A stretch of DNA of 64,000 nucleotides, taken from contig NW_026251709.1 of NCBI RefSeq assembly GCF_025024155.1, positions 744,001-808,000 on the forward strand, written 5' to 3'. A program made the position numbers and the translations under genes. Below the pieces are notes generated by a model. That model was not told the DNA's origin. It searched no databases and saw nothing but the letters and a program-made list of their open reading frames with translations. Source of the stretch: Gamsiella multidivaricata. Taxonomy: Eukaryota; Mortierellomycota; Mortierellomycetes; Mortierellales; Mortierellaceae. Shown here piece by piece: positions 1 through 64,000 of this stretch (positions within the stretch are counted from its first letter, which is position 1; every line of letters begins with the position of its first letter).

Positions 1-887
1 CTGTCCATTCCCACGGCGACCTTGCTCCACTCACTCTCTCCTACGTATGCCTCCATTGGTCCTGCAGGCGAAGCGAGCAGAGAAGAGGCCCTTCTGATCC
101 TATCGTCACTTCCTACTTCGACCCAGCATACACCAGCATACACCCTCCACGCATCTGCTCACAGACAAATAACTCGCACTAATCTGCCGAGCCCAACCTC
201 ACTTGTTTAATTTCGATCGGTTGTCGGTGCGCTCCCCCGTTCTCTCCTGTCTACTTAGGCAAGCCTCTCTTGTACTCACCACTCTCTCTCTTTGACCGAT
301 TGAGTAAATGAATGAGTGAAAAAGGATTAAAGAAACTTTTGGAGTGTCTTTGGACACGTAAAATAAAAAAGGGACCATTCCTTCAGTATTCGCTCATCAT
401 TTCCCACGAACAGGGGAACCTCTCCATTTTTTCTGATCCCTGGCCTGGCGCAAAAAAAGAAAAAAAAAAAAAAAAAAAAGAGGCGCCAAAGAAGAACCTG
501 CCCCAGAGTACAACTGCCGACCTCGGTATTCCTCTCGATCGAGAGTAGGACCCAGTCCCCAACAATAGCGTGACAGCAAGGATCGCAGACAACCGTGCCC
601 TGGAACAGGGGATAAAATCGAAAGGGGCCGACAAGTTCAAGGAGGAGGAGGACAGGTCCGCGGACCCATTGACAGAAAAATAAAATAAAATAAGGAGCAC
701 AGCGCGAAGGGGTCTGAGAGTGAGGAACCAAAGGCAGTGGAGCCATTGGAGGATCTACCGACCAAGGGTCCGATGACCGAGGCACTCTGTTCGAAAGCGA
801 GTGCCTATCACTGATCACTTCCTCCATTCTGATATACAGCTACAGTGCTCAATCGATGCATTGCATTGCAATCCTCTACTACTGCTC

Positions 888-922
<35 letters not shown>

Positions 923-997
923 GGTCTTGTGCTTTACACAATAAAATAAAGTAAAGAACGGGCATGAAGCCAATTTGGCAAAGAATGGATGACTTAC
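1..997. other. No gene resolved; simple-sequence runs
   Basis: I looked here for the remaining exons of the cold-shock gene that starts at 1112 on the minus strand and found none I could support. The stretch holds an A-rich run near 460-480 and a CTG/CAG run at about 890-921. Long open frames on both strands are low-complexity and lack family motifs. Confidence 0.4.
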
Positions 998-1112
998 TCT
1001 CGTCCACAGGGTTGGCTTCAGTACTCTCTGAAGGGATAATGAAACCAAATCCCTTTTGGCTGTTGAAGAACTTGACTCTTCCGGATCTGCGGGCAGCGAC
1101 GGGGGCAGACAT
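998..1112 (-). CDS. Cold-shock domain protein, first exon only
   Basis: The exon starts at an ATG at 1112 and encodes 38 residues. They contain GRVKFFNSQKGFGFI, the RNP1-bearing beta strands of the cold-shock (Y-box type) nucleic-acid-binding domain. A clean GTAAGT donor follows the base at 998 and leaves phase 1. Family knowledge says the second half of the domain, with a VFVH-type RNP2 strand, should come next on the minus strand. I could not find it between here and base 1, so either the intron is long or the gene is truncated. Cold-shock domain proteins bind single-stranded RNA or DNA and influence translation and mRNA stability. The exon call is good; the full gene structure is unknown. 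Confidence 0.6.
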
Positions 1113-1894
1113 TTTTTTTTTTTCTTTCTTTTTGATTACAGGGAAGGACCAGCAAAAAAAAAAAAAAATGAAAAATGAAAAAGACAGAGAAATGAAAGAA
1201 AACGTACAGTCAAAAAAAAAGAAAAAAAAAAAAAGAGCAGATAAAAGTGGATACTGTTGTAAGGACTTTTTTACTAACTGATGCAAAGTACAATGCAAGT
1301 TAATGGATAAACGAACAGAAAGAGCGATACAAGATAGCAATTAAAACAGCAAAAGGAGCACTGACGACTGAACCACTGACTGGACTGACTGACTGACTGA
1401 CTGATTGACTGACTGACTGAGAGACTGATTCACTGACAGGACTGACTGACTGATGGACGACTGACAAAACGGAAACAGATTTCAACAGAATGGAGAAACA
1501 ACAAAAAGAAGAGAGGAATGAAGAAAAAAGAAGGACGAACAGGCCAGCCAGAAGGCAGGCGTATGCATGCACGCTACTACATTTCGACAGGGGGAGAGTA
1601 CAGAACAATTCAAGCTCAAATACGTCACAGAACGCATCTTTGCAGGAAAGTACTGCATCTGAACTATGAGAGTGTTACTTGCTGACACACATTTATCTTA
1701 CATGGTCTATTGTCCCTTGGCGCCAGGCGTTTCCATCCCTTCCATGGGTGAGGCTGCTCGCTTGCGTCCGCCAGTCCATCCTTGCCCTTATCCTCGCCCC
1801 GCTCTGCTACCGCTGTTGCTGCTACCACTACTGCTTTCCCCGACTTCTGTGTGTGGTCTCGTATCTTGCATCCAATGGTCGTTCCTGTCCTTAC
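1113..1894. repeat. Poly-A/T runs and GACT microsatellite
   Basis: No gene is supported here. The interval has T and A homopolymers at about 1111-1240 and an imperfect GACT/ACTG microsatellite at about 1375-1465. It probably includes the promoter of the cold-shock gene on the minus strand. Confidence 0.5.
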
Positions 1895-2445
1895 CTACTG
1901 GCTGAAGATAGAGCGGTCGCTGTTGATGGAGTAAACGGCTGCTGCCATAATATCGCGGCGCATGAAAGCGCCACAGGCTGAGCAGTATAGCCTGCATATC
2001 TCGACCTGTCCGACAAACTTCTCGCACGTCGGGCACTTCTTCGAAGTAGCCTAGGGACCTGGCCTAGAGGACATCAAGACAAAGTCAATAAAAGCATAAA
2101 GCGATTTTATATAACTTGGATCTTCAAGTGATAGTGCTCTTACCTTCTGAACAATGTACGACTGAAAGGACTCGTGCAAAGAGGAAGGTCGAAAACTCGC
2201 CCAGACCAACCCCAATCACAACCTTGTTGGCTTCCTCTCTCCAACTTGAGTCTGTCCTCCGCGTCCCTGGCCCTTCTTGCATCCCACTTATGCTTCTTGA
2301 ACCGGTTGTTGCCGTTGTAGAACTCATTCAGTTATCTCCAGCTCCGTAAAGTAGCTCGCAAAGCCGGCTCCCTCACCGCGCAGTGGCAGCAGCCTAGTCT
2401 CAATGTTGCTGATGGATTCTATTCCATCGCCTGGTACAATGTTGT
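1895..2445 (-). pseudogene. Fanzor (TnpB-like nuclease) C-terminal remnant
   Basis: Read on the minus strand, three adjoining frames give the ordered C-terminal landmarks of a Fanzor-type RuvC nuclease. They are a segment with LPLRGEGAGFASYF, then FYNGNNRFKKHKWD, then the RuvC stretch VVIGVGLGEF, then ARSLGY, then a zinc ribbon with KKCPTCEKF and RLYCSACGAFMRRDI, ending at a TAG at 1895. The frame changes at least three times. One change lies in a T4 run just after GLGEF. The residues expected between ARSLGY and the first CxxC (a VVGxNEYY-like block at the other locus in this window) are missing. A GTAAGA donor and a TAG acceptor still bracket the usual last intron. The RuvC I region and the whole N-terminus are absent. 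It sits 220 bp beyond the stop codon of the carrier gene on the same strand. The RuvC/zinc-ribbon match to the locus at 41.6-43.4 kb is what I see; nuclease ancestry follows from the family. Confidence 0.7.
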
Positions 2446-2665
2446 TGTTTTTTTTGCTCTTCCATCCATATTCTGTGCTTGACACAGGCCCTCATTTTCC
2501 ATGGTAATCTACACGAGCGAGGAATATGGTGCTTTATTTCGAGGAATGGCAGTGAGGGAGGGAAGAGTGAGAGATAAAAATGTGGGGCTTCTATGTATAT
2601 GCTGTCCTTCCCAGACAGCCTCTATCCGATTGTGTGTTGGTTGTGCTGGATTGACAAAGGCACCT

Positions 2666-4888
2666 TTAGACGGTCTCCAGCAGGACGTGCTTGCGGATCA
2701 GGGTCGATACGGTATCAAAGACAACCAGCAGGATACCTATTTTTCGCCAATGCAGAAATCCATTCGAACGCGTCAGATACACACGCACATGCGCACTTTT
2801 TTTTTTTTTTTTTTTTTTTTACAAAAAAAAGCATGATGCCCTTTGGATCTTACCACCGCCCGGACCCAAACGAAGAACCTTCGGTACGAATCCCTTGTAC
2901 AAAGCGCGGAATCTGCAGTGGAAGTGGGAGAAGACGAAAGAATGAGCGAATGAGGGAGGGAAACATCTAGCAATAAACAATGTCGTATTGACAACAAAAC
3001 CAACGCTGGCGGTTCTTACCCTTCCTCGCGGTAGACCATGGCGACACCGGGCAATGTCCAGTTGTACTTGAGCACTGTTCCCTTGGCCTGGTTCTGGATA
3101 CGGGTCTTGACGACATCGAAGGGAGTGTTGAGCATGGTGGCAAAAGTACCACCAACAGCACCAGCAACAAAGTTACGAGCCAGGTTTCCGTTGGGAGTCT
3201 GTAATACATGGCAGCGACAAGAACACAGGTCTTAGAATCACTTCGCTGTCAACGTTGCCGTCTAATAGTCCTGCCTCTATACAAAGAAATCGTTACCTCG
3301 GCCTCAGGGATGGCATTCTTGACTCCCTGGATGCACCCAAAGTATCCACCGTTCCACATGGCGTGGCGCCAGAGAGTGGCCTCCAAGCCGTTGAATAATG
3401 CCAGGGGACCCTCATGTTTGACGATCTTGGACAAGGCATCCAACGATCCGTTGTATTTGCCGGCCTAGTCGCAATATTAATAAAAAAAAAAGGTGCGATG
3501 GACCGTCAATACACCACCACAAGGAATCAGCTGCTTCATCTTTGGCCCTCTCTCCTAGATATTCTCTTTTTTTTTTTTTCATGCGGCCCTTACATTGCCC
3601 TTGTCCTGGAGACGAATCTTGACCAATTCGAAGGGAACGACGAGGAAGGCCTGAAAATAGGAAGTAGATTGGGTTTGCAGTGTCAGCTTTGGATTCCGTT
3701 GTCATAAAAAAAACCTCCGCGAGTTGTTCCTCCTTTCGATTCATGAACAAACGAGAGAAAAGGCGAGCTCGTTTCGTTTACCTCAGTGATACCGGCGCTG
3801 ACACCGGTCAAGATGGCGAGACCCTGCTTATTGATATCGCTGCCGAGAATGTTCCTGTACAGAATCGTGTACTGCTCATTCGCTGCAAATTTGGTTGCAC
3901 GCTTGGGTGCCTCGACCATGATGGGAGGGATGATACCACGATAGAGCGTGCCGAACCTGGATTTCGTTTTACCACATGGAAATGTGAAATCGTATGGGCC
4001 AAGAAGATATGAAAAAAAAGCGTTAATCCAAAATATTGCTCTCATAAAATCTCAGTCTAGATCGTGCTTCGTGCTCGGATCTGCAATCCATGCATTGACT
4101 CTTGGCTGCTGCATTCACAACAGTGCGTTCAAAGCGATAATGGACCCCAAGAAAACTAAATAATAATAATCGAAACACATGGTCATACAACAAACAACCC
4201 AGACCACTACAAGGTGCACATCTTCATATTCATTACCCTTCATTCTTGATAATCTTTTTGAAGCAGTCGCCGATCGAGCTGTATCCATCAGCTCCTCCGG
4301 TTCCGACCTGAAGCTGGAAGCGGGTCTTGACGACTATTTTTTTTTTTTAGTTCCCACAGGAATTCAAGATAATCAGCAAAACAAACGTATGGGGGTAGAT
4401 AACGCCACCAACAAATTCGATTGCGAATAGAAAAAGGCACTTACCATCAAGAGGATACATGGTCAAGATTTCAGACACACCAGCCACAGCTCCGGCCAAG
4501 AACTGCCACTGGAAGGGCAGGGCTATATTGGAGGGTCGGGGAGGGTCAAGGAGGAATGTCAGATTCAGAACTCGACTTTGTGATTCCCATCAAGATCAAA
4601 ACGACCTCAAATGATTTGTGTAAATCAAATTGATTTGATATATGATACGATCCTGCAGAGATCCAAAGTCATCCAGCGTGAGGCATCCTTCGCCCATGTT
4701 CGTCCGCAGTCGACAATGCTTTCAGGAGCAAATCCTTCTACAGTTCCTGTAGACCCAACTGCTGATCAAATATGATCAAATATCCCTGAAGATTTGGTTC
4801 CTCATTGCAAAACGCCCGTTCGTTGTCGAGATGCCAAACTGACAGATTTCTTACGCTTTTGTGCCTGTTTTTCCTTGATTGCGGACAT
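2666..4888 (-). CDS. odc1: Mitochondrial 2-oxodicarboxylate carrier
   Basis: This mitochondrial carrier family (SLC25) protein of 305 residues is encoded by nine exons: 4888-4855, 4522-4445, 4333-4237, 3956-3782, 3650-3594, 3464-3297, 3198-3020, 2912-2854 and 2736-2666. All introns are GT-AG and the frame sum is exact. Three carrier signatures are visible: YPLDVVKTRFQLQ near residue 35, a VPFELVKIRLQD block and a TPFDVVKTRIQ block. The segment PIMVEAPKRATKFAANEQY and the motif WRHAMWNGGYFG are typical of the yeast Odc1/2 and human SLC25A21 branch, which exchanges 2-oxoadipate and 2-oxoglutarate across the inner mitochondrial membrane for lysine metabolism. No cleavable presequence is seen, as is usual. 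The assignment to the ODC branch is strong; substrate details are from the family. Confidence 0.93.
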
Positions 4889-5600
4889 TATGGATATGGG
4901 GGTATGTGGAAGTGGGAGGGTGGAGTGGGGAGGTGCTGGAGTGGATGTAAAGCGAGAGAAAGAAAGGAGAAAAAAAAAAAGAAAAGAAAGAAAAGCAAGA
5001 AGAGATAGAGCCAAATATGAAAATCGGATAATACTGCGATGATAGTAAAAAAAATGACTCCCTCTTTCCCCACATTATCCTCCAATCACAATCTGTCCTT
5101 TAAAGTACACCTCGTGTCAAAAGCCTGTACCTGGACCGAGCCTGGCTGCTGGTCCCCTCGTATACTTCCGTGTTACCCCGCAAGGAAAATAAAGTCTCCA
5201 GGCCTTCCACTTGCACATGTGCGCTTTCTGCAGAGCTGTCTGTGGCAATGCATTCCTCAGCAGAGTAGCTGCTGTGGTCAGTCTCATTTCCACTTTTCAC
5301 TTTTGCAATCCATCCCAAAAGTTACCAAGGACCCATTTTTCGGGGAAAGTCGCTTCAGCTACTCACAGGTTGCACCCACCCTGCATGTTCATTTCCCCAC
5401 GGTGCATTAGATCCACTTTTTTCATTTCAAAGTTGTCTTATCCTGGAGTTCATTTGTCTCTTTTTTTTTACTTGCAAGATCACGTCTGAGCTTGCAAATG
5501 TGGCATCAATTCCAAATACACAGACAGCCTTCGCACGTTCGCTTTATTTTATTTTATTTTTTGGACGCAAGGAGTGAACGCTACAAAGCACAATAGTCTT
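4889..5600. other. Carrier promoter and ARL2 3' flank
   Basis: No coding exon is supported. The stretch holds the upstream region of the carrier gene and the 3' flank of the ARL2 gene on the same strand. A purine-rich run on the plus strand lies at about 4955-5010. Confidence 0.5.
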
Positions 5601-6589
5601 TCAGTCAAGCAGATAGATCCTTGACCCAATATCGCCAACGATCCAATCCATACCCTTGAGCAGATGTGCACCCGTCTTGGCACTGCAGGCGAGGATCGCC
5701 CAATGATGTGTCTGGATATCGTCGAGTGCCAATGCCTATTTTTATTTTATTTTTTGGAGAATGAATATGAATCACGCGTTGAGTCTTTGCCATCAAAAAA
5801 AAAAAAAAAAAAAAAAACCTCCTAGAAAGAAATCAGACCATGGTCAATGTTGGTGGCAAAAAAGCACGTAACACAACTTACCTCGCGAATTTGATCGTCG
5901 GTCAATGCGCCAGGAAGATCTTGCTTGTTTGCAAAGACCAACAACGAGGCACCCGACAAGCGCTAAGAGACCAAAACCATGAAAAAAAAAGAACGAACGA
6001 ACGAACGAACGAACGAACGTAGGGGTTAAGGACTGTTGGTCAGATCAACTGCTTCTTACAAAGAAAGAGCCAATAGCACAAGGGACCATGAGTCGCTTCA
6101 CTTACTTCCTCCTGGAGCAACTCATGCAGCTCCTTCTTGCAGTCGTCCAGTCGAAGTCTGTCTGCGGAATCAACGACCCAGACCAGCCCGTCTGTCTGCT
6201 CAAAGTAGTTGCGCCAGTAGGAGCGGATCGACTTTTGTCCACCAACGTCCCAAATGTTCATTTTGAACCTGTGAAGCAGCAAAGTGAATGTTAAAGTCAG
6301 CAATGTGGGGAAGAACGAGTGGCGTTAATTGGCTCCACATGGTGCGCGCTTGGGAAGATCAGTTGAAGTATCCAATTGGTCAATTGGCGTCAATTGACCA
6401 CAGCTGTGCTTACCCTTTGTGTTCCAATGTCTTGATGTTGAAGCCCAGTGTGGGCGAGATCGTGTCGATGTCCTCGCCATTGATACGTTTGAGGATAGTG
6501 GTCTTGCCTGCATTGTCGAGTCCGAGCATAAGCAGCCGAATCTCCTTCTCCTTTTGGCGGTTCTTTTTAAGAATAGTCAGGAGACCCAT
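5601..6589 (-). CDS. arl2: ADP-ribosylation factor-like GTPase ARL2
   Basis: Four exons (6589-6414, 6268-6106, 5962-5882, 5735-5601) encode 184 residues, the normal ARL2 length. All G motifs are present: GLDNAGKTT (P-loop), the switch I region [13 protein letters not shown], the switch II motif [22 protein letters not shown], and a CSAKTG motif. The RSYWRNYFE sequence and the MGLLTILKK start separate ARL2 (yeast Cin4, S. pombe Alp41) from ARF and other ARLs. The family binds tubulin cofactor D and controls alpha/beta-tubulin folding, so microtubule function is the expected role. Gly2 is present, although ARL2 is usually poorly myristoylated. The third intron contains a long A run. I see nothing unusual in the protein. 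Confidence 0.95.
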
Positions 6590-7154
6590 CGTGCTTGCTT
6601 GTTGTAGGGGTGATACAGTTCCGTGAGAGGATTTTATTTTTATTTATTTTTTTTACAGAGAGGAGCGTATACGGGAATGAGGTTGAATGAGTTGGGGGTG
6701 CACCAAGTGCTGGATGGTGGAGATGATCTTTTCAAAAGGCGAGCGAGTGCAAGTGATGCAAGCGATGGGATGCACAGAACGTGGTGCCTTTTCTATATGA
6801 GCCGTGTGACTGTAAGCTCTCTGTGGAAATCCCTTCAAATCTGCCGCGCTTCGCCCCGAGGGAGATTTGCGCGGTTGCTCTCACTGGATCATGGACCTAC
6901 ATATTGTACGTCCATGTCAAATATCTATGGAGACACACCTTGTTTACTACGCGTTCAATCAAATCTGTGGCCCTGTAATGGTTCTCGAAAAAGTCGCAGT
7001 TGACCCTCTCTTCCCACGACTACAGGTCTGACATAAATGAACAAGGATAGTGGTGGTGCGACAAAATGCCTTTATTCTCTGAAGTATGATACAATACGTG
7101 GTGGTAGAAATGTTGCTTTCTCAAGATTGGATACGCATGTTTGGTTTGCTCTTA
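6590..7154. other. Intergenic, no gene seen
   Basis: This is the upstream region of ARL2 and the 3' flank of NF-YB, both on the minus strand. I see no convincing exon or RNA gene. Confidence 0.5.
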
Positions 7155-7824
7155 CTACTGGTGCTGAATGGACTGGTAGTCATTGCTGTCTTGGTAGTAT
7201 CCCGCATTAACGTCCTGTTGCTGGAAAAGCGTCTGCTCATCCAACTTGACATCCTCCTCCCCGTCCTTGTCCTTCCCACCCGTTGCAGCTTGCCGTTCGA
7301 TCTTGGTGGTCTATAGTTTTAGCGAATGAAAAAAAGAGGGTTTAGTTAAGCTGTTGTCTTGATGATACATTTGCATGCATTACTGAGCATAGAAGGTTCA
7401 TACCTCTCTGTACTTTGCCAAGTAGATCTTAAGCGCCTCTGCATAGTTTTCGAAACCGAGAGACTGCATTGCCCAAAGGATATCCTCACCATTGATCGTT
7501 TTGCGCTTCTCGAGCTGGCATCGATCGCTTGCTATTCCATAGGATGTATTTTTTTTTTTTTTTTTTTTTCACCAAGCACTGCGTTAGTCTAATTGGTCTC
7601 ATTTCTTGCTTTGGCAAAACACTGCTATCGCCCATACCTTCACTTGTGATAAAGGAAATGAACTCTGAGACGCATTCCTGAACTGTCTCCTTGGCCTCCT
7701 TTGCGATTTTAGCATTGTCAGGTAGGGCCTTCTTCATGATACGGGCGACGTTCGCGATCGGCAAAAAGCGATCCTGCTCCTTGAAGTCGTCCAGCTCATC
7801 GCCCGACTGGTGTTGCTCTGACAT
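7155..7824 (-). CDS. hap3: CCAAT-binding factor subunit NF-YB / HAP3
   Basis: Three exons (7824-7638, 7531-7404, 7310-7155) encode 156 residues. The histone-fold core is complete: [37 protein letters not shown], then the exon junction at ITSEASDRC, then [19 protein letters not shown] and a YLAKYRE end. This is the canonical NF-YB/HAP3 order: DNA-contacting N-segment, alpha 1, alpha 2, alpha 3. The protein pairs with NF-YC and then NF-YA/HAP2 to bind CCAAT boxes and activate transcription, in fungi often of respiratory genes. The C-terminal 50 residues are Gln/Asp-rich and family-variable. The second exon is preceded by a long T run that forms the polypyrimidine tract. The neighbouring gene at 8182 is divergent and shares a 357-bp promoter region. 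Confidence 0.95.
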
Positions 7825-8181
7825 GGCTGGTTTCCAGTTGTGGAGTTCCGCTTTTGTGTCGTCCCTGTGTTAGTTCCGGTAGTGGCGTTCTGCTCAAGTG
7901 CGGTTGAAGAAGAGAGAGGGAGGAGAGATGTTTCGTCTGTCCTGTTACAGCTACGAAGCGATGACCCACTTGACCCTCCCAACGGTTTCGGTCAGTCTTG
8001 GAGGTCAAGAGTCCACTTTACCCTTAATAAAAGGGAGTGACATCTGCTCCCGTCCACCCCTCATAAAATGTTTATTCGTTCGACTGTGCGCTGTTTCCGC
8101 TCCCTCTCCTTTCCGAACCCCTTTCTGCACACTCCTCAGAGTTGATCATTTAAACAGGGAAGACCCGATCACTTTAAACTC
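7825..8181. promoter_or_regulatory. Shared divergent promoter region
   Basis: This 357-bp interval separates the minus-strand NF-YB start (7824) from the plus-strand CENP-B-like start (8182), so it must contain both promoters or 5' leaders. I could not assign individual elements with confidence. Confidence 0.5.
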
Positions 8182-9899
8182 ATGCCGTCGCGGAGACCTC
8201 AACCTCAACCCCAACCTCAACCGCACGCCGGTGTCAACCCACAGCAGCAACCGCAGACCATCGCCACCCTGACGCCCGCCGTCGTGCAGGCCGCTGCTCT
8301 GTCTCTGCAGCAGCAGCAGCAACAACAACAGCAGCAGCAGCAACAACAACAGCAGCAGCAGCAGCAACATGTTCAACAGCCGCAGGACCACCATACCGGC
8401 ACGGCTTCCAACTCCAGCTCCGGCTCGAGCCCAAAACTCGAACCCGTTGCTTCAACCTCCTCTAAATCCACGGGCTCCCGCACACCCTCTGTCCATGTCG
8501 GCCGCAACGTCACCCTCACGAACGCCCACCGCAAACAGATCTGTGAGAAACGCCGCCAGAACCCGGATATGACCCTCAACGCCCTTGGCGACTGGGCCTT
8601 CCAAGAATTTGCTCTCCAACGCAAGCCCGCCATGGGCACTCTCTCCCGGATCCTCAAGGCCCAGAACCGATATAGCCATATGACAGATTCGGAACTGCAG
8701 AGTCAACGGCGACGGGCAGTTTTGTGTACAGAGCTCGATGATGCCCTCGTGGCATGGATCCATGAGAACCAGGAACGACACGTCCATATCTCATACAAGA
8801 TGATTATTGAGAAGGCCAAGGAGTTGGCGGCGTATATCAAGACCATGCCAGGAAAGAGCGACGCGGAAATGCCGAGTTTCTCGAATGGTTGGGTATCTGG
8901 ATTTACAAAGAGGCATATGTTTGTAGGGACGGCATTGAATGCTCCAGGAGTGACTCCAGCATCGTCTTCCCCAGCAGCGGCAGCGGCAGCAGCGGCAGCA
9001 GCGGTGTCGTCATCGTCGGCAATAGCAGGAGGGTCGTTAGTGTCCCTAGATTCGGCGGTTCCAGCTGACCTGCCATTCTCGACAAATGAGCAGCTTGTTC
9101 AGCGGGCCATTGAGGTTGGAATCGCACGGGCGAGGGAACTGGAATTGCAAGAAAGCATGGATATGGACTATGATATGATCGACAATGGTGTTGATGATTC
9201 CATGGTAACCGCATCGATGGAGGATATCGTATCAGACATGCAGACGGATCTGCATCACCAAGTCGTCCATGCCGTCGTCTCCTCTGCGTCAACTTCAACA
9301 GCACCAGCATCTGTACCTACGCATGCACCGGCATCGGCGCAAGCACCTGTGCCAGTACCGGTATCGGTTCCGGTGGTACTACCATCTGCAACACTGGAGC
9401 CACCAACGAGGAAACAACGGGGCAGGAAGCCTCGTACACCGCAACAGCATCAAGTTCATCCCGCGACACCAACTGTCATACAGGTATTTTATTGAGCAGT
9501 GCTTTTTTTGTCATCTCTACGTTCTCAGTCTTTGTCTTATCTAATATTTTCACATTTATTCTCATAACCTAGCAGCAACAGCAGCAACAACAACAACAAC
9601 ACCAAGTACTTCTACATGCAGCAACAACCACGAGCGGAACAAGCGCGGGAGATTCCATAGCTGTGGTTGCACCGCCAGTCATCACCACCACAACGACCAC
9701 AACAGCATCTTCTTCTACCATGCGACCAACGCCTACATCAAGTGAAGCTCTGGCAGCGGTACGGATCGTCATCGACTCTTTGAACGTCAATATCCCAGCG
9801 GAGGTGGATCTGTTACGGCCGCTCTTTGATATGGAACGGAGGCTGCAGGACGAAATCCATGCAGCCGAGCGGCAGACGCCATTCAACTGGGTCAAGTGA
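8182..9899 (+). CDS. CENP-B/ABP1-like helix-turn-helix DNA-binding protein
   Basis: Two exons (8182-9483 and 9573-9899) encode 542 residues. A GTATTT donor and a CCTAG acceptor remove an 89-bp intron in phase 0. After a polyQ N-terminus comes a CENP-B-N-like helix-turn-helix (VTLTNAHRKQICEKRRQNPD ... GTLSRILK), then a Tc5-type second HTH (CTELDDALVAWIHENQERH ... FSNGWVSGFTKRHMF). These two domains define CENP-B, S. pombe Abp1/Cbh and pogo-type transposases. The DDE catalytic domain of pogo elements is absent and is replaced by Ala/Ser/Pro/Thr-rich low-complexity sequence and a second polyQ tract spanning the exon junction. The protein ends in a helical segment. A nuclear DNA-binding role derived from a transposase is inferred; the specific target is unknown. 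Confidence 0.85.
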
Positions 9900-10442
9900 A
9901 CGAAAGCGCGGGCACGACAATATACTCAGCACTGCTTCTCTAGTTATATCCTTCTCGAATAAAATTGGATGAGTTTTTATTTTTTGTCACCCAGTCCGAG
10001 AAATAAAATAAAATAAAAAAAGACTCTTGTGAGATTCAGTGCACCGAAGAAGTGCCGATTGTGCATTTGAGTCCTCTCGATTTTCTCGCCCTATCTTCCC
10101 TCCCATATCATCAATTTTCGGCCTTCAAAAAAAAAAAGTCGAGGAGGGTGACCGCGACGCGCTCCCAAAATGATGACATCCAGACACCAGACTCTGTGTA
10201 GATATCGCGGTTACGAAAAAATAGCTCTGCAGTGGAGGCGGAGTGGGGATGGAGGAGGGGCGTCAGTAAGAAAGTGAAGACTCTGACGCCCTGCATGCCA
10301 TATTTCTGGAAAAGGACTACGTGCGTGTCATAAAGGAACAAATCATAAGCTAAAAAAGCTGAAGATGATCGTAATTCACCTCGAGTCGGCAGGAGCTGTT
10401 TCGCTCCCCGCGGTCGCTCGCTTGCTTGTGGGTCAATAGACT
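9900..10442. other. Intergenic, no gene seen
   Basis: This is the 3' flank of the CENP-B-like gene with A-rich runs near 10005-10020 and 10126-10136. No exon is supported. Confidence 0.45.
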
Positions 10443-12946
10443 TCAGAGTTTCGATCGAAGTGTCGCCAACACCGTTTGGATATCCTCGGCCTTGATCCGT
10501 ATCTCGTGTATGCCATTGCTACTACAGCTGGCGCTCTTCTTGTTGGCTGTCCGTGTTGATGGAAGTGATGCCCTGAAGGCGCCCGCGCGCTGATTTGATG
10601 TTGTAGGCGCAGGCTGATACAGCTATAAGCGAAGCTGTAGTTCTTGCTGACATTGCTATCGATATCATGCTCGAATCTTGGAGCTGTCGTCTGCCGACCT
10701 GCCTTGACTCCACTGTAGTATCAGCGCAGGGCTTTCAAGTTAATGTTCATGTTAAAAGAGCCGATCCACAGTGCCACTAAGACATATTGGGGGAACGATG
10801 CTTACCTTGATGGAGTTCGAGCTCGAGCTGATTCCCCACTGCCTCTCGTGCGCTCCTCTTGTGCCCTCTCCTGGACCTCCACTTTCGTTCTTCTTTCCGA
10901 GTTTTTTTTCTTTTTTTTCTTTTTTCTTCTTTTTCTTTTCTTTTTCTTTTCTTTTTCTTTCTGATGTTTTTCGATATCGCTTTTGGACAGCTGCCATCCT
11001 CCACCCTCCCTCTCCTTTGCTAGAGCCCTCCAATGCGCACCGCCCGCACTCGTTTTGCTGTCCCTCCTCACCATTCTTCCCCATCGTCTATGACTTTACC
11101 CCATTCGCCCTCTCCCTCTTGTGCCCATGCACACTGGCCATCCCTCCGCAGAGGAGCCGACCTCGCGACCAGCAAACCCCTAGGGTTCGGGACTGTCTCC
11201 CCTCAGCCAAGAGAGGGTGATCTGCTGTGCGGTCACTGCCAGCACTGCCCCTGCCTCCTCCCTACCCGCTCCACCTCTACCTTGAACCCATGGCGTACTT
11301 ACCTCTTTGCATGTGTCCAGCCTAGGACTAGGACCCTTGATCGACTGACGCGCTCTTTCTCTCCCGCTGCCCAGATGGGGAGCACTACTAGGCTTGATGT
11401 TGCCGAGACATCGCCGCTACCACGAATGGATCAGTTAAATAGTGCGTCAGTATATCGCTGTTTTCTGCATGTTGAACTCAACACACATACATCTCTTTAT
11501 CCAAAAGGGCACGCGCAAACGTACCTTCGTCTTCCAGATGTCAGTAGCGGTTTGTCGACCATGGGTCTACCGGTGTGCTACCTCAAAGACGAAGCCATCT
11601 CTGTCACAGATCTGCCCCAGAGTCCCTTCCTAGGATCAGGACCGCTGGACATCCCCTTGACCATGATGTTTCCGCTCCGAGCCTCACAATCAGCTGGCCT
11701 ATGAGTCGGCAAGTGTCCCTTCGCGCGACCATAGTCGAGTCCCCCCAGGACGATGAACCTGGAACAAGTCCAGGATCGGAGAAAACGGCGGGGACGCTGT
11801 CTCAGCATCAGGCCATGCATCCATCCGGGTGAGCAAGAGTGAGCATGAGCACGTCGACGATCTATAGGATCCCTGGACACAGCAAAGGGTAAGTATCTTG
11901 GTTTGACCCCAGAAACAAGGAGGATGGGCAGGAGAGGGCCGGCTAGGGTACAGCACTGGATGACCAGCACAGCAGGCACCCAATCCCAGCTGGGATCGAC
12001 AGCCCCTCAGCTTCGAGGTCACTGGACCGCGAGAGGACTCTTGCGGGTGGTGACCAAGCGCACAAAGGCACTCGAAGAGGAGGATATTTTCGGATGGGGT
12101 AAGGGCAATCATTGACGACGGGAAGGGTGGTGGAAGGGTTGAGTGGGGTGGCGGAGGAGGGGAGAGGATGGAGCGCACTTAGCTTTTTCTCTTTTTCAAG
12201 CTTGATAGGTTCAAGTAGTCTGTTGGGACTTGCTGGGACTCGACGGGTAACAAAGGCCTTGGCGCGTTGAGCGCGTGCTGAACTGAGCCTGATTGGACTG
12301 AGCGGACGGTGCGTGGTTACTGCCGCGTCTCGCTCGAGGCAGAAGGAAGCGGAGGCTACAACGTATGCAGTTTCAAACAGTAGCAAGGGCAAGGCGACAG
12401 GTAAGAAGCGAGAAAACGATATAAACACCTATCATTCACAGGCATGACAGCGAATAATGATACCTTTGTGGACTCCTGGTTCCTTCTCCTTGATGAGTCC
12501 CTGTGTGCTGGGTCGCGCTTGCATGGAGGCCGCAGTAGTCGACCGGCACATGTGTTAGGGTTAGAGGACCAATCGCTCTCTGGTAGGGAAGGAAGGAAAT
12601 GAAAAATATGGTCAGAATCAAGTGGCAAACATCCTCTGGCGCTTGAGAGTGGAGTACAATGCACCTGTGCTGTGAAAACTGAATTTCAGGACGTACCTTC
12701 CTGAGACTTGGCTGGCCTCTGGGATGATCCGCTGCAGCTGAATGGCTACTGCTGCTCTTGAATCCCTCGAATAACGGAGCAGAGACGCTGCTGGGCGAAG
12801 CAGAGAACAAAAAGGGGTCAGAAATCAAACAGCGGGCTCAGACACAGGCGCAGGCATTGCAGCCATGGGCGCAAAACGCAATTCAAGAAGCAGAATGAGT
12901 AATTCCATTCGCACAGTAACATACCTGAACGGCACTGCGATGCCAT
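10443..12946 (-). CDS. Unresolved multi-exon minus-strand gene(s)
   Basis: Several minus-strand blocks look like exons, but I could not join them into one verified frame. A start-like exon pair, 12946-12925 and 12790-12697, reads MASQCRS-AASLLRYSRDSR, a basic presequence-like N-terminus with GT-AG borders. A block at 12551-12464 reads MCRSTTAASMQARPSTQG and ends at a GTATCA donor. A Lys-rich block covers about 11080-10806 and ends in SSSSNSIK at a GTAAGC donor. The last block, 10613-10443, ends in GIHEIRIKAEDIQTVLATLR plus SKL and a stop. I recognise no family. A terminal SKL would fit a peroxisomal targeting signal type 1, but that is speculative. Plus-strand frames across 11033-11704 are long but low-complexity. 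There may be one gene or more; cDNA would decide. Confidence 0.3.
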
Positions 12947-13903
12947 TTGTATCCTCAAGAGAAGGACGGACAGACAGATGAGAGGATTATCTGTGTGCTT
13001 CTGGTGGTCTTGGAGGGAGGAAAGTGGGGAGTGAAGGAAGGAAGAAAATGCCAGCGCAATTCGACGCGCAATAGAAAATAAAAAGAGACGCGTCACCGAG
13101 TCGCATACTTTCGGCAATTCATATGAGGTGCCCCAGGATTTGGTCGACTCCTAATCAAAATACTGAAGAGGCGGCTTTTCCGTAGCTATTGATGTATGTA
13201 AACAAGGCGAGGTTGTGTAGAGGCGCGTCGCCCGGTCGTCTGCACACCATGTTCAAAAATAGAGAGTACTTTTACGACCAAGTTATTTTTCATTAGCAGC
13301 AGCTCGTTTTTATTTCCTGTCCACTATAGAACCCTTTAGATTAACACCTGAGGATTGTAACCACGTACCTTTGAGGTCAATGCGACCATGAGATGCAGAG
13401 AACAAGGTCTTTGTGGTGTCAGTTTACATGGATGGAGCACGAAAAAGGGTTAACACGCGAGTAGATTCCTTAGGAGGAGACAGTGTGTTCCTCGGCTCTA
13501 GGCCGTGTAGATTCTAGTGGTAAACAGCGTTTCCTCTCAGTCTGAAGAGGACAAACTCTTCGGAGAGGACATATTATTCCTCCAAACGGTAGCCCATACA
13601 CACACACACACACACACTTCTGCATCCTCATACGATGCGTACGTATACTTATATGTCTACGTACATGCGGCCATTCTCCACTCTTCTGTCTTTTAAAAGG
13701 GACAGCGTCTCAGTTGCATGAAGATGTGCCCGCAAGGAGAGCGATGCCATGCTTCTTGCCGAGAAGTGGTCTGTGCAGCCACATGCTGGAAATAACAGTC
13801 CTGCAACTTGTCTCAGCATGCGGGCACGTTTTAACAACAAACGCAAGAACACCTCGTCCCTCATCACTCTCTTTTCATCAACACTTGTTCCACTGCCCTC
13901 ACA
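12947..13903. other. Intergenic with a CA microsatellite
   Basis: No exon is supported. A short CA repeat lies at about 13600-13617. This is the upstream flank of the genes on either side. Confidence 0.45.
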
Positions 13904-15318
13904 ATGCCACCCAAGCACTCCCAAGAAGCTGCCCATGACCTTAGGCCGAGAAAGAGGGTTGATTCAAAATCGCTGTATGCCAGACTAAAGCCTTTCGTAG
14001 AATTCTTCAAAGACCCCCCTAACGTGGACGGCTTGACAAACTCTGTTCGTCCTCCTTGTAATGGTGAGTTCGGAAGAAACTTTGTTTCTGGAAAATCCGC
14101 TTCGAATCCGGAGCTAACGATAATTACCAACGATTTTTAGCCGCCAGTGCCTCGTTAGGCCCAGAAGCCTCAAGAGGTGGTGGCGAGGAGGCTCCGTACC
14201 ATTTATTGCAGCTCGAGTTCAGTGGGTCTGACAGTTTATGTGAGGCAAACCGGCCAAGGGTTTTTCTAGAGACATTGTACCTCAGTGATCGCATTAGGCA
14301 GAGGATGCGGAACAACTTCGACAAAGTGAACCTGATGAAAGGAGGCAACACTTTCAAGGATATAGCATCCGAACTCGACCAAACAGAGCCAGAACTTCAG
14401 GGAGTTACGGGAGTTGCGCTGGCGTAATGTTTTAATCGCATTGTTACTATGCGGCGCGAGCTCGAGCAGGAGCTGGGTCGATTGACTAGTGACCTCTGGC
14501 AACCAACTAAGTTCTCGGATGTGGCTAATGAAATTGTCGCTCTCGTGGACGACATCCAGGAAGCAAAGGGCAGGAAGACAGCAGCGAAGGAGGGCAAGCA
14601 AGTGGAGGAAGTTTCTAGAGCGGCAAGGGCTACTCGAGCTTTATTCGCAACAACATCCCGCTCTTTTCTGCCATCACAGCCGTCAGCGTTATCAGCACCA
14701 TCAGCCTCTACATCCTCAGCGCCGTCCTCCATGCACTTGGCGCCATCTTCCTCGTCGTCTTCACCGCCATCCTCTTCCATGGGTCCTACTACACTGGCAA
14801 CGGCATCGTTACTATCTTCGGACTCGTTTGAACCCATCACCTCAACCGCTACCTCACCATTGGCCTCTACAGATATACTTGTGGCTCCTCTGGCCACCAC
14901 TAGGTCGTCGACCACATTACATTCAAATCGCGGGTCAAATGCTGTCTCGAATGTAACCCGCTTTTTATCGCTCAGCTCAGCAACAGAGTGAGAGGACTCG
15001 CCCTACTCGCAGCAACCCCGGCAAGGCATTAAGAAGACGCCTTATGCATATCGTAGAGTGCAAAGATTGTTAAAGTCTGTTATTGTGAAGCAGGATGAGG
15101 AGCTGACGGCATTGAAGAACACAGTAGACAGCATCAGCCAAAGGACTGACAGCAACAAAAGCGAATTACAAGAGATGCGGAAATATGTCGACACACAGCA
15201 AACGATGATCTTGGGGCTTAGGAGTGTAACTGAGCGACTGTCAATACAAACGGCGCCTGACACATCAAGGAGTGGAGCTGCTGGCAACATAGGATTTGGT
15301 ACTTACCAATACCCCTGA
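13904..15318 (+). pseudogene. Uncharacterised gene interrupted by two in-frame stops
   Basis: An ATG exon (13904-14063) with a GTGAGT donor joins a TTTTTAG acceptor at 14140/14141, giving 148 residues up to a TAA at 14425. In exactly the same frame coding continues after that TAA with MRRELEQELGRLTSDLW, a Ser/Pro/Thr-rich middle and then a TGA at about 14989. It continues again with a coiled-coil-like segment (KQDEELTALKNTVDSI) to a TAG/TGA-type end at 15318. The N-terminus is basic (LRPRKRVDSK) and the middle contains LSDRIRQRMRNNFDKVN. I do not recognise the family; composition suggests an accessory or transposon-linked protein. Either it is one gene with two nonsense codons or short introns escaped me. 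The persistence of one frame over 1.1 kb is the main evidence. Confidence 0.45.
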
Positions 15319-15570
15319 ACCCCTGACATATATAATATGTCTCTAAGGGCAGAAAACATTGCTCCGAACCCTCAACAACTGATGATGGGAATGTACAGTC
15401 AGCCGATGTAGTTCTAACAAATAAAATATCTGTCAGAGAATTGACCCGTCGCGTCTCCCTTTTATTTAAATTTCCATATTACTTTTTTTTTTCCTTGAAC
15501 GATATCACATTATGAGGATCCCAAATTGGTCCCCAGAGTAGCTGTGGGCTCTGGTTTTCTCGTAATATCT

Positions 15571-15921
15571 TTACTCACAATCATCATCGCTCTTGTCGCC
15601 GAGATCTATGCTATCATAATCTTCAGTCTGGCCATCAAATGCTAGAATACCGTCATCGGCATCCAGGTCCTCAATATCGTCCATGTGGTCTTCATCAAAC
15701 ACACCAGAACAATCAGGCTCTGTCATGACAATCCTCTCATCTTTCCAGACATCGCCCGGCGTAATATAATCCTCAATGATGGGTGGCTGTATTCGATAGA
15801 AGCTCCTCGTAGGTGTATATCTCCCAAGATGCACATGCAGATTCGCAAGAATGGTTGAAACAAGATAAAGCATCCCGACACGCATCAGCCCAACCCTCAA
15901 TCGTTGAAGGTAGTTACAAAA
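15571..15921 (-). CDS. 3' exon of an unrecognised acidic protein
   Basis: A TTGGCAG acceptor just before 15921 opens a 116-residue frame that starts FCNYLQRLRVGLMRVG. It passes through RSFYRIQPPIIEDY and ends in a strongly acidic tail (DDIEDLDADDG ... SDDDCE) with a stop at 15571. I could not find its upstream exons with confidence. A plus-strand block overlaps its start (15950-16094) and also has splice-like borders (TTTTCAG before it, GTAAGT after CATCAA), so two remnants may lie back to back. No family is recognised. Confidence 0.35.
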   Translation of the reverse strand, partial: FCNYLQRLRVGLMRVGMLYLVSTILANLHVHLGRYTPTRSFYRIQPPIIEDYITPGDVWKDERIVMTEPDCSGVFDEDHMDDIEDLDADDGILAFDGQTEDYDSIDLGDKSDDDCE

Positions 15922-16324
15922 CTGCCAATTGTTGGACATAGCCAATCGATTTTCAGTGCGGAAGGTACCAGGCAGGCGAAGATAGCGCGCCAGGAGATCG
16001 AGACCTCGCTAATGAAATCGATAGTAGAGGAACGGGTTGACTGTGCTCTAGTTCTATGGGCTCTGTACTGGGACTTGCAGCGGGATTGCATCAAGTAAGT
16101 TGTGCACGACCTCAAAGAAACCGATTTGGGCGCCCTGGAGCGCTTGCGTCAGCCCGTCCATGTTATGAAATGGTTTACGCGTTTTATTATTTATTTACTT
16201 TTTGCTTTTTGCCGAATCGATCCCCATGAGATGGTCGTGTAAAAGAGTTATACAAAAGAATAGGGGAATGCGCCTCATTTTTGTCAGTCGAAGGGTATGG
16301 GCTTAAAAAATGAAAATGTGTTGT
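15922..16324. other. Gap with one possible plus-strand exon
   Basis: A plus-strand frame at about 15950-16094 reads KIARQEIETSLMKSIVEERV between a TTTTCAG acceptor and a GTAAGT donor, so it may be an internal exon of an unknown or dead gene. The remainder is AT-rich and holds nothing I can name. Confidence 0.3.
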
Positions 16325-18273
16325 TTAAATGGGTGCCATTTTCGAAGCCTTGATACTGTCAGGCATTCTCATCTGATAGTCACCGTTCTGTGTGATGTAA
16401 CGAACCCATGGAAGGGCTGCATATCCTGAGCGTTCCTGGATCTTGAGGTACCGGACCTGAATGCCCGATGTTGTGAAGTAGGGGATCTCAAACTTGATGG
16501 ACATGGGTGGTCGCTTGTCAGCATCCTCCACTAAGGAAACAGAAATGGAATGCGCAAGGATATGTTTAGTCAAGTAGTGAACAAGGTCTGCCTTATTGCC
16601 AGATCCCCTGCGACAAAATTCAATCAAACATACAGTTCTTGACGGATGGAAGTCCAAAGTGTGCTCTCATCGAAAACTCCTTGCCTCCCTGGAACTGTTT
16701 GATCTTCCAGATAACACAGGCCTTTTCAGGAACATATTGTACTGAGCCGATCCCGCTCTATCAGAAAGGAAGGGACAAAGGAAGAATGTATGAGTTCCAT
16801 TGATCAGGCTTGTAGTTGCCCTTCGAAAAATCCAATTCCAATGCATCGTATCATACTCTGAATTTTGGCGTGTCAGCATCCTCGGGGACAGGGATGTGGA
16901 TCTCGACATTATTGGCTGATGAGCGACGCTTAAACTGAGCCTTAGCCTAATACCATAAAGAAGGGGAAAACTGGAGGTCAGCCTACTTTTGCTGCATGTT
17001 TGCAATACGAGACTCAAAAAAAACTCATTGCTGCCGACAAAAAGACATCAAACGTACGCGGATAAGATATTCGACTCTGCTTCCTGTATAGTTCTCAACC
17101 AAGGCCTCGACCCAGATCAATGGCTTGACCTGGGTGTTAAGGCGGTAGGTCATCAAGTCGAATTCGCCATCTGGAGGGATAAACGAAATCGTCCTGTCGT
17201 TCTCGAACTTTGAAAGGCGTACGCACTGATGGAACTTTACATCTTCCATTTCGATCGACTTGCCCTTCGTAGGTGCTATAAAAACATATGATATAGAAAT
17301 AAAAAAGCAACGTGTCAATAAAGTCGTGATTCCTTGACAAGGATAAACCCAAGAACAAAGGAGGCCCCAACCGACTTACCACGTCCAGTGCTCTCGAACA
17401 TGACCTTGTCGTTCAATCCCAGTCTCAGCTCTGGCATGCCGGACAAAAAGACCTTCATCTTGACGGCGCCCAAGATCTCGCTTCGCAGCACATTTCCGTT
17501 GGCATTGACCAACAGATTGACAGATTCGACCACGTCCAAAAAGACCTCGTTCTTGCGATATCGAATACCCTCTGAACGCCATGAGACCGCATTGGTGACT
17601 GCCATCGGTGGCCTGACCTGGACCTCCAGCTTGTAGGCGTCCTGAGTGATGTATTCCTGCAGAATCTTGGACTCTGTCGTCTGTGGGTATCCGAAATCCA
17701 TCATCTCGTCCAGCAACTCATAGATGATCACAAAGTTGTCCCGGATCGACTCCTCCTCGAGCTCTTTGAAGTACTCTGTCAGGACCTCAGCGATCGTGTG
17801 CAGGAAGAGCATCACAGTTGTTGCATTTGAGTTTTTGCGGGTGATGGCCAGCACTGCAAGAATATCAGAAGATGAAAGACAAGGACGAGGATCCCATTTT
17901 AGTTCATAGCATCTCCAAGGCTCCAAGCTGTGCTAATGGCGTCCATCCTGTGCTCCATATCCCTTGGAGTCGCCTTCATCACCCTTCAAGCGACCGGAAC
18001 GTTGCATTTATCGATGCGAGTTGTGCTCCTGAAAAGAAAAAGAATGTGCGTTCGAGACGACTTACAGAACAGGTTATTGTGTCGGATATAAAGATAATTG
18101 ATGCCGTCATCGGTAAAGCATGGTGCTGGTGCCTGGCTGTCCTCCTCGGCCTCGAGAACGAGTGGCAAGAACTTCTCGACTGCAGACATGGGGATGTCGC
18201 CACGATAGTTGCGCGAGATCAGAACCTTGCCCTTGAGATCAAGGATGAAGATGGCGGACACTGCTGAGGCCAT
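16325..18273 (-). CDS. apm1: AP-1 clathrin adaptor complex subunit mu
   Basis: Six exons (18273-18066, 17853-17380, 17275-17058, 16946-16857, 16757-16634, 16530-16325) encode 439 residues, the size of AP1M1/Apm1. The N-terminal longin-like domain begins MASAVSAIFILDLKGKVLI and includes NYRGDIPMSAVEKFLPL. The mu homology domain begins around SWRSEGIRYRKNEVFLDV and ends with IPYFTTSGIQVRYLK and ALPWVRYITQNGDY. AP-1 mu selects tyrosine-based sorting signals at the trans-Golgi/endosome and links cargo to clathrin. Closeness to AP-1 over AP-2 is supported by ALPWVRYITQNGDYQMR and by overall collinearity. Introns are short and have consensus borders. Nothing is missing. Confidence 0.96.
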
Positions 18274-18782
18274 GGTGATGGTGCTTGTGCAGTTGCTGAG
18301 AGTGCTCTATAGTTCGATTTGGACAGCTCGATGCGATGCTGATGTTGATGGCTATCCGTGTGAGTGTTTCGTTTGGCGGTGAAGATGATGAAGGGTGAGA
18401 TGATGAGTTCCTTTTAAAGCTCTCGCGCCCAAGAACAAAGTCAGGTGCAGATGTGACGTGGTCCTACTGGGCTGGACGCGAGAGCCCTCAGACGCGATTT
18501 TGACGCGAAACACGACTCTGACCTGATAGCATTGACGCTTTTCATTATAGAAGACATTTTGCTGCCTCGTTGTCATATTCAGAAGAGACCTTGACCGTAC
18601 ACGTCCTCTGCTGTTTTCGCAAGGCAACTTGAGGGTTTACTTTTTTTTTTGTTTTTTTTTATTTCTGGTAGAGCTGCTGTGAGAGTACTCTCTGTTGGGG
18701 CTGATCACTGCCAAGTCGCACTGTCTGCCTAAGCTGGGGCGTCCAGATGTCCACTTACCCACTACATCGTCGCACCGCCATG
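18274..18782. other. AP-1 mu promoter and downstream flank
   Basis: No coding region is supported. The interval contains the AP-1 mu upstream region and the 3' flank of the secreted-protein gene on the same strand, plus a T-rich run at about 18640-18660. Confidence 0.45.
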
Positions 18783-19295
18783 CTAATACCAGGGGCGATA
18801 CCACCAAGGACGGTACCAAAAGGGGCGGCGCCAAGGAGGGAACATGCCCCACTTCTCGTGTTCCTCCGCATCCATGTCCACATCCATATCCACATACCTG
18901 GTGGATCCCTTCAGATTCAGCGTGCCAACGTCGGCATCCACGTTTCTCAAGTCTTTCGCCTTTTCGGCCTTGGAGGTCTGATACACGAGCTCCTTTCCGG
19001 TTGACGAGACAAGGACGGGTGAGACGTAACCATGGTCGGGCTGGTTCTCCACGCCGTAGTGGACGACCTGGCTGGGCATCATGCCAGTACCCTGGTTGAG
19101 GTTTCCGTAGTTGATGGGCGCAGTCTTGGTGTTGAGGGTTGAGGAAAAGACAGAGGGGGTTGAAAGACCGCCAATCATCTGCTTGTCGATCGGGGACTTT
19201 TCGAGCTCGATCTTGGGGCTGGAACCAAGGTCGACAAGGGGGGCGGCCGAAGCGGTGGCGGCGAGAGCAGCGCCGAGGGCAATGGTGTACTTCAT
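18783..19295 (-). CDS. Small secreted protein with aromatic tail
   Basis: This single-exon frame of 170 residues starts at the ATG at 19295. An upstream in-frame codon at 19370 is not preferred because it would put 25 polar residues before the signal peptide. MKYTIALGAALAATASAAP is a clear signal peptide. The mature part carries IGGLSTPSVFSSTLN followed by PINYGN, then an Asp-rich stretch and a Trp/Arg/Tyr/Pro-rich tail (RRPFWYRPWWYRPWY). No enzyme domain is seen. The IGGxSxPS ... LN ... PIN(Y/F)GN block recurs in the gene at 19917, so the two are probably related. A cell-wall or extracellular role is inferred from secretion only. Confidence 0.75.
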   Translation of the reverse strand: MKYTIALGAALAATASAAPLVDLGSSPKIELEKSPIDKQMIGGLSTPSVFSSTLNTKTAPINYGNLNQGTGMMPSQVVHYGVENQPDHGYVSPVLVSSTGKELVYQTSKAEKAKDLRNVDADVGTLNLKGSTRYVDMDVDMDAEEHEKWGMFPPWRRPFWYRPWWYRPWY

Positions 19296-19916
19296 GATGG
19301 CGAAGTGTGTTTTCGAGTGATTGGTGTTGCTGAAGTTACTGGTTGCAGTGGATGAATAGGTGAATCGCAAGGTGAGGAGAAGACGTTTTCGACGATGGGG
19401 CCAGCTGGATTTATAGTAAATGGAGGGTGTTCATATTGTGGGAAGCATCAATGCTTGAACGCGTTTGAACGATATTTATTAAACTAGCTCCTCCTCGTTT
19501 GACGCCATACACCATCGTTACCCTGTGAGAAGCGAAGACCTGTTGAGCTTCTGATATTGCTGTGTCCTTGCCAACAAAAGAAGTCGATCAGCCAGTAGCC
19601 GGGTCTCTTATGGGATTACCAAGGAGCGAGTTTTCAGTCCTTCACTTCTATCTCTCGGATCAGCCTGAGCGGGTTAAGCGAGGACCCGATCAGTGTCTGC
19701 ATCTCTAGTTGATCCACAATACTTCCGTCGCGTCCATTGATCACTGACACTTCCTCGCACTAATCTGCCTCTCATCAAATCAAATGCCGCGCGAGATCGC
19801 AGTGCCTAAAGAACGCGTCCCTGACGCGTCTTCTATATTATATACTTTTTCTTCTTCTGTACGATAATCTCTGTCGCTTCTCTTTGCCTTCCACTCACTT
19901 TTCAGCTTTCTAAAAA
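19296..19916. promoter_or_regulatory. Intergenic promoter between divergent secreted genes
   Basis: This 621-bp interval lies between two genes that diverge from it. A TATATTATATAC stretch at about 19836-19847, some 70 bp before the plus-strand start, is a plausible TATA region. A second candidate, ATTTATAGTAAATG near 19411 on the plus strand, is TATA-like for the minus gene. Confidence 0.45.
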
Positions 19917-20456
19917 ATGCGCCTCATCATCGCGTTGTCCGTCGCCATTCACTTTGCGGCCTGCACCGCTCTTCCCATGGTCGAACGCGCTCCTGTTCAA
20001 ATCTACGCGCCCAGCCCAGCCTTTCAAGTCAACCCCCCCCTCAGTACCATGCCGACGCCATCTCTTGCCCTGCTACATAACTCCCTGGTCCGATCACCGG
20101 CGCCAACACCGCAACACGAGCCGCAACCACAAAAATCCACCCGCCCTGATTACGTGCCTCAATCAGAATCCCAGTCTATATCGAGCTCTGTTCGTTCCGA
20201 AGTCCCACCCGAGAACTTGCACATAGGCGAGAAGCAACTCGAGGACCTCCTCAGCCTTGCGCTGGATGCTCAATTCTATCTGGAGGTCATGTCGGACAAG
20301 GCGGATGCGAAAGGTCATCAGGAGTCCCTGGGCACCATCCCGGTGCATCTGAGGGTCAAGGAGTTGACAATCGGCGGCGTGTCGGTTCCAAGCATCCATG
20401 CTGAGAGTCTTAATCGCGTGGTGGGGCCGATCAACTTTGGGAATGTTCGAATTTGA
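19917..20456 (+). CDS. Small secreted Pro-rich protein, PINFGN motif
   Basis: A 179-residue single-exon frame starts with a signal peptide (MRLIIALSVAIHFAACTALP). A Pro/Ser/Gln-rich spacer follows, then a predicted helical segment (IGEKQLEDLLSLALDAQFYL), then IGGVSVPSIHAESLN and PINFGN at the C-terminus. The last block matches the block in the divergent neighbour ending at 18783. The rest is unrelated, so the shared block may be a functional tag of a fungal secreted family. I recognise no named family. It is flanked by an AT-rich promoter, and poly-T follows downstream. Confidence 0.7.
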   Translation: MRLIIALSVAIHFAACTALPMVERAPVQIYAPSPAFQVNPPLSTMPTPSLALLHNSLVRSPAPTPQHEPQPQKSTRPDYVPQSESQSISSSVRSEVPPENLHIGEKQLEDLLSLALDAQFYLEVMSDKADAKGHQESLGTIPVHLRVKELTIGGVSVPSIHAESLNRVVGPINFGNVRI

Positions 20457-21110
20457 ACAAACGGAATGCAGCACAGATAGAGGGGAGGCAAGAGTTGGTA
20501 TTGGAGCTTGCTCTGTCGTCAGTTAGGATCGACGCGGATAGGGCTAACATTGCTGCTTTATACTGAGCGATTAAAAGAAAGAAAGAAAAATGTATCATGT
20601 AAGATGTGCACTGGATTGACTTTTTTCACAAAGTTTTTTTTTTTTTTTTTTTGAAGAATGGTTTGAAGTAAGCATCTCTCTTCAGTAAACTATAACATGG
20701 GTAAAGGGTCTACTTTTTCAAACAAGTTTGAAGCAGGAAAGATCCGACTGAGATTGCATTGCAGAGGGGGGCAACGAAAAGCCGAGTGCTTTTCCTCGGT
20801 GATTGTGATTGTGGTGGTTAGGGTTATCGACTTGGAACAATGATGTCGTGAACTAAACACAATGGATCAGAGGACACAAGTACGATTTGATAGAGACTCG
20901 GTAGCATGGAACACCACTCTCACTTGCATTTAAAAAATTGGTCCGCACATCGTCTAGATCGATGGTACCCTTCATTGAACCACAGCAACTCGTCCAACGC
21001 CAGTTCGCAATAAACCGCTTTGATATTAGCCCTTGATACTACTGGAAAATAATGTCGCTAATGGTACATATAGAAATAAAAAAAAGGTATACGGATATAC
21101 CACTGCGCTT
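20457..21110. other. Convergent 3' flanks, no gene seen
   Basis: This is the 3' region shared by the plus-strand secreted gene and the minus-strand GT61-like gene. It contains a T run at about 20636-20652. No exon is supported. Confidence 0.45.
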
Positions 21111-23520
21111 CTAAACGTCAAAGATCCAGTTCTTCAGCTCCGTGATCCCCTGTCTCATCGCCTCACTCTCTGGCTTATGCTGGCCCCACTTGTCGATATT
21201 GTCCGTCGAATACTGCGCAAACGCGCTCGAGTCCTGTACCACGTTCCTGTTCAACATTGTCTCGCATTGCTCAAACCCACACGCCTTACCCTCCTTCACA
21301 TAGTCCAGGTACTGTCCGAACGTCTTTTGAGTCTTCGTCATCGTCTCGCTCGCACTGTTCTTCAGGTTCTCCTGCTTCTCACGCTCGAGATCCGCCTGTC
21401 GTGCCTGCATAAACTTGATTACACGTGTCACATCCACATATCGTGGCATCGCCTTCCAGAATTCCGAGAGAAACGACCATACGTCCTCACCGTACTTCTG
21501 AATCAGCGAGACCGGCAATTCGGCGCCGATCAAGATCTCCAGCTCCTCTGCTGCCAATGCTTGGGCCTCAGGATGGCCCCTGACATAGGCCCGGTTACGG
21601 TCCGCCAATCGGCCCAGCTCTCTATTCGACATATTTTTCTTCTCTTCGTCCGATTTGACCATCGATGCTGGGATACCTAGAATCAGCCTGTTGTTCTCGA
21701 TCTGCTTCTTTCCTGCGGCGAAATCTTTATAGAACGGACACTGCGCCTTAGTCGCTTCATCTTTGTAATCCGAGGGTCCACAGGCTGTGGAGATGAACCG
21801 CTGTCCGATCGCCGTTGCCGTGTACTTGAACCAATTCTCCCAATACCGAGACGAATCGACACTGATCAAGGTCGGTACTGGTTCGGTCGTGGGCATGAAG
21901 ACCGATGTGCCGATCGCGTTTCCGTGCGGCGAGATCAGGACCTGAACGTCTCGTAGCAGGTAGGCCGTCTCGGCGAGTCCACATCCGTGATCGAAACTCA
22001 TCCATTTGACTCGGAATCCAGCTTCGACGAGACTGTTGATGAGCTCCTGGTCATTGATCAGCCTTCTTGACTTCTCGCGCTGAATGATCCCGACCACCAG
22101 CTTTCGCTTGCTCCCCCCGTTCTCTTCAGCTTCCGTGTACCGATTCTGATAGTCCTGCTCCGGATCTGAAACGTCCGGAAACCGCTGTCCGACTCGGTTC
22201 TTCTTCTCTTCCGGCTCTACTCCATGACCTGGGCCGGCCTCTTCAAAATTGTAATACCTCGCCAGTTCCAAGCACTTAATTGGTGTCCCATCGTCCTTCT
22301 TCTTCGCTTTTCTCAGGACCTCATCAATGGCTTCTCGACGAATCGTCTGCTTCATGATGCTCAGGTGCCTTTCCCATATCTGTGGTGTCTGCCAATAATA
22401 CTCTGCGATTTCGTCCCTGAAGGATTGGTAGATCTCCGCAGGGATGCTCTTTTCACAGTAATCCAACGCGCATTGAGATCCCAAGCCGATGACGGCCCTC
22501 CGGAAACACACGGGTGCATCAGACGGGGGTAAGGTCTGGAACGAGGTCGCGAGTTCATATTGGGAGAGGACAAGTTCTTGACCGGTTTGGAAGAAGTGGT
22601 CCATCTCCCAAGTGCCTTGACGGTCAATCGGATCCCAGGAGAAGCGGGCGGCACGGAAGGTCCAGGAATTCTTTGTGCCACCAAATCGCCTCATCGTACT
22701 ACTCCAGAGCGTAAAATATGAGGCCATTGATGAGAAAAGGGATACAAAAAACAAGAAGGCATCGACAATGTTTAAAACGACAGTGCGTTCACAAAAATAG
22801 AGGGGGAAAAAAGTACCTGTACAGAGGCATCATGCCGTTATAAAGCCAATGTGAGAAATGGAAAGGCGAGTATAATCCATGGACAAACAGGGTATCGTTG
22901 ACATAGTGCGCCTTCATGGTCTTGCTCCAGATCCGCTCCACTCTCGGCTGCCAATAGACATCGGACTGCGTGTCGGACGATAGCAGGTTGACCTTTGGCA
23001 TATTCTCCAGACGGTATCCCCCGCTTCCTCGAATAAAGGCACCTGCAATGGCATCATGAAGAAGACAACGTTGTTTCAGTTTACGATAACACACAATGGA
23101 TCGCACACTTCCATTTGCACATCGGAAACCGAGGCCTTTACCTTTACGATCCACGCATAGGTTCTCGACAACGCACTGTCGAGTGCGTCGGTTCGACTGC
23201 GTATCCTTCTCCTCCTCCGAGAGATGATCATCTGTACAGGTCCATGTTGCCTCTGGGATCTCGACTAGTCTTGCAACGGTCTTTCCTCGATACTGATGGT
23301 TCTCTCTCGTAATCGGCCGCCTTGAACTATCGAATCCATAGAACCCCCCATAGGACCCAAGGTCGAGGACGACGCTCGACTGCTGGAAGGTGAGGAACAG
23401 AAAGATGATGATTGAGAACAGGAGCACGAGAAGAAGGTGGCGGCGGCTTTTCCTGGAGCTTATGATATTGTGTGCCATGATTTTGAAAGACGAGGGCAAC
23501 GAAGCCATTGAGCCCTTCAT
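21111..23520 (-). CDS. GT61-like glycosyltransferase, type II membrane protein
   Basis: Two exons (23520-22817 and 22698-21111) encode about 763 residues. I chose the ATG at 23520. An in-frame codon at 23991 would add a GGAAG-microsatellite-encoded Glu/Gly/Lys tract that looks non-coding. After a short basic tail (SSRKSRRH) comes one membrane anchor (LLLVLLFSIIIFLFLTF), placing the protein in the Golgi or ER with a lumenal catalytic part. The lumenal part has SPFHFSHWLYNGMMPLY and the DUF563/GT61 signature ISPHGNAIGTSVFMP followed by WENWFKYTATAIGQRF. GT61 members transfer xylose, GlcNAc or arabinose to glycans or proteins; the donor cannot be told here. The start codon is the least certain part. 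Confidence 0.75.
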
Positions 23521-23842
23521 TGGCTCTATAGGGTGTTGTTGTGTTTGTAGTGGAGGGAGAGGGCAAAGTTCTAGGGAGGCGGTAGAAGAGGTGGTAGAAG
23601 AGGAGGAGGAGGAGGAGAAGTTGCTGAGGTTGATGGAGGCGGTGCGATCCAGATGAAGGAGGGGCCTGATGGGCAGGGATGAGTATTTCCCAGTCCAAGA
23701 GTCGACAGTGTGCGGGGGAATGTCCTTCGATAGATTTTTTGTGGACTGCGAAGGTGTCGAGCCACCACTCTTTTGGAAGAAATCAACGGTACGGGGGGGG
23801 AATCTTACCAGCAAAGAGCTACTCAAAAAGCAGGTGGGGCCG

Positions 23843-23942
23843 GTGCCTTCCTTTCCTTCCATCCATTCCTTCCCTTCCTTCCCTTCCTTCTCTCCCTTCC
23901 CTTCCTTCCCTTTCTGTCCCTCTTGTCCCTTCCATCCCTCCC
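23843..23942. repeat. TTCCC/TTCCT microsatellite
   Basis: This pyrimidine-rich imperfect repeat of CCTTCC/CCCTT units lies just upstream of the preferred start of the GT61-like gene. Read on the minus strand it would encode a Gly/Glu/Lys tract, which is why I excluded it from that gene. Confidence 0.7.
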
Positions 23943-24102
23943 TTTCGCTCCTACAACTGAGGCGCAGGGCCGTTTCTTCATGAAAAGGCAACGTGAATAA
24001 AAATCACGTTTCCTCGACAAACAACAGCCGTGTTATCGAGCGTCCGTTGCCGTTAGGGTTCAGCTTCAAGAGCATGGTGCTGCTTACGGGTCTCTTTCGA
24101 GT

Positions 24103-24165
24103 AGACTAATAGCATTTTGAGTTCAGGTGCAGACCACAGCCGGGGCATCAAACTAAAAAAAAAAA
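24103..24165 (+). repeat. A-ended direct repeat, copy 1
   Basis: This roughly 60-bp segment (beginning GACTAATAGCATTTTG, with GCCGGGGCATC near its end) runs into 12 A residues. A second copy lies at 24604-24668. A terminal A run suggests retroposed transcript ends or a short SINE-like tail. Confidence 0.55.
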
Positions 24166-24603
24166 AACATATGTTAGAGTCCTCACCAGTACTCTATCTT
24201 TCCCGAAAAGTGTGAACCTTTTTGAAATTGAGTTGCGGTCGTTCTACTCTTCGCGTCTACGCTTCCTGAGGCTATCCTCGGCCAGACAGATCTCAACACC
24301 ATCATCGTCGATGGCTTCGTAGCCGCGCGTCTCCTCTTCTGAGCGAATTATTTAGAAACTGGGTCTTGGTGGGCGTAGTCTTTGTAGGCGTGACGACTGG
24401 CTCCTCGGGAACATGGGGTCCAGCAGGGGTAGACACGTCTTCCCGTCGAGACATAGGTTAGGCGTCTTAGAATCAGTCTAGGAAATGAGGGGGAGATGAT
24501 GGTGGTGGATGAGGCTGTTGCGCAGGCGAAAGGCTTGTCTTCAGTCCATTCTGGAAAAGATGGATGTGCACGTTGATTATCATAGACTTGTCAACTGTAC
24601 ATT

Positions 24604-24668
24604 AGACTAGTAGCATTTTGTGTTCAGGTATAGGCCAGCCGGGGCACCTAACTAAAAAAAAAAACAAG
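24604..24668 (+). repeat. A-ended direct repeat, copy 2
   Basis: This is the second copy of the repeat at 24103 (beginning GACTAGTAGCATTTTG and also ending in an A run). It has a few substitutions and one short indel, in the same orientation 500 bp away. Confidence 0.55.
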
Positions 24669-26144
24669 ACGGACATTGAATGCTGTACCTCTATTCGCCC
24701 TCGTCTATGCTGTCGGGATCGATCCAATCTGCCTGCTGTGCTGTACAACACGGTCGGCTGTAGGCTTTTTCCCGTTTCGCGAAGAATTCCAGGTATTCGT
24801 CGGTTATACTAAGTCTTGGAATAGTCTTTGCAAAAGTGGTTGCAACAATGTAATGGGTTCACACCTGCATACCCCATAGATATGCTGTACGTAAATACTC
24901 TATGCAATACGTGTTCAGAATGGCTGAAATTAGGCGCCTCGACATCTGTCAAGTCCTACGATGGTAGCCCCTTGGCGCCCACTTGATTCTGATGGACATG
25001 CAGTTGCAGCATGCATTAGTCGCCCTCATCTCTTAAAAAACTGCTTCCCACCCAAAAACCAATTTACACAAAAAAGTACAAGCGAGAAACAGGTTTGCTG
25101 CCTACAGGAAAAAAGGTAGGTTGCCGCTCTCCAGTGTTTAAACCACGTTTTATAAGTACTATAACTCCATTACAGGACGCCTGTGGACCGCCCGTGAGAA
25201 TCTAGAATCGAACAGACCAGCAGTTCCTGGTCCATTCACTGAGAGTCAGCCTACATGTGCAGCACTATTGCTTGTTCGCGCACAAATGGATGCACTTGAG
25301 CCGTTACTTAGCACCGAAAAGCTCATGATGTACCTGGTACCTAGTGCCGTTTCGACCGCCTGCCCTGTATTTTCTACTGGACTGAAGCTGTCAACCTGCC
25401 CAAGCTAGGACACTGTCCAAATCGGAATAGAACTTATTCTGGGACACTCGCTTCAGTTCGCGGTTCCTCTATGGCTCGGGTCTCTACAGCCGCATAGACT
25501 ATACTCTGTACAGTACATACTCGGGTTGCTATATAACCCTTGGTAGTCCACCTCAAGTATGGGAATATACTGGGCTATGGGCGCGTATATATGCAGCCAA
25601 TCAGAGGACATATCCTACACGCGTATAGCACAAAGAGCTCTCGATGTCATGTTCATATTCACAAGACTACATGTCCTATCTTTCCTGTGCACAGAAATAT
25701 GCACATTCATGTGCACCCGCAACCCTCTTGCGGCGAAAAGATACTCTGCAAGGCGCGCTAATCTTCGGTTTTTGGATACGGTCCGTTGTCCCCATCCAGG
25801 TCCGTTGTCCCCATCCAAGCTGAGTGGCAACTCTCAGGTTGTTGGTTATCGATGGATCTGGGACAACGAAACAAGGCAACACTTTATAGAATGTTTCTTC
25901 ATCTTTTTTTCCAATACACTCTTCATTTTATATGCCTTGACCTTATCCTAGGCACTTGCCCAATGCATGTGTCGCGAACGTTTATCCAAGCGCGTACCTT
26001 TTTTTTTGGTGGGTATATAAGGCACTACATTCTGCTACATTTTTAACCACCACCGCCTCCTCATCCACACAAGTCCAAGTAAGTCCCTAAACCCCTCTCA
26101 CTCTTAAAACCTGCAACAACCGCCTACAGATGTATTAAACCGAT

Positions 26145-26507
26145 GCGATTTTCACTTCGTTGACTGAGAAGTGCCCTACCTTGCAGGTTATCGATCACGG
26201 CGACTGGGTTGAGACTCTATGCGAGCCTGAGGAGCACGCCCTTCAGGCCCGCGCCACGCTGGATCATTACTTTTCCTACAGGAAAGACGACGCCTACGTC
26301 TCTGCTGTCGAGTCCCGATATGGAACCGCCCACACCATTGTCGTCAGGGGCAGCAGCTGGAACAACGTTGTGAACCAGCCCAAGCTCTGCACCTCGGACG
26401 GACACTTCTGCTTCGATATCGCAGAGAATGTTTGTTATTACTACTTTTCTAATTCAGTGCATCAGGCAAGCTGCTTCGAGTGGAGCGGAGTTGACTTCTG
26501 GGCCTAA
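26145..26507 (+). pseudogene. Cys-rich small protein lacking a usable start
   Basis: The frame encodes about 115 residues with spaced cysteines (EKCPTLQVIDHGDWVE, KLCTSDGHFCFDIAEN, ASCFEWSGVDFWA) and ends in TAA at 26507. It has no in-frame ATG: a TAA lies just upstream at 26136. The nearest ATG (26143) is in another frame and reads MRFSLR then stop, which resembles the start of a signal peptide. A possible leader intron (GTAAGT at about 26078, CTACAG at 26129) precedes it. It may be a secreted Cys-rich protein gene that has lost its signal-peptide segment, or the first exon may be misread by me. No family is recognised. Confidence 0.4.
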
Positions 26508-28120
26508 AGTCGATGAGGACGATGACTGGATGCAGGTCTTAGAGAGTACTTGGGCATTCGCAAATGAGGACTGAAGAGAAATAGTACCTATGTATTTGAG
26601 TAGAATGCAGCTCTTTAATAAATGTATCTAAAAGGCAACTCGGCAAAGAAGAGACACAGAATGGGGGACAAGGAGGTTTGTTGAGAAATAAAGGACAGCG
26701 CCACAGCATGCATTTTTGTTTCCATTATCTTTATTTTTTACACAAATATACCGCATCTCTTCAAAAATGAGTAGGATTCCCTTACGTGGCACAACCCCGT
26801 TGCGCATCTGATTATAGGATAGGGTCGATCTGAGGATAGGAATGACGAGCTTCCATCCTTGTCTCGGATGTTCAACTGCAGATTCATCGCTTTGCCTACA
26901 TCTGAAGGTCAATTTTGACGTCCCAGCCGTGGGTGGTTATGTATAAGGGCTGTAACTAGATATTTAAAGTTGGAACCGGGATAGGACGAGCTGTGAGGCG
27001 CAATTTTGGACTATGGGCATTGCTTTGAATTTCTTTCGCCGCTATTACCTGGTACGTAAACTATGATTATCCGTTCATGAGCTATATAGACCATTGAATA
27101 ATAACAGAGGCCGAACTAAAGCGAGGAAGGAGTTAGGCGGAATGCGCGTTTTAGTGGAAGTGTGAAAGTGAAGATTTTTTTATTTTTATTCTTTTTTACA
27201 TTGCGCGGAAGGAACCTGAACTTGAACCTGGATGTTCTCCACACCATTCGCTGTCCTTGGTTGTCTTGTCATGCATGCACCCTTCGTGTCCACTGCGGTT
27301 CTTGCTTCCTTCACCTCGTTCTGCTCCTCGCCCCTTATCTCGACCCCTCCCCATCAACCCTTCTTTTCCGCACCATCTTCTGCTCCCCACCACATTCTCC
27401 GCAGATTCTCTCGTCCGTTCCCTCGCGCCTCGGTACATGACATGTATGTGTGAAGCGTGAATCCTGATTCGCCCTAGAAGCAAGTACAGTAGTCTTTTAT
27501 TTATTTATTTTTGGCAGTGGGTGGATGTAGGGAAAGATAAAGAAAAAGGAAGTTTATGAGGCGTTGAAAAATGAGCTCAACTGCTCAACTGTACGCTATG
27601 CTAGATTATTGCGCACTAAACCTTATGCATAGCGTTGATGGTGCTGTTGTTGTTTTCTTCCTCTTCTTCTTCTTCTTACTTGCGTGAGCCGCCTGGTGGC
27701 GTTGAAGGGTCAATGAAGCTTCAGCATGTCCACGCGAATGCAGCATGGTAGTCTGCGCACAATGGTGCTACAGCAGGCTTTCCCTCGATTGTACCAAAAA
27801 GACGTTTACTGAGCAGAGGGATGTATTCCATGGGACAAATGCTTTTAAATACCAAGGCCGCAGCCCGTCTACTCAATAGACGTTTCTATATTGCAGCTCG
27901 TTGCCCAATCAGTCTGCTCCATGCAATACACAAACCACTTTTGGGTCAAAAAATGTGCGGGACTGCAAAAAGGGTTTTCTACTCTTGATTGGAGTGCACA
28001 CTGCAGTTCTCGGGAAACTGCTTAAGCGACCATCTTTTGTGGCGCTCTCCATCTTTCTCTCCTACTCCTCCTCACTCCCGCAACTTTGATACCCCTCCTC
28101 ACCATCCTCACTTCCTCAGC
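26508..28120. other. Intergenic, no gene seen
   Basis: Neither strand offers a convincing exon in these 1.6 kb. The stretch just before 28121, including the pyrimidine-rich tract at about 28040-28110, is the probable promoter and leader of the next gene. Confidence 0.45.
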
Positions 28121-29131
28121 ATGTCTTTCAAGCGTCTCCTCCCCTTCTTTGGACTCTTGTTCCTCGAATTCGTAATCCTTACTGTCTATCACCGTCCAGA
28201 TGTCCGAAGGATTATGTCGAAAGAAGAGATCGTGCCAAAGGAAGCGATCGTACCAAAGGAAGCGATCGTACCAAAGGAAGCGATCGTACCAAAGGAAGCG
28301 ATCGTACCAAAGGAAGCGATCGTACCAAAGGAAGAACCCTTCCAACATGACCGCACTCCATGCAAACGAGACCAGGACGGCGACACTCCCCTAACTGCCA
28401 GCATAAAAGACGGTAACGACTGCCTCATTTACCGACCCGACGCCAAGGTGGCCCTAATCACCTCCTATTTCCGGACAAACGAACAAGGGCGCCAAAGAGA
28501 GCTCGATGAATCTTTAGCCAGTATCTCCTCCAACCCAATTTTTGACCAAGTTCACGTCATGGTCGAAAAGAAACACCAGCCCTTACCGTCCTTTGCTGAG
28601 CTGGCACCCCACGTACGACAATCCGTGATCCCAAAACGACCATTCATGGGCGACTTTATCCAGTATGCATGCGACCACCTCATGGACTATCGGGTCATGT
28701 TCTCAAACGCCGATATCCTCTTTGACTCCTCGATCGGCTATTTCACCATGATGTCCGACAAGGTCTTCGATTCGACCTTTTATGCGATCACACGCTGGTA
28801 TAAGCATGAGACTGAGGGCATGACACCGAACCCGTTTCAATGGGGTGGAAGCTACGATACCTTTGTGTTCAAGCCCAGGAGCATCTGTACGAACCAAACG
28901 GCGCTCCAGGACTTGGTCTCGAATCTGGATTTTCACCTGGGCGTCATGGGGATGGAGAACAGGCTCCTGTGGGAGGTTAGGCGACAGTACCCGGAGATGA
29001 GGCTGATCAATCCTTTATGGCAGGTCAAGACCGTCCATAACCACGCTAGTCCTGAGCGATCGGCAGAGTGGGCGAAGAGAGTCGATTCTGGAGGAAAGAG
29101 TATCGTTATTTCTTGGGAATACATGGTTTGA
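28121..29131 (+). CDS. Type II membrane glycosyltransferase-like protein, copy 1
   Basis: This single-exon gene of 336 residues starts MSFKRLLPFFGLLFLEFVIL, a membrane anchor that implies a lumenal or extracellular remainder. A 6-unit EAIVPK/EEIVPK repeat (residues about 35-70) is encoded by an 18-bp minisatellite. The globular part begins at CLIYRPDAKVALITSYF and includes PFMGDFIQYACDHLMDYRV, then NADILFD, a DxD-like motif expected to bind metal and nucleotide sugar, then KVFDSTFYAITRW. A shorter paralogue lies at 58608 with the same order of blocks but no minisatellite. I would class it as a putative glycosyltransferase by fold logic; the family is not recognised. Confidence 0.75.
   Translation: MSFKRLLPFFGLLFLEFVILTVYHRPDVRRIMSKEEIVPKEAIVPKEAIVPKEAIVPKEAIVPKEAIVPKEEPFQHDRTPCKRDQDGDTPLTASIKDGNDCLIYRPDAKVALITSYFRTNEQGRQRELDESLASISSNPIFDQVHVMVEKKHQPLPSFAELAPHVRQSVIPKRPFMGDFIQYACDHLMDYRVMFSNADILFDSSIGYFTMMSDKVFDSTFYAITRWYKHETEGMTPNPFQWGGSYDTFVFKPRSICTNQTALQDLVSNLDFHLGVMGMENRLLWEVRRQYPEMRLINPLWQVKTVHNHASPERSAEWAKRVDSGGKSIVISWEYMV
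28223..28330 (+). repeat. In-frame 18-bp minisatellite
   Basis: There are six units of GAAGCGATCGTACCAAAG. The first differs at two bases and the other five are identical. Each unit encodes EAIVPK inside the glycosyltransferase-like gene. Perfect identity points to recent expansion or slippage. Confidence 0.9.
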
Positions 29132-29858
29132 TAACCTCCTATCCCCCCATCTCCACCCATCCTTCCTACCTTAACCTCTCACTATGTTAGACTATTTACT
29201 TCCTCTTATATACAATAATACTGCACGCATATAACAATGCATCGAAAGCATCTGGGAAGGTTCTGGGTTCTGTTCTGAAAGTACGCAGGCTTCAGAGACA
29301 CCTGAAATTAAGTTCACACGCACCTGGTAGGTAGTCCATCTTCGGTACCTCCCGGCACCTCCCTCCCCCCCCCCCCCCCTGGACGGGTGATATATAGTTC
29401 CGCTGAACAGACGTCCTGAGCCCCCAATACTAGTCTAAGTTACTCCAGGTCCCCCTGAGTTCCCAAGATTGTAATCTCCAGAGGAGGGGGACAAAGATAT
29501 GGGTAACTGTGTTCAGGTTCTTTCCCCTCCACAAAAAAAATATATATATATGTGTCTGCTGGGCCTGTCCCATTGCTCAGTCTTCTGATGCATGCACCAA
29601 GCGTCTGTTGATTTATTGATACATCGACAGCAGATGTCTCCGACCAAACATGCATGCGTGCGTGCGTGCCTCGATGGAAAACAGATATGTGATGTTAGGG
29701 TATGCATCTATGCCATTGCACAGCGGAGCCTCCTGCAACTGTCCACGTTCCCAATGAGTGGATTATTGTCATAACTATTACTACTACCATTAATATTACT
29801 ACCGTGATGAATATCTCAAATAGAGCGAGAAGGGAGGGAGGACACATATAAGGAAGAG
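29132..29858. other. Convergent 3' flanks with C tract
   Basis: No gene is seen. A C homopolymer of about 16 bases lies near 29363-29379, and short TATA and GTGC repeats occur at about 29540 and 29655. Confidence 0.5.
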
Positions 29859-31502
29859 CTATTTACTAACAATAGCGACCAGTGGCTCCAGATCAGACGC
29901 AACAGCCCCATCTCCACCTCCTCCGCGTCCTCCTATCGTCGCCTGTCCTCCATCATGCTGATGACCATGAGAACTGACTCTGTGCGCAACACTCCTCCAA
30001 AGCCTACTGAATTTGCCGCCCGAAACCAAATCCGTGGACTTTGTCCTAAAAGATCTCTCCGCACCCGTCGACATCGTCCTCGGGACCATGCCTGCAGTCG
30101 CAGGCGTCTGTGATGAGGATGAGGATGAAGAAGGAGGTGTAGAGGGCGAGGGAGTGCTCAGGTTGCGGTGATGTGTCTGTGCACTCGGCCGGGGCTGTGC
30201 AGGTCGTGCGGGGAGTGAGGATGGCGGGACTCGTGAGACGGGCATGGACGTGGATCTGCCAGATGTGCCGAGATCACCTTCTATAGATGGACGGATTAAC
30301 ATGGGCACCGATACACCCCCCGCCTCGCCGCCCGACCTCATCATCGTCGCCCTCGTCGAAATCTTAGCGCTCGGCGGCTCTCCCCCCACCTTCGTTCCCA
30401 CCTTTCCCTCTATATCCTCATCCACCGCCGTCCTCGCCGTTGAGGGATCCTTCCACTGGTCCAGTTCCTTGAACGAGACCGTCTTCGTACACTTGGCACT
30501 CTGACTTTTCTTCAACGGGAACTCTGGGGTCTGTCGAAACTGTCGTGACTGCCGTTGCTGCTGCTGTTGTGGTACAGATCCTCGTCTCGTCTTGTCCGCT
30601 CCTGCGGCACCGGCACCGGGGCCACGATGCGGACGTGAGATCTCGTCGCGCATATGAAAGACCATCCGACATTTCGTCGGGATCGCGTATACGTTCTCAG
30701 AGGGAGGCTGTGGACCGTTAGAGATGTACATCGATAGAGGTAGGCATCGTGTGCCGTCCTCGTTCTGCCCGACGCCGTGCTCGTGACCGTGGCCGTGGAC
30801 AAGTCCGTCCTCGGAAGAATGCCTTCTTTGACCCTGGGATGATCCTGATTTAGCTGTTGCTATTGTTGTCGTCGTGGACTCTGCGGGGAGAGAGACAGGT
30901 CTTGTATGCTGCTGCTCCACTCCCGCTGCCACTACTGCTCCTGCTCCTGTTCCTGCTCCTGCTGCATCTGTTGTTGCTGTCATCATCTCTTTCGTCGCCC
31001 GCATACATGGGACTATTCCTACTCTGCTACCGCTAGCTCCATTCATGCCCATCGACGACGTCAATATGTTCTTTTGACCCTGCACGGACACCAACTCTGT
31101 TTGTCCTTGGACAACAGCAGCCATCATCACATCATCCTTCAGAGCCTTTGTACCATCGCCATCGCCTTTGCTGTTGCCTCTGCCGCCGTCGTTGTCACGC
31201 CTTGGCCTTGTCGCCCCTGTTCTGCCACGGCCCTCATCATCAGCATCGCCGTCGTCCCAGAAGGCACTGAAGGGTGCATAAGTCCAAAAGGCCGACGGCG
31301 CCGACGACGACAGGGACGCTGTTTCTGAAGAGCTCACTCTATTGGCCGCCTGAAGACTGTTACCGGTAATAGAAAGGGCGATGGGTTTGGGCTTTCTGAT
31401 GGGAACGGCTGCGTGGAAATTGGGTCGACGATCGCATTCAAAGGAGACTCGTCCGGAAGGATTCGAGGGAATGGTTCGAGAAGGTTGGCCTGCTCGCTTC
31501 AT
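29859..31502 (-). CDS. Large disordered protein, function unknown
   Basis: This uninterrupted frame of 547 codons starts at the ATG at 31502 and ends at 29859. The product is almost wholly low-complexity: Ser, Thr, Gly and Pro-rich runs, His-Gly repeats (GHGHGHEHGVG), a polyQ patch and many basic Ser-rich segments (KTVSFKELDQWKDPS, RSFRTKSTDLVSGGKF). The segment ENVYAIPTKCRMVFHMRDE is the most structured-looking part. No named domain is recognised. Length, ATG context and absence of stops over 1.6 kb support a real gene, though GC-rich disordered sequence can keep frames open by chance. A regulatory or scaffold role with phosphorylation sites is only a guess. Confidence 0.65.
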   Translation of the reverse strand: MKRAGQPSRTIPSNPSGRVSFECDRRPNFHAAVPIRKPKPIALSITGNSLQAANRVSSSETASLSSSAPSAFWTYAPFSAFWDDGDADDEGRGRTGATRPRRDNDGGRGNSKGDGDGTKALKDDVMMAAVVQGQTELVSVQGQKNILTSSMGMNGASGSRVGIVPCMRATKEMMTATTDAAGAGTGAGAVVAAGVEQQHTRPVSLPAESTTTTIATAKSGSSQGQRRHSSEDGLVHGHGHEHGVGQNEDGTRCLPLSMYISNGPQPPSENVYAIPTKCRMVFHMRDEISRPHRGPGAGAAGADKTRRGSVPQQQQQRQSRQFRQTPEFPLKKSQSAKCTKTVSFKELDQWKDPSTARTAVDEDIEGKVGTKVGGEPPSAKISTRATMMRSGGEAGGVSVPMLIRPSIEGDLGTSGRSTSMPVSRVPPSSLPARPAQPRPSAQTHHRNLSTPSPSTPPSSSSSSSQTPATAGMVPRTMSTGAERSFRTKSTDLVSGGKFSRLWRSVAHRVSSHGHQHDGGQATIGGRGGGGDGAVASDLEPLVAIVSK

Positions 31503-33224
31503 TGGTCTGTGTTGTGTCTTGCTGAGTTTTCTTTTTTAACTGCTCTGTTTGCTTGATTAGTTCTTGGATGGTGTGGGAGGGAGGTGTTACTTCAACGGAC
31601 GGTACCTGGTGTCTGGGACCAGGTTGTGAATGCTGAGAATGAAGGAGACGTTTGGATTTGGACTGCGAGGGTCTATTCCTTGAAGAGCTGGAATGGGATG
31701 GAGAAAGAGGAAATGTGGAGCTTTGTGTTGCTTTTGTGCATCAGGTTTGGTGTGGAAGGGTTTGAGAATGGCAAAGTACAGTGCAAGGCGGGTGAGATGT
31801 ATGGAGAAGAGGAACTGGAGGTGAAATAAGGGAGCAGCAGATGACTTCCAGCAAACGAGGAGGAAAGGAAGATGGAGGAGGAGGAGGAGGAGGAGCTGAA
31901 GGAGTTAAAGGCGTGAAGGAGTTGAGTGCCTTCACACTGTGGGTTGGGTGCATATCATATCCCGAATAAACTTTTTTAAGGTTGATTTTATTATTATTCT
32001 TTTGGTTCACATTCCACTTCTTGCGTGCCTTCGGTTGGACAAGGACGAATCTCCTGCTTTTTTACTTTCTAATGCCAACCCTTGCTGCTCACACCGCCAG
32101 CTTATCCGTCTGTCTGCCGTACGCTACGGCGTGTGCTTTTTCTTCTGGCCGACCTCTTCTTCTTCAGCCCTATCCCTATCCCCATCCCTCGTGTCCCCAT
32201 CCATCGCTCGCCTTTGTCCTACTTTGTTTTTCCTTAACCCCATGTCCAGTTGCTGGGTGCTACCACGCGCTCCAAAACATTCCACCATCTTTTGTTTGCT
32301 GATGCTATCCCCTAGTTCCTCGTATGTTTCCCCCCTGTGTCATGCTAGGCCTGTGGGTCGGGTTGTTCCTCATGATAAAAAAAAAAGCCTTTACAACTGC
32401 TTCACCCAATTCTTATGTAGTGGAGGGCGATGCGAGTGGAATGATAAAATTCAAATAAAATAAAAAATAATAATGAAGTGGAGCATGGAGCATGGAGAAT
32501 GGCAAAGGGTGTAGGGTCCTCTGGTGAGTCCAAGGCCACACTCACTCTCCCTTGGAAACGCACATTCCAAGACCCAAGTTCGAGATCGATCAAATCAAAG
32601 GAAATCGGGCCAAGTTCCTCTCTGGTTTCTGTTGCGAACACAAACAAATAACGGTGTCAACATACCGAATGCGCGGTAGTGGTCTACCTTTTTTTCCTGT
32701 GATTTTTTGGTATGGCATGTGTCATGAATAACCGCGCTCCAGAACAGCGGCAGAAACCAAAGAAAAAAAAAAAAAAAAAAAAAAGGTGGCCTGATCAACT
32801 TCACAAGGGCAACAATGTTCCCCCGACTCAAATATCATGCTATCGAGTAACATCCGACTCATTGCCTTTAGACAATCGAAAGGCGTATGATAATAAAGAA
32901 ATGATGATCTTTATAGAAATGCTATGATAATGCTATGCCAATGCAACTATGTATGAATGAATCTTTTTTGTAGTCTTTAAATGAAATGATGGGTATGCGT
33001 CAACTGGTCGAACGTATCAAGGAACGAACGGGATATAAAATGAGAAGAAAAAAAAAAAAGATGGATGAACACATGAGATATGCCTGCGTCCAAAAAGCAC
33101 AACGACCCCAACGCCATGGATGGAAACAAAAGAATGTCTCAAATGACACTCATCAGCAGAGAAGAGAGTGTAAAAAAAAGAGAAAAATAAAGTAAGAACG
33201 ATCTGCACCTGGTACGCACGGCCT
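31503..33224. other. Intergenic, no gene seen
   Basis: This 1.7-kb stretch holds the promoter of the disordered-protein gene on its left and the 3' flank of the RRM gene on its right. Short frames with splice-like ends exist at about 32500-32640 on the minus strand, but they show no family motif. An A run lies at about 32764-32783. Confidence 0.4.
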
Positions 33225-35739
33225 CTAATAATGCTGCTCAAACATGGCGGTCATGCTGTCCCTGCGATCCAGAAACGAGGCGCCGTTCATGTTGTGAAGC
33301 TGGTTTCCAAGTCCGCTTGGCTGGGACGGGGTCGAGTTCCGCACACCGAGTGGGTTCTTCGAGTAGCTGAGACGAATACCACCCTTGACAGAGTTGCTCA
33401 GTGGGTTGCCATACAAATCGTTCAGCGCCTGGGTCGCACACTCGATGTTCTCAAACTCGACAAAGCACATCGGTCCATTGGACTTTGTACGGAAGCACAG
33501 GCGGCGGTATCCCACGCAGCGCGAAAACAGGGCCCGAAGTTCGTCCTCAGACGTGTTCATCGGCAGGTTTCCGACATAAAGCGTGTTGCACGGAGGGTTT
33601 TGGTCACCAGGATTGACAGGCGGACGGAATCCGGGGGAGGCCACGCCAGGCGAAGGAATGGGTGCTGAGATCAACGCCGCTGCAGCGGTGGTGTTGATAG
33701 GCAGTCCCTGGAACCTGGGGTTGGGCAGGTCCTCGTTGTTGAAAAGAACGCTGTTGAACCCGCGCTCGGTGTGTGCTGGAATCGACTTTGAGAGGTATCC
33801 TGAAGTGGTCGTCGGTGTGTCGTTGTCTAGATCCAAAAAGTTCTTGTTGAATCGCTGTGAGCTTGCGAGGCCAATGTGACGACCGCTGCTGAAAGAGTTA
33901 GAGACGGAGTTGGGGAACGAGCCAGCGATCGATCCACCCAGCCCTCCGGCATTGTTGCTCAGACTACCCATCGACAAGGGGTCGACTCTGTTCATATCAA
34001 AGACACTCTGGCGCCCCAGAAACGAAGACGAGAGATCCGACTGCTGCTGCTGGATCGAATTCTGATGGCGACCTCCGAATGATTCTGAAGAGCTGAGGTT
34101 GGACGTGCTGTTGGGCGCATAGACATCCGCATAGAAATCATAGCTGCTGGGATAGTCCTTCGGGGAGAGAAGGTCGCTGGGCAAGGCAGGGCTGCAGGGG
34201 ACGGAGTGAAAGGCATCGTAGGCGGCGGACCCAGCGAGACTGTTGCGGTGCTGGAGAGGGTGGGGCAGCTTTGCGTTGCTGATACCGTTGTGGTTGCCGT
34301 TGATGCCAATGGGTGTGGGAGGCATGGCGGCAGCAGCAGGGTTGATTGCAACCGCGGAAGTGGCAACCAGTTCGTTGGAGAGACCTCTGCGGGTATGAAG
34401 GTTCTTCTTGGCCATCTCGGCCTTGAGCAGGGAGCCCTTTTCGGCGTCGACCCTACGTCCGCTAAGCACGGTGATGGCCTGCAGGGCCTCCTGGTGAGTG
34501 CGGAACTTTGCAAATCCAATCTAAATTTCCCCGAGTGAGCGAGCCCAGAGAAATGAACGGGTTAGCTTCATACTTCATATCCGGGATTGTGTCCTTATTT
34601 GCTTGTTGGCTTCTACTTGGGATGATGCAGCAGGGGCATCGGTGTTCCCGTCCTTGGGTTCTCATGTTCTGTTTGTGCTCCTGCAATTGGGTCGTGAGGC
34701 CGATGAGATTGAGCAGGGGGGGGATGCATATGTCATCTGTTTACTTTTTTCCTGCTGAGATAACACAAACAGCACCAAAAAGAAAAGGAAAAAAAAAATG
34801 AAAAAGAAAACGAACCAAAGGATGGGCTGGCAGAGAAGGGCATTTTCATCCATACGAAGGGGATAGTAGACTAGAAAAGGGATGGAAGACGTCTTGCCCG
34901 CAGGAAATAGCAGGGAAGCGGGCTAGTGATGCAAGCATGGGCAGGCGAGCATGCGAGGGATGGGCGAGAAACAGAGATGAGGCCCTGATCACAAACGGTC
35001 GTAGACTTACAATCTGCTTGCGAGGGTTGATTCCATTCACACCCAGGGTCAGGGCATCGTCCTCCTGCTGGTCCTTGTTCGGGATCTTGAGTGTCGCCGC
35101 CTCGAACCCCGGCGTAAACACAAACATGTTTTGGAACTCTCGTTCCTGCATGTCGTCCGGAAAGCCAACGACAAAGATGGTCGAGATCTCTTCTTGCTGG
35201 CCAGTACTGCTGGTGTTGCTGCTTCCATTGACAGTGATATTGCCGTTCCCATTAGCATTGCCGTTGCCGTTGCCACTGTAGCTATGGAGACCCGAGCTCA
35301 GAGTGGAGGAGGTCGTTGGAGAGTAATTCTGAGCCGCCAGACTGAGGCCACTGAGGCCACTAGTCAGACTGCCGATATGAACACTGTTGCTGTTGTTGTT
35401 ACCGGCTTGCAGACTGGACTTGGAGATGCTTGAGCTGAGATAGTCAGAGATACCAAAGGAGCCGGATATACCACCGTTGCTATTGTTGCTCAGACTGCTG
35501 CTGAGGTAATTGATGCTCTTGACCGAGGAGGAGTAGTCCTGGGGCCCATTGGAGAAGGGACCGCTGCCGACGATGTTGAGGGTGGCAGCGGACATGGCAG
35601 CAGATACGGCAGATGTCTGCGAGGGGGGCGAGATTGGGGAACAGTGGGAGGCAGCAGGGGTGGTGGTGGAGGTGGAGGGGGAGGAGAGGATGGGGGAGGA
35701 GGAGGAGGAGGAGGAGTTTGAGACGGAGTGGATGGCCAT
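33225..35739 (-). CDS. Two-RRM RNA-binding protein, Whi3/Scw1-like
   Basis: Two exons (35739-35011 and 34520-33225) encode 674 residues. The ATG at 35739 is used; the codon at 35754 is GTG. A Ser/Asn/Gly-rich N-terminus precedes a first RRM ([21 protein letters not shown] ... [18 protein letters not shown]) that is split by the intron at RKQI. A long Ser/Asn/Pro-rich middle follows, then a second RRM near the C-terminus ([21 protein letters not shown] ... [16 protein letters not shown]). A degenerate first RRM plus a C-terminal RRM after a long disordered region is the layout of yeast Whi3 and S. pombe Scw1, which bind mRNAs, control cell size or cell-wall integrity and can phase-separate. 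The orthology is inferred from architecture. Confidence 0.85.
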
Positions 35740-35967
35740 CGTTTTAGGAGGCACTCGTCCTTTGTTGCTGTTGCGTCGAGGGCGGTACCGAGCAGAGTAA
35801 GGGAAGTAAAGAAGGAGTGATTATCGATAACAAACACGAGGAGGATGGGGATAGAAAGATGAGAATAGAAGGATAGTAGGATAGAAGAAGAGAAAAGGTG
35901 AACTGAAAAAATCTTTATAGCAAAGAAAGAATATTAAAGGGTGGAGATAAAGGGGAGATGAAGAAAG

Positions 35968-36008
<41 letters not shown>

Positions 36009-37492
36009 TAGGATGTAGGATGTGGATGAGGATGATGACGATGACGCTCAGGATGATGATCAGTTAAGGTGCTTTGAGGGGGAAAGTCTTGCCTGGTGTG
36101 GGGGACATGGGATGGCCCGCACGCACTGTCTGCCACTTATATCGCAGTGAGTACGTGGCCCGGGTATACATTTCACACTTTTCATATTACGGAATGGCAA
36201 TCAAAGCAGGGACCACCCCGCCTGTTTCATCTTTTTACTCTTTCTGTCCCGCCATCTTTCCTCCCCCTATCCCTCTCCCCTTCCCTTCCCCAGGCTGGAG
36301 ACGATTGTCACCCATCTTTGTTGATCCCAATGGGTCTCCTAATGCTCTTCTCAGATCCATTTAGCCACACAGACAGTGGCTAGATAGGAGGGGAGGGGGA
36401 CATGAATAAAGAAAAGAGATATGGAAGGCGGCAGAGAAGAGAGCCCTGTGTGCGTTCATTTTTCTTTGTTTTGCATCACTCGACTCAATTACCATCCTCT
36501 GCACTTCCCAATTGGATTGGGCATTTCCGAATCGATATATATTCCAGGAATCAGCAGATCTTTGATGGTTTTACTTCATAGCCATGTAGCAAGCAGAGTA
36601 AGGTGGGCACGGTTCTCTGCAGGAGACTACCCGGGGCTACTCGATAGTCCAGTAGATTATGCGTGCTGCGAAGAGGACCGTGGATGCTCATTTATTACCA
36701 CACGACTTGCAGCATCCGATCGCCGTTGCACACGAGCAAGTACCAGGGGTGGAACGTGCACTTTTGCATATCTTCAAGTCACCCTTAATGTCATCTGTCG
36801 ATGAACACTGCTCTCAAAGTTGGCTGCACGTAGACCGCCTCTGCCGCGCGGGACGGAGGAGGTATAATAAAGACCGTCATAGTAAGTGAGAAATTGAAAG
36901 AGAGCAAAAGTTCTCAGGAACAACGTTTTTCAACCTGCCTTTTATACTCTGCAAAATGGCACAATGCCACAAACACACAACCCTGGTATAGATGCTCTCT
37001 CCCAGATGGACTCGCCCACTTCTCCTTCCTCGGACTGGTTGCCAAACCAAATTTGCTTGAACACATGCCATGCAGACGGCGCAATGTACTTTACTGTAGG
37101 ACGAAACCTTGTTCCTCACACGTTTATTTTGATCCGCTTGGGTCATCCTCCGTCTGTATCTCTGTCGCTTCATATATCTCTTTTTTGTCGCTGTCGCACT
37201 CGTCCAAAGGTTTCTCCGAAAGAGCGAACTCTTGTTTGCTCTCCTCCTTCGCGATTACCAGGCGATCTGTACAGTCAAGCAACCTCGTGAGGAAGCACCA
37301 GCCTGTTGAGCTCTTAATGTCAGTCCAGGCCTCGCTTCGCCTTGGTACCTGTCCTCGGAGGACATGAGTATATATATTCCGGACACTGTTTTCGCCTCTC
37401 CTTCCTTCCTTCCTTCACTCTCACCCACTCCAACCCCTCTCTATCTTGCTCTGTCCTCTTTGATATACCCCTCCGTAGAAGAACACCCAGCC
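35740..37492. repeat. Intergenic with GAT microsatellite
   Basis: This is the divergent upstream region of the RRM gene (minus) and the PhoD-like gene (plus). A (GAT)n run lies at about 35970-36010. The PhoD frame stays open upstream to an ATG at 37364, but the ATG at 37493 gives the more usual soluble start. No other exon is supported. Confidence 0.5.
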
Positions 37493-39857
37493 ATGGCACT
37501 TAAAGACGAGCACCCCCATCTGTCTGCCATCAGCGGCTTTGTTTCCCAAATCGGCAACAAGATCTCAGGCATCTTCGGTAAGGACGACGACCAGCCCAAC
37601 CACGACGGGACCATCATCACCATTCATGACCGAGACCAGCACAATATCGATCCACTTCTCGAAGACCCAGAAGAATGCGAGGACTGTAATGTCGAAGCCG
37701 TCCATCAAGAGTACGAACGCATCCTTCCAGCCGCCCAATTCAAGTGTGGCCCCGTCCTTCGTTACCAAGACATCCAGGTCGATCGTCGTCGGTGGGTTGG
37801 CTCTGCGCTGATCGTCACCGATAAAGAGGCTCAGCCCCCGCGTCTAGTCATCAAGGACCCTACAAAGTCCCGCCTCGGCTACTCCCAGCCACGACACCTC
37901 GAGACTTGGCAGGAAAATCGCTTCTACCGCTACGAGATCCAACTGACCCTGATGGCACATCGGGAGAAGAGGATTGAGTTCTGGTTCGAGACCGAGGATG
38001 GCCAGCGTGCGGCAGAGCCTCAGAAGTGGAACTTTTATATTCCGGCGCTGGAAGAGGGCTTCAACTGGGCCTTCTATTCCTGTAACGGATTCACGTCCGA
38101 TGTCGAGGACCCAGAGAAGAACTTCCATGGGGCTAATCCTCTATGGGACGATTTGTTGGTCAAGCACGACCAAAGGCCCTTTCATGCCATGGTTGGAGGC
38201 GGCGATCAGATCTATAACGATGATGTACTGGCAATGCCCGAGATGGCCGAGTGGTTGGCTATGGACGAGGAGAACCGAATCGGAACTGAATTCACGAACG
38301 ATAAGAGGTACGCGGCCGAGAAATACTACTTTGACCACTACGTCAAGCACTTTACCACGGGTTCCTACTCCAAGGCCTTGTCGTTGATCCCCTCAGTGAA
38401 CACCTGGGACGACCACGATATTATTGATGGCTACGGATCTTATCCCTCCAAGTACCAGCTCTGTCGTGTCATGCAAGGTAAAGCTGATTTTTATTTTTTT
38501 TTGCAAGGTTCAACTGAGCCCATAGTCTGTGTTTTTTTAACGCGCAGTTTAAAAGTGCTCCTGGTTTGTCTCACTCTCGCCCATCCATCTCATTTGTTTA
38601 TTAGGAATCGGCGCAGCCGCTTCACGCTTCTATCTTCTCTTCCAGCAACACGCTAATGCAAACACAACCACTCAGGCTGGTCTCCAAACCTCTGCCTCCG
38701 GCAAAGGTTGGAACTGTATCACACACTTCGGCAAGCGAACCCTGGTCGTCCTGCCCGATACCCGTTCAGAGCGAAGCAAGAGTATGATTCTTTCGAACGA
38801 GACCTATAACCTGTTGGAGAGCGTGATTAAGGAAAAATTGCTGCCCACGACCAAGCATGTGGTCATTGTTCTGGGAACACCGTTGGTCTACCCAGCCCTG
38901 AAGCTGTTTGAAGAGGTACTGGAGAAGATGGGAGACGCGTTGTCGAGGGGAAGCGTAATTGGCAAGATCTTTGGCAAGTGCAAGGCCTTTGGGAACGTTC
39001 TGGGACAGTTTGGTCCAGAGCTGTTGGATGATTTGGTAAGGAAGCAAACTCATTATGACAGCTGTTTTTGTGTACGTGCTTTTTTTATATTTCTGGCACC
39101 AGTGTCTAATGGTCTGTGGCTCTTTCTGTTATGTGGTAGGTCGATTCATGGGCCTGCACTGTCCATACGGACGAAAAGAAGCGACTTGTTGAGATGCTGC
39201 AAGCGATTGCCGTTCAGCGGGGTGTTCGTGTCACCTTTGTTGGTGGAGATGTAAGCTCTTCAATAGCATGGGGCGCTCGCATCTATTTGAGCTTTTTCCT
39301 TTGCATGCGATGCTGATGTTAGACCATTGCCATATTTATCAAATTTTTAGGTCCATGTGGGCGGAGCAGGTCGCTTGTTCGGTACCCAGAGCACTGATCG
39401 ATTGAGCGATCCCTACGACATGGTTCAAGTCGTGTCCTCTGCCATTGTCAAGTAATGCCCTCCACCCCTCCCTCCTTCTCCCTTGCTAACCTATGCTCCC
39501 TACTCCAATATTTTTGTAAGGACACAGGCACTAACACGCACTTTTTTTTTTGTTTAATCTTACAACAGCGGTCCACCACCTGGCGCCGTCGTTTCTGCAC
39601 TCCACAACGCCTCGAAGACCTACATCCTAAACGAATACACCTCCGAAGAAATGACCGAGATCTTCCACCAGGATGTCGATGGCCAACCTCTCGACAACAA
39701 GAAACTATTGAACCGTCGCAACTGGTGCACAGTCCGTGAGCTTGTCAACGAGGGCCAATTGAAGTTCACCCTTCGTGTCGAGAACGTGGATCATGTTGGG
39801 ACTAAACAGTACCCGATCATCGTAGATAGCCTGCAACTTGCACCCCGCGAGGAGTAA
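37493..39857 (+). CDS. PhoD-like phosphatase family protein
   Basis: Five exons (37493-38477, 38605-39035, 39140-39250, 39351-39451, 39569-39857) encode 638 residues with consistent phases. Metal-site motifs of the PhoD-like metallophosphatase fold are present: GGGDQIYND, NTWDDHDIIDGYGS and a late FVGGDVHVGGAGRL block. The region before them (FEFWFETEDGQR-like, PALEEGFNWAFYSCNGF) matches the fungal cytosolic PhoD-like proteins, not bacterial secreted PhoD. No signal peptide follows MALKDEHPHLSAIS. A phosphodiesterase or phosphatase activity on an unknown substrate is inferred. Introns 1-4 have consensus ends. The 3' flank contains a TTTTC-rich run. Confidence 0.85.
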
Positions 39858-40444
39858 ATACATTTGTTTTGTTTTGTTTTAATTTTTCTTTTTCTTTTTC
39901 TTTTTCTTTTTTTTTTTTTGAGCAAGTGAGAGAAGGAAAAAAACGAATCCACATGCTGGGATCTGTTTTTATAGAGTGCTATCATTGCGAGTGTCCGATC
40001 TCATTCCCGCTTTGTATGCTCATGTTCTTCACGATCATGCTGGGTTTATATGTCAACGCCATCCATGTAGCCGATCTGCGCCCACAGCCGGAGACGTGTG
40101 CTAGTAGGCTTGACCCTTACTCTTGACATCCCTCCCGAGTTAAATCCTCCGGGGAGGTTGTTGCAGGCACGTAGTTTTTTTTGAATCGCTATCCTAATAG
40201 ACCATGCAACCTCGTTAACATTCACTGAAATCACAGAAGGTCGAAGGCTATTCTCCTTCTGTCTCTCTATTATGAAATGGTCAATAGCAAGATGTACCAA
40301 CATGGCACTTGCTCTTCTTTGATTAAAGGCCAAGCGTGACAATAAAGCACGCGAAACCAACAACGATGAGTTTTATAGAGTCAACGAATCCGCTTGCGCT
40401 TGCAGAGTTAGGTCTCTGCTTAATTTGAATAGGCGATGCTCCCA
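39858..40444. other. Convergent 3' flanks, no gene seen
   Basis: This is the 3' region of the PhoD-like gene and of the cupredoxin gene, with TTTTTC repeats at about 39885-39920. No exon is supported. Confidence 0.45.
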
Positions 40445-40825
40445 TTATGTTTCCGTACCGCTGTCAACGGCCGGATCGTATCCAACAATAAGAATCTCCA
40501 TGTCCCTCTTCATGCAGTCGTTTCCAGTCCCGCCGTTGTAACTGACCACGGCAGCATAGGAAAATGTATGCTCAAAGGACCGGTCTTTGGACTTTGGGCC
40601 CGAGTTGAGCCCACCAGCCATGCTATTGCAGCTACGTGCACCACTCGTGGTTTTGACAACCATGTGAGGTGCGCTGTCGGTCATGGGCCAGACAGCAGTA
40701 TCTCCGGAAGCGATGGTGAGCTCCTTGGGCGAAAACATACCGTTAATGATGTTGACGTCCCAGGTTTTTACACCCAAGGCCGGGGCGATGGCGGCGGAGA
40801 TGAGAACGAGAGGGATGAATTGCAT
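40445..40825 (-). CDS. Small secreted cupredoxin-like protein
   Basis: A single-exon gene of 126 residues has a signal peptide (MQFIPLVLISAAIAPALG) followed by a cupredoxin beta-barrel pattern. VNIINGMFSPKELTIASGDTAVWPM and a SAPHMVV histidine are seen, then SFEHTFSYAAVVSY. The second half of a type 1 copper site normally has a Cys, then His, then Met. Here the corresponding end reads GNDCMKRDMEILIVG, so a Cys and a Met are visible but the second His is not. Related fungal serine-rich cupredoxins often lose copper ligands too. Extracellular or cell-surface location is inferred. Confidence 0.75.
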   Translation of the reverse strand: MQFIPLVLISAAIAPALGVKTWDVNIINGMFSPKELTIASGDTAVWPMTDSAPHMVVKTTSGARSCNSMAGGLNSGPKSKDRSFEHTFSYAAVVSYNGGTGNDCMKRDMEILIVGYDPAVDSGTET

Positions 40826-41649
40826 TCTAAAATGAGATGCATATGTGTCGACAGGTGTAGACAGTTGCAGTAAGGAGAGAATGCTAAGAGGATGGAAAAA
40901 CGAGGCTTGGATTATATAACTCGTTATCTGGTCGTTCTCCTCGCAATCGGTGCATTTGAGAGGCTCCTTGTAGGGACGAGATGTTTAGATCCTTGTTTAA
41001 ATAACAGGTCTTTACTTTCTATTACATTTGCTTCCCTTTCTCCTGGATATGGGCGCCTGTAACTTCAACAGCGTAATGTCGCCTGCGTGTATCTGTTTGA
41101 TCGGTGGATCCTAGCAACGATTGTGTGAAGGTGCCACGACCTACGCTTAGATCCTATATTTAAGGCGGAAAATGAGATATAACGCCTTTCCATGCTGTTT
41201 TACTCGGCAACATTCTATTATATTACAATCCATAGAGGTATTCGTAGAGATTCAAAAGCGGTAATAAAAAATCAAGGCCCCATTAAAGGACAAGGGTGCT
41301 AGTAAAGCAGGTAATGCCAACAAGGCGCTACGACCTCGCCGGTGATGTATCCGCTCGCAGCGCTGGGCTACTGCGTGGGTGGTGATATCAGGAGCCATAG
41401 TACCCGTGCCAGTAACCATATACGTGCCAGTAGCGCCCTGAGGACCCGTAGTCATTATTTCAATGATAGCCTTGGGTCCTACAACAAGCATTCTTGTAGT
41501 TCTCATTGATACAGTATCTGTCTACCAGAAATCACCCAAATCAAGTAAAAAAGTGACTGGTTAGAATTCAGAATAGGTTGGGTGTTCGTGCACGTTATTT
41601 TTGTATGTTGAACTTACAAATTTTGAAAGAGGGTTCCGACCCCCTATGA
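40826..41649. other. Intergenic, possible small Cys exon
   Basis: No full gene is supported. On the minus strand a TGGTAG acceptor at about 41522 opens a short frame (DRYCINENYKNACCRTQGYH then stop, about 41454-41521) that looks like a last exon of a small Cys-rich protein. I found no first exon. Confidence 0.35.
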
Positions 41650-44600
41650 TTATGTTGATGGCATGAACTTGGCAGGTCGGCACTGGTTCTGAATTTGCGA
41701 CAGACACACGGTGGCAATGTTCTCAGAGCCGACAATATCGCGATCAAAGAACATTTGACAGCTTCGGCAGTACTTTGACCGCCTCTTGTCGGACTCCAAG
41801 AACGCCATACACTGGTCACGAGGGCACCGAGCACTGGTGTAGTACTCGTGCACCCCGACCACAGTGTGTCTCATAGCCTTTGCCTATCAGCAGCGTCAAG
41901 GAACAAACAAAAAGATGAGAAAAAGTTGCAGTGCAGATGAGAGATGGTATGCCACCCTTTTTTTTTTTTTCTCCTTCCTACCTTGCCGACAAATTTCTTC
42001 TCGAGTGCGCTATGCTTGCTTGGCAGGCCAGTTTGCGAATCAAAAGAGCCCAATCCTACCGCAAACACCACTTTTACACCATCCTGCGAGCTCAGCGGCT
42101 GACCAACAAAGTCCTTGCTGACGGCGAGGTCAAGCAAGGCCGCAACTGCGTAGTCATACGTTGCCTGTTGAGCCTTTTGAAGATCCCAGCGCTTCCTTAG
42201 CATTCACTGACTGTTGTAAAAGTTAAAAAGGCAGACTCTCGTGGTGGGCGCGGCAGTGCCGTCCATACCAGGCGCCTCCAGGTACGCCAGATATTCCTCG
42301 ATCTTCTCCACGGTAAATGAGGGCAGTCTTGCCTAAAGAACATCAATGCGTGCCGCGGCCTTCTGCTTTTCTAGGAGACGCTTGAAGAGCATATAAGGCC
42401 TGTAGAGGAATGCCCTGCGGATTCGTAAAGACTCTCTTTTCGTAGGTAAGGCGGGGTCGATTCTTGTCGCTGTCATTGTGTAAATCTCACCCGGGTCAAT
42501 GCCGATGACCACAGTATCGCCTGGTGGACAAGTGCCAGGAGAGTTGAAGTGCACCTCCACGTTTTCTAGGATCTTTGAACTTCGCTTCCAGTTGATGGTG
42601 TTGCAAGTGATATCGATCGTATCTGCGCATGATGTCGGAACAGATGAGGCTTCTGAGCTGGATGAGGACGAAACAGCCGCAGTAGGGTCTACGGGTGACA
42701 GTTGGTGTATCGACAGCCTCTGCCGCTTTGAACTTTCTGGCGTCGAAGACGGGAGCGTGATGCGTTTCTTTTTGGCGGGTCCTGCCGCAGCTGCGACCGG
42801 ATCTGTACCAGATTCGCCCCCTCCACTTTCAAGAAACGCGTCGTCGAGGTCATAGTCACCGTCAACATCGTGGAACAGGGTCACGTCCTCGTCGCCGTCG
42901 CCATCGTCGTCGTTGTCGTGCTCTTCTTCATCGTCGTCATCGCCCCTGATGCTTTGGCGGGGTGCTCGGCATCGCGTTGTCGTTGTGTGATGCGCAAGAA
43001 GATGCAACACCAGTCCGTTCGTGCAGATGATGCCCCGAAGCTTGAACCTTGTGTGGTACTGTCTGTCACTCTGAAACGAAACCTTCCTGTAATACCCGTC
43101 AAAGCGCGTCGCCGGGTCCAGTCTGTATAGCAGCTTCTCGATGAGGATCCCTTTCTTGCCGATGACCTTGGCTTCCGCAGCGTTGGATGTTGTATCGCTC
43201 AGCATTCGGACTATAATTGGCCGTGTCGTATTGCTTGTATAGAATAAATGGACAAGGTCCGCCTCTGACAAGAACACGAAGTCAGCTGCAAACTTTGCCT
43301 TGACAAAGTCTACAAACATGCGCTTCTCGGTATTCTTTTCGAAGAAGTAGTCGATCGGATTGACAGCTTCGGGGCGCTCTTCGTTCTCGGAAAACTATTA
43401 AAGAAATTTGAAGAGCTAATGGTCAACACTAGTGCTCCGAAAAGCAAGGAACACAACGGATACATCTTGCATACTCTTTAACATACCTTTGTGCCATAGT
43501 AATGGACTCGCACTGCATTGTAGACTGCCGCAACAGCAAGCTTCGAGACCGTCAAAGGGAACACCTCTGGTTCTCGTTGGCGAAAGGGGACAAAGCCGGT
43601 GAACGTCGTGTACGCTTCAAAGACACGTCGGGCATGGGTGGCTGTTGGTTGTGGTTGTGCCTGTACATATGCCTGTACTTGCGGTTGTGGGACGCCAGGG
43701 ACCAACGGCGTATTTTGAGTGCTCATTCTGCGCGCAGGGGCAACCGATACTCGAACAGCCTGGGAACCTCGTCCTTCTTGACCACTGCACAAGAATGTGT
43801 TGAGTGCAAAGTAGAAGGCCTTGCTGTCGATAATGTCTGCAATATCCTCCTTCTGCTGTGTCACGTCTGTCGCTGTGTCCTTGGAACGAACAAGCCGCGC
43901 GATATCCAGCGCAATAGCCTCGTACATATGCATCTGGATCGCGTTAAGGATCGCAACCGTTGAACGTAGCCTGTCTGAAAGGAACTTGCTTTCTGCAACC
44001 GAGATCTGATCCATTCGCTTTACGTTGGCCTGGATACCCCCACAGTGAGTGCCTTGGTTATATGCAGCTTGCGGAGGCGGCGGTTCGCTGCAGTTGCAGA
44101 AGTGGGCCGTGGGTTCGATGGGTCGGCAGAGCCCACCCCTTTCCGTTTTCTCGGCAGTGCCCCCTTCTTCCTCTTTTTCTTGTTTTTCTTCTTCATGACC
44201 GCCTTCCGAGTCTTGACGGGGGGCTTTGCTTTTGGCTGCGGGCGATCGTGAGGTACGGCAGTCGAGAAGTCAATCGATTGTCGCGGTAGGATCGATTTCT
44301 TGTCTGAAAAGATCGGCCGGAACTGGTTCCGCTTTGAGTTCCTCGCAACGTAGAAGGGAACCGCACTAGTAAATATACGCATACATCGCCATGCAAAAGG
44401 TGTTAGAGAACTTGATATCTGTACAACGCGTGCGTGAATGAAGTGGTGTCGCACTTAAATTACCTTTTACTCGCATGCTGATATGTAGCGACGGCAAATC
44501 GCTGCAGCTTGAGATGCTGGAACTGCGGTGCTGCACTGCTGAAATCAAAGCCGAGCATGTCCTCATCGGCGGCCTCATCTCCTGGTTGCAGTTGGAGCAC

Positions 44601-45502
44601 TTTCTCCTCGAGGTCCAAAAAGATGTCTTCCGATGGCTTGAATCGGCTCTGGTCGATAACCTCATGGGTTTTGATGGCTGCCATGAATCTGTAAGCATCG
44701 ATCATATGGCTGATATCGGGCGACTGGGGTAGAGCGCGGATGATCTCCAGGTTGCGAACTATTCCAAGGCCGGGAATGTTCTCGGTATAGTCGTTCTTGG
44801 ACACGATGGCCAGCAATGTCACATAGTCTGCGCTGGGAACCTGAAGTGCATTGGTAACACTCTCCTTGGTGTACAACGCGTAGGTCAGGCCGTAGAAGAT
44901 CGGCCGCAAAACCTTGGTGACCGACGGATATATCAACAGATCGGAATCTGCTGACACTACGAAGCTACCGGCTGTCATGGTCAGTGTGCGTGCAATGCAG
45001 GTGTCGGCCTCGGTCCTGCAAGTGCAGACAGAAAACCCTTTTCTCGTAAGGCATCCCGGAGTGTCTGCTTGGCTGCTGCATCAAATCTGTATACATCGCG
45101 GAAGCCCTTCTTGATCTTCGCTACTACGCTCTTCGAGGTCAATTGGCCGTTCGATGACTTCGTGCTCATGACTTTCAAGTCCGCGTGCAACTTCTTGAGG
45201 TCCGCTGTCAGTCTGTTCTTTCGCCTGATGTGCTCGTTCCGCTTCTGTTGGGATAGGGCGCCATCGATGTGAATCGTACATTGCGCAGGGGTAAAGTCCT
45301 TCGCCAAACGCGCTGCCATCGCGAGACCGACAGTTCGGACCTTGCTTGGATCGTAATCATCCGTGATCTGGCGAACGAGGGATCCATAAAACGCGCCGAA
45401 GAGGTCAACCTCAATAGCTTTGTTCTGGTAATCTTGAGGATCCGCGGCAACTGGATCCAAACCGCGCTTCTTCAGAGCACCGTAAAGGCCTCTTATGCCC
45501 AT
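41650..45502 (-). pseudogene. XPG-like nuclease fused to Fanzor RuvC nuclease
   Basis: Four exons are visible: 45502-44464, 44365-43487, 43394-41982 and 41883-41650. All borders are GT-AG. Exon 1 starts MGIRGLYGALKKRG and contains the XPG-I hallmark CRTEADTCIAR and then SFVVSADSDLLIYP and IPGLGIVRN, as in FEN1/XPG nucleases. Exon 2 has a Lys-rich NLS-like stretch and a helical region. Exon 3 has the Fanzor-type block SFQSDRQYHTRFKLRGIICTNG, the RuvC I motif VIGIDPGEIYT, FYNSQ and RKRWDLQKAQQATYDYA, and the RuvC II region VVFAVGLGSFDS. Exon 4 has VVGVHEYYTSARCP, the CxxC zinc ribbon KYCRSCQMFFDRDI and the RuvC III region. Lesions are a 1-base loss in a T4 run (45039-45042), a 1-base loss in a C5 run (44037-44041), TAG at 42333-42335 and TGA at 42204-42206. 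With these accounted for, frame sums agree across all exons at about 1,190 codons. This is the most unusual gene in the window. Confidence 0.75.
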
Positions 45503-45751
45503 GCTGTGATCACTATGGTGAGTTGAAAGCTTAGCAGTGTTAGTGAAACCCTCTCGTAAGGACGCTGAAGATATGGAAGGATAGGCTTGGAGGGTACATT
45601 ACCTTTTCTACAGGCGTATAGTATCTAGCGTGAAGGTGTATATGGATAGCGAACTGCGGGCAAAGGGCAATGAGGAGAAAGCATGATGAACGAAGGGAGC
45701 TGTGAAGTGTGTGGCAGAATACTTATAGGCGAGAAGCAATGTCTGCTTTCT
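45503..45751. other. Upstream flank of the XPG-Fanzor locus
   Basis: This is the probable promoter region of the minus-strand XPG-Fanzor locus. I see no coding sequence. Confidence 0.4.
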
Positions 45752-45890
45752 CACAATAAAAAAGACTTTCCACAATAAAGAAAGGCATTACCACAATAAC
45801 AAAGACTTTCCACAGTAAAAAAGGCATTGCCACAATAACAAAGACTTTCCACAGTAAAAAAAGGCATTGCCGCAATAACAAAAGGCTTTG
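45752..45890. repeat. Tandem 39-40 bp repeats upstream of XPG-Fanzor
   Basis: About 3.5 units are present. Each contains CACAATAACAAAGACTTTCC followed by an ACAGTAAAAAAGGCATTGC half. The second and third units are nearly identical. They lie about 250 bp upstream of the XPG-Fanzor start codon. Confidence 0.75.
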
Positions 45891-46143
45891 ATAAAGAGCC
45901 ATCACACTGATATATGTTAGTCGCTTGACACGAAGCACGATCAGTGTTATACAAGTAGCTTTGCCACGGCCTGACACAGATGTCCACCTACATCGCCATC
46001 ATCGCTGTTTCCAACGTACGCGGGGCAGACGCAAATCTAGATAGGTCGCTAGGGATGCAGTGGAGGATAGGGAAATCAGTCAAGTAGCACGGTCAACCTT
46101 CAAAGGACTAAAGCCTATGAGAACTTTTGCTATTAAATTAATT
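45891..46143. other. Intergenic, nothing seen
   Basis: A short interval between the tandem repeats and repeat R copy 1. No motif was recognised. Confidence 0.4.
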
Positions 46144-46540
46144 ACGGGGAAGAGCATCACTCCAGGATAAAAGAATAAACGGTCTGGTTCATGAACCAGT
46201 CTCTTCTCCACATATATATCTTGTATCACACATTGTATTCATCCAGATTGTCCGGATAACACCGCATCTTCGACAGGTACTGACTGCCGTCGTCAGCAAC
46301 CCACGCAACGAGATACAATCAACAGAGAATGCCAAGCCTGATCATTCGCCACCTTTGCGCTATCAATTGCAACATTTCCCCGATCTCCGATCGTCTCATT
46401 ATTGAGCATCCGTCATCGGCTTACCCTCGTGAAACGGCATTATAAAAGTACAATGGGGGCCTGATCAGCGAACATTGCCATTCAACGACTCCGGAGGGGT
46501 GGACTTCATTGTCACGACTTTTCACTTCATCAGATATCAT
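46144..46540 (+). repeat. Dispersed repeat R, copy 1 (solo-LTR-like)
   Basis: These 397 bp match 53643-54073 in the same orientation, from the shared GGGGAAGAGCATC start to the CATCAGATATCA end. Both copies carry ACGGCATTATAAA, a TATA-like motif, near the right end. No coding sequence is present. An LTR or non-autonomous element fits. Confidence 0.65.
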
Positions 46541-46656
46541 AGAGTCCTGGCCAAAAATTCGAGCACACCGTAACACTTTTTTGTATTCGCTACGCTCATT
46601 AAAAAGAAAAAATCGGCTTTATTGAGGAGAAAGCTACGGAGCTGAGTCACAGCCAA

Positions 46657-47099
46657 GATGAAACGCGCATCATGCAAGGGCCTTAGAGGAGACTGGAGTG
46701 AGGGCAATGGATACATTTGCGACGCTGACCACTGTCCGTGTGGTGCGTTGCTAGCCGACCATGCAAACGAGAGCTGCCCTGGCCCCGTACTCGAACCAGA
46801 CGCAGCGGATCGGACGCTGCTGGATTGCCTGCAAGGGAGGAGGCGGTTGACAACTATGGAGGGGATGGGGAAGATACCCTTCTTGTAACAAGGTGTTTTC
46901 AGCTTTTAACACACTGATGAGGTGTGGCAATTGTTGCGCAGGCCCTAGGGGCAGGCCCGGGGAATGTGACCTGTCTTTTGGCGACTGTGGATCGGTTCCG
47001 CTTTGGTGGTGAGGACAGCGATAGTAGATCTTTGCTAGTTAGTCTGATAGATTCGCAGAGTCAATTGACTCGAGAGACAAGTTGTTATAAAAAAAAAAA
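46657..47099 (+). mobile_element. Retroposon module A, copy 1, A-tailed
   Basis: This module begins ATGAAACG and encodes a 76-codon frame with CPCGALLADHANESCPGP and MEGMGKIPFL. After a stop it continues to TCAATTGACTCGAGAGACAA and ends in TTGTTATAAAAAAA. The same module occurs at 57678-58131 on the minus strand and, in part, at 51360-51486. A 3' A run in every copy points to retroposition. The product of the small frame is not recognised; it could be the end of a LINE protein. Confidence 0.6.
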
Positions 47100-47137
47100 G
47101 CCCCTATAAAAAAATAAAAAAAAAAAGATTTGACGCA

Positions 47138-47773
47138 CGGATTGGGAAGTCAAGGACTTATACCGAGGTTTGGTGCCAACGAGACTCATTGAGACCTGGA
47201 AACAGTTATTTACCACCATCAAGTGGATTGCAACGATCATGGCGACAAAGTTCGTGAGCAGGATCGAAGAGTTTGGCAGGACCAAGATATGGAACAAACG
47301 ATGCGAGGACACTGTCGCCTGGGAAAAGTCAGTTGGAATCACCTTCATGAGCAAACGCGCCGGAGGACGCAACGGTGATCGGGGACACCAACGTAGTGTT
47401 GGTGATTTCTCTGATTTGAAAGGGAGACGGTTACTTGCAACGGAGATCCAGGAAGGTAGACGGGCCGCGGATTATAGGGTGCTACAGCATTGCTTGGGGC
47501 GAGGGAAGTTGGACATAATGGAGGGGTTATTCGGTTTAAAAACAACTTTATTAACATTGGATCTGGATTAGGAGACGTGTATCGCGCAACAGGTCACGCA
47601 GGAGTTAGGTTAGGCTAGCTATGCGACATGGGTTATGAATTTGACGCCTCAAGCCAACATAGTTGGTAGGGGATGCGGCTCTGCCGTGCATGGAAGGCAT
47701 CTATGGCTTCAAGGCCTTTGTGGACCATGCGTCTCGTGCTCATGTGGATTTATGTTAATAATAAAAAAAAAAA
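47138..47773 (+). mobile_element. Retroposon module B (LINE 3' end), copy 1
   Basis: The insertion is flanked by an 11-bp direct repeat GATTTGACGCA (47127-47137 and 47774-47784) and ends in a run of A, so it has the marks of LINE-machinery insertion. Its frame (47170-47571) starts PTRLIETWKQLFTTIKW and includes KIWNKRCEDTVAWEK, which resembles the far C-terminus of fungal LINE reverse-transcriptase proteins. It also has an Arg/Glu-rich end (LLATEIQEGRRAAD). It is 5'-truncated. Homologous 3' parts lie at 51190-51354 (plus) and 57271-57659 (minus). Confidence 0.65.
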
Positions 47774-48224
47774 GATTTGACGCAACTGTGTTGGAGAGCA
47801 CAGACGTAGTGATAGCGGTTTCGTTGGGTCCTCAGGAGGCAACGACGCGCATTGGATGTGAAAGAAATCGAGGAACGAGCGGACAAGCGAGTGCTGCAGA
47901 GTTGCGTGCAGCAGGTGGAACTCAACGTGATGGAACGCACCGGCAACTGTAAATTTTTTGATGATTGAGGAACGCGGCTAAAGGATGACCTTCGCGCACA
48001 ACAGGCCAAGTAGGGAGCAGGGCTCAGTCATCGACCCCAGGCGGGGTCGAGTCGCCACTCATGCTGACGGAGATTGTGAAGGGGATTGGAGTTGCGAGTG
48101 GCCAGCAGCGGTGCGGCAAAAGCCGCTTATTAGAATATTGAGTACCCTTTTCTATGCCCCTAGCAATAGGGCTCCCTAGTCTAGAGTCCCTCACTAATAG
48201 TCTAAATCCCACATATTCTCGGTT

Positions 48225-48350
48225 CACTGAATTTCACCGGAATTCACGGATTTCACTGGATTCAACGGTGAGCGGTGAACTTTAATACACGTAACCGACT
48301 CTTTGTTCACCGGTGATAATCACTACAATTCACCGGTGAGAATTACTAAT
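48225..48350. repeat. Clustered TTCACCGG palindromes
   Basis: Motifs TTCACCGG, TTCACGG, TTCACTGG and the perfect palindrome TTCACCGGTGAA (or one base short of it) recur at least five times in 125 bp. Confidence 0.65.
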
Positions 48351-48849
48351 AATATCTTTCCGATATGAAAAAGTGTATTGCTTTTTAAGTGGTCGATGAT
48401 GAGGATAGTGATGAGCTGGAGAACGCTATCGTTTGTCTACGAATCCCGCTACAAGTCGATTTTCAAACACGCCATGAAGTATAACCAAACGCTTAATTTT
48501 GAACTAGGCGGATTTAGAGGCGGATAAGAATAAGTAGCGATCTGAGGTGTGTCCGAGGTATGCTGTATACCATGCTTCATTTCAGAGGGTGCGGCAACAA
48601 TACAGACCTGCCTAATATTATATTTTTCTTCTCCATCCAAATCCATCACATCGGAATGCTCACGGCAAAGGAATCCACGCCGTTGCCGCCACCCCCGATC
48701 TTATCTCTCACAACATGTACAGCCCTCCCTTGATGGCAGCGACAAACTGTCACCAGTATCGAACCCATTAGATTTCGACGAATACAACTGGCAAAGGCTG
48801 CCAGGAGACAGCGCCAACCTCGGCGTGCAGGCCGCAAGGCGGAGTTTGA

Positions 48850-48967
48850 ACTCAATTGTATTCGTTTTGTCGGTACCGTCGAAGGAGGGCTGTAGCGTGA
48901 GGCATGTAACCCAATTATATTTGTTTGTCGGTACCGTCGAAGGAAGGCTGTAGCCTAGGGCATGTAC
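48850..48967. repeat. Two-copy tandem duplication
   Basis: Two adjacent units of about 58 bp both contain GTCGGTACCGTCGAAGGA, GGGCTGTAGC or AGGCTGTAGC, and GGCATGTA. They differ at several positions and by short indels. Confidence 0.7.
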
Positions 48968-49616
48968 TGTAGTAGTATTGTTACGCTAAACTTTGAATCG
49001 CCTTAAGGGGCAAAAGTTGATCCAGTAAATGGTCAGTAGGCCATGTTGACAGCCAACACGGCCTCTAGAGATACAGCAGCAGGAACGACTACTGTTCCTT
49101 TCAACTAAAATAAGATAAGACAGATGAAATCATTACTCTTTCGAGGCCACAACCCCGGAAATGATTACACCGGGGAGGAGGGCAAATTGCGTTGTGTAAC
49201 CTATGCTGCGAGACACGAGTGAAGTCGATGGATTTACTTAAGGGGTTTAGTTGTGGGAAGTGCTGTGCTTTTAACCTTCCCATAATACGCGAGCTCCTTC
49301 GTTCATTCTCATTCTCAATGCATATCCCCCCGCACACACGCACACACACACGTTCTTATCGCTGAAGCTCATCCCTCAAGCGCACATCGAGAGTCGTTAC
49401 GGAAGGTACATCTCTCCATCTGACCGTTGCTCCATCGCTCCAACCGCTGTCTGCGAAAATAGAATGCGCGGCCTCTTTGGCTATATGTCCATACGGGTAC
49501 GGACTTTTAGCCATGGTTTAAATGGCTCATTCTCACTTTGATCTGACTTATACTATTATTATTGCTTTTTTCACATCACTGAATTTAACGCGTAAACTCT
49601 CCCGCCACTCCAAAAG

Positions 49617-51039
49617 ATGGCAAAGCCACGTAGTTGGATGCTCCTAGCCTGTGGATTGTTGCTGTTAACTTTTTCGTACTACGCAATCTACATGGGTATA
49701 ACAAACGAGTCTTTCGAGTACGAATCTTCAGAGCTCACGACAAGGACGCTCGAATGTCCCATTCCTGACAATGGAGATGTCTGCATTCATCATCAAGCAA
49801 ACATAGAAGACTTCGTGCAACTGTGTAGAAACATCCTTCCGTCAGTCGGTACCTGTCAAGATCGGACGTACGGAGCGATTGTGACCACCAAGCGATTCAT
49901 CACAGAGGCCAGCAACAACACATATACGATGATTGTGCAAGGAAAACACCTCGGGAAAGAGATGGATAACTTCGTGCAAACAAGGTCTCATTGGATGATT
50001 GACACCATGGGCGAGAAAGGATATGAGGCGCTGAGGTCGTTCGCCGATACCGAGCGTCTCGCCCTGCAGAAGGAGCTGGATCGACTACAACATCGATGCG
50101 TCCGTTTCTTTAACGGAGCAGTTGGTTTTAACGGTTTCGGATCCAACTGGCACAACTTGGGTCTGGGGCTTTCCTATGGCCTGCATTACAACATGACGCT
50201 GTCGCCTCCACACAAGTTCGAAAACTTCATACCCATGACGACATGCACCTACAAAGAAATGGAAAGGGCTTTCAACGAACACTCTCCAGAGCTTGAATAC
50301 TCCAGATGGAATGTCTCCACGGTCAACTTCAAATCTCTTCGCGAAGACGTCATGCTTCTGATGGAGAACGTAACCATCATCAGGCCTGAATTTCAGCACA
50401 AGGGCCATTTCTGGTGGAGATCTATGTTGACCTATTATGCCGTACGGCCCAATTTCAGGTAACTAAATCGCCAACACTCTGTACAGCCTCACCATCATCA
50501 AAGCTGACTTTCAGCAATAAGACTATCTCAAACTGAGATCTATATCGACCTAATATGCCATATTACTCAATTTTAGGATGGGGAAGCTAATCAGGCAGTC
50601 TGCAGTCGTAAAAACTCCCTGCATCTCCATCCATGTGAGACACTCGGATAATTTTTCAGAGGCTAAGCCCATTGCATTCCCAGAGTACATGAAGCAGGCC
50701 GCTTTAATGAGGAACAGGACAGGAATATCGAATATTTATCTCATGACGGACGACGAACATGTCATAAAGTCGACCAAACATTACCCCGACTTCCAGCTCC
50801 GCTACATGAATGTAACAAGGTCGAATAAGGGATGGGCCGTCGACAGAGGTAAGGGTTTGTCCATGGATTATCAGGAGAGGACTTTTCTGGTTGACCTGTT
50901 TTCGGCCGTACAATGCCAACACAGCATCGTCACATACTCCAGCAACGTTGGTAGGCTCATCGCAGAAGTCGGGTACGCGATACGAAACAAAGAACCTGAC
51001 GTCGTGTCTATGGACATGGAATGGATGATGCAACCATAG
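49617..51039 (+). CDS. FUT8-like (GT23) glycosyltransferase
   Basis: Two exons (49617-50458 and 50577-51039) encode 434 residues. A short N-terminal anchor (WMLLACGLLLLTFSYYAIYM) makes it a type II Golgi protein. Exon 2 carries the peptide CISIHVRHSDNFSEAK, matching the HxRRxD-type donor-binding loop of GT23 alpha-1,6-fucosyltransferases, and VTYSSNVGRLIAEVGYA, matching the FUT8 FSS motif. Cys-rich early sequence and the NGAVGFNGFGSNWHNLG block fit a lumenal enzyme. Fungal members are scattered and their acceptors are unknown. The only intron (118 bp) is itself a diverged tandem copy of the end of exon 1. Confidence 0.8.
50459..50576 (+). other. Intron made from a tandem copy of exon 1
   Basis: The last 86 bp of the intron (from ACCATCATCAAAGC to CAATTTTAG) align without gaps to the last 86 bp of exon 1 (from ACCATCATCAGGCC to CAATTTCAG). 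By my hand count 62 of 86 positions match and 16 of 24 differences are transitions, mostly toward A or T. The intron copy contains stops. Splicing from AG/GTAACT to TTTTAG/G restores the sequence expected without the duplication. Confidence 0.8.
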
Positions 51040-51189
51040 AATATATATATATTTTTAACGAGAATCCTCAAGAAAGTAGCTCGTTTCTCTCCGAAAATAT
51101 GTCACCGAAGTCGCTCTTCCCGCGAAGACGTGCAGCCTCTAAACTAAAAGTGTGCTTGCAAACACACATTAATGGAAAATAAAGCAAGA

Positions 51190-51486
51190 CTAATGTAACT
51201 AGCTATGCGATATGAGTTATGAAACCAAGACGCCTCAAGGCAACATAGTTGGCAGGGGACGCGGCTCTGCCATGCATGGAAGGCATCTGGGGCTTAAGGC
51301 CTTTGCGGACCATGCATCTCGTGCTCAAGTAGATTTATGTTAATAAAAAAAAAAAAAACCTGCCCTGGCTCCCGACTGTGGATCGGTTCCGCTTTGTTGG
51401 AAAGGACAACTGCAGTAGATCATTGCTAGTTAGGCCTGGCGGATACACAGGGTCAATTGACTCGAGAGATGGAATGTAAAGAAAAA
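51190..51486 (+). mobile_element. Partial retroposon modules B then A
   Basis: The first part (51190-51354) is the 3' end of module B (CTCAAGGCAACATAGTTGGC ... TTTATGTTAATAAAA plus A run). The second (51360-51486) is the 3' part of module A (CGACTGTGGATCGGTTCCGC ... GTCAATTGACTCGAGAGA). Their order is the reverse of that at 46.6-47.8 kb. Confidence 0.6.
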
Positions 51487-51539
51487 ACTCTGGCCCTTGA
51501 GACCCATCTTGAAGCGCTGTTAAATATATATTACATTTA

Positions 51540-51720
51540 GCGATAGTCGTCGTAGAAATGGCGAAAATAGATGGTAGACCAGTCTTTGCGCGCGGCAGTA
51601 GATCAAAGCGCAGTTCTTCGAAGAATAGAAACGCAGTTCTCCATACCTATGCTTGCGCAGGATCATTGTTGGGATGGTACGGCCGAACGGATGCGGCTGG
51701 ATACCTTTTCTCAAATGTAG
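51540..51720 (-). pseudogene. Short broken C-terminal fragment, unknown protein
   Basis: Minus-strand frames give QPHPFGRTIPTMILRKHRYG and FYSSKNCALIYC, then in a shifted frame KDWSTIYFRHFYDDYR and a stop. The residues look protein-like and the shift suggests decay. No family is recognised. Confidence 0.35.
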
Positions 51721-51819
51721 ATACGAATGCAACGTAAAAAATTTAAACGTGTTCTCGATCCATTACTCTTTTGACATTCTACCCACTGCATAATAATTCT
51801 CCTCCTCCTGCTTCTACAG

Positions 51820-52091
51820 ATACCATTTTACAACGAAGACCACCGATGTCTCTCTCTCGTCCTCAACTACACCTTTCCCCTTGACGAGGTCCTCATCATC
51901 GAGATCAATCCTGGAATGTGTATCTGCAAGGTCAGGGGGATCAAACTAGTGAGCAAACGTTCCGCTTGGAGGGGACGATTGAATTACAAGGATGCCATTG
52001 GAGCCAACTGTATAGAGTATTTTTTCCAAAAATTTCTCCCTCGACCAAGGAAATTTCCGCTCTCACATTCCATCCGTATGAGATCTCAGCC
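51820..52091 (+). pseudogene. Orphan last exon, unknown protein
   Basis: A TTCTACAG acceptor opens a clean frame (IPFYNEDHRCLSLVLNYTF, DEVLIIEINPG, YKDAIGANCIEYFFQKF) ending in TAG at 52091. I see no upstream exon; the sequence before it is repeat and an unrelated minus-strand fragment. It may be what is left of a gene displaced by insertions. Confidence 0.4.
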
Positions 52092-52344
52092 ATAGGACGA
52101 ATAGGCAGATACGCATCCTTTTCCAAACCTTAGTTCCATGTCTGGTCTCTAATCTAATAATCTAATAAAATATGCTGTCTTGCCCATTTCTGCCTTGCCA
52201 CTTCTCACTTCTGCCTTATTCTTTTTCAAGTTCATTGCCTCTTCTCGTATTCATCGGCTACTCCAATTGATCGACTATTCCTCCGCTTTGTCCATCGATT
52301 CTTCTTTCGCCTTATTCTGAAACTCATCTCTTGCCTCATTCCTC

Positions 52345-55129
52345 ATGAGCACCTCACCTTCGAACCAGCAAGCTTCCAAAAATCAGGCCACAAGGCAGAC
52401 ACAAAAACGTCGAGCAGCAAAGCGCCAGATCTCAGAGGATGTAGAAAAAGAGGAAGAAGGAGGAGAGGAAATACTTGTGAGGCGGCGCCGTCGTCTTCAC
52501 GCCGCTCAAGGCAAGGAACTTACAAGACCATCATCGTTGCTTTGGTTCCCACGCATGTCATCCTTGATTTTGCTGACCTTTGACAGCATGACGTAGAAGG
52601 TCGAGGCATGATTTCCCTAGATCAGTTGATTGAAGCTGAGGAAGACCTGGAGGGAAGTCCGGTTGCTGAAGAAGATTCAGAGGGTGAAGAGCCACAAGTC
52701 GATAAACGAACCAGAGACCATGGAAACAATTGTATGTGCTGCGCTCACCCAGAAGTTGAGTAACCATGCTGCTGTGCATGCGTTCATTAATCTCCATATC
52801 TATTTTTTTTCCCTCTGGCTCCAGATTTGGCTTCAACGATAGACGAGTTAGTATGTTCGCCAGAACTTTTACAGGAAAAGAGAAATATAGATTGTGGCAG
52901 CGTAGATGAAGCCATTGCTCGCTTCCAGGAGAACCAGCTTCTTACCAACAAGCTCAGGCTGGAAGAGTCGAGACTGAAGCCAAACAGCCAGAAGAGCTAT
53001 AGAACATATTTAGGCTTTTGGAAGGTATGCGGATGGAAGGCCATGGTTTGTGCATACTCTCGCGTGCTCATGACACGACATAACCGAACAACTGGCTCAT
53101 TATGTCTAGGCTTGGTGCGACGCGAAATACGCGTGGGAAATGGGACGGCGCTACGATATATGCGAACTCAAGGCGCTTAGGTTCTTCTCTGAGTTCATGT
53201 TTAAAAGGGAGACCAAGAAATCCTTCTATGCGAACCAGAGGAAGGACGTCATTACTCCTTACAGAATTGAAGCTGGATCGGAAGGTCGAACGATCGATTT
53301 GAGTGAAGGTACGGTCCATGTGATAGACAAGCGCTTTTCGCCACCTCTCAGGCTTTCGTTATTCCTCGACACTCTTCTGACATCTGATATATTGCTATTC
53401 AGTCCTCGAGGTCGTTCCAGTGGACACAAAAGGAAGGAGAATGCTCACGATCCCTTGTGGCTCTGGCAGTAATGAGCAAGCGCTCAAGGCGATTATCCAT
53501 CTGCAGAAGTGACTGGCTTGCCGCAAAGTACTCCCTGTAACTGAGAGAAGTGTTCGAGAGAGCGGGACCATTGCCAACGCCCTCGAAGAGTACTGAGGTG
53601 TAGTAAATGAGAATCAGTTGGTTGTTCTTGCAAAGTTAATATTAGATCACGGGGAAGAGCATCGCCCCCAGAATAAAAGAATAAACGGTCCGGTACCTGA
53701 ACCAGAGTCTTCTTTCCACCTAAATCATTTGTATCACACATTGTATTCGTCCAGATTGTCCGGATAACACCGCATCAACGACAGGTACTGACTACCACCG
53801 TCAGTAACCCATGCAACGAGATACGATCAACAGGGAATGCCGATCCTGATCATTCGCCACCTTTGCACCGTCAATCGCTCTTATTTAGACGTTGTACTTG
53901 CCCCGCAGCGCTTCCCCGATTACCGATCGTCTCATTGAGCATCCGACATCGGCCCACCCTCGTGAAACGGCATTATAAAGGTACAACGGAGGCCTGATCA
54001 GCGACTATTGGCATACAACGACTCCAGAGGGGTGGACTTTATTGTCACGACTCCTCACCTCATCGGACATCACAATATGCGAACTCCTTGCAACTACCCC
54101 AGTCATTCCCAAAGGAATATAGTCCTAGCTCGCACCATTTAGCTAAACAGATCCCCATATTTATTCCTTTCCATTTACGTCTAGTCTATTTTGCCTTTGT
54201 GTTCTTACATTCCGATCTAAAGGAGGACCCTGCGCCGCGAACCAGTAAGTGACCGAAGCACACCCTTGCCGAAGTCCTATTCGCGTGGTAACTCCTGTTG
54301 TAAATAGAACTAATGGTAGAAGTTATAGAACCCGTTAGTAGACCCCCTACACCGCAGTACAGACAGAGCATTGTGATGGGAACTCTGAAGCACGGCGACG
54401 ACATGACATTCAGGGGCGAAATCAGCAGGAGCTACAGCATTGAGGAGCACTTGCGCATATTGCTGGGCGCCTGGGGCCAGCCGCTGTCAATCCAGTCACC
54501 TTGGCAGAGGGAGCATATGGCGTACGCGACAAGGCACGCCATGGCATTGCGGGACGAGGAGATCCGAAAACTGAATCTGTCTGACTGCTATGTGGATCAG
54601 ATACTCAATCAGGATGGAGGATCGCAAGCCGTGACAATGCTGGTGTTCACCACCCATCGTTCGAAGACGAACAAGAGTGGGCGACCACAGTATGACTGCG
54701 CCCTCAGGCATGAAGATGTTCGCCGCTGTAGTGTTGGTGCTATGGGGTTCTACCTTTATGACCGGTTCGAAGTAAGTGCGATGGTTTTGTTTCCCATTAG
54801 TTAATGCAAAGCTCGATGTCGCTGTATAACTAATTCATATTTCTTTTCGCAACAGATCTGGAAGGAGGACAAGATTAATTTCGATGAGCCTTCCTGGCGT
54901 AGTATTAAGACGTTGAAAGGCACAGGGCTTGACCGAACAAAGGAAATCTCGTATACCGTAGGGCACAAGCATACGACGGAACTCTTTGCCAGGCAACAGC
55001 TGAGCAGCGATGTCAAAGCACATGCTAACCGCCACAGCGCAGCTCTTGAGGCTCAGAGGTTAGGTTTGACAGACGATTCGATCAAGGTGGGAGGTCGATG
55101 GACTCAACGTGGCAGCAAATTGCACAGCT
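52345..55129 (+). pseudogene. Crypton-like tyrosine recombinase gene, broken
   Basis: Exon-like blocks in order are an ATG exon with basic sequence from 52345, an acidic exon (about 52588-52729), and an exon at about 52825-53022 ending KPNSQKSYRTYLGFWK. Then come 53110-53308 (AWCDAKYAWEMGRRYD ... ALRFFSEFMFKRE), one from about 53401 with a TGA nonsense codon at about 53509-53511, one from about 54358 to 54771 and one from 54856. The last two hold the catalytic domain: an Arg region (RHAMALRDEEIRKLNLSDC), a KTNKSGR segment, the HxxR box in KAHANRHSAALEAQRLG, GGRWTQRG, and SY at the very edge. This matches fungal Crypton-type tyrosine recombinases. A 431-bp repeat sits in the middle and a Tc1 element starts right after the C-terminal Tyr codon region. 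Confidence 0.65.
53643..54073 (+). repeat. Dispersed repeat R, copy 2, inside the recombinase gene
   Basis: This direct copy of 46144-46540 has about 30 extra bases in the middle. AATAT occurs immediately before (53638-53642) and after (54074-54078), a candidate 5-bp target-site duplication. It separates the N-terminal and catalytic halves of the Crypton-like gene. Confidence 0.65.
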
Positions 55130-55130
55130 A

Positions 55131-55340
55131 CAGTGCGCAACAAAAAGTTCACATGATTTTGTAAAATTCGACATTTTCCTTCATAAGTCCTCGTTGGCAC
55201 ATTTGATTACTCCAGAACCTCGGGGAACTACACTCTGGTATTATATCCTCCACAATGGGAAATTCGAGAAGGATCTGATGACTATGGATTTCTATGTGAT
55301 TTTAAAGTCGCATGTCCATATGAACTTTATTTTTTGGATA
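55131..55340. repeat. Left terminal inverted repeat of Tc1 element
   Basis: This segment pairs with 56527-56737. The outer 30 bases are identical and more differences accumulate inward. Confidence 0.85.
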
Positions 55341-55387
55341 AACGTTGATTGTCAACTCCTTTATTGATATCTCCAGTCATTCTTCCT

Positions 55388-56407
55388 TTAATACTCGATA
55401 GGGCCTCCCTTACTTCTGTAGACCATCGCGATGCGCTGTGGCATGCTATCGTACAGTTTATGGATAAAGTCTATGGGAATATTTGTCCATATGTCCTGCA
55501 CTCTCTCCCATAGTTCTTCCATGTTCACTGGTGCCTTTGGGTAATGTCCGAGCTTGCGTTTAACGTGCGTCCACACATGCTCGATCGAATTAAGGTCTGC
55601 TGAGTTGGCAGGCCACTGCAGGGTTTTGATCTTGGCCTTGGAAAGGAACTTTTGGACGGCTTTTGCGGTGTGAACCTTGGCATTGTCATGCTGATAAACA
55701 ACTTTTGTCGGATCCATGTCATACCCATCCCTGGATTGGAGAACATAGGAATTGAGGACATCCACGTACGCCTCAGCGGTGACCCTGTCCCGGATCCAAC
55801 AGGCATCTCCTACGCCGTAATAGGTGATACAACCCCAGATCATCATTTTACCACCGCCGCCTTGCTTGGTTTTCTTGGTTTGAAATGTCCGGATCGTCTT
55901 GCCCTCGGGCCTTTTGTAGTAGAACTCCCTTCCAAAGGACCCAATCCTGCTAATTATGCTTTCGTCCGAGAACATTATATCACGCCATTGCTCAGTAGTC
56001 CAATGTAAATGGTCGCGAGCGAATTTGTACCGATTCTCGATTTGATCGTCCGTCAGATCAGGTTTCTTAGGCTTGACGTACGCTTTCAGTCCTTGCTGCC
56101 TTAGATAGTTCCGGATCGTCTGTACATGGACATGAACACCTTGTGTCGAAAGGACAAGTTCCTGACCATCATGTGGAGTTAATAGTTGTCCGATTGACAT
56201 TTTTCGGGCTAAAAGAGTCTTCGTGGTCTTGGAAACCTTTGAAGGCCTGCCTCTTTTCTTGATGGGGATGTAGTACTTGTATAGTCTCCTAACCTTGGAT
56301 ACCATTCCGACCGATATACGAAGGGTTTGGGAGATCTCACGAACAGTTTTTCCTTGTTTGAGGAGCGCAAATGCTTTCGCTTTGGTTGATTCCGGCAGAG
56401 ACTTCAT
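55388..56407 (-). CDS. Tc1-type transposase (DD34E)
   Basis: The intact frame of 339 residues starts at the ATG at 56407 (MKSLPESTKAKAFALL). An open stretch upstream to 56533 has no needed domain. The N-terminal helix-turn-helix (TVREISQTLRISVGMVSKV), the GRPSKV hinge (GRPR-like motif) and the second HTH (HVHVQTIRNYLRQQGL) precede the catalytic triad. The triad is D in MFSDES, D in YQHDNAKVHTA and E in WPANSADLNSIEHVW, with 34 residues between the last two, as in Tc1. It binds the inverted repeats and catalyses cut-and-paste transposition at TA. All catalytic residues are present, so the element could be active. Confidence 0.93.
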   Translation of the reverse strand: MKSLPESTKAKAFALLKQGKTVREISQTLRISVGMVSKVRRLYKYYIPIKKRGRPSKVSKTTKTLLARKMSIGQLLTPHDGQELVLSTQGVHVHVQTIRNYLRQQGLKAYVKPKKPDLTDDQIENRYKFARDHLHWTTEQWRDIMFSDESIISRIGSFGREFYYKRPEGKTIRTFQTKKTKQGGGGKMMIWGCITYYGVGDACWIRDRVTAEAYVDVLNSYVLQSRDGYDMDPTKVVYQHDNAKVHTAKAVQKFLSKAKIKTLQWPANSADLNSIEHVWTHVKRKLGHYPKAPVNMEELWERVQDIWTNIPIDFIHKLYDSMPQRIAMVYRSKGGPIEY

Positions 56408-56526
56408 GTTAAGGAGCAAAGTTGCTGAGAGTGAATATGAAGGGGAGTGCAGTGTAGCGGTAGTGTTTAATTGACGAGTGAGGATGTAAAGTACAGAGAA
56501 TGGAACTATTGAGGATGAAGTTCTTA

Positions 56527-56737
56527 TATCCAAAAAATAAAGTTCATATGGATATAAGACTCTAGAATTACATAGAAATCCATAGAGTCATTAGATCCTT
56601 CTCTAATTTCCATAGTGGAGGATGTAAAACCAAGGTATAGCTCCCCGAGATTCTGGAGCAATCAAATGGGCGAACAAGGAATTATGAAGGGAATTGTCGA
56701 ATTTTGCAAAATCATGTGAACTTTTTGTTGCGCACTG
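56527..56737. repeat. Right terminal inverted repeat of Tc1 element
   Basis: This is the inverse of 55131-55340 and ends GCGCACTG before the TA target dinucleotide. Confidence 0.85.
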
Positions 56738-56739
56738 TA

Positions 56740-57230
56740 TCACGCTCTTGCTGCTTCTTGCTGTTCTTGTTGTATGCGGTCGTTGCAGCTTGTCCCCACT
56801 TATCAATCTGCTGCAGCCCTTCGCGCCAGATCTCCTTGTGGACATCTCCAGTAGCACTGCACGTCCACAGGTGATGGTTGTCCTCGTCCTGAACATCGCA
56901 GACGCAGCAGACACGGTCAGGATATAGACTCGGGTGGCGAGCCTTCATGGTATTCAGGGTGGGCAGCATACCATGCAGCTTCTTAATATGATGTGTCCTC
57001 TGGGACGTATCAGCAGCACTGCTGAAGAACGTGTGCACAGAGCGCTTGTCGTGGACATGGGCAAGGGTGGACCGCCACTCCACGTCGGCAAGATCTGGTA
57101 TCGCTCTCTTGACACGACGTTGGGTTGTCCAGGCCTGATGACGCCTGATTGTCGTCTGCTGCTTGAGTAGCTGCCGCAGATCATGTTCCACAAGATGGTC
57201 GTGGCAATGTGCAAAAAAACGGATGTCTTG
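56740..57230 (-). mobile_element. LINE reverse-transcriptase C-terminal fragment
   Basis: The minus-strand frame encodes RVKRAIPDLADVEWRS, then HHIKKLHGMLPTLNTMKARHP, then CCVCDVQDEDNHHLWTC, the C-x2-C ... H-x4-C zinc motif found after the reverse-transcriptase/RNase H region of fungal LINEs. The frame runs off into the Tc1 inverted repeat at 56738, so the Tc1 insertion cuts it. Upstream parts are missing. Confidence 0.7.
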
Positions 57231-57270
57231 CTGCTCGCTTAAATCAACCGACCAGGGCGTTGACTCGACT

Positions 57271-57659
57271 TTTTTTTTTTATTTTTTTTTTTTATTAACA
57301 TAAATTCCCATGAGCACAAGACGCATGGTCCGCAAAGGCCTTGAAGCCATAGATGCCTTCCATGCACGGCAGAGCCGCATCCCCTACCAACTATGTTGGC
57401 TTGAGGCGTCAAATTCATAACCCATGTCGCATAGCTAGCCTAACCTAACTCCTGCGTGACCTGTTGCGCGATACACGTCTCCTAATCCAGATCCAATGTT
57501 AATAAAGTTGTTTTTAAACCGAATAACCCCTCCATTATGTCCAACTTCCCTCGCCCCAAGCAATGCTGTAGCACCCTATAATCCGCGGCCCGTCTACCTT
57601 CCTGGATCTCCGTTGCAAGTAACCGTCTCCCTTTCAAATTCTCTCGAGCAGCATCCCAG
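57271..57659 (-). mobile_element. Retroposon module B, copy 2
   Basis: On the minus strand this carries the same 3' segment as 47.4-47.77 kb (LLATEIQEGRRAAD to LKTTLLTLDLD, then the non-coding tail) and ends in the T run at 57271-57293, which is the A tail. The 5' junction differs from copy 1, so copies are truncated at different points. Confidence 0.6.
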
Positions 57660-57677
57660 TGTAGAGTGGGGGAACCT

Positions 57678-58131
57678 TTTTTTTTTTTTTTTTTTTTTTT
57701 ATAACAACTTGTCTCTCGAGTCAATTGACTCTGCGAATCTATCAGACTAACTAGCAAAGATCTACTATCGCTGTCCTCACCACCAAAGCGGAACCGATCC
57801 ACAGTCGCCAAAAGACAGGTCACATTCCCCGGGCCTGCCCCTAGGGCCTGCGCAACAATTGCCACACCTCATCAGTGTGTTAAAAGCTGAAAACACCTTG
57901 TTACAAGAAGGGTATCTTCCCCATCCCCTCCATAGTTGTCAACCGCCTCCTCCCTTGCAGGCAATCCAGCAGTGTCCGATCCGCTGCGTCTGGGTCAAGC
58001 ACGGGGCCAGGGCAGCTCCCGTTTACATGGTCAGCGAGTAATGCACCACACGGACATTGGTCATCGTCGCTAATATATCCATACCCATCACTCCAGTCCC
58101 CTCTCGGTCCCTTGTATGGAGTTCGTTTCAT
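57678..58131 (-). mobile_element. Retroposon module A, copy 2, with 18-bp target repeat
   Basis: Flanking direct repeats TGTAGAGTGGGGGAACCT lie at 57660-57677 and 58132-58149. The 3' end is a long T run on the plus strand (an A tail) starting at 57678, and the 5' end is the ATGAAACG sequence. Inside is the same small frame as at 46658 (CPCGALLADHVNGSCPGP). Long target-site duplication plus A tail are the marks of LINE-mediated insertion. Confidence 0.75.
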
Positions 58132-58228
58132 TGTAGAGTGGGGGAACCTGGACTCGAACCGTGGTTATGACGTCACCTGTCACTGAACCGATGTGACTTT
58201 TATTCCGTCCAGCGGATGGCACAAAAGA

Positions 58229-58302
58229 GCTTCTGTGGCGCAATTGGTTAGCGCGTCTGACTGTTAATCAGGAGGTTGGTGGTTCAAGCCCACCCAGGAG
58301 CG
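58229..58302 (+). tRNA. trnN-GUU: tRNA-Asn (GUU)
   Basis: The 74-nt cloverleaf folds by eye. The acceptor stem GCTTCTG pairs with CAGGAGC, and the D arm is GCGC/GCGC. The anticodon stem TCTGA/TCAGG closes a CTGTTAA loop with anticodon GTT. The T arm is GGTGG-TTCAAGC-CCACC. The discriminator base is G. There is no intron. A TTTTCTTTTTT-like T run follows at about 58307, fitting an RNA polymerase III terminator. Confidence 0.96.
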
Positions 58303-58607
58303 ACGTTTTCTTTTTTGGGTTAATCTATGATGACAACTCCTCTAGTTTAACAGTCCCATTTTACATGCTATGGGCAACCCGGCCTTCTGGCTGGAGCGAG
58401 GCGAGGACTCAAGACGCGATTAAAAGAAGGCATACTTCCTCCAGCATCACCCTAGTCATACGTGGCTATTTAGTATTATTCACCACCTAGACTCAATAAA
58501 GTTCCTGGCTTAAAAAAAAAGGATATATGCTGTTGAGTCCAGTGCTGTGCTGCAGATATTGATGGGGGAGGGGAGGGGGTGAATTTTTAAACCCTCTTTT
58601 TCACATC

Positions 58608-59414
58608 ATGACATCCAGGCAACTTTCTGTATTCCTACTCCTCGTCATCTCTGTTGGGCTCATCATCAAGGCATCTCGTGGCAACTCGGAGAACTGCGAC
58701 CCGGCCGACCACAGATGCTTTACCTACCGACCAGATGCAAAGATCGCCTTCATCACCTCCTACTTCAAGCCAAGCGATGACCAACGCAAGGCGGAAATCG
58801 ATGTCTGTCTGGCCAGCCTGATGGCAAATCCGGTGCTGGAGCAGGTCCATGTTCTTGTCCAGTCAGAGGATCTGCCTCTGCCCTCCTTCGCTGTCCACAA
58901 TCCAAAGACACATGTTTCCAACGTCACAAAACGACCGCTAATGGGAGATTTCATTCAGTACAGCTGCGACCACCTGCTCGACCATCGTGTCATCTTTGCC
59001 AACTCGGACATCTTTTTTGACTCATCGCTGGAGTACTTCACTAAGAAGTCCGACAAGGTATTCGACTCGACCTTCTACGCTATTTCTCGGTGGTGGCTAG
59101 CCAAAGAGGGTATGACGCCACACCCTTATCCAGCATACGGCAGTTATGATACATTCGCGTTCAAGCCCAGGGTCCTTTGCACAGAGAAGGCGAAACTCCA
59201 AGAGCTGGTTGCCAACCTCAATTACACATTAGGCATCCTTGGAGCCGAGAATCGACTTTTATATGAGGTCAAGCGCCTTTATCCAGAGCTCAAGCTGGAA
59301 AATCCCGTGTGGACCATTAGGACAGTGCACATCCATCAGTCTCAATATCGCTCCGGCGATTGGCATAACCGCGTGGACGAGGATGGGAAGAGTCATAGGA
59401 TAACGAGCTACTAG
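58608..59414 (+). CDS. Type II membrane glycosyltransferase-like protein, copy 2
   Basis: This single-exon gene of 268 residues starts with MTSRQLSVFLLLVISVGLII, an anchor or signal. The blocks CFTYRPDAKIAFITSYF, RPLMGDFIQYSCDHLLDHRV, NSDIFFD (DxD-like), KVFDSTFYAISRWW and YDTFAFKPRVLC are collinear with the gene at 28121, so the two are paralogues. It lacks the minisatellite-encoded stalk. An N-glycosylation site lies at NVTKRP. It ends SHRITSY. Family assignment beyond glycosyltransferase-like is not possible here. Confidence 0.75.
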   Translation: MTSRQLSVFLLLVISVGLIIKASRGNSENCDPADHRCFTYRPDAKIAFITSYFKPSDDQRKAEIDVCLASLMANPVLEQVHVLVQSEDLPLPSFAVHNPKTHVSNVTKRPLMGDFIQYSCDHLLDHRVIFANSDIFFDSSLEYFTKKSDKVFDSTFYAISRWWLAKEGMTPHPYPAYGSYDTFAFKPRVLCTEKAKLQELVANLNYTLGILGAENRLLYEVKRLYPELKLENPVWTIRTVHIHQSQYRSGDWHNRVDEDGKSHRITSY

Positions 59415-59924
59415 AGCCTTGATTCCAAACAGGCAGATAGAAAGCATGTCCCTTACACTGATTAAACGCTCTTTCTGCGACATTCCTGGTGAGAAATATG
59501 ACTGTGTCCAGGATCAATGAGAGCAAGAGAGGGATCTTTAATTACAGCGACCGAGCAATTACCTATTGCTCAGCGGCTTAAGTTAATGTCTGGACTCAGT
59601 CTAGCTATCGAGCACAGATACAGCGTGTAAATGGGCTATATGCCACACGGCTCCCCTCCCATAGGAGAGTGAATCGTACTGTTCTATGCGAGCTCTTAAG
59701 ATGCTGAATGTATGTTGAGGATAAAAATGTAAAAACCTCTAGTGATAATTATGGGGCGAGGATAAAAATATAAACCTCTTTGATGTATGATGTGCGAGGC
59801 ATAAAAAGCTGATTCCAGCAAAACCTCTTGGTAATGTAGATTTGACGAGGGATAAAAAGCTATTATGTAGCAAAAAACCTCTTTGATGAAGTGCGATCAT
59901 TTGCGGGCGCGAAGACTTCTGTTA
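59415..59924. repeat. Intergenic with degenerate GAGG...CCTC repeats
   Basis: At about 59715-59890 four loosely repeated units have the form (C)GAGG-ATAAAAA-spacer-AACCTCT(TTGATG). No gene is supported. The left part is the 3' flank of the glycosyltransferase-like gene. Confidence 0.5.
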
Positions 59925-60434
59925 TCCCTTCGTCTGTTTCTGCCCAAAATATTGGGCAGATTTTTTTCAGTTTGCAGATTAAAGAGGTTATCTCAAAAAC
60001 TGGCTAGGAGACCCCCTCACGCCTAAACGAAGTCGATTCTCGCATCAATTTTACGTAGGGAGGAAGTTCGTTTGGAGCAGGTCGCCATCATCGACATGTA
60101 TGCTTTCCTCAATTCACTTTTTTTGCTCATTTCGCCCATTTCACCCATTACTCTCAATGGACCCTATTCTTGCGTCTTTAGATGTCCAGGATTTTTAGCC
60201 CTCTATACCATGCCAACCATCTTGGCTCACCCCCCCTCACAGATAAACGCAAGATATACCAATCAATGAAAAATGAGTGTCTCGAATTTCAAGGCCCCAG
60301 GACCGGCACTGGACACCTGAGGCCATATCCCCTTCACCCTATTTTTATGACTCTTATCGTATGGTGTGACATGCATTTTGTGCCCAGAAAAATCTGCCCA
60401 ATATTTTGGGCAGATTTTGTGACAGACGAAGGGA
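59925..60434. mobile_element. MITE with TA flanks and nested palindromes
   Basis: This 510-bp element is bounded by TCCCTTCGTCTGT at the left and its inverse ACAGACGAAGGGA at the right, with TA on both sides (59923-59924 and 60435-60436). Each end also contains the palindrome CTGCCCAAAATATTGGGCAG or its inverse orientation. No transposase is encoded. A Tc1/mariner-class non-autonomous element is inferred from the TA. Confidence 0.8.
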
Positions 60435-60700
60435 TAGGGCTTTCTTCTTTCCGTTTTATTCTGAGATTTGGGTTTGTATTACTGTGATTATTAGGCTTGT
60501 TTGGTGCGGCTTTTGTGCCATGCTTCTCCCAATAATCACGAATGCATTGTCTTTCTACGAAGTTTTCTTCGGGTTCCCAGGTACATTCCTTTGTTAGAGT
60601 AACCCTTCCACTTAGTTCTGTACTCCCACTTCCCCTTCTTCGTAGGATGTGGACGATGATGTAGAATTTTCTCCACCGCGTACGTTGGTGTTAAGCCAAA
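60435..60700. other. Short gap, nothing seen
   Basis: The flank between the MITE and the integrase remnant. No motif was recognised. Confidence 0.4.
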
Positions 60701-61703
60701 GTCTTCTAGAGTTGAGATGGAGCGTATTTTCTACCAAGTAGGGCTCTTGTACCATCTCACGGCTCATATGCGCCTCCTGTCGATCGGCGTACTACGGTGT
60801 AAGGCCCTTCATAACGAGGTGATAGGTTATCGCCTCTGATTGCATCGAGGGTCATAATCTTTGCGCCTTCAGGAAAGTCGTTATGTAGAATAGTCGCATT
60901 AAAGCGCTCAATCATTTTCTGTTGTGTTCCTCTCGATCTTTTGTCGATTGCGGGAAAGATGATTGTCGTCATATAATCGAGACGTTTACAGAGTCCTTCA
61001 TGGGTAAGCAGTTGGTCCTTTCGTTGGAGAAGTTATGGAACCCATTAAATTTTCTTGCAAAAAATAGAGAGAACGGCGATGAGTTGTGCAGCGCCACTAC
61101 GCGGGTGTTCATCGCCAGTTGAGCCATGGGAACATGTTCGTCCCAGGTATCACTCTTCTGTTTGAATTCTTTTTTGATAATATCTACGGCAACTTTGACG
61201 TGCCTTTCTGCGACGCCATTGCCTCTAGGATGATATGGGATGACTAAGCGGTGGTGTGTGCCCATCTCAGTGCTGATAGTGTTCATGAGAGCGTTCACAA
61301 ATTCAGTGCCATTGTCAGATTGCAAACCACGCGGAAAACCAATGAGGCAAAATATGTCAAAGAGGGCGCGCCCGATGGTGATTGCTTGCTTATCATGTAT
61401 TAGTTTCAGAAACACGAAGCGCGTGCACACATCGACTACTATCAGAAGGCATTGATTACCATTAGCTGAAGTAGGGAATTTCCCAGCGAGATCTGTGGCC
61501 ATGTGTTCTCGAGGCAATTGAGCGTGGATGGCTTTCAATAGATGATAACCCTTTTGAGCAATGTTGTATCTTTGACAATCCGGGCATTTCTTAACCCAGG
61601 TCAGGCAATCTTCTGCTAGTCGCGGCCATGTAACATGATCAGCATGAATATTCTTCGCCATGACATTAGTGCCAAAATGACCAAGAGAATGGGCTTTGTC
61701 CAA
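60701..61703 (-). pseudogene. Ty3/gypsy integrase remnant
   Basis: The minus-strand frame from 61703 carries the HHCC zinc finger end (CPDCQRYN) and the integrase core. The core's first D lies in MATDLAGKFP, the second in LQSDNGTEF and the E in NGVAERHVKV, so the DDE triad is intact. The frame shifts near 60985-60992 into RLDYMTTIIFPAIDKRSR and a GPY/F-like module (RYEGPYTVVRRSTGGAYEP). A TGA follows, with GTRALLGRKYAPSQL after it in the same frame. No reverse transcriptase, gag or LTR was found nearby, so only the 3' part of pol remains. This is a fungal retrotransposon, not an infectious virus. Confidence 0.8.
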
Positions 61704-62106
61704 TACAGTTTTAGCACGGAGGGCGGATTATTCTCAAAGGAAGAAGATTATTCACCATGGAATTTTAAAGACCAATGTGCTAGTCTATCTCTGCCCAGGA
61801 CAACCAATTTTTGTTGCTAAAACTACCTATAATAAACTACACAAAATAAATCATCACTGAGCCTTTCTATTGCTTTTCATTACCATGGCTATTGCCATAC
61901 TCAGCTTTTCCTTTTAGGTGACGAATACGATGGCTTTGCTCCTGAAGATGCTCCACCGCGGGCACGCTCCTCTACATCCGTACTTGTTCCACTAGTTGAT
62001 ATGTTCCTAGTACAAGTCCTTTCACATCCACCACTTCGCACTTTTTTCCATCCACCTCTGTAATGAAACGCATCTTCGATTATTTTATATTTAGAATATA
62101 CATGCC
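61704..62106. other. Gap, no gene seen
   Basis: The flanks of the integrase remnant and of the GT34 fragment. No exon is supported. Confidence 0.4.
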
Positions 62107-62515
62107 TTAGAACGGCAGTTTAATGTATCTACCCATTCGCCAGTCGTTGAACGATTGTATGTCAAAGTTATGGCCTGCCCAGTGGATCATAAAATCACCT
62201 GGGCGGTACATTTCGTATAGCTTCTTGACGTGCCAGTAACTGTTGAAACTGCATTGCGGGAGGTACTTGACATGCTGTTGCTCTTCAAAATTGGGATCCC
62301 CCAACAACTTGATCATCCAGTCCTGTTCACTTGATCCATTGCCCATCTTGGATAGAATCTCTCGCATGTAGGACCGCGACCAGTCATTGACTTTGAGCAT
62401 AAAGACGCCCGCGTTCATGAAATTCAAGTCCTTTGTGATTAGGAGCGAGTAGCGATCATCGACAAATTGCTCGAGTTGGATATCCATATTGGCGATCAAA
62501 ACTTCGCCCAAAAAC
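62107..62515 (-). pseudogene. GT34 glycosyltransferase C-terminal fragment
   Basis: The frame encodes IANMDIQLEQFVDDRYSLL, then KDLNFMNAGVFMLKVNDWS, then EQDWMIKLLGD, then FMIHWAGHNF and a stop. These are the C-terminal blocks of the GMA12/MNN10 family (GT34) of Golgi galactosyl- and mannosyltransferases. The DxD motif and everything before it, including the membrane anchor, are absent. The coding match ends at about 62515, where the sequence becomes unrelated. It is a broken copy. Confidence 0.7.
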
Positions 62516-63130
62516 CTCCTCCCACATCCACCACTGCCAAACACCCTTCATCTTTACACATTCACTGTTTGACCCTTATCACTCAACACCATTCCCTTTG
62601 CTCCTCCTCAACCACTAAATCCCTACTATATTGACTACCGAGAGCATGGATACAGCGTGCAGCCAATCGTATGTGAAGTGTACCTTTGTTACTTTTTACA
62701 TAGACATTGGTCCCATGCTGACTCGACACGAATTTATCGAATCTATAGTCCTGCCGCTGGACCTGTCCGAGCACCTCGAGCATGTAAATGTGGGCAACTT
62801 AGCCACTCCAGAATCATCTTCAATGAATGCCCTGAGAATGCTAATAATACGCCCGAAAGGCAGGTTCTTTTTATTCTTTTATTTTCTTTACTTTTTTTTA
62901 TGGGATGAGTTTATACTTCTCACCAGGCGCGCTGATTTAATTGCCGCTTACAATCACCGGCATAGCGCATTGGATTTAGGTGCGCTACCCATCGGCCGAC
63001 TGCACTACGCGGTCTCAAACTTTGCGAGCAGCGTGGATCGTGATCGTTACTGTTTGCTTCTTTTCTCCTGCATGTCAGTGGAGCGACCAGCTTTAATCAT
63101 CTCCGCACGAATCCAGACACTGGCGAAATT
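62516..63130. other. Gap with possible helicase-linked frame
   Basis: A plus-strand frame at about 62925-63146 (RADLIAAYNHRHSALDLGA) overlaps the start of the helicase remnant in another frame. I could not decide whether it is coding. Confidence 0.3.
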
Positions 63131-64000
63131 TTATGCTACTTACTGAGAGACCGCCAATGCGCGCAGGTTACTGGAAGATGACTCTGAATGGCACCGTTGT
63201 CTTCAGGAAACTGCAGGTCACCAAAGACCTGCGGCCTCGCGCCATCTTTTTGCCATGGTTCTACATCCATGCAGCCCATCTACTCCTCTCGAATTATGGG
63301 AAGCGTTCGCTGATGACCCATCTCAGAACTTTCTGTACATTGCTGGAGATCGCCCAAATACTGAAGAGGATGCCAAGAGCACTGCACTGTTCCACGTCAA
63401 CGGGATTTTGAAGGGAACTGGGACTAGTCTGGCGGTCTATGAGGAGATGCCTCGAGACTTTCGCAACCTCATCGATCGTCAACCCAACAATGATGAACTT
63501 GGACAATATGCAGAGCTCGACACTGGAACACTTGCGACTAAGGCGGCACATGACCTAGATCTCTGCAATGACGATCAAAATGCGATGTACGCTGAAATCA
63601 CAGCAGCGCTGTATATAACAAGGACGAAGGGGCGACAAGGGTGTTTTTTATTGATGAGCCAGGAAGAACGGGCAAGTCTTTTTTGTACAACGCTTTGATT
63701 GCCCACATCCGAGGAAGGCGTGAGAAGGACGTGATCGTAGCCGCCTCATCTGGAATTGCTGCTCAGCTCTTGACAAGAGGTCGTACAGCCCACTCGACTT
63801 TCAAAATCCCGCTCCAGATCATGGAAAGCTCAACGTGAAATATCCCTATGGAGTCAGGAGCGGCAAAAAGGATCCGAGAAGCAGAAGCCATCTTCTGGGA
63901 CGAGGCGCCGATACACCACCAGCATATCTTCAAAGCGGTGGATGGCACATTCCGCGACATCATGCAAAGGTCGACCTCCCATTTGGTGGTAAAGTCGTTG
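63131..64000 (+). pseudogene. PIF1/Helitron-type helicase remnant, cut by window edge
   Basis: The reading begins around LLRDRQCAQ and passes through PSTPLELWEAFADDPSQNFL and RDFRNLIDRQPNNDEL. An apparent duplicated TA at about 63611-63616 shifts the frame into RVFFIDEPGRTGKSFLYNAL (Walker A) and VIVAASSGIAAQLLTRGRTA. A TGA follows at about 63836-63838, then the same frame continues with MESGAAKRIREAEAIFWDEAP (Walker B, DE) to the window end. This is the superfamily 1 PIF1-like helicase domain that Helitrons and their relatives carry in fungi. The Rep domain is not seen. Two lesions make this copy non-coding as read. Confidence 0.75.

Follow-up and report, generated by a model that had tools for sequence, protein, structure and literature searches.

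Whether a nuclease of the Fanzor type and a flap nuclease of the XPG/FEN1 type can be made as one protein is the question raised by a four-exon gene, combining an XPG/FEN1-type nuclease with a Fanzor RuvC/zinc-ribbon nuclease, at 45502-41650 on the reverse strand of a 64,000-nucleotide stretch of the Gamsiella multidivaricata genome (contig NW_026251709.1, positions 744,001 to 808,000; hereafter the window). Enzymes of the TnpB/Fanzor/Cas12 line are known to cut with one RuvC site, and the guide RNA of a Fanzor is read from the end of its element, while XPG/FEN1 nucleases cut flaps and bubble junctions. Fanzors are described as RNA-guided (Saito 2023, PMC10432273; here and below, citations refer to excerpts of the papers concerned). 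Our reading, to which we assign a probability of about 0.6, is that the locus represents one decayed copy of a mobile element and that the main gene of this element would encode a single spliced polypeptide made up of an N-terminal XPG/RAD2/FEN1 nuclease, a basic linker and a C-terminal nuclease of the Fanzor1 RuvC type.

The gene and its copies

The exon coordinates, strand and splice junctions proposed in the initial annotation were borne out and are collected in Table 1 together with the limits of the element. Mapping of the least damaged copy, L026, onto the window located the frame changes of exons 1 and 2, in agreement with the two frame losses that had been described, and the two in-frame stops of exon 3 have to be added to them. 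Judged from its letters, the window copy of the XPG-Fanzor gene is a pseudogene, because sense codons stand at both stop places in all 12 of the other copies that have them. The protein length of about 1,190 codons given earlier can be compared with the 1,174 codons that L026 yields over all exons, with one stop. None of the 14 copies examined in the window family reads intact through the exon model, the remaining 13 having 9 to 49 stops each, mostly downstream of frame breaks or insertions. Among 14 aligned copies GT..AG is preserved at most splice sites, the exceptions being the AG of intron 1 (absent in L023 and L025), the GT of intron 2 (absent in L029), the GT of intron 3 (absent in L032) and the end of exon 3, which is deleted in L023 and L034. 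A comparison of intron with exon divergence inside the family gave no clear difference, the gap figure for exon 1 being inflated by one copy's large insertion.

Table 1. Features of the XPG-Fanzor gene and its element, in window coordinates.
Feature	Position	Strand	Evidence
Exon 1: XPG/RAD2/FEN1-type nuclease domain, one frame change	44464..45502	-	RAD2 profile 1.1e-10; family HMM; frames
Exon 2: basic linker (about 44225-44130) and N-terminal part of Fanzor half, one frame change	43487..44365	-	gene model, frames, sequence
Exon 3: Fanzor half, RuvC-I GIDPGE (about 42506-42489), two in-frame stops (42335-42333, 42206-42204)	41982..43394	-	
Exon 4: TnpB/Fanzor zinc ribbon, repositioned glutamate, RuvC-III RD; Pfam match 41871-41716	41650..41883	-	PF07282 1.1e-8
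Short tandem repeats, unit about 40 bp, 5' of gene	45745..45882	-	same repeats in L026
Stretch homologous to other element copies (window copy; left end short of longest copies)	41510..46541	-	blastn vs 14 other 10-kb stretches
Right terminus of element, GGTAGACAGATACTGTA	41510..41526	-	comparison of copies

What had been described as one locus does contain the gene, and is in fact one copy of a multi-copy mobile element with homology over about 46541-41510. In a search of the 37.5 Mb genome (180 contigs) the combined matches to exons 3 and 1 revealed 14 further places, mostly at 77-94% protein identity, and 15 stretches of 10 kb, the window's included, were compared. The right end of the element is fixed and the flanks beyond it differ among copies, save for those on C139 and C171 (L029 and L030), which lie in a common 9.7-kb duplication where element and right flank are 98% identical. 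The left flanks of these two differ, pointing to a duplication that starts at the left end of the element. The last 16 bases of the right end occur at 14 places in the genome (11 exact, 3 with one mismatch; control 0), of which 12 are copies compared here and the other two lie on C99. The left end is variable, and five copies (L023, L026, L029, L030 and L034) have a common one, 0.3 to 1.3 kb past that of the window copy.

It is in this left part that a likeness to fungal Cryptons is found, since in L023, L026, L029 and L030 it shares 92-98% identity with the 5' part of the tyrosine-recombinase gene of L051, which matches NDC10_II (6.9e-9 and 1.4e-8) and GCR1_C (1.3e-8), domains that we take to be markers of fungal Cryptons. 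Unlike fungal Cryptons, the XPG-Fanzor elements have no complete tyrosine-recombinase gene, only its 5' part being present in these four copies and none of it in the window copy. Because the longest copies carry the truncated start of a Crypton recombinase, the family looks non-autonomous and Crypton-associated. No terminal inverted repeats were found in L026; TACTGT is present at both element ends in two of four copies, the other two having GACTGT and GACAGT at the left end. Cryptons are described as having no terminal inverted repeats, with short direct repeats at their ends.

Other features of the window and of related loci were recorded along the way. A match to NDC10_II (2.1e-11, one stop inside) at 54508-55110 on the forward strand represents the remains of a Crypton-type recombinase, and long open reading frames at 55388-56587 and 60969-61727, both on the reverse strand, presumably correspond to a transposase of the Tc1/mariner type and an integrase of a retroelement. 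At 1898-2056 on the reverse strand there is a second fragment of a Fanzor zinc ribbon (PF07282 3.2e-4, family HMM 2.6e-15), with no XPG match near it. In L047 a tandem repeat of about 278-bp units at 99% identity (positions 1-979) adjoins a Crypton copy.

The two nuclease halves

The assignment of exons 3 and 4 to a Fanzor RuvC nuclease with a zinc ribbon, made in the initial annotation, holds. Pfam searches with the window's own pieces are significant for the zinc ribbon of exon 4 only (Table 1), and a profile built from seven zinc-ribbon rows matches mimivirus L79 (3.1e-9), LaTranC (8e-5), the Spizellomyces Fanzor SpuFz1 (1e-4) and the Guillardia Fanzor1 GtFz1 (5.8e-4), so that solved Fanzors are reached at 5.8e-4 or better. 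Among the 26 matches of this profile at E up to 0.1, 19 are of the TnpB/Fanzor/Cas12 type; the remainder, 7 zinc-binding proteins without relation to that type, score 0.008 or weaker. Compared by itself with solved structures, the Fanzor half of L026 gave Cas12f1 as its best match at 0.14.

The motifs place this half with Fanzor1, for which the pattern D-X(125,275)-[TS][TS]xx-C4 zinc finger-X(5,50)-RD has been given (Bao and Jurka 2013, PMC3627910) along with DPG at RuvC-I and a glutamate placed six residues ahead of the zinc finger (Yoon 2023, PMC10711439). The likeness comprises the RuvC-I aspartate, the TS ahead of a four-cysteine ribbon, the repositioned glutamate, the RuvC-III RD and residence in varied transposons. 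The four cysteines, the TS and the repositioned glutamate are invariant in all seven rows and RD is kept in five (CD in L038, RG in L041), while the D-to-TS spacing of 183 in L026 falls inside the Fanzor1 range of 125-275. RuvC-I reads DPG in the window, L026, L027 and L044 and DPD in L022; the ten other rows have DAG, DIG, DLG or DAR, a departure from the published DPG rule in which most of the diverged relatives, with DAG, DIG or DLG, differ from Fanzor1. For the right end of the element, where a structured guide RNA was looked for, there is no Rfam match at the gathering score and no significant fold, with a z of -0.24 and 0 of 28 compensatory pairs.

Exon 1 had been called an XPG-type nuclease, and this too is upheld. 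The window pieces score 0.096 for XPG_N and 0.037 for XPG_I, both under the Pfam cut-off. A 12-piece profile built from related pieces of the same genome reaches RAD2 at 1.1e-10 as its best match to solved structures, EXO1 at 1.2e-6 and also XPG and FEN1, all 30 of the matches listed at E up to 0.1 being of the RAD2/XPG/EXO1/FEN1 type. With a smaller profile 33 of 34 matches at E up to 1 belong to the XPG family, and a single sequence finds RAD2 at 1.5e-4 plus four unrelated chains at 0.5-1. PF00867 is matched at E up to 0.1 by each of the five I-region pieces, most strongly at 4.3e-6 and at 0.02 for the window family, and the family HMM, a model built from close relatives, matches the window XPG pieces at 1.1e-94 and 1.6e-32. 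The resemblance to XPG/RAD2/FEN1/EXO1 nucleases lies in the I-region profile and the acidic motifs; unlike those enzymes, the present domains are much diverged (about 25-40% to one another) and fused to a Fanzor. Structure predictions yielded no usable model, the mean pLDDT being 43.0 for the XPG exon (12 rows) and 38.2 for a relative's RuvC exon (14 rows).

Does the XPG half still cut? The best-surviving of the rival explanations accepts the fused protein and holds that its XPG domain is a DNA-binding platform only, no longer a nuclease. The decay of the copies is in keeping with such a loss, as are the replacement of TEAD by FQAD in the XPG motif of L043 and L044 and an asparagine within the DSD motif of L029. 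Against it, the acidic I-region positions E, D, D, D and D, which we take to be the metal ligands of FEN1, are invariant in five representatives (the window family, L038, L039, L040 and L041), and pN/pS between diverged lineages is 0.24-0.39 for the XPG pieces, a rough figure with synonymous sites near saturation. We regard a platform role of this kind as unlikely for the domain in general. In the L043/L044 family, taken separately, the XPG site is possibly inactive, given FQAD in place of TEAD. For the RuvC exons pN/pS between diverged lineages is 0.29-0.38, with synonymous sites again near saturation. Among close pairs the values are 0.43 and 0.84 for XPG, the latter from two window-family XPG exons, and 0.41-0.57 for RuvC, so that recent copies look nearly unconstrained.

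Pairing and probable joining of the halves

In order to establish how often the two halves occur together, the matches of two diverged XPG queries were merged into 94 XPG-like loci, and a zinc ribbon or RuvC exon no more than 6.5 kb away was taken as Fanzor evidence. Fanzor sequence lies downstream on the same strand at 69 of the 94, pairs that are not independent since 14 of the 94 belong to the window family and related families are clustered; control counts are 4 of 94 upstream and 10 of 94 for the opposite strand. When zinc-ribbon matches only are counted, 54 of 93 XPG loci are paired, where about 0.8 would be expected by chance and controls give 3 and 6, and chance pairing is ruled out by these figures. 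The pair on C25 joins two different neighbouring elements, the right end of the C25 element falling between them. Nine genome matches to PF00867 exceed the cut-off, and each of the five weakest is followed 3.0-3.1 kb downstream by a same-strand PF07282 match; the four strong ones are presumably cellular repair nucleases. A pairing seen in dozens of related loci is no accident of one place, and homologues of exon 1 do adjoin RuvC or zinc-ribbon sequence within this genome.

Seen from the Fanzor side, XPG is present at 69 of 141 merged loci and 72 of 141 have no XPG match. A Fanzor without XPG as a true short form finds no example in the sole copy looked at, C12, which lacks XPG because its contig ends there. 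L060 (on C12) and L045 (on C140), two copies of a single XPG-Fanzor family with 99.7% identity, both stop at a contig end, which reflects either an assembly break or a chromosome-end location. The 141 Fanzor-like places in 37.5 Mb are, to our knowledge, an unusually large number for one genome. Viral contigs searched with window exon 3 and with the XPG profile gave no relative, and none of 4 TnpB-like zinc-ribbon relatives in such contigs has an XPG match in the 8-10 kb covered.

Pairing leaves two arrangements to be weighed, one spliced gene or two neighbouring genes, an XPG nuclease and a separate Fanzor, that moved together in one element. In the window family the XPG frame reaches a stop codon at the splice site and an ATG ahead of the second frame is retained in 14 of 14 copies, so this family taken alone is compatible with two genes. 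In L038, L039, L040 and L041, which represent three lineages (L039 and L041 form one, at about 73% DNA identity), a phase-2 intron of 89-129 nt allows an in-frame join of the two halves, the splice sites having been placed by eye and not from transcripts. In three of these four the second frame lacks an ATG ahead of the post-splice segment, the exception being L038, where moreover use of the first acceptor-like AG would break the frame and an acceptor further on was chosen; L041 has one internal stop. In L043 and L044 the XPG frame continues through a stretch rich in Arg and Lys, and only about 100 nt separates the XPG and Fanzor halves. Two genes appear improbable to us and the halves very probably form one spliced, fused protein, the conserved ATG and the splice of L038 lowering that likelihood slightly. 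The fusion proposed in the initial annotation is supported by the paired loci and by these in-frame joins. We consider as established, at the level of sequence, that both halves are present, that dozens of loci have them in this order, strand and spacing, and that in three further lineages the frames are joinable at phase 2.

Mechanism, precedents and meaning

The functions suggested in the initial annotation for the fusion, flap processing during transposition or replacement of Fanzor's own activity, are conjectural. In the role that we propose for the XPG domain, a guide taken from the flank next to the right end of the element would direct the Fanzor half to a site where it opens an R-loop, and the XPG half would cut or trim DNA at the R-loop junction or at broken ends. 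Repair would then copy the element back into the emptied site, or the ends might be shaped for recombination. We put this scheme, guide-set R-loop opening coupled to XPG cutting or trimming for copy-back or end shaping, at somewhat less than an even chance.

The XPG domain might instead serve the recombinase side, for example by resolving flaps or gaps left by Crypton excision or replication, with no part in RNA-guided cutting. Crypton recombinase remains are present in the same element, and Crypton recombinases are known among the partners of Fanzor1 (Yoon 2023, PMC10711439). The domain, however, adjoins the Fanzor and not the recombinase, and the L051 Crypton has no window-family XPG match within its 4.6 kb, which makes a recombinase-side function an improbable account.

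The closest described layout is that of MCi-2 from Mucor circinelloides, with a fixed 3' part coding for Fanzor, variable 5' parts and, in one subfamily, a Crypton transposase without its C-terminus (Bao and Jurka 2013, PMC3627910). The present element resembles it in the fixed Fanzor-coding 3' part, the variable 5' parts and the shortened Crypton gene. MCi-2 has target duplications of 11-12 bp, whereas none were seen by eye in copies of the present element, and the excerpt describing MCi-2 does not state an XPG domain in its 6-kb part. Given this layout and the Crypton partners reported by Yoon, the link between Fanzor and Crypton is not new. What sets the present gene apart from Fanzor1 is the N-terminal XPG nuclease domain, XPG being unmentioned in the excerpts on Fanzor1 from Bao and Jurka 2013 (PMC3627910), Saito 2023 (PMC10432273) and Yoon 2023 (PMC10711439). 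In the literature searched, outside which most subscription papers fall, Fanzor does not appear together with XPG, nor with Mortierella; TnpB and XPG occur together in one paper on Cas12a, and Fanzor and flap endonuclease in two papers.

More tentative still is the idea that these genes form a clade of RNA-guided nucleases with two live sites of unrelated fold in one chain, a RuvC site and an XPG site that cuts R-loop junctions or trims ends. If true, such a two-site enzyme would make breaks different from those left by Cas12, TnpB or Fanzor, and would have been maintained while dozens of diverged elements spread through a single fungal genome. A natural fusion to a flap/bubble nuclease, inherited repeatedly, would provide a second route by which an R-loop can be cut or processed. 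It would also offer a clue to what Fanzors do for eukaryotic transposons, together with a dual-nuclease enzyme that can be tested, and suggests that other fungal Fanzors may conceal domains in their 'highly variable' N-terminal halves.
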